Below are positions 1 to 24,571 of a stretch of 24,571 bases of DNA, in pieces. The notes below the pieces were generated by a model. That model searched no databases. It saw only the letters and a program-made list of their open reading frames with translations, and was not told the DNA's origin. The DNA comes from a candidate division KSB1 bacterium (GTDB lineage Bacteria > Zhuqueibacterota > JdFR-76 > DREG01), in NCBI GenBank assembly GCA_022566355.1, contig JADFJB010000066.1, positions 1-24,571 on the forward strand. Direction: 5' to 3'. A program made the position numbers and the translations under genes. Every line of letters starts with the position of its first letter. Position 1 is the stretch's first letter.

Positions 1-643
1 TTGGCACACCTGAATCCATCGGCGAGGCAGATCGCCTGGTCGCCAGCACTGCAATTAACCTGGTATCGCCTGAGGCATCTATTGACAAGATGCGTTCAAG
101 GTCAAATTTTGCACCCGGAAACAGATCAATCTCATTTTCTAATCTTCCTTGATTGTCATAAAACCACAATTTCCCGACAGCGTTATTGCCTAAAAGAAAG
201 CCCCTGTTTTCATTGAATACAAAAACTTCGGGAATGGGTTCGTCATACACATGCTTTTGGTTAAGTTCGAAGATGAGCTCAGCCCTATCTGAATAGAATT
301 GCAAGGTTAGCATTTTATCGCGATCGTTCTGTAAATTCTTTGCGCTTAGAATACAAATACCCGATCCATCTTGAGCGAATTTTGTCTTTATAAATCCCTC
401 AGGCAAAGCTAAAATATTATGACTGATTCCCTGAAAAGTAATTAGCCGATCGGATACAGAGATCAATTGACCTGTTTTTTCACTATCCAGATTTACATGC
501 CAGGACAGAACATTTTCACCCTTATATTGCGATTGGGGATCCTTCGAAAAAATCTTTTTTGAAATTGTCTTTTGACAAAAAAGCTGTAACGGGGACAAGA
601 AGATCAATAATGAAAGCAAATACAATTTCTGACTTGATGACAT
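1..643 (-). CDS. Exported protein of unknown function, 3' part cut by window edge
   Basis: An open frame runs from an ATG at 643 on the minus strand to the window edge with no stop (214 codons visible). The N-terminus has a hydrophobic segment (about residues 7-21, rich in Leu/Ile/Phe) ending in LFCQK, which looks like a signal peptide with Gln as the first mature residue. LQLFC is a poor lipobox because Phe precedes the Cys, so I do not call it a lipoprotein. The rest alternates short beta-strand-like stretches, for example VFVFNENRGFLLGN and KLWFYDNQGR, suggesting a beta-propeller or similar all-beta fold. I recognise no family. It follows the GH18 gene in the same direction across a 261-base gap that holds a fold-back repeat, so it is probably a separate transcript. 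Confidence 0.7.
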   Translation of the reverse strand, partial: MSSSQKLYLLSLLIFLSPLQLFCQKTISKKIFSKDPQSQYKGENVLSWHVNLDSEKTGQLISVSDRLITFQGISHNILALPEGFIKTKFAQDGSGICILSAKNLQNDRDKMLTLQFYSDRAELIFELNQKHVYDEPIPEVFVFNENRGFLLGNNAVGKLWFYDNQGRLENEIDLFPGAKFDLERILSIDASGDTRLIAVLATRRSASPMDSGVP

Positions 644-822
644 GTGAAATCCGGAAACCTGATTTAGAGTATTAGTTAAAACCGACTTTCTAGTAATTTC
701 AAGATTTTGCATAAGGATTTACAATTAGTAACCATTAAACTAATCTGCTTAATTCATAGCGCAGGTTAAGACTGCAAACAAAAAAATATACTTTAATTAA
801 CTAATCTAGATGTTCATTTTGG

Positions 823-887
823 GACAGGATAAACAGGATTATCAGGATTATCAGGATAAATATTCAGTATATCTTGTTAATCCTGTC
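823..887. repeat. Intergenic fold-back repeat with four tandem 9-mers
   Basis: Four exact-length 9-mers lie in tandem at 825-860: CAGGATAAA, CAGGATTAT, CAGGATTAT, CAGGATAAA. The outer part is an inverted repeat: GACAGGATAAACAGGAT at 823-839 against ATCTTGTTAATCCTGTC at 871-887, 15 of 17 positions complementary. It sits between the stop of the GH18 gene and the start of the next minus-strand gene, so it could also act as a 3' stem-loop. From memory, strings of the CAGGATTAT/AATCCTGT type recur in intergenic regions of many environmental bacteria; I cannot count copies here. No other copy is visible in this window. Confidence 0.7.
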
Positions 888-904
888 AAAAAAGAATTAC
901 AATT

Positions 905-3370
905 TTATTTCAAGATTAACATTTTTTTCTCTTCCTGAAATCGGTTTCCATTTAGAGTAAAAAAGTTTACTCGATAAAAATAAGTTCCTGAAGGAACTCG
1001 CTGAAAGAGATCATTGTTGCCATCCCAACGCCATTCCTTATATCCGGCAGAAGAGAAATCGATACTTACCATTTTTATCCGTTGTCCCAGGGTATTGAAA
1101 ATTTCAATGGATACCTCTCCTGGTTTTGGCAAGAAAAAACTGATTGTCGTCGATGGGTTAAAGGGATTAGGATAATTTTGGAAAAGAGAAAACTGCTCCG
1201 GAGGCAATGAGCCATTGTCTTGAATACCATCGAAGAAATTGAGGATTTTGCGCATGATGGCGATTCGATCCTCTTCAGGATAAATCGTTTCAAAAGGGAT
1301 GCCAAAATGGACCAGTTTACCGGCATTGACACCCTGGGGAAAAAGGCCATCATAGTAGATACCTGCTACTCCACTGCTTGTGTTCACATTAGTGTATTTT
1401 AAACAATTTAAGCCGCCGTTAATCCCTTTGATCGCATCCGGCCAGTCAACATCAAAACTGCCATGTGTACCATCGTCGAAATTAAAAGGACTTACTCCTT
1501 CCAGGATTGTTCCACTTATTGGTTCTGCACTATAATAAGTACTACTTCTCCCATTAGGAGCATCGGCGATGTACTGTGCTTTCAGAAAATCATTATAAAA
1601 ACTGGCATCTGCAGACGAACCCCTTTGCAAATCCCAGCCAATCTCGGCGCCGGAAATAAATAATTTGCCACCATTCCGTAAAAATGTCTTTAACCGCTCC
1701 TGTTCGAGCTGGTTAAAAGTATCATCGGCGGTACTCTCATCTCCTAAGATCCAATCGACAATCTCAAAATTATCCAGCGCAACGCCATCTTTAAAAACCG
1801 CTTCATTGCTGGTTGAGGAAAAGGACATTCCAAAGCGATGAATCGCTTGTCCATGCTGACGAATAAAATCAAATGTATTGCTCGTTCCTCCGGTACGATC
1901 AAAGCCATTTACAACCAATACCTTATGCGAATCACTTGAAGGGATTGCGGCTAGCACTTCAGTGGGCTGTGACAGGCCTGTTGAATTGATTGCTCGCACT
2001 CGTACAAAACAAAGCTCTCCTGAATTTAAATTATTGATGACCGCGTCGGGTGTGGATAGAAAAACCGAATCAGGGAATGAAACACCATCTGTGCTTAAAT
2101 AAACAAAATACCCGGTTGCCCGATTGGCTGGTTCGAATTGGATTCGAAGTGAAGATTCACTTTCATGCAATATTCTTAAGGATAAGGGCACGCTTGGCGC
2201 TGGTAATTGGCCGCTGCCAAACTTGAAATCGATCGCGTCCCATAACTCCTGACGATTGCCGTCATAGCCCAACGCCCACATTCCGATACCCGAGAAATTA
2301 TTAGCGATGGCCAGATCATATTTCATACTGAGACTGGAGTCATTATCAAACCAAACCTGGTGAAAATCTGAGCCGTCATGCCAATTGTACCAGGGGGTTT
2401 GAGATTGAGTATCCCATATTAATCCATAAGTTTGAGCGCCAGACAAAGCAGAATCAAAAAATACTGATCCTATAAAGTCAGATGTTGACGAGCCGGGCTG
2501 GTCTGTTTGTGTCTTCCAATGATGGCCATAGTAAGGAAGGCCGAGAATCAACTTTTCCGGTTGTGTGGATGTAACCAGGCCATATTGACTTAAAACAGTA
2601 TTGGTGATATTAATCGAACCGCCGATTAACGGAGCGTTTGCGCCAGAATTGCTGCTCCAACTTCCTGCAAAGGCATAACCCATAATAAATATGTAATCAC
2701 AACTTTGGGCCAAGCCGGCAAAATCCCAGTGCCCACCCCAATTTACTGCAGGCCCGTCATAAGACACTTCAGTTCCTGGAATTTGTGAATGCAAATATTC
2801 AGTAAGTTCAGCCACAAAATTATTGATGTTTGCACCCCGGTCGGAATTATTTAAACTTTCGAAATCAACATTCAATCCGTCAGCGCTGCCTTCCAGCATC
2901 TTATTTTTGATGTTGACAAAGAAATTGTTTTTATAGGTGCTGTTTGTGATCAAGGTATGGATATTACCACCATTGAAAAGTGTGGCTGTCAGAATAACCT
3001 TCACGCCCCTGCTATGGGCGTTGTTGATTAAATTAACCCAGGGCCAACCATGGTCGTTGCCCAGGGAACCATCCGCATTTACCTCAACAGAAAAAGCGGC
3101 TATGTGTGAAAGCAGATCGTAACGCAGGTAATCGGCTGTGCTCCAGTACGGCAAAAAGCCAAATACTCGTGCATTCAACCCCTTCGTTTTGTGCAGGCTT
3201 TTATCAAGAGGGATAATCTTCTCAAATGGCTTCCCGATTAAATCCAATGAAGTGGGTGTGTCGCGATGCTTTTCCCATTCCATTTGATGAATGCTTTTCG
3301 GTTCTTGAGCAAAAGAAATTTCAGAAATGCAGAATATTAATAGTAAAATGAAAAGAAACGGTTGTTTCAT
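905..3370 (-). CDS. Secreted GH18-type glycosidase with FN3, GATase-like and T9SS-type C-terminal domains
   Basis: 821 residues from the ATG at 3370. A GTG at 3400 would add ten residues and overlap the upstream stop, but the ATG directly precedes a good signal peptide (KQPFLFILLLIF...SFAQ), so I prefer it. Residues about 65-382 form a GH18 barrel: the catalytic motif is DGLNVDFE (D164, N167, D169, E171), followed by the IMGYAF strand and a late MWALGYDG strand. Asn in place of the middle Asp is seen in YaaH/SleL-type peptidoglycan or spore-cortex glycosidases as I recall them, so a glucosaminidase acting on cell wall or chitin-like polymers is likely. Residues 390-477 look like FN3. Residues 481-715 resemble a class I glutamine-amidotransferase-like fold (LVVNGFD; GGKLFISGAEIGWD). 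Residues 727-821 are the sorting domain (FQNYPNPFNPSTT, ending KKMLILK). It follows the lipoprotein gene by 26 bases, probably in one operon. Confidence 0.88.
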   Translation of the reverse strand: MKQPFLFILLLIFCISEISFAQEPKSIHQMEWEKHRDTPTSLDLIGKPFEKIIPLDKSLHKTKGLNARVFGFLPYWSTADYLRYDLLSHIAAFSVEVNADGSLGNDHGWPWVNLINNAHSRGVKVILTATLFNGGNIHTLITNSTYKNNFFVNIKNKMLEGSADGLNVDFESLNNSDRGANINNFVAELTEYLHSQIPGTEVSYDGPAVNWGGHWDFAGLAQSCDYIFIMGYAFAGSWSSNSGANAPLIGGSINITNTVLSQYGLVTSTQPEKLILGLPYYGHHWKTQTDQPGSSTSDFIGSVFFDSALSGAQTYGLIWDTQSQTPWYNWHDGSDFHQVWFDNDSSLSMKYDLAIANNFSGIGMWALGYDGNRQELWDAIDFKFGSGQLPAPSVPLSLRILHESESSLRIQFEPANRATGYFVYLSTDGVSFPDSVFLSTPDAVINNLNSGELCFVRVRAINSTGLSQPTEVLAAIPSSDSHKVLVVNGFDRTGGTSNTFDFIRQHGQAIHRFGMSFSSTSNEAVFKDGVALDNFEIVDWILGDESTADDTFNQLEQERLKTFLRNGGKLFISGAEIGWDLQRGSSADASFYNDFLKAQYIADAPNGRSSTYYSAEPISGTILEGVSPFNFDDGTHGSFDVDWPDAIKGINGGLNCLKYTNVNTSSGVAGIYYDGLFPQGVNAGKLVHFGIPFETIYPEEDRIAIMRKILNFFDGIQDNGSLPPEQFSLFQNYPNPFNPSTTISFFLPKPGEVSIEIFNTLGQRIKMVSIDFSSAGYKEWRWDGNNDLFQRVPSGTYFYRVNFFTLNGNRFQEEKKMLILK

Positions 3371-3396
3371 ACTTGTATCTGGTTCTTTAAAGTCAA

Positions 3397-3612
3397 TCAC
3401 TTTATCTTCGATGGTTCACCTTTGTGTTGCTCACTATGCTCCTGGTGTGGAGACTTAAACCCTTCAGGTTCCTGAGGTGGTTTTGTCGAATCCTGTTGTG
3501 CTGTTGTAGTTAAAGTAGGAGGAGCTTGAGTTTCTTTGAATTTTCCTTCATCAGAATGACTACAGCTAACAAGTATAATAATTATTAAAAGAGATAAAAT
3601 GATTTGTTTCAT
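3397..3612 (-). CDS. Small lipoprotein with a disordered Pro/Gln/Glu/Lys-rich tail
   Basis: 71 residues from the ATG at 3612. An upstream in-frame start would add 19 residues in front of the signal peptide and is unlikely. The N-terminus MKQIILSLLIIIILVSC is a textbook lipoprotein signal, with lipobox LVSC and C17 as the predicted lipidated residue. The mature part is about 54 residues, with no predicted hydrophobic core, rich in Pro, Gln, Glu, Lys, Thr and His; it is probably an extended linker-like or binding tail on the cell envelope. Its TGA overlaps a GTG that could start the GH18 gene, and the preferred ATG of that gene is 26 bases further on, so the two are probably cotranslated. No family is recognised. 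The lipobox and clean spacing make it more than a chance ORF. Confidence 0.75.
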   Translation of the reverse strand: MKQIILSLLIIIILVSCSHSDEGKFKETQAPPTLTTTAQQDSTKPPQEPEGFKSPHQEHSEQHKGEPSKIK

Positions 3613-3927
3613 TGTGATTATCTTACTGTTTATAAATAGATAGGAATTAAAATCCACTATTGCAATCAATACAAAATATTGACTGTTTAATCTAAAACAG
3701 TATGCAAATCTTGATCAGATGCCCGATTAAGAAAAAAAGGTAATCGAGTTACAACAATCCAACCCTCTATTACTTTTGAATTCACAGATATCTTAATCAG
3801 TCTTAATCATTATTTGTTATAGCCCCAATTGTAGTAAAAGAAAACGTGGGAAATAAAAAAGGGAGAGAAAATCATTTCCCTCCCTCTTCAAATATCTATC
3901 AAAAGATAGAAAAAAGAATAGGTTGCT
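3613..3927. other. Gene-free gap with a terminator and small repeats
   Basis: The 315 bases between the CHRD surface-protein gene and the lipoprotein gene hold the terminator at 3855-3884, a tandem 10-mer (TCTTAATCAG, then TCTTAATCAT) at 3791-3810, and a short inverted repeat, ACTGTTT (3682-3688) with AAACAGT (3695-3701), six bases apart. The inverted repeat lies about 70 bases upstream of the lipoprotein start and could be an operator or just a hairpin. No convincing -35/-10 pair was found for the lipoprotein gene. Confidence 0.5.
3855..3884 (-). terminator. Intrinsic terminator of the CHRD/FG-GAP protein gene
   Basis: Read on the minus strand, a ten-pair stem GGGAGGGAAA / TTTCTCTCCC (one mismatch) closes a four-base loop TGAT and is followed directly by six T residues. 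It begins 43 bases after the stop codon of the 3928-6594 gene. This is a standard rho-independent terminator and separates that gene from the lipoprotein/GH18 pair downstream. Confidence 0.88.
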
Positions 3928-6594
3928 CTACTTTAACAGAGACATTTTATTCTTAAGCGTGATACCATTCACCCTGAGGATATAGAAATAAACACCGGAA
4001 GACATTTGCGACGCATCAAAAACAACGGAATAGCGTCCGGCTTCGTACTCTTTATCTGCCAGGGTAGCTACTTCTCGGCCCAACATCGAATAGATCTTCA
4101 ATAAGACATGTCCTCTGTCTTTAATGGAAAAATTTATGGTAGTTGTCGGGTTGAATGGATTTGGATAATTCTGCTCCAGAGAATATTCGGTTGGAATAAG
4201 TGAGCTCTCATTAACCGATGTAACAATCACAGATACCTCTTCTGAGAATACACTTTGATTGCCATTGAAGTCCACTGCAGCTACACGATAATAAAAAGTT
4301 TGTCCAATGGATACTGCTTCATCAGTTAAGGTAGTTTCTGTTGTGGAGCCAATATTCTCTGCGGTCTCGGGATTAAAACCAGCCTCTGTACCTTTCACAA
4401 CCAAAAAGTAGTTAAAATCTTCATCTTGTGATTCATCCCATGTTAGCTCAACGAACGAACCTGAAACTTCCTTTGCAAGGACGTTGGTAGGCGCTGATGG
4501 TGCTAAGTTGTCAAGCGAAAAACCACTCTTGGGGAATGATTTCCAGAGTGTCAGCACATTCTCGGTGTGTGCAGAGACGACGTAAGTGCTCCGCGTACTG
4601 TCTCCATCCGAAAGCGTTGGAACCACCGCTGCATATCTTGGCGATTGAATAGCATCCACTCGTGCGACCTGCACAGGTACCGGACCCGGACCCCGACCAT
4701 CGATTCTCCAAACCACATAGTGCGTTATCGTGAAGCCGGAAGTCTTACTCAGGCTGGAATCTTCTTCACGTGGCCTGGTTAAAATTTGGCCACGAATTTC
4801 GCCTCCGGGGTTGGTCGCCGTATGCACATTGACGTAGGTATTGCCATTAAGAAGTGCATTCACAAACCCTTGCCAGTCGCCTACAAGCGCACCAGTCAAG
4901 TCATCTGCTGTGATTCTTCCTCTCGCAATAACTCCATTCATCGGGCCACCGGCTTCAACGGGGCCAAACAAAAAGGCTACAACACCTCCACCTTCAGCAG
5001 GTCCACCCAGATGAATATGCGCCTGCGCAACGCTGTCGATGTTGTAAACCTCCAACATATACCACAGCGTATTATTCTCCCGATCCAGGGTAAACGTTCC
5101 TCTACCATGGCCGACCGTTTCGACCGGCGGAACGCTATTAGCTCCAGAAAGACCCGCATCCAAACGCAAACCGCCTACGTCGTCTGCAGCGCCCCACCAG
5201 GTAACCCAGGCTTGACGGCCATTATCGTTAGGCACATCCGCCACATTTTGGATAACCGGCTGATTGCCGACGACATGCTCGAGCACGACTATGGGCGGCG
5301 GCACGTTAGAAGGAATGCCTGCATATAGAATCTCATCTTTATCATCGCGGTTTACATTACCGACTGAAATAACATCAAAACGTCCGCTCACAGGCAAGAT
5401 GGAGTGATCGATGACGGATATTTCATAGTTTGTCGGATCAGTAATATCTCCACCTTGATACTCTACACGATAAATACTAGCGTTTGGGTTTGAACTTCTG
5501 GAACCGAAGATGAAGTCCATGTTTCCATCGCCGTCTACATCGCCCCAATCACCACCGTAAAGCCGTCCACCGTTGAGATCACCCGGTCTGCCAATTGAGC
5601 TAGCCGAAAGTGAGTCACCATCCTTTTCCAGCACCCAAACTTCGTTAAAGGCAGAGCTGGACCATCCACCAACGACAATTTCCATTTCGCCATTGTCATC
5701 AATATCAACAAGACTGGCGGATTTCCAGGAACCGCCTGGTACTAAACCAACCTGGGTCTTGGTAACACTAAAAGTATCTGTGGCACTGTGGTAGGTAACA
5801 GTGGAAACATCACCATTGCTACGAAACAAGTACATACTGCTATCATGTGCAACGATATCATAATATGTATTTGCACTGATCTCACTGTCTTTTCCGCTTG
5901 CCTCGAGTTCCCAAGTTTCCGAACCGTCGCCATCATCCGGGATATTATCAACAGAAATTACCAAAAAGGCATACCCACCTTGTCTAATAGATGAACAGAG
6001 CTCTTCTGTACCATCATTATCGATATCATGTAATAACCACCGGAATGGACGGATATTTACACCATCCCCATCTACAATGGTCCATTGTGCGTTAGGACGG
6101 TAATTTCCTGTGGCTGGATCCAAAACGCCCATTACATCACTGCCATCTCCGGCGGATTCAAAAACAAGTACTCGAGGCGGATTAGTTTGTGAGACACCTT
6201 GAAATCCGAAATTATTGACTGGTCCCCAGATAATTTCCATCTTCCCATCGTTATCCCAATCACCATAGGTCAACGCTGGCCAAGTATTTTGCAGGGTGAT
6301 ATCGGTTTCTGTCCACCAGACAATCTCCCAGCGACCTTCGTTCCATTCGTATTTGTAGATTCTTGGAATCATATCCCGGCCGACTTCTATGTCCCAGCCA
6401 TTGTTAACAGCATAAAATTCAGGTTTTCCGTCTCCGTCAAAGTCTACGCCAGACACAATACCGCCAAAACCGCCAGGATCAACATCAGATGCGGGTAGTT
6501 CTGCTCGACGGTCAAAACGCTGCCCATACAAGGAAAAGCTAAAAAGGAATAATGTGGAAATGACAAACAGGAAGCGAGTCGTAATTAATTTCAT
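3928..6594 (-). CDS. Secreted FG-GAP/VCBS-repeat protein with nested CHRD domain, FN3 and T9SS-type C-terminal domain
   Basis: 888 residues with signal peptide MKLITTRFLF...LYGQ. Residues 40-430 carry FG-GAP/VCBS-type blade motifs with Asp-rich calcium-binding loops: DFDGDGKPEF (51), DWDNDGKMEI (112), DIDNDGTEEL (190), DIDDNGEMEI (297), DVDGDGNMDF (352). Residues about 475-607 are a CHRD domain, with AHIHLG, then GRITADDLTG, then YVNVHTATNPGGEIRGQI. The segments before (about 446-474) and after it (about 620-697) look like two halves of one beta-sandwich domain. An FN3 domain spans 698-795. The sorting domain is 800-888 (LEQNYPNPFNPTTT, ending KNKMSLLK). It is presumably exported by type IX secretion and displayed on the surface. 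The start has a strong Shine-Dalgarno (GGAGGAG). It has its own promoter and terminator, so it is probably monocistronic. Confidence 0.9.
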   Translation of the reverse strand: MKLITTRFLFVISTLFLFSFSLYGQRFDRRAELPASDVDPGGFGGIVSGVDFDGDGKPEFYAVNNGWDIEVGRDMIPRIYKYEWNEGRWEIVWWTETDITLQNTWPALTYGDWDNDGKMEIIWGPVNNFGFQGVSQTNPPRVLVFESAGDGSDVMGVLDPATGNYRPNAQWTIVDGDGVNIRPFRWLLHDIDNDGTEELCSSIRQGGYAFLVISVDNIPDDGDGSETWELEASGKDSEISANTYYDIVAHDSSMYLFRSNGDVSTVTYHSATDTFSVTKTQVGLVPGGSWKSASLVDIDDNGEMEIVVGGWSSSAFNEVWVLEKDGDSLSASSIGRPGDLNGGRLYGGDWGDVDGDGNMDFIFGSRSSNPNASIYRVEYQGGDITDPTNYEISVIDHSILPVSGRFDVISVGNVNRDDKDEILYAGIPSNVPPPIVVLEHVVGNQPVIQNVADVPNDNGRQAWVTWWGAADDVGGLRLDAGLSGANSVPPVETVGHGRGTFTLDRENNTLWYMLEVYNIDSVAQAHIHLGGPAEGGGVVAFLFGPVEAGGPMNGVIARGRITADDLTGALVGDWQGFVNALLNGNTYVNVHTATNPGGEIRGQILTRPREEDSSLSKTSGFTITHYVVWRIDGRGPGPVPVQVARVDAIQSPRYAAVVPTLSDGDSTRSTYVVSAHTENVLTLWKSFPKSGFSLDNLAPSAPTNVLAKEVSGSFVELTWDESQDEDFNYFLVVKGTEAGFNPETAENIGSTTETTLTDEAVSIGQTFYYRVAAVDFNGNQSVFSEEVSVIVTSVNESSLIPTEYSLEQNYPNPFNPTTTINFSIKDRGHVLLKIYSMLGREVATLADKEYEAGRYSVVFDASQMSSGVYFYILRVNGITLKNKMSLLK

Positions 6595-6597
6595 AAT

Positions 6598-6604
6598 CTC
6601 CTCC
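6598..6604 (-). promoter_or_regulatory. Shine-Dalgarno site of the CHRD/FG-GAP gene
   Basis: GGAGGAG on the minus strand, three bases upstream of the ATG at 6594. It fixes this start and shows that the organism uses SD-led initiation. Confidence 0.75.
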
Positions 6605-6629
6605 GTAAGTGATTAATATTAATGAATGT

Positions 6630-6679
6630 TTAGTTATAAAATAATCGTCTTAGCATGATTTTCTTCAATCACCTCCTTT
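6630..6679 (-). promoter_or_regulatory. Leader region: perfect anti-SD complement plus 8-codon ORF
   Basis: On the minus strand, AAAGGAGGTGAT at 6679-6668 would pair over its full length with a typical 16S rRNA 3' end. Eleven bases after it an ATG at 6656 opens a tiny ORF, MLRRLFYN, ending in TAA at 6630. All this lies in the 5' leader, between the predicted promoter at 6698-6726 and the real start at 6594. The SD-to-ATG spacing is somewhat long, so translation of the leader ORF is uncertain. It could set translation of the gene by ribosome loading or by reinitiation. A perfect 12-base palindrome, ATTAATATTAAT, follows at 6612-6623. Confidence 0.4.
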
Positions 6680-6697
6680 AGAAAATCAGCAATAAAT

Positions 6698-6726
6698 AGT
6701 ATAAATTTAAGATAAGCCATTTTGAA
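6698..6726 (-). promoter_or_regulatory. Sigma70-type promoter of the CHRD/FG-GAP gene
   Basis: On the minus strand, TTCAAA (6726-6721) and TATACT (6703-6698) are separated by exactly 17 bases. The -10 matches consensus at five of six positions and the -35 at four of six. The start point would be near 6691, giving a leader of about 97 bases. Confidence 0.55.
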
Positions 6727-6883
6727 GAAAAATTTGGAATGTTGTCTGAAAATATGAATTGTAAATAAACATAAATTACAATTTAATTCAAGTAAAAAAT
6801 GAATAATCTGTTTTATAAAGAAAATATTTTGATAAGGTCTTAGCTTGAGATGAATAAAAGAACCAAAATAATACTAATCTTAG

Positions 6884-7918
6884 CTAATATCGAATCGCGA
6901 AGGAAACAAATTTAACATCTTTCAAATTGCCGTAATCGGCCCAGCTAAAATCCAGCTTTAGATTTGCACCTACCGAATCAAAGCGCAAACCGACGCCGAA
7001 AGTCGCACCTTGTTCACTATCCTGCAGGTAAAGCGCCTTATATCCTGCTCTGAGAAAAATAATATTTCTAAGGGCGATTTCCACACCGCTATTAATATAT
7101 TCCGCATTATCATTAGGATGGCTTCCATCCGCAACAGCAAGGATGGAATAGTCCTCGTTTTGGGCTACTTTCCAGGCTAGTCCGAAACGAAGATTTAGCG
7201 GTATTTCGAAATTCTCTGTTCGGTATTTTCCTGGTACCTGATCAACTGAACCTTGCTCCGGTAGTGGGTCTTCATTAAAGAAAATGTCTCTTCCATCAAG
7301 CCTCATCTTGGTACCAAAATTGGTTATAGCAGCACCCAGGCTAAGATCCTTAAACGGTGTCTGGTATAGAACCCCTACATCAAAAGCTGCTCCTTTCGCT
7401 GATTCATTAAAAAGATTCTCTTGAATAAATTTGCCGGTAAGACCGATGGAAAATCTATCCGTCAAATTCCTGGCAAAAGTAACACCGATAGCCAGTGAGT
7501 TATAATTCCAAACCTGTCCTGTACCTTGTGGTGAGCGGATTGTACGAACAACATCATCTGGCGTGCGAAAAGAAATAACGTGTAATCCAATAGAACCCAA
7601 TTTTGCTAAGTTCATTGAAAATGCAGCAAAGTCATATTGTGTGTCTGCAAGCCATTCGGCATGGTTGAATGTGGCTTCTCCGTTACCGCCTATTCGAGCG
7701 ATGCCGGCTGGATTCCAGTAAATGGCATTGATATCGTTCGCAAGAGCTGTATATGCACCCCCCATGGCAATGGGTCTGGCACCAGCGCCGATCTTGAGAA
7801 ATTGTGCTACCGTAGTTCCAACTTTAGAGACAGACTTATTTACCTGGGCCAGTAACGGTTCCTGAACACCAAAAAATAAAAGAGAAAATAACAAAGAGAA
7901 CATGGTTAGTTTACGCAT
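6884..7918 (-). CDS. PorV/PorQ-family outer-membrane beta-barrel protein
   Basis: 344 residues from the ATG at 7918; a TTG two codons upstream is less likely. Signal peptide MRKLTMFSLLFSLLFF...LLAQ. The mature N-terminus carries the family signature: TTVAQFLKIGAGARPIAMGGAYTA, then ANDINAIYWNPAGIA. The rest is alternating beta-strands of an FadL-like barrel (SIGLTGKFIQENLF, GAAFDVGVLYQTP, LSLGAAITNFGTKM), ending in Tyr (FAIRY), as expected for a BAM substrate. In Bacteroidota, PorV shuttles T9SS cargo to the sortase PorU and PorQ acts at the attachment step. This copy lies beside a receptor and an exoprotein rather than beside core T9SS genes, so it may be a cargo-dedicated paralogue; that is inference. 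I give no symbol because PorV and PorQ cannot be told apart here. The start lacks a strong SD. Confidence 0.88.
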   Translation of the reverse strand: MRKLTMFSLLFSLLFFGVQEPLLAQVNKSVSKVGTTVAQFLKIGAGARPIAMGGAYTALANDINAIYWNPAGIARIGGNGEATFNHAEWLADTQYDFAAFSMNLAKLGSIGLHVISFRTPDDVVRTIRSPQGTGQVWNYNSLAIGVTFARNLTDRFSIGLTGKFIQENLFNESAKGAAFDVGVLYQTPFKDLSLGAAITNFGTKMRLDGRDIFFNEDPLPEQGSVDQVPGKYRTENFEIPLNLRFGLAWKVAQNEDYSILAVADGSHPNDNAEYINSGVEIALRNIIFLRAGYKALYLQDSEQGATFGVGLRFDSVGANLKLDFSWADYGNLKDVKFVSFAIRY

Positions 7919-7964
7919 AATCAACTCGCTTTCAATTCACACTTTTTTCAGCAATATCCCGTTA

Positions 7965-7983
7965 GCAAATAACGGTTATTTGC
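7965..7983. repeat. Perfect 9+1+9 palindrome
   Basis: GCAAATAAC, a central G, then GTTATTTGC, all pairs complementary. It lies 47 bases upstream of the PorV-like ATG. It could be an operator for that gene or part of a repeat family, because the arm occurs again at 8000-8009. Confidence 0.6.
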
Positions 7984-8231
7984 AATTATTTAGCCATTAG
8001 TTATTTGCTGTTGGCCTTTAGCTTATTGAGTGAGATAGTGTTTATCATTTTTTGTTCTACGGAAAACAGCAGAACGACAGGTTTGACTTTTTACCCGTAT
8101 TTCTCCTCAACAAAAGCCATTCTGCCAATCAATAAATTTGTTTAACGATGGCAATACCTTCCTGCCAAATATTCAGAGTCCTAAAATTTCTCACTTAATT
8201 TTACCAATCCAGAAGCGTCGGGATGCCAATA

Positions 8232-8254
8232 GCTAATAGCCAAATGCCATTAGC
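8232..8254. repeat. Imperfect inverted repeat GCTAAT...ATTAGC
   Basis: Six-base arms GCTAAT (8232-8237) and ATTAGC (8249-8254), with further inner pairs after one mismatch, begin 14 bases beyond the stop of the exoprotein gene. Words of the AGCTAATAGCC type are common in dispersed intergenic repeats, as I recall. There is no T-tract, so I do not call a terminator. Confidence 0.45.
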
Positions 8255-8267
8255 TGAACAGTTACAG

Positions 8268-11200
8268 TTATTTTATTAATGCAAATCTGCCAATTTTCTC
8301 ACCAATCCCTGGCGCTTCCACATAATAGATATAAATTCCATATGCAGTTTCTTGAGACTCAAAAGTCAACAAATCCCAAACCGCTACATTGCTGAAGTCA
8401 TTTTTTTCGATTGTATCTACTAGCTCTCCGGTAATCGTATAAATGCGAATAGTACACTCCTGGGGTAAATTCCTGAACTCCAGACGACGGTCGTCACGTT
8501 GACCGGACCTGGGCGCAGCTATTTCCGCAGCGCTGAAAGCAACATATGGGTTCGGCACAACATACACATCAGCCAACGGATCTTTAATTTCCATGGGTTT
8601 AAATTGAACGGCAAGTGTGGTGAATGTGTATTTATCTCCAGCGATGAAGGGCTTATTGGAAAAAACCAGGAAGACATCACCATTGCCAGGGTAAATCGGA
8701 TCATCAAACACAATCAACGAATCTGCACTTCCGTCCGCTGTTTTGACGGTATCACTAGGCGGCGAAAATTTCAGCTCGTAGGTAGTATTAGTTATACGCG
8801 GAGCATTCGGTTCAATCAGTACTATACTCTCTTGCCAATCCCATCTCTTGTTCCGGAATTTAACGTTTGATTCATTGATAAAGAACTGAATGGGTTCTCC
8901 TGTTGCAGTATCGATAATTCGGAATGGTGCAGCAACATTTGTAATTTGGCTGGTATCCGGAGCAGTTACCAAATCACCGGTGTCAGTTGTATCGTAATTA
9001 ACAAACCGGATTTCAAAATCCGAACGATAAGGATTGGGTCTACCAACTCCTGCGAGGGTCAGTGATTCAACCAGGAAATTAGTTTGTGTCTCTATTGTAA
9101 GGAAACCGCTTTTATCAGGATTTAGAGCCGTTTCTTCATCTTGTACAAAAACACGCATGCCATCAAATACAGGATTATCATCATCACCGGATTTTGAAGA
9201 GCTAAGAGCTACAGGACTGAAATTATAAGTGATTTTGAATTCATCTCCAAAAGGAAGAGAGCCAGAACCAATCCCACGAATTCTACCTTCAAAAAAATCA
9301 ATTTCATAAAGACCCGGATCGATGGGACTTCCCGAGATAGTAGTTACAGATATGCTACCCTCAACCAGGTTCGCAGCAGGTAGATTGACAAACACAGTGT
9401 CCCTGGCTGTAAAAACCGCAGATTGAGGTTCGAGATCGGTTACTGAATAAACAACTTCATCTGCTGAAGCTAATGTATCAAATTCGATTTCGTAGCGTTT
9501 ACCCTCCTTAACAGCAAAGGGATCCAGAAATTGAATTCTCACGGTTCCTGTAGATATACCTTTAACTTTATCTGCCAAATCTCCCATAATATTTTCCAAC
9601 TCCGGACCTACATAACCTGTGGCAGGTGGACCAGGAATGACCTTTGCCGTGTTAACATCAAACGAGAATAGGCGGGAAAGCGCATCCCTGTCGATCGTCC
9701 TTTGGGTTTCCGAGGGTGGTATGCCGGCATTAACGTCGCCCCTGTCATAAGCCGTTACCGCATAAAAATAAGTAACACCATTGACCACATTGTTGGAATC
9801 GACAAAACTGTGAACCAGGCCGGTATTGCCACCCAGGTCAAAACGCACTCCCCGGTTGGCGTACTCGATTGGTGATAGTCCGGAATGTTCATTGATCAAA
9901 TCGAATTGGGCGGGCACGCCATTAGCCTGCTTCAGCGGGACAGAAAGGAATGGAACACCGCGTGAATCGGTAATCGTTTTAGTGTCATTGAAGCTAAAAT
10001 CCCGGCTGCGGTAAATTTTGTAACCCTCAAAATCGAAGCCTTTATCAGTATCATCCGGGTTAGCTCGAGCGATAAACGGATCGAATGATTCTTCCGACCG
10101 TGTACCCCAGTAAAGCGTGACTTTTTTATCTCCGGGAATGGCAACGACTTCCGGCTTAATCGGCGGTTTCGCGAAGCGATAGTCGGATTCAAAAACCTGC
10201 TGTGAAATTTCCGCATTAGAAAGCAGGTCGTCCAGGTTCTGGCCAAGCGGCAATGCGATTGAGAAACGCTGGCTTTCTCCAGGTCGTAAAGTGAACGGTC
10301 CGGAGCCATAAATAAATACGTTGTCCGCCTCTTGCCTGATTTCAGGCTCCGGATCTCCCGGCCGCTGGTTGGGTGTGCTCAAGAGTTGCCACATAAGTGG
10401 GTCGTTCTTGGGCCTGTTGTTACCACCAAATAAAATAGCATTAAAACTGGTTAAACCCAGCTGATCCGATTCTGCTATATCCAGAAATCCAAAATTTGGC
10501 TCTCCGCCGAGAAAACGCATTCCCTCAAGCCTGAATTCAGATGTTGGTTCGCCGCCATCAAGTATACCATTTTCATTTAAATCCTGATAAAACAATTGAG
10601 TCGGCTTGCCATCACCTTCGCCAAAGTCACCAGTACCTGCGATACCATCCACACCTACGTCGTCAAAGCGCTCGTCCCAATCACCGTCTTCATCTCCTTC
10701 CCAATGCAGTTTGGGTTCGCCATAAATACCGATATCGCCAAATATAAAAGAACCGGCATCATTAAACGGGCTTTCATCCAGTAAACCGTCATTGTCGTTG
10801 TCAAATCCATCATCCGAAATACCCGGACTTTCTAAAAAGCGGTAGCCAAAATACCCGGGTATTTTTCCGCCATCTCCAATGCCGTCCTGGTCAAAAGCAT
10901 AAAGCATGTTGCGCGTATTAAAAGGGAAGCTCTCGTTAAAAGCCGATATAAAAGAAGCATTGTCATCGGCAAAATCATTTGGCCCTCCGACATGAGGATC
11001 GCCAAACATACCTAAATAGACCTTTTCCAGTGTCCTTGGACTCACATTGGTTATGGTATAAACCAGGAAAATGATATCTTCTGCCAAAGGATTATTGAAT
11101 TGAAAAATTCTAACTTGAAGTTCAAGACCAAGCCCTCGTTTGGTTGTATCATCCGGGAAGGGATAATATGGGAATTCCGCGTTACTAAAATCATCCATTA

Positions 11201-11867
11201 CATAAAAAACTTCTTCATCAGGAGTCGTCGCATCATCTCCCAAAAAAGCAGGCCAAACATATCGACCGAGGGTTTCATTATACCATTGCTCCGGCCAACT
11301 ATCCGGCTTGCCATCCAGGTCAGTATCAAGATCGGAGAATCTAGCCATTTCGGGTGAATCGGGATCCGAGAAACCTACCCTTGGCTGCCAACCCCATTTA
11401 ACCGCAGTTCCAGGTTCAAATTCACCGTCGCTTGGACTGATAAATCCGTCGTTGACAATATGAATCATACTATCAGGTATCGTTGCATGCGGCACTTCTG
11501 CGGCAACCAAAGGACCAAACTCGTAGGCGTATCCCAGGCCTGCTGGACCTTTGGGCCAGACTAAATCGGCATTGGTGTTGTCAGCTGCCGGCGTAGAAAT
11601 TGATCCCCAATTCGTCAATAGCACCCTGATTTCATTCCCGGAAATGGTTGTTTCCTTACGTTCTTCGTGTTCATGATCCTGGTTGGCCTTGTTAAGCGCA
11701 TTGATTAATTCTTTCATAACCGCATGGCGTTCTTGTGTTGAGAGATTTTTCAGATCGTCTAATTTGTTAAGTTGTTGCTTGGAAAGACTCTGGCCAGCCA
11801 ATTGTGATATGCAGATGAGTAACGACAAAAAAACTACGACAGTGACGTTGAATCGTTTACATCTCAT
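8268..11867 (-). CDS. Large secreted exoprotein with aspartate-rich loops and variant sorting domain
   Basis: 1199 residues; signal peptide MRCKRFNVTVVVFLSLLICI...LAGQ, and an AAAGGA ribosome site upstream. A short helical, charged segment (27-75) precedes a domain starting ISGNEIRVLLTNWG, with WPKG and later GLGLELQ (246-251) and GSGPFTLRPGESQ (521-533); these landmarks recur in the 20622-22571 protein. Asp-rich calcium-binding-like stretches occur at DLDTDLDGKPD (179), DGFDNDNDGLLDE (353), DEDGDWDERFDD (392) and DLNENGILDGGE (429). Residues about 568-725 look FN3-like; the middle (770-1090) is beta-rich and unassigned. The C-terminus (about 1095-1199) is VYVVPNPYVA ... IRIYTITGELV ... YGIYIYYVEAPG ... 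KIGRFALIK, a variant of the sorting domain lacking QNYPNPFNP. Its start lies 31 bases after the receptor gene, so they are very likely cotranscribed. A surface-exposed partner of that receptor is the natural guess; its ligand is unknown. Confidence 0.85.
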   Translation of the reverse strand: MRCKRFNVTVVVFLSLLICISQLAGQSLSKQQLNKLDDLKNLSTQERHAVMKELINALNKANQDHEHEERKETTISGNEIRVLLTNWGSISTPAADNTNADLVWPKGPAGLGYAYEFGPLVAAEVPHATIPDSMIHIVNDGFISPSDGEFEPGTAVKWGWQPRVGFSDPDSPEMARFSDLDTDLDGKPDSWPEQWYNETLGRYVWPAFLGDDATTPDEEVFYVMDDFSNAEFPYYPFPDDTTKRGLGLELQVRIFQFNNPLAEDIIFLVYTITNVSPRTLEKVYLGMFGDPHVGGPNDFADDNASFISAFNESFPFNTRNMLYAFDQDGIGDGGKIPGYFGYRFLESPGISDDGFDNDNDGLLDESPFNDAGSFIFGDIGIYGEPKLHWEGDEDGDWDERFDDVGVDGIAGTGDFGEGDGKPTQLFYQDLNENGILDGGEPTSEFRLEGMRFLGGEPNFGFLDIAESDQLGLTSFNAILFGGNNRPKNDPLMWQLLSTPNQRPGDPEPEIRQEADNVFIYGSGPFTLRPGESQRFSIALPLGQNLDDLLSNAEISQQVFESDYRFAKPPIKPEVVAIPGDKKVTLYWGTRSEESFDPFIARANPDDTDKGFDFEGYKIYRSRDFSFNDTKTITDSRGVPFLSVPLKQANGVPAQFDLINEHSGLSPIEYANRGVRFDLGGNTGLVHSFVDSNNVVNGVTYFYAVTAYDRGDVNAGIPPSETQRTIDRDALSRLFSFDVNTAKVIPGPPATGYVGPELENIMGDLADKVKGISTGTVRIQFLDPFAVKEGKRYEIEFDTLASADEVVYSVTDLEPQSAVFTARDTVFVNLPAANLVEGSISVTTISGSPIDPGLYEIDFFEGRIRGIGSGSLPFGDEFKITYNFSPVALSSSKSGDDDNPVFDGMRVFVQDEETALNPDKSGFLTIETQTNFLVESLTLAGVGRPNPYRSDFEIRFVNYDTTDTGDLVTAPDTSQITNVAAPFRIIDTATGEPIQFFINESNVKFRNKRWDWQESIVLIEPNAPRITNTTYELKFSPPSDTVKTADGSADSLIVFDDPIYPGNGDVFLVFSNKPFIAGDKYTFTTLAVQFKPMEIKDPLADVYVVPNPYVAFSAAEIAAPRSGQRDDRRLEFRNLPQECTIRIYTITGELVDTIEKNDFSNVAVWDLLTFESQETAYGIYIYYVEAPGIGEKIGRFALIK

Positions 11868-11898
11868 TTTTTTTATTTCCTTTGTTAGAAAAAATTAA

Positions 11899-14667
11899 CT
11901 AGAAGCTATAAGTTAATCCCAGGCGAATTTCTCTGGGTTTGCTTAACCAGTCCTCCCGCTTATAGTAATTGTCCAGGAATTCCAGCGGGAAGAAGTTCTG
12001 ACCTCCTGTCATAACGTCATTTTCAATTGTTCTTCTCAAATCATTAAATAAATTTGGATTTGTAGACTCGGCTAATGAATTAAGTGAATTGCCAGTGCTG
12101 CCATAAACGAAGCGTTCATTCTTTAGGTCCAGGGCGTTTTCTATTTGCAGAAAAAGGGACATTTTAGCACCAGCGATCTTAACAAACTTTTCCAATCTTA
12201 AATCTATATTTATATTCGTCGGCCTGCGGTCACTGTTTTGTTCAAACTGGACAGTCTGAACGGAAGATGGAAGCGAAGGTGTGTAGGGTGTTCCAAGCCA
12301 GACACTTCCGATAGCGCTGATGATCCAACTATCTTTCTTTCTTAAAGACATAGTGCCATTCAAAGTATGGGTCCGATCATGTGATAATAGAATAAATTCC
12401 TGCTCCGTATCACGTCCGGAGCGCGAATCAACTGCAAGTTTAAGTGGATCATCAAATGCTCCTTCAGCAACCTGAAAGGTATAATCCAACGAGGCAGAAA
12501 ACAATCCACCCGGTGAGCGCCGTTTTAGCAATGATGCTGTAATTCCCTTAACATAGGCATAGCTAATATTTGTAACCACATTATACTCTTTTGTGGCAGC
12601 AACCTCACCCGCAAATACCCTTCTCGATTGAATCAAGTTGTTAACATCTTTGTAATAAATGGTTAGATCTATTTTCATATCATCGGTAAATTGCTGCTGA
12701 AGCCCCATTTCATATTGAATACTTCTTTCTGGTTCCAGATTTGGATCCCCGAAAGTTGGCACCTGGATAAATTCAAAATCTTCAAACCTGGGGTTTGTAT
12801 AAATGCTGGCAAAATCCGGGTTTTGATAAAAATGCCCGTAAGAAAATCGAATGATGCCACGATCTGTGATTGGAAAACTTAGACTGATTCTTGGACTAAA
12901 GCGATGCTTTGGAGTGGATTGAACCAGGTTCTTCTCAACGCCGGTATCCACGGCTCCGACCAAGTCCGGATTGTAGGGTGCCTTTGTATCCAAAAATTCA
13001 TAGCGCGCACCAATATTTAAGATGAACGACCTGGCAAGTTCCATCTTGTCTAGAATATAAACTGCTGCCTGCAACGGTTTTCTCGTATAGGCTTGGTATT
13101 GAGTGAAATCTGGGTTAACTTTCGGATCGGGTATAATGGGTTGCGCCTGACCCACATCATACAAAAGCGTATATACTTCTGTTTCCATACGGTGATTGCG
13201 AAGTTCGCCGCCAAATTTTAATTCATGAACCGGATGAACCTGGCTGACGACGTCCAACTTAGCGTTCCAGGAACGGGTTCTTCGCCAGGAACGACTAAGG
13301 TTAGTACCGCCTGCAAGGTAGGCAGTCGGTGAGATGAGATTATTACTAACCAGGCTGCCAAAACTCGCAACATAACCGGGGTCGAAGGGATCTTCAAATG
13401 CCCAGGTACGCGTATAACGCAAGCCAAGGCCTACCTTCAAAGTGTAAAACATTTTACTGCTTAACGTATGGGTCATACCGACAGAATGGTTCGTGCCATT
13501 ATCAAATCTTGTGGCCCGCCCATCAGGATTAAATCGATATGTACGTGAAAAGCTTAAATTTTCACCATCATCCAAAATCAAGTCATAACTTAACTTTACA
13601 TTAGGATCAGGTTTCCAGGTCAATTTACCGGAAAAGTTCAAGTTTTCACCGGTATTCATCGCTACGATTTCCCGATCGCCATCAGCCTTGCCGTTTCCAA
13701 AGGGATCGATTATGAAAGATTGACCTGCAATTAAAAGAATCTCATCAGGGTTGTAAATCCTGATCCCATAAAGATATCCCTTATTAACTACCCGAACTCC
13801 GGAAATAAAGAAGTTAACATTTTTGCCAAGAAAAGGAACAGGCCCTCCCAATGTGCCTTCATAACGGCGATTATTAAAAATATCTATTTCGTCTATGTTA
13901 AAGAAGATATCGTCTCGGCCGCTAAAATTATCTCCAGTCCAGAATCTAAAGGTACCGCCTAGTTTGGGACCCCCTTCCTTGGTTACATAATTAATTACAC
14001 CACTGAGCGCATTGCCATACTCGGCGCTGAAAGTACCGATTGAAATTGAAACCTCTTGTACAGCATTTGTCGCCAACCCAACATTCTGGCTGTTAAAAAA
14101 AGGATTGTTTAATGATACCCCATTGATTTGATAGGCAATTTCGTTTGAACGGCCGCCCCTGATATGGATATTGCCGGAATTGTCCTGGATAATACCTGCT
14201 TGAAGTCTGATCACATCGCGAATTTGATCTACGGGTAGCGCATCTATAACATCTGAAGTAATAGCTACTTGTGTGTTGGTAAGATCAGCTCTCACCAGTG
14301 GATAGCGTTCACCAACAACTTCAACAGTTCCGAGCTCAAGCGTTGCCAATGAAAGCTTTTTATCCAGCCGTGTAGTGAAGTCAACATTAACCCGTACATT
14401 AGTAACTACAAGTGTACGATAGCCAACAAAGGAAAATCGCACCCGGTAAATACCTGGTGGAATATTTAATATTGTGAAATTACCGTTAATATCCGCTGCA
14501 GCACCCAAGGTAGTGCCTTCGATAATAATATTGGTTCCAGGCAGAGATTCACCAGTTAGAGCATCAGTTACCTTACCTGCAAGCTTCCCGGTTTCTCCTG
14601 CAAAGGCAGTTAGCGATAAGCATAAGAATAGGAAATGTAATGTCCAAAATGATGTAAATTTTAGCAT
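11899..14667 (-). CDS. TonB-dependent receptor with N-terminal carboxypeptidase-regulatory-like domain
   Basis: 922 residues. Signal peptide (residues 1-23, ending TAFA) and SD GGAG six bases before the ATG. Residues 28-112 are a CarboxypepD-regulatory-like beta-sandwich (LAGKVTDALTGESLPGTNI, GNFTILNIPPGIYRVRFSFVGY). Residues about 113-232 are the plug: VEVVGERYPLVRAD, LPVDQIRDVIRLQAG, IHIRGGRSNEIAYQINGVSL, and EYGNALSGVINYVTKEGG. The rest is a beta-barrel ending in Phe (LGLTYSF). Such receptors import or bind a large substrate across the outer membrane, driven by TonB-ExbBD from elsewhere in the genome. The regulatory-like domain is typical of SusC-like and FCB-group receptors, but no SusD-like lipoprotein is encoded here; the 1199-residue exoprotein takes that place in the operon. 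Substrate unknown. Confidence 0.92.
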   Translation of the reverse strand: MLKFTSFWTLHFLFLCLSLTAFAGETGKLAGKVTDALTGESLPGTNIIIEGTTLGAAADINGNFTILNIPPGIYRVRFSFVGYRTLVVTNVRVNVDFTTRLDKKLSLATLELGTVEVVGERYPLVRADLTNTQVAITSDVIDALPVDQIRDVIRLQAGIIQDNSGNIHIRGGRSNEIAYQINGVSLNNPFFNSQNVGLATNAVQEVSISIGTFSAEYGNALSGVINYVTKEGGPKLGGTFRFWTGDNFSGRDDIFFNIDEIDIFNNRRYEGTLGGPVPFLGKNVNFFISGVRVVNKGYLYGIRIYNPDEILLIAGQSFIIDPFGNGKADGDREIVAMNTGENLNFSGKLTWKPDPNVKLSYDLILDDGENLSFSRTYRFNPDGRATRFDNGTNHSVGMTHTLSSKMFYTLKVGLGLRYTRTWAFEDPFDPGYVASFGSLVSNNLISPTAYLAGGTNLSRSWRRTRSWNAKLDVVSQVHPVHELKFGGELRNHRMETEVYTLLYDVGQAQPIIPDPKVNPDFTQYQAYTRKPLQAAVYILDKMELARSFILNIGARYEFLDTKAPYNPDLVGAVDTGVEKNLVQSTPKHRFSPRISLSFPITDRGIIRFSYGHFYQNPDFASIYTNPRFEDFEFIQVPTFGDPNLEPERSIQYEMGLQQQFTDDMKIDLTIYYKDVNNLIQSRRVFAGEVAATKEYNVVTNISYAYVKGITASLLKRRSPGGLFSASLDYTFQVAEGAFDDPLKLAVDSRSGRDTEQEFILLSHDRTHTLNGTMSLRKKDSWIISAIGSVWLGTPYTPSLPSSVQTVQFEQNSDRRPTNINIDLRLEKFVKIAGAKMSLFLQIENALDLKNERFVYGSTGNSLNSLAESTNPNLFNDLRRTIENDVMTGGQNFFPLEFLDNYYKREDWLSKPREIRLGLTYSF

Positions 14668-14720
14668 GTTGATCTCCGCATTTCAAGACTCGGGGACTGA
14701 AATATTACAAATGGTTAAAG

Positions 14721-14749
14721 ATTATAAAGGAATTAATATTTCATTTCAA
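14721..14749 (-). promoter_or_regulatory. Near-consensus sigma70 promoter of the receptor operon
   Basis: On the minus strand, TTGAAA (14749-14744) and a perfect TATAAT (14726-14721) are separated by exactly 17 bases. Transcription would start near 14714, giving a leader of about 47 bases with GGAG before the ATG at 14667. This is the best promoter in the window. Confidence 0.75.
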
Positions 14750-14806
14750 GAAAATATGTTGTATTACAATCCAAAATTAAATTGCCCTTTTTATAAAAAA
14801 TTAATG

Positions 14807-14836
14807 TTGACAATAAGTTACAAATTTGTTAATTAT
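14807..14836 (+). promoter_or_regulatory. Possible promoter of the right-hand exoprotein operon
   Basis: A perfect -35 TTGACA (14807-14812) is followed after 18 bases by AATTAT (14831-14836), which matches the -10 consensus at four of six positions. The leader would be about 114 bases. It lies in the very AT-rich region between divergent genes, where chance matches are common. Confidence 0.38.
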
Positions 14837-14947
14837 AAAAACATTCTAAATACTATAACTTCTAAATTAAGTCTTAATAAGTCCGAAAATCATTCTTACC
14901 TTATCATGTTCAAGTTAAAACCTTTATATTCATTAAAATATTATCCT

Positions 14948-14952
14948 GGAGG
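14948..14952 (+). promoter_or_regulatory. Shine-Dalgarno site that decides the start at 14957
   Basis: GGAGG four bases before ATG 14957, immediately followed by a signal peptide. The longer in-frame ORF upstream overlaps the 5' end of the divergent receptor gene and is not coding. Confidence 0.75.
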
Positions 14953-14956
14953 TGAC

Positions 14957-16786
14957 ATGTTTAAAAAAATCTTTGTTTGCGTTATTGTAGCCTTTTCGAT
15001 TTCATCTATTTTCTCTGAAGCCTACAGTCAAGCTGAAGGAGAGAACAGCTTTCGGTTGGCAGCTCTAAATAACCGTTTCTTAACTTCGCCGGATACCATT
15101 AGCTGTACCGCTGGTAGAGGAATCTATGTGGCTGCAAATCCCGATTTGGATGGTGATGGTAAACCAGAAATTCTTGTAACGGAGTATCGCGATGGCGGCA
15201 GGATATTGGTTTTTGAAGTAGTTGGGGACAATACCCTGGAATATGTGTGGGGGTCTAAAAAGCTCAATCCCGGTGGGTTTGGCGGTGGGTCAACTCCCCG
15301 TTCAGTAACAGTCGGAGATTTCGACAATAACGGAAAAATGGAGATTATTTTCCAGGTTGGCTATAGCGCGACGGATAGTTTGTCACGCGCCCAACGAGGT
15401 CTTTATTTTTATGAGTATACCGGGAACGACAATGACTACGGCGCGGAACCAGCGTTCAAGCTCAAATTTGATGAGATAGACCCACTGTTTGATGCACTGT
15501 CAGTAGGACGTGCCGAAAACCCACTTACAGTACAGGATATAGATGGCGACGGCAAAAATGAGTTGCTTTATACACCTCGTGTATTTGACAGCACACTTGA
15601 GACTGGAAATCTATATATATTAGAAGTAGAAAGTGGCACCTTTACCGGTGGGGATGCAAGCATCCGATTAGAATACAAATATACAGGGATGGCCAAGGCT
15701 ATTGATTTTGGTGATGATGGATATACACCAGTCAACACTGCCGTTGGCGATATCGATAATGATGGATTTGCTGAAATTGTTGTGTTGGGTTGGACGAACA
15801 CAAACTCTGGCGCCGGAGTTGGTTTTCTGGAAGTATCGGGTGTAGATACATATACTGACGGCAGTGTTGTTCCGATCAGCGAAACCAGTATTTTTAATGT
15901 AAAAGCCGACATAGAAATTGTCAATGTCGATGGAAATGTGGCCGTCATATTTGCTGCGGGTTGGTCCAATCAAGGAATTCAAAGAATTTATGTTATGGAC
16001 AATATCGTCAATGATGCATTTGTTAGTGAATCGGATCTACATATCATTTCGGAGGGTGTCGAGCAGTTTGGCATCATGGCGATTGGCGACCAGGATCATG
16101 GCAGTGGCTCTGATGGTTTTGATATCTACGTAAGCACAGTCCCGGAAATTATTAATATTGAATACAATGGCTCCGGCGCTCTTTCGGATCCGGCCAGTTA
16201 TACCAACCATGGACGTCTGGGTCAATTCAATCTCGATGAGGCCTATGACCTGAGCGATGGTCTTTTTAATTCCATTTATACATATCCAGGCATGGATTTA
16301 GACAATGATGGCAACCGGGATCTTGTAGTGGGGTACAAAGGCGCTTGCGGTCCAGAAGGTGATATTCTCGAGGGTGAATTGTTTACGGTAAATACCTACG
16401 GAATTTTTGTCTTCGAATGGGGCGACTCGACGCAATCGATTCCGGTAACTTTGAGCACAGGTGTAGAAGACGAAGCTCCTCCGGCTTGGATAGTCATTAC
16501 TCCCAAAGATTATATCCTTGAACAAAATTATCCGAATCCATTCAATCCTACAACCAACATTACTTTTACTTTGCCTTTAGAGAATAGAATCAGTTTGAAG
16601 ATTTACAATTCACTGGGACAAGAGGTTAAAACCCTGATAGATAATCAAGAATATTCACGAGGTCCACATAGTGTGATATGGGATGCAACGGACAAAAACG
16701 GAAATCCTGTTACCAGTGGAGTTTATGTCTATAAATTGGTTTTTGGGAATTTCTCTAAAACGAAGACCATGTCCTTGGTAAGGTAG
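14957..16786 (+). CDS. Secreted FG-GAP/VCBS-repeat protein with T9SS-type C-terminal domain
   Basis: 609 residues from ATG 14957, chosen for its SD and the signal peptide MFKKIFVCVIVAFSIS...AYSQ. Five Asp-rich loops mark propeller blades: DLDGDGKPEI (63), DFDNNGKMEI (121), DIDGDGKNEL (194), DIDNDGFAEI (265), DLDNDGNRDL (447); the regular D-x-D-x-[DN]-G spacing suggests bound calcium. The C-terminal sorting domain (515-609) has LEQNYPNPFNPTTN, SLKIYNSLGQEV, SGVYVYKL and ends KTMSLVR. It resembles the 3928-6594 protein in the blade loops and in a shared segment (INIEYNGSGALSDPASY here; YRVEYQGGDITDPTNY there), but has no CHRD or FN3. First gene of a likely three-gene operon; the next gene starts 84 bases downstream. 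A surface-displayed propeller with binding or structural role is likely; no catalytic motif was seen. Confidence 0.87.
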   Translation: MFKKIFVCVIVAFSISSIFSEAYSQAEGENSFRLAALNNRFLTSPDTISCTAGRGIYVAANPDLDGDGKPEILVTEYRDGGRILVFEVVGDNTLEYVWGSKKLNPGGFGGGSTPRSVTVGDFDNNGKMEIIFQVGYSATDSLSRAQRGLYFYEYTGNDNDYGAEPAFKLKFDEIDPLFDALSVGRAENPLTVQDIDGDGKNELLYTPRVFDSTLETGNLYILEVESGTFTGGDASIRLEYKYTGMAKAIDFGDDGYTPVNTAVGDIDNDGFAEIVVLGWTNTNSGAGVGFLEVSGVDTYTDGSVVPISETSIFNVKADIEIVNVDGNVAVIFAAGWSNQGIQRIYVMDNIVNDAFVSESDLHIISEGVEQFGIMAIGDQDHGSGSDGFDIYVSTVPEIINIEYNGSGALSDPASYTNHGRLGQFNLDEAYDLSDGLFNSIYTYPGMDLDNDGNRDLVVGYKGACGPEGDILEGELFTVNTYGIFVFEWGDSTQSIPVTLSTGVEDEAPPAWIVITPKDYILEQNYPNPFNPTTNITFTLPLENRISLKIYNSLGQEVKTLIDNQEYSRGPHSVIWDATDKNGNPVTSGVYVYKLVFGNFSKTKTMSLVR

Positions 16787-16870
16787 GCTTTTTTCAAAAT
16801 GCCAGGCATATATCTAAATTTTCAGACTTCAATATTTGCCATACTTGCCCCTTAAAAGGAGATAATCGTT

Positions 16871-18355
16871 ATGAAGAAATTGATACTTATAGTACTCTTT
16901 TTTTTGATGTTAACCCCCGCTTTTATAATGGCTCAAACAAACCAGTGGAGTACGCGATACGTCACTCTGGACGAACCAGGCAATGGTACGGGAGATCGAA
17001 CCTCCAGTATAGCCGTTGTTGGGCCAAATGCATTTGTGGCGTTGGTGTCTTCAATCACAGATAACAACGATATTTTTGGAACTTTCGACGACAACTACCT
17101 GGTGGGTTATTTCGAGGCGGATTCAGCTGTGGGTCGGGTTGCACTGCAAGAATATGGCCCAACCGGTCAATTTGAGGTTTGGAGTTCTGGACTTGACCAG
17201 GTACTCCTGAACGGAGCCTGGCAAATTGCCGGGGCGAAAAACAGCTATGTATATGTGGCCAACAACGACGCTAATCACAATATTTTGGTATTCGAGCTCA
17301 CCGGATTCGGAATTTTGCCAACTGATTTCCGTATGGAAACGGGTTCTGAAAATATATTTGCTATTGATGTGGACACTGCAGGATATGTCTATGTGGTTGA
17401 CCACGTTGGGACCGATGGGAAAAATAGCGAACTAAAAATCTTTGCACCCATTAATTCTCCTGGAACTACATGGGGCGATGCAGGTGGCCACACCGATACT
17501 CCATCTACTATTATTGACCTTCCTCCCGGCACTTATCAAGGTGTCGCAGCAAGTGGCGACGGTGCCCAGGTATTTGTTAGTATGATTGAAACCAAAAGTA
17601 TTATGAAATTTGTCGGTGATCCCGTCAATGGCTACACTCAGGATAATTCCTTTTCTGCTGTTATTTCTCCAACGGATACCTATTTAGACGTGGATGGCAT
17701 ACTGGTGGGATCCACAACTTTCCTCGGTATGGACTATCTCGATAATCCTGGTCTCCTATTTGCCGCTGTCGATTCATTTCTCTGCATAAGCGGTTCGACA
17801 GAAACCTGCGGGGGTTATGCAACGGGTCGTGTTTTTGCCATTGATCCAGCTACAGGAACCAGTCTTGATACAATTGATGTGGCTCAATGGAATTTTAATA
17901 ATACTAATTCTTATAGTACTGGCAGCAGCAACGGCAGAGTGGGTGGTTTTACCTCAGTTTATGATGTTGATGTGAGTAACGAACCGGCTGTTTATTCGCA
18001 ATCGTTTTACGGTTGGGCCATAGAAAAATGGGTTTTTGATGGTAATTTAGGCACAGTTGTCAGTGTGGAGCAGGTTGCCGAAACCATACCTACCGGTTTT
18101 TCTTTACGACAGAATTATCCCAATCCATTCAATCCAATAACCACGATAGAATTTGAGATTCAAAGTTCAGAACATGTCATTCTCGCTATTTTTGACCTTA
18201 AAGGTCAAAAAATTACCACTTTAGTAGACGAACAACTGCCGCCGGGAATATACCGATCCAACTTCGATGCCGGCAAATTCGCTTCAGGAATTTATTTTTA
18301 CAGCCTACGTGCAGGCCAAAGTAAAATTAAAAAAAAGATGATCCTGGTCAAATAA
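16871..18355 (+). CDS. Secreted beta-propeller-like protein with T9SS-type C-terminal domain
   Basis: 494 residues, signal peptide MKKLILIVLFFLMLTPAF...MAQ, and SD AAAAGGAGAT ten bases before the ATG. Residues 25-395 have repeated strand patterns such as SYVYVANNDANHNILVFELTG, ENIFAIDVDTAGYVYVVD and GVAASGDGAQVFVSM, as in six- or seven-bladed propellers, but lack the FG-GAP Asp loops of the preceding gene. Two Cys residues close together (C305, C313) could form a disulfide. The sorting domain (407-494) has LRQNYPNPFNPITT, LAIFDLKGQKI, SGIYFYSL and ends KKKMILVK. Second gene of the likely operon. No specific family or activity is recognised. Confidence 0.85.
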   Translation: MKKLILIVLFFLMLTPAFIMAQTNQWSTRYVTLDEPGNGTGDRTSSIAVVGPNAFVALVSSITDNNDIFGTFDDNYLVGYFEADSAVGRVALQEYGPTGQFEVWSSGLDQVLLNGAWQIAGAKNSYVYVANNDANHNILVFELTGFGILPTDFRMETGSENIFAIDVDTAGYVYVVDHVGTDGKNSELKIFAPINSPGTTWGDAGGHTDTPSTIIDLPPGTYQGVAASGDGAQVFVSMIETKSIMKFVGDPVNGYTQDNSFSAVISPTDTYLDVDGILVGSTTFLGMDYLDNPGLLFAAVDSFLCISGSTETCGGYATGRVFAIDPATGTSLDTIDVAQWNFNNTNSYSTGSSNGRVGGFTSVYDVDVSNEPAVYSQSFYGWAIEKWVFDGNLGTVVSVEQVAETIPTGFSLRQNYPNPFNPITTIEFEIQSSEHVILAIFDLKGQKITTLVDEQLPPGIYRSNFDAGKFASGIYFYSLRAGQSKIKKKMILVK

Positions 18356-18368
18356 GGACAATAATCAT

Positions 18369-18386
18369 GAGTTGAGCATTCAACTC
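18369..18386 (+). other. Intra-operon hairpin
   Basis: GAGTTGA, loop GCAT, TCAACTC: a perfect seven-pair stem 11 bases after the stop at 18355. There is no T-tract after it. The 3' arm word AACTC could also pair with a GAGTT at about 18398, giving an alternative stem. It may protect the upstream transcript end or act as a weak attenuator; function unproven. Confidence 0.45.
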
Positions 18387-18470
18387 TTAACATGTTGGAG
18401 TTTGCTCTTAGAATGAACCATTGTTTACTATTTTAAAGATGATTTCACTAATAAGAATTGGAGAATAATC

Positions 18471-20174
18471 ATGAAAAAACGATTACAATTCATCATAGCA
18501 ATCATTTCTTGTTGTGTTTTTTATAGTAAAACCAACCAGGCTGTCGCCAATGTTTTCGCTTCCCAACTGAAAATCATAAACCCGGATGATTCACCATTTG
18601 ATGGTAATTTTTCTGATGGGACAGGTGCAAAGATATCTTTCTTACTAAACGCTGCAGCCTCTTCAGTAATTGTCGTGGTTAAGGATGCTGCCAACGGCAA
18701 TATTATCGCCCAAATTGATGGTGGGGCGATGGGAAGCGGTTTGAATTCTGTAGATTGGGATGGCACTGGCGCCGAGACTGGCAAACAATATATTTACGAA
18801 GTGACGGCTGTACAACCGAATGCATCTAGCACGGATTGGAGGGTATTTTTTGACTCCGGTGATATTGAGATTTTTACACGAGGGTGTGCAGTTGTTAAAG
18901 ACATGAGTAGTCCCCTATTCGGGTTGATTTATACACCCAACACTGGCGGCGATCTACCACAAGTGGGAAAAGGCATTACTATTTACAATCCAGATGGTTC
19001 ATTCCATGACCCGTTTCTAGTAGCTGCAGATATAAACGATGGCGGTACAATCGACTGGGGTGGAGGTTCTGATGTCATGTACGGAGCTGTTTTTGATGCT
19101 TTAGATCGATTCTACGTTTCGGCTATTCAATTTGGTGAAATAAGACGTTTGAACCAGGACTATTCAATTACTTCTGTGATTACAGGTCTAACCAATCCAA
19201 AAGGTCTTTATCTACAGGGAGAAGGAGAAGCCCTCACAATTTATGTAGCTGCAGACAATAAAATCTGGCGTGGCAATATTGGCACGGCTGATTCAATGAA
19301 GGCAGGGGATATGGAGTTATTGGCTCAATTTAGCGGCTTTTTTCCCCACCAAATAAATTTGGATGACGAAGGATTTCTATATGTCAGTCTAAGGGCGAGT
19401 AATCAACTGGGTTCAGATGGTCGCGGTATCCGTAGGTACGACCTTACGGGAACCCTGCCAGTAACCGATGATGATGCGTTTTGGTTTTTAGGCGAAGAAA
19501 AAACATTCATTGCCAATGACCTGGTTTTCGATCGCGGCGCCGATCGAAATTCTGCTGCCGATGACATTTTATATTTTGTTACCAGGGCAGGTGAGGATAA
19601 AGATGAAGATGGAATTTGGAGAGTCGATGATATTCACTCTGTTTTCCCTGATGTGATTCGAATCATCACGGAAAATGACTTTTATGGTGATGATAGCAAT
19701 GTTCAATCCCGGGCATCTTTTGACTTCGATGCTGCAGGAAATATTGTTTTTATGGAAAACGCCAATGAACACCTTTTTCTTATTTCTCCTCCTGGCGAAG
19801 GCGAAACCAACAGCTTTACGACAACAAGCCCGGATACATTTACGGTAAGTGTTACTGTTGGTGTTGAAGAGCCTGGTCTTGCAAAAACGCCTAAGTCGTA
19901 TGAGTTATACCAGAATTATCCAAACCCGTTTAATCCTAGTACAACCATTAAGTTTTCTCTTAGCCAATCTGAAACGATCTCGCTACGAATTTATGATCTG
20001 AATGGCCGGTTGGTTAGAACATTGATTGAATCCGATAAAAGATCGAGAGGATTGAATAGAGTTGAATGGGATGGAAAAGATAATTCAGGTAGTTTGATCC
20101 CATCTGGCAGATATGTCTATACTTTGGAGTCCGGCAAATTTAAAAGTTCAAAGATAATGACGCTGGCGAAATAA
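18471..20174 (+). CDS. Secreted NHL/SMP-30-like propeller protein with FlgD-like N-domain and T9SS-type C-terminal domain
   Basis: 567 residues, signal peptide through about residue 29 (VANVFA), SD GGAG eight bases upstream. Residues 45-115 look like a FlgD-type Ig domain: SFLLNAAASSVIVVVKDAANG, then LNSVDWDGTGAETGKQYIYEV. Residues 135-440 read as a beta-propeller of NHL/gluconolactonase type: PKGLYLQGEGEALTIYVA, HQINLDDEGFLYVSL, GIRRYDLTG, ASFDFDAAGNIVFME. The sorting domain (474-567) has LYQNYPNPFNPSTT, LRIYDLNGRLV, NRVEWDGKDNSG, SGRYVYTL and ends KIMTLAK. The N- and C-terminal domains share the FlgD-like VxWDG pattern, so the propeller is bracketed by two related folds. Last gene before the terminator at 20250-20306. 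No active-site assignment is justified. Confidence 0.85.
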   Translation: MKKRLQFIIAIISCCVFYSKTNQAVANVFASQLKIINPDDSPFDGNFSDGTGAKISFLLNAAASSVIVVVKDAANGNIIAQIDGGAMGSGLNSVDWDGTGAETGKQYIYEVTAVQPNASSTDWRVFFDSGDIEIFTRGCAVVKDMSSPLFGLIYTPNTGGDLPQVGKGITIYNPDGSFHDPFLVAADINDGGTIDWGGGSDVMYGAVFDALDRFYVSAIQFGEIRRLNQDYSITSVITGLTNPKGLYLQGEGEALTIYVAADNKIWRGNIGTADSMKAGDMELLAQFSGFFPHQINLDDEGFLYVSLRASNQLGSDGRGIRRYDLTGTLPVTDDDAFWFLGEEKTFIANDLVFDRGADRNSAADDILYFVTRAGEDKDEDGIWRVDDIHSVFPDVIRIITENDFYGDDSNVQSRASFDFDAAGNIVFMENANEHLFLISPPGEGETNSFTTTSPDTFTVSVTVGVEEPGLAKTPKSYELYQNYPNPFNPSTTIKFSLSQSETISLRIYDLNGRLVRTLIESDKRSRGLNRVEWDGKDNSGSLIPSGRYVYTLESGKFKSSKIMTLAK

Positions 20175-20203
20175 ATAGTGCCTAAACGGAAACACCATTT
20201 ATC

Positions 20204-20336
20204 GTCATCTCCGTATGCTTCGAGACTGTCCGAGTACTACCAAAATGTTATCCCCGATGCTTACCCGTTAAAAACGTACGGGCACAAGTTTATCGGGGAT
20301 CTTTTTACTTTATCGCGGACAGCATGAAGGAGTGAC
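20204..20336. repeat. Candidate fold-back element around the operon terminator
   Basis: Three nested levels of inverted repeat share one centre: CTGTCCG (20226-20232) with CGGACAG (20316-20322); ATCCCCGAT (20250-20258) with ATCGGGGAT (20292-20300); CCCGT (20264-20268) with ACGGG (20278-20282). The outer flanks, beginning GTCATCTCC (20204) and ending GGAGTGAC (20336), also pair imperfectly. The left end resembles the GTCATTCCCGC type of dispersed intergenic repeats as I recall them. No transposase or target duplication is visible, so it may be a decayed MITE-like element reused as a terminator. Confidence 0.4.
20250..20306 (+). terminator. Intrinsic terminator of the 14957-20174 operon
   Basis: A perfect nine-pair stem, ATCCCCGAT / ATCGGGGAT, with an inner CCCGT/ACGGG stem, is followed by CTTTTTACTTT. 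It lies 75 bases after the stop at 20174 and fits a rho-independent terminator with a long, itself-folded loop. Confidence 0.7.
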
Positions 20337-20434
20337 AGAACCGGTTCTCGGCCGAAATAACCCTGCAGAAAAATGCAGAAAAATAACAGGGGGAACATGG
20401 TTTTGTTTTTTTGAATACAAATCCAGATAATTTC

Positions 20435-20464
20435 TTGACATTAAAGATATTTGGGTAGTTTTAT
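20435..20464 (+). promoter_or_regulatory. Possible promoter for the 20622 gene
   Basis: Perfect TTGACA (20435-20440), an 18-base spacer, then TTTTAT (20459-20464; four of six matches to the -10 consensus). It lies after the terminator and about 150 bases before the ATG, so it would let this gene be transcribed separately. The AT-rich context raises the chance-match rate. Confidence 0.35.
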
Positions 20465-20621
20465 CAAACCAAATAACCATTGCCCAGTTCAAGTAATATC
20501 TTTATCTTCATGTAAAATGGGATTTTAGATTCTACTAACGCTAACTGAAATCAATGTCGTTAACTAAAATAAAACTATCTGAAAAACAAATTCAGGCTTT
20601 ACATTCCGGGGATGACTAACA

Positions 20622-22571
20622 ATGAATGACCAAACAAGAAAAACAATGTGTATACGGCTTGGGATGGGAATACTCAACATTTGTATTCTGATTGCTGGAT
20701 TATCTTTCGCTTATACTCCCGAGAAGGATAAAACTCAAAAGGCAATTAACTCATTATCCACATTCAATAAAGAATATGCCCTCTTAAACATTAATAACCT
20801 AACCTCTTGGTTACGGGCAGACGGACAAATGAACCATGGTCCGAGTAATTCAGTGGGAACTCATTTTCCCCGAGGTACTGCAGTGGTTATCTACCAGGAT
20901 GGATTTGTTTGGGGTGGCAAGGCTTATATTGATTCTGACATGCAACAACCGGCTCCGTTCGACCAACTTATCCGAGTGGGGGGAGGATCTTACCAAACCG
21001 GAACCCGTGCTGGTCGGATTATTGGAAGCGGGGCAACCGCATTTGCAGCTAATCCAGATTCAGAAGAGTCCCGGATTTATCGAATTCGCCGTGATTATTT
21101 AACTATGTCTAAAGAAGAAGTGATCAAAGATGCTGCCGAAACCAATGAAATTAATCCCAAAGAAGTAACTTCTAGCCAACTACAAGAAATCCAAGCTCAA
21201 TATGCAAGAGATTGGCGTGAATGGCCGGTACAATTTGGCGCACCGTTTATAGACCGAAATGGCAATAACATTTATGATCCACCACCAGAATTTGACGATA
21301 ACTTCACAGCAGCTGATTTAATCACGGACAATTATGATGAGCCGGGAATTTCTGCTGGTACACCTAATTTCCCGGCAGACCAGGTAATCTACACAATATT
21401 TAATGATCTGGACCAAGATAAAACACGTAAATTCTCAGATTCTGAACCGTTAGGATTGGAATTGCAATTGACGCAATGGGCATTTAAAAGCAAAGATAAT
21501 TGGAACGGTATTTATTATCGCAAGCTGAAGATCATCAACAAGGGTGGCGTTGAGATTTCTGAAAATGACACTAAAGGCTCTTTTTGGCTTGATAGTATGT
21601 ATATTTGTTTGTGGACGGACGGAGATCTGGGTAACCATTCAGACGATCTCGTTGGTAGTGATCCTGCATTAAATCTTGGTTACTACTACAACGAAATAAG
21701 TCTGGATAACGAATTTAGAAAATTTAACCTGCCGCCACCTTCAATAGGTTATCTATATTTACAAGGACCAAGAATACCAGCACAAGGAGAATCTGCTTTC
21801 TTTAATGGAAAAACAATTGCGGATTGGAAAAACTTACCTATGTCCTCATTTACATTTTTTGGTACGGGAAATCCATTTTCCGATCCCGGAGGAAGCTACC
21901 AAACCAATACGATTCAATGGTATAAAATTTTAAGAGGTTTTGCGCCTTTATTTGGACCTGATGTTAGATATTCATTTCCTCCTGGAGTTGAACCTACTTT
22001 TTTCCCGTATGCAGGAAATCCTGTAACAGCTACTGGACATATTGACGGACTGGGAAAGGAATATTCATTGCGAGGGGGAGATCGACGAACTATGATTTCT
22101 TCCGGTCCTTTTACCCTGGCCCCTGGCGACACACAGGAAGTTGTTCTTGCATTTGCGGCAGGTCTGGGAGCGGATAGACTGTCAAGCATCACCGTTATGA
22201 AGCATGTTGCCCGGCAATTGCAGCTTTGGTATCCCTATCACCCAAAATTTGAGACTGTAGATATAGATGAGCCAGTTGTTTTGGATGCTCCAATTTATTA
22301 TGAACTCTCACAAAATTACCCGAATCCATTTTTCGGGCAAACTCAAATACAATATACTATTCCATTACCATCTCAAATACAACTAACTATTTATGATATA
22401 TTAGGGAGGGAAATAAGAGTTCTGGAAAGTGGACAAAAACAGGTTGGAACTTATCAAACAAATTGGGATGGCCGAGATCAGCATGGCAAGCAAACTCCCA
22501 GTGGGATTTACATTTATCGATTACAAATTGACCATATTGAGATAGCCCGTAAACTATTCCGATTAAGATAA
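20622..22571 (+). CDS. Secreted exoprotein related to the 1199-residue protein, with T9SS-type C-terminal domain
   Basis: 649 residues; a signal peptide follows a basic N-region (residues 1-30, ending GLSFA). The SD is only moderate (GGGGAT upstream of the ATG). Landmarks shared in the same order with the 8268-11867 protein: INNLTSWLRADG (57) with later FPRG and VWGG, a calcium-loop-like DRNGNNIYD (211), a DD/DLD stretch then LGLELQL (277), and SSGPFTLAPGDTQ (493). This suggests a common exoprotein family with a beta-rich core; Trp and Tyr are frequent. The sorting domain (558-649) has SQNYPNPFFGQTQ, where FFGQ replaces FNPx, then LTIYDILGREI, SGIYIYRL, ending ARKLFRLR. It is separated from the operon to its left by a terminator. 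Function unknown; surface display is inferred from the C-terminal domain. Confidence 0.83.
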   Translation: MNDQTRKTMCIRLGMGILNICILIAGLSFAYTPEKDKTQKAINSLSTFNKEYALLNINNLTSWLRADGQMNHGPSNSVGTHFPRGTAVVIYQDGFVWGGKAYIDSDMQQPAPFDQLIRVGGGSYQTGTRAGRIIGSGATAFAANPDSEESRIYRIRRDYLTMSKEEVIKDAAETNEINPKEVTSSQLQEIQAQYARDWREWPVQFGAPFIDRNGNNIYDPPPEFDDNFTAADLITDNYDEPGISAGTPNFPADQVIYTIFNDLDQDKTRKFSDSEPLGLELQLTQWAFKSKDNWNGIYYRKLKIINKGGVEISENDTKGSFWLDSMYICLWTDGDLGNHSDDLVGSDPALNLGYYYNEISLDNEFRKFNLPPPSIGYLYLQGPRIPAQGESAFFNGKTIADWKNLPMSSFTFFGTGNPFSDPGGSYQTNTIQWYKILRGFAPLFGPDVRYSFPPGVEPTFFPYAGNPVTATGHIDGLGKEYSLRGGDRRTMISSGPFTLAPGDTQEVVLAFAAGLGADRLSSITVMKHVARQLQLWYPYHPKFETVDIDEPVVLDAPIYYELSQNYPNPFFGQTQIQYTIPLPSQIQLTIYDILGREIRVLESGQKQVGTYQTNWDGRDQHGKQTPSGIYIYRLQIDHIEIARKLFRLR

Positions 22572-22677
22572 GAAAAATTTTCCTAATAGTAGGTAACTTC
22601 AATGGAAAATATGAGATTTCTATCGGCTATAATAATTGGCTTGTTTTTAATTATGAGTTCATTCTAAAAGGTGGGGT

Positions 22678-22752
22678 ACCGATTCCATCGCTCTAAAAAG
22701 TATTTGTTTTTATGTATCAATTTTTTTTAGAAAAGCGATGGCATCGGTTTTT
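22678..22752 (+). terminator. Long-loop stem between convergent genes, probable terminator
   Basis: ACCGAT, one mismatch, CCATCGCT, CTAAAAA (22678-22699) pairs with TTTTTAG, two unpaired bases, AGCGATGG, one mismatch, ATCGGT (22724-22748). The stem closes a loop of about 24 bases and runs into five T residues at 22748-22752 on the plus strand. It starts about 106 bases after the 22571 stop. On the minus strand no T-tract follows, so it mainly suits the plus-strand gene. The large loop also fits a fold-back repeat. Confidence 0.55.
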
Positions 22753-22771
22753 AAAGCAGACTCAATTATAA

Positions 22772-24094
22772 TTAGAGAGTTTCCAAACCAAAAGAAAAGG
22801 TAGTCCCCTGGTTTATTTCGCTTTTCACTTCTATTTTACAGTCATGCAGCTCGATTATCTTTTTGGCGATCGCAAGGCCTAATCCCGCGCCACCGTAACT
22901 TTTTGCCCGGCTTTTATCAATTCGATAAAAACGCTCAAATATGAGCGGTAATTCCTCTGCCGGAATTCCAGGACCCGTGTCGGTTATATCAACCAAAACC
23001 TGGTTGCCCTTCTTTTTCAAATATATTGTTACGGTTCCTTGCGGTGGCGTAAATCGAATGGCATTGTCGATCAGGTTTGAAAGTGCTCGTTCTATTAAAG
23101 CAATATCAGCCTGAACCATTGGCAAGGACTTCGCTAGATTAAGATCGAGTGTAATGTCTAATTTCTTTGCCAAGGGATTGAACTTGATCACAACATCCTG
23201 TGTGAGATCTGCCATGGAAAAGGATTCAGTTTGTGGTTGTATTTGTTGTGCATCCAGTTTCGAAAGCTCAAACAAATCATCAACAAGATTACCAAGCATT
23301 TTGGTATTATCGAAAATGATTTGCAGGTATTTTCGTGACTCTTCGGCAGAAAGACTATTTTCTTTCATCATGATCGTTTCAAGATAACCCTGAATGGATG
23401 CCAGGGGGCTGCGCAAATCGTGGGAAACGTTGGCAACCAATTCACGGCGCAAATTGTCGGTTTTTTTTAATTCTTCCATATTTGCAGTGATCGTATCTGC
23501 CATATGATCAAATGCTTGTGAAAGCTGACCCACCTCATCACTGGATTTTGATGAAATCCGAACATCATATTTCCCTCGTTCAAATTCTTTGACTTTGGAA
23601 GTCATTTGGTGAAAACGTTTTGTTAAAAGTGCAAACAATATCAGTCCAATAAGTCCTGTGGTGATAAATGCTGCTAATATCCCCATCGAAGTATTTCGGA
23701 TAATAAAACTTTCCCGAAGCATGTCTGCAGCGGAATCGTATTGTTCTCCCATCAGAATCACATAGATGTAACCGGGGGTACTATTGCCAATTTGCACGGG
23801 TGTCGCCGCAAAGGTTTTCTGCTTGCCTAAATGGCGGGGATCATCTCCAAGAATGGGCATATTTTGATCGCCTGATTCTTTACCGGTCTCGGACAGTAAA
23901 GTGATAGAATCATTTTCCCGTGATGCCGATTGCTGAGATCTGCTGCGAATCTGTGATAACTGTCGATTCAGTTCATCAACTAATTTAGATTGCTGTTTTA
24001 ACTGCTTATAGCGATTGAAAAACAATAATCCTGCCACCGGAAAAACACTGACCAATAGTACATTAGTACTGTATCTCCAGGTAGGTAGCTGCAA
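22772..24094 (-). CDS. Sensor histidine kinase with LytTR-regulator-like N-terminus
   Basis: 440 residues counted from a TTG at 24094; the true start is uncertain. One membrane segment lies at about 11-27 (NVLLVSVFPVAGLLFF) and a second at about 137-158. Residues 80-135 form the sensory stretch (HLGKQKTFAATPVQIGNSTPGYIYVIL, EQYDSAADML). HAMP spans about 159-211 (KEFERGKYDVRI, SSDEVGQLSQAFDHMAD). The kinase core is complete: H-box VANVSHDLRSPL with H225, N-box NLIDNAIRF, G1 DTGPGIP, F-box FERFYR, G2 GGAGLGLAI. It should autophosphorylate on H225 and pass phosphate to a response regulator, none of which is encoded in the window. Residues 11-72 (PVAGLLFFNRYKQL, then SITLLSETGKE) look like the last membrane helix, coiled coil and LytTR-domain entry of a LytTR-type regulator. 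The gene overlaps the upstream ORF by 32 bases in another frame. Confidence 0.88.
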   Translation of the reverse strand: MQLPTWRYSTNVLLVSVFPVAGLLFFNRYKQLKQQSKLVDELNRQLSQIRSRSQQSASRENDSITLLSETGKESGDQNMPILGDDPRHLGKQKTFAATPVQIGNSTPGYIYVILMGEQYDSAADMLRESFIIRNTSMGILAAFITTGLIGLILFALLTKRFHQMTSKVKEFERGKYDVRISSKSSDEVGQLSQAFDHMADTITANMEELKKTDNLRRELVANVSHDLRSPLASIQGYLETIMMKENSLSAEESRKYLQIIFDNTKMLGNLVDDLFELSKLDAQQIQPQTESFSMADLTQDVVIKFNPLAKKLDITLDLNLAKSLPMVQADIALIERALSNLIDNAIRFTPPQGTVTIYLKKKGNQVLVDITDTGPGIPAEELPLIFERFYRIDKSRAKSYGGAGLGLAIAKKIIELHDCKIEVKSEINQGTTFSFGLETL

Positions 24095-24467
24095 AGTTTG
24101 ATAAACTGATCGTTAAACCCTCCATGTAAATCACAATCGACGTGACACCAAGTCCTATTGAAAATAAAATAACGATTGTAATGCCAATTTCATCAACCAG
24201 ACGCCAGCTTTCCTGGCTAAACTTTTTCGGAAATAAAATCCGGCCGCCAATCGAAATGGAGGCCGCAATGGCAATCGAAGTCACTGCATTCAGTGTGCTA
24301 AAAAAGATCAGGGTGCTTGTTGAAGCACGATCCAGGCCAAAGGGTTTGAAGAATACAAAAAACAAAAAGAGGAAAAGACCAATTCCGGCAGATGATTTTA
24401 AAGTCTCTTTTAGGTCAAACTCATATGGATAGGATTGCGTAAGTATTTTTTTAATATTTTCTAGCAA
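24063..24467 (-). CDS. Membrane module of a LytTR-type regulator, cut off before its fourth helix
   Basis: 134 residues from a TTG at 24467; no ATG is available between the preceding in-frame stop and this point. Three membrane helices: about 26-42 (GIGLFLFLFFVFFKPFGL), 51-75, and 94-114. The pattern PYPYEFDLKETLK, then FLFFVFFKPFGL, then ILFPKKFSQESWRLVDEIG matches, from memory, the N-terminal membrane region of LytTR regulators of the FCB group, which has four helices followed by a LytTR DNA-binding domain. Here the frame stops at TAA 24063-24065 after LEIQY, and the fourth helix continues in the overlapping kinase frame. A tandem AGGTAGGTAG (plus strand, 24079-24088) lies in the overlap; removing four bases would join both frames into one ORF of 563 residues. 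It may be a frameshifted gene, a translationally coupled pair, or an assembly error. Confidence 0.65.
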   Translation of the reverse strand: MLENIKKILTQSYPYEFDLKETLKSSAGIGLFLFLFFVFFKPFGLDRASTSTLIFFSTLNAVTSIAIAASISIGGRILFPKKFSQESWRLVDEIGITIVILFSIGLGVTSIVIYMEGLTISLSNFAATYLEIQY

Positions 24468-24503
24468 GCTGGTTGTCTTCTTCCTAACCGGTCGGCTAAA
24501 CGA

Positions 24504-24571
24504 TTAAGTTTTACTTGCAGTTTTTGGCTTTGATAAATCTATCTCAAAAATTCTTATTGTATTCATATATC
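24504..24571 (-). CDS. C-terminal end of an unidentified gene, cut by window edge
   Basis: An open minus-strand frame enters from the edge and ends at TAA 24504-24506, about 22 codons, reading ...YMNTIRIFEIDLSKPKTASKT. It lies 36 bases upstream of the TTG of the membrane-module ORF, in the same direction, so it could belong to the same operon. The visible part contains an ATG near the edge, so a very short separate ORF is also possible. No family can be assigned. Confidence 0.35.
   Translation of the reverse strand, partial: YMNTIRIFEIDLSKPKTASKT

Follow-up and report, generated by a model that had tools for sequence, protein, structure and literature searches.

A LytTR membrane-regulator module joined to a truncated histidine kinase and split by a frame step in a candidate division KSB1 bacterium, probably a chimeric and degenerating locus

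Membrane-bound LytTR regulators carry four N-terminal helices and a coiled coil ahead of the DNA-binding domain (PF04397), and several are encoded in the phylum of the bacterium studied here (L004/L055, L005, and L058). The six phylum homologues used for comparison are regulators of 288–317 codons, all in one frame, one of which (L006) has a shortened DNA-binding domain. The phylum also contains operons of an OmpR/PhoB-type response regulator and a HAMP-HisKA-HATPase_c sensor kinase (L010/L048, L012/L050, and L015/L053). Seven kinase relatives are 53–63% identical over a sensor-HAMP-HisKA query, a set that was later widened to 13. Each of these kinases begins with a first helix and a first sensor half of its own and is directly preceded by a response-regulator ORF (for L070, seen in the overlapping loci L015/L053). 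Their frames are open over 489–578 codons apart from one of 432 codons that is cut by a contig end. The family response regulators are 58–94% identical to one another. The extracytoplasmic sensor domain in the kinase N-terminal half of this regulator-kinase family (L009-L015, L069-L081) shows the pattern MNPxxExYxxDxxG...PILGDDPRH...GYLYVILGGE and has no family in Pfam or NCBIfam and no match among solved structures. Several of the kinase relatives are followed by a secreted or lipoprotein-like ORF. Chimeric pseudogenes, a third point of comparison, arise by deletion between two genes.

The window, that is, the whole stretch of DNA analysed (24,571 nucleotides), is the complete contig C66 of a 4.62-Mb assembly in 213 contigs that is 98.5% complete, and the region of interest therefore ends 104 bases from the contig end. 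Two ORFs of 134 and 440 aa overlapping at 24063–24094 had been described there as a LytTR module fused to a kinase and interrupted by a frame step. Both ORFs are present, and our comparisons confirmed this observation. The features are as follows.

24063–24467, minus strand: 134-aa ORF with a TTG start, containing helices 1–3 of a LytTR-type membrane regulator and ending out of frame (ORF list; LytTR profile match; six one-frame homologues).
22772–24094, minus strand: 440-aa ORF with a TTG start and no close Shine-Dalgarno sequence, containing the end of the LytTR segment and then a truncated histidine kinase (ORF list; Pfam; motif check).
23873–24467, minus strand: LytTR-derived segment (joined residues 1–197) with four helices, coiled coil, and first LytTR strand, the DNA-binding domain being absent (profile of six homologues, 84 bits).
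22772–23872, minus strand: kinase-derived segment with the second sensor half, last helix, HAMP, HisKA, and HATPase_c, lacking the first helix and first sensor half (profile of 13 kinases, 605 bits).
23486–23629, minus strand: HAMP domain (Pfam PF00672, E = 2.9e-09).
23249–23449, minus strand: HisKA domain (Pfam PF00512, E = 1.7e-18).
22784–23107, minus strand: HATPase_c domain with intact N, G1, F, and G2 motifs (Pfam PF02518, E = 9.4e-31; motif search).
24079–24088, plus strand: AGGTAGGTAG, 2.5 tetranucleotide units at the frame step, a chance-level repeat (genome match search; frame-restoring deletions; Markov-1 control).

Elsewhere on the contig, six large ORFs (20622–22571, 18471–20174, 16871–18355, 14474–16786, 3928–6594, and 905–3400) share similar NYPNPF...-type C-terminal segments that by eye resemble the sorting tails found on cargo of type IX secretion. 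Between the convergent kinase ORF and ORF 20622–22571, at 22690–22760, there is an inverted repeat whose loop is A/T-rich (CCGATGCCATCGC...GCGATGGAATCGG); likewise recognized by eye, it is possibly a two-way terminator.

The front of the locus derives from a LytTR-type membrane regulator. A profile built from the six phylum homologues matches joined residues 4–197 across the frame step and up to SETGKE-S, and the closest homologue is 33% identical through both frames. The 134-codon ORF, which matches no Pfam family of its own, together with the first ~74 codons of the kinase ORF thus constitutes the front half of such a regulator, as had been proposed, and is a true fragment of the LytTR module rather than an unrelated standalone protein. 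The four-helix module, the coiled coil, and the first strand (LLSETGKE) are the same as in the membrane-bound relatives, whereas the module is split by the frame step between helices 3 and 4 and a kinase replaces the DNA-binding domain. The latter had been reported missing, and indeed PF04397 matches neither of the two ORFs nor the locus.

The back of the locus is a PhoR/WalK-like sensor kinase in which the expected HAMP, HisKA, and HATPase_c domains were all found within the 440-aa ORF, together with the H, N, G1, F, and G2 motifs. The profile of the 13 phylum kinases matches joined residues 198–562 but starts only at model position 148; the first 147 positions have no counterpart, and the complete two-helix extracytoplasmic sensor of the 13 relatives is not present. 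Compared with the regulator-kinase operons of the phylum, the protein is the same from mid-sensor to the C-terminus with intact catalytic motifs, whereas it lacks the first helix and the first sensor half, and no response regulator precedes it. The preliminary description would have been contradicted by an unrelated 134-residue ORF together with kinase homologues that have ordinary N-termini. This was borne out in part: the homologues do have such N-termini, but the ORF proved to be related. The kinase core contains no stops and differs at two of 96 columns invariant among the relatives, both conservatively, compared with 0–5 changes in the relatives themselves. This lack of decay indicates that the event was recent, that the core is still used, or that the join is an artefact, and it does not decide among the three.

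The two halves meet at window position ~23872/23873. The match to the LytTR profile stops at joined residue 197 and that to the kinase profile starts at residue 198, leaving no linker, and the joint is in frame, as expected by chance in one of three cases. When 388 genomes were searched with a query spanning the joint, no match besides the window itself covered both sides, and nearly all matches started at the joint. Two of them (one in G033 and the second match in G324) start 17–27 residues further upstream; the former belongs to a kinase (L010) that has an N-terminus of its own, and the latter is distant (32% identity, in a 631-codon frame).

The severed kinase N-terminus and the cognate regulator were not found elsewhere in this genome. 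Of 82 phylum genomes, 13 gave a match to a profile of the kinase N-terminal half; this genome gave none, and a genome-contig scan yielded only a distant kinase. No cognate response regulator adjoins the kinase, and the best candidate in the genome is 31–35% identical to the family regulators. Two other LytTR domains were identified in the genome: that of a cytoplasmic response regulator (C13) and a decayed DNA-binding domain with an in-frame TGA at C28:35955–36161 (L046, G000:C28:30000–39230). The latter remnant (L039/L046) is 37–43% identical to the LytTR domains of relatives, and the genome may be losing LytTR genes. It is directly followed by a dispersed repeat of ~105–130 bases, other copies of which (80–90% identical) lie within the same 9 kb. 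A reciprocal exchange with this remnant was considered and rejected: a kinase N-terminus is absent genome-wide, and the reciprocal product is therefore not seen.

With four bases deleted at the frame step, the two ORFs become one of 563 aa plus stop, as calculated previously. Deleting one base likewise restores a single ORF, of 564 aa, and the four-base step is therefore not unique. The tract AGGTAGGTAG is the sole exact match found in the genome, and eight distinct period-4 sites of 2.5 units occur in the window compared with 5.6 expected (range 0–12 in 100 Markov-1 sequences), so that it does not exceed chance length as the tracts of simple-sequence-repeat phase-variable genes do. Two other ways of linking the frames were rejected. 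Programmed frameshifting from the 134-codon ORF into the kinase frame needs a +1 shift, and no classical slippery or +1 site was recognized by eye in the overlap. As for translational coupling, the ATG overlapping the stop of the 134-codon ORF (TAATG) opens another frame that closes after 21 codons and therefore does not lead into the kinase.

By hydropathy, the 134-aa ORF contains three helices and the kinase ORF two, giving five when they are joined. The split-form sequence analysed lacked one residue (N), with no effect on the helices or charges. Helix 4 is preceded by one K/R and followed by four, and helix 5 is preceded by two and followed by four; both helices therefore prefer a cytoplasmic C-terminal side, which is impossible for successive helices. 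As predicted earlier, the joined form with an inside N-terminus would place the kinase outside the cell. The counterpart of this prediction held only in part: the split form does have two helices, but not a clean topology, and the kinase would be inside only if helix 4 inserts against the positive-inside rule. No such conflict exists in the kinase of a relative (L072), where the first helix has two K/R before and one after and the second has two before and five after. The predicted topology is frustrated in the joined and split forms alike.

We consider it probable that the locus is chimeric and degenerating. A chromosomal rearrangement, most simply a deletion, would have fused the first two thirds of a LytTR regulator gene to a sensor kinase gene at a point in its middle. 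What lay beyond on either side would have been lost: the DNA-binding domain of the LytTR regulator, the response regulator, the kinase first helix, and the first sensor half. The fused frame would later have been broken by a small frameshift, perhaps through tandem duplication of 4 bases. The two origins, the position of the joint, the lost parts, and the frame step are shown by the comparisons; the sequence of events, deletion as the mechanism, and the loss of function are inferred. This reading is favoured by the joint without linker, the intact relatives, the absence of the severed parts here, the lack of a spanning homologue, and the topology clash; the undecayed kinase core and the in-frame joint count against it. 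Because there is no complete sensor and no cognate regulator, and the topology fails whether joined or split, the product is most likely non-functional. Also against a simple deletion, the three relatives with both genes (G033, G060, and G077) have them on different contigs, and an ancestral neighbourhood on which it could act was not seen there. The locus resembles chimeric pseudogenes in its sharp joint of unrelated halves, the loss of the parts beyond, and a second frame lesion, but differs in that its kinase portion is fully open and conserved, with decay not yet visible. The event was probably recent and the chimera probably non-functional.

The main rival, which we regard as possible but unlikely, is an assembly artefact in which the last ~700 bases were wrongly joined, while the organism itself has intact kinase and LytTR genes. 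It owes this rank to the position of the joint and the frame step, ~700 and ~490 bases from the end of a contig in a fragmented assembly, and the fully conserved appearance of the kinase core fits it as well. Against it, the kinase N-terminus and cognate regulator occur nowhere else in the nearly complete assembly, and the joint region has no repeat able to mislead an assembler, its other matches in the genome being short and at chance level (~15–18 bases where exact or nearly so). In tetranucleotide distance the last 690 bases are unremarkable, which also speaks against foreign DNA at the contig end. The remaining large ORFs on the contig are undamaged, indicating a low general error rate.

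That the truncated protein is a working orphan kinase, starting anew in the LytTR remnant or further in and acting via another response regulator, appears doubtful. The intact core and an ORF open across 440 codons would suit such a kinase, but its sensor domain is halved, its cognate regulator is lost, its TTG start is weak, its first helix is charged the wrong way round, and the 388 genomes contain no conserved example. We think it very improbable that a kinase was newly born here, with the LytTR remnant giving the start and first helix and the frame step freeing an orphan kinase from a misoriented four-helix module. The related proposal that the frame step makes the kinase work was not borne out, as its close relatives all have their own N-terminus and an upstream response regulator.

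Tetranucleotide repeats are known to act as switches by slippage, as in icaC of S. aureus, the listed variants of which carry 4–6 units (PMC4117637). The suggestion that slippage at AGGTAGGTAG toggles fused and split forms has no support beyond the frame arithmetic and is extremely improbable, since the tract is shorter than in those variants and at chance density, the relatives of both halves are intact and none carries the fusion, and the fused form would put the kinase outside the cell.

The locus therefore looks like an ordinary broken chimeric gene or a contig-end assembly fault, not a new kind of switch. Its main value is as a caution: without comparison to relatives, a chimeric ORF can be mistaken for a switch or a new type of sensor architecture. 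Should the kinase prove functional, the locus would instead capture a rare case in which a frameshift has given a signalling protein a new front end.
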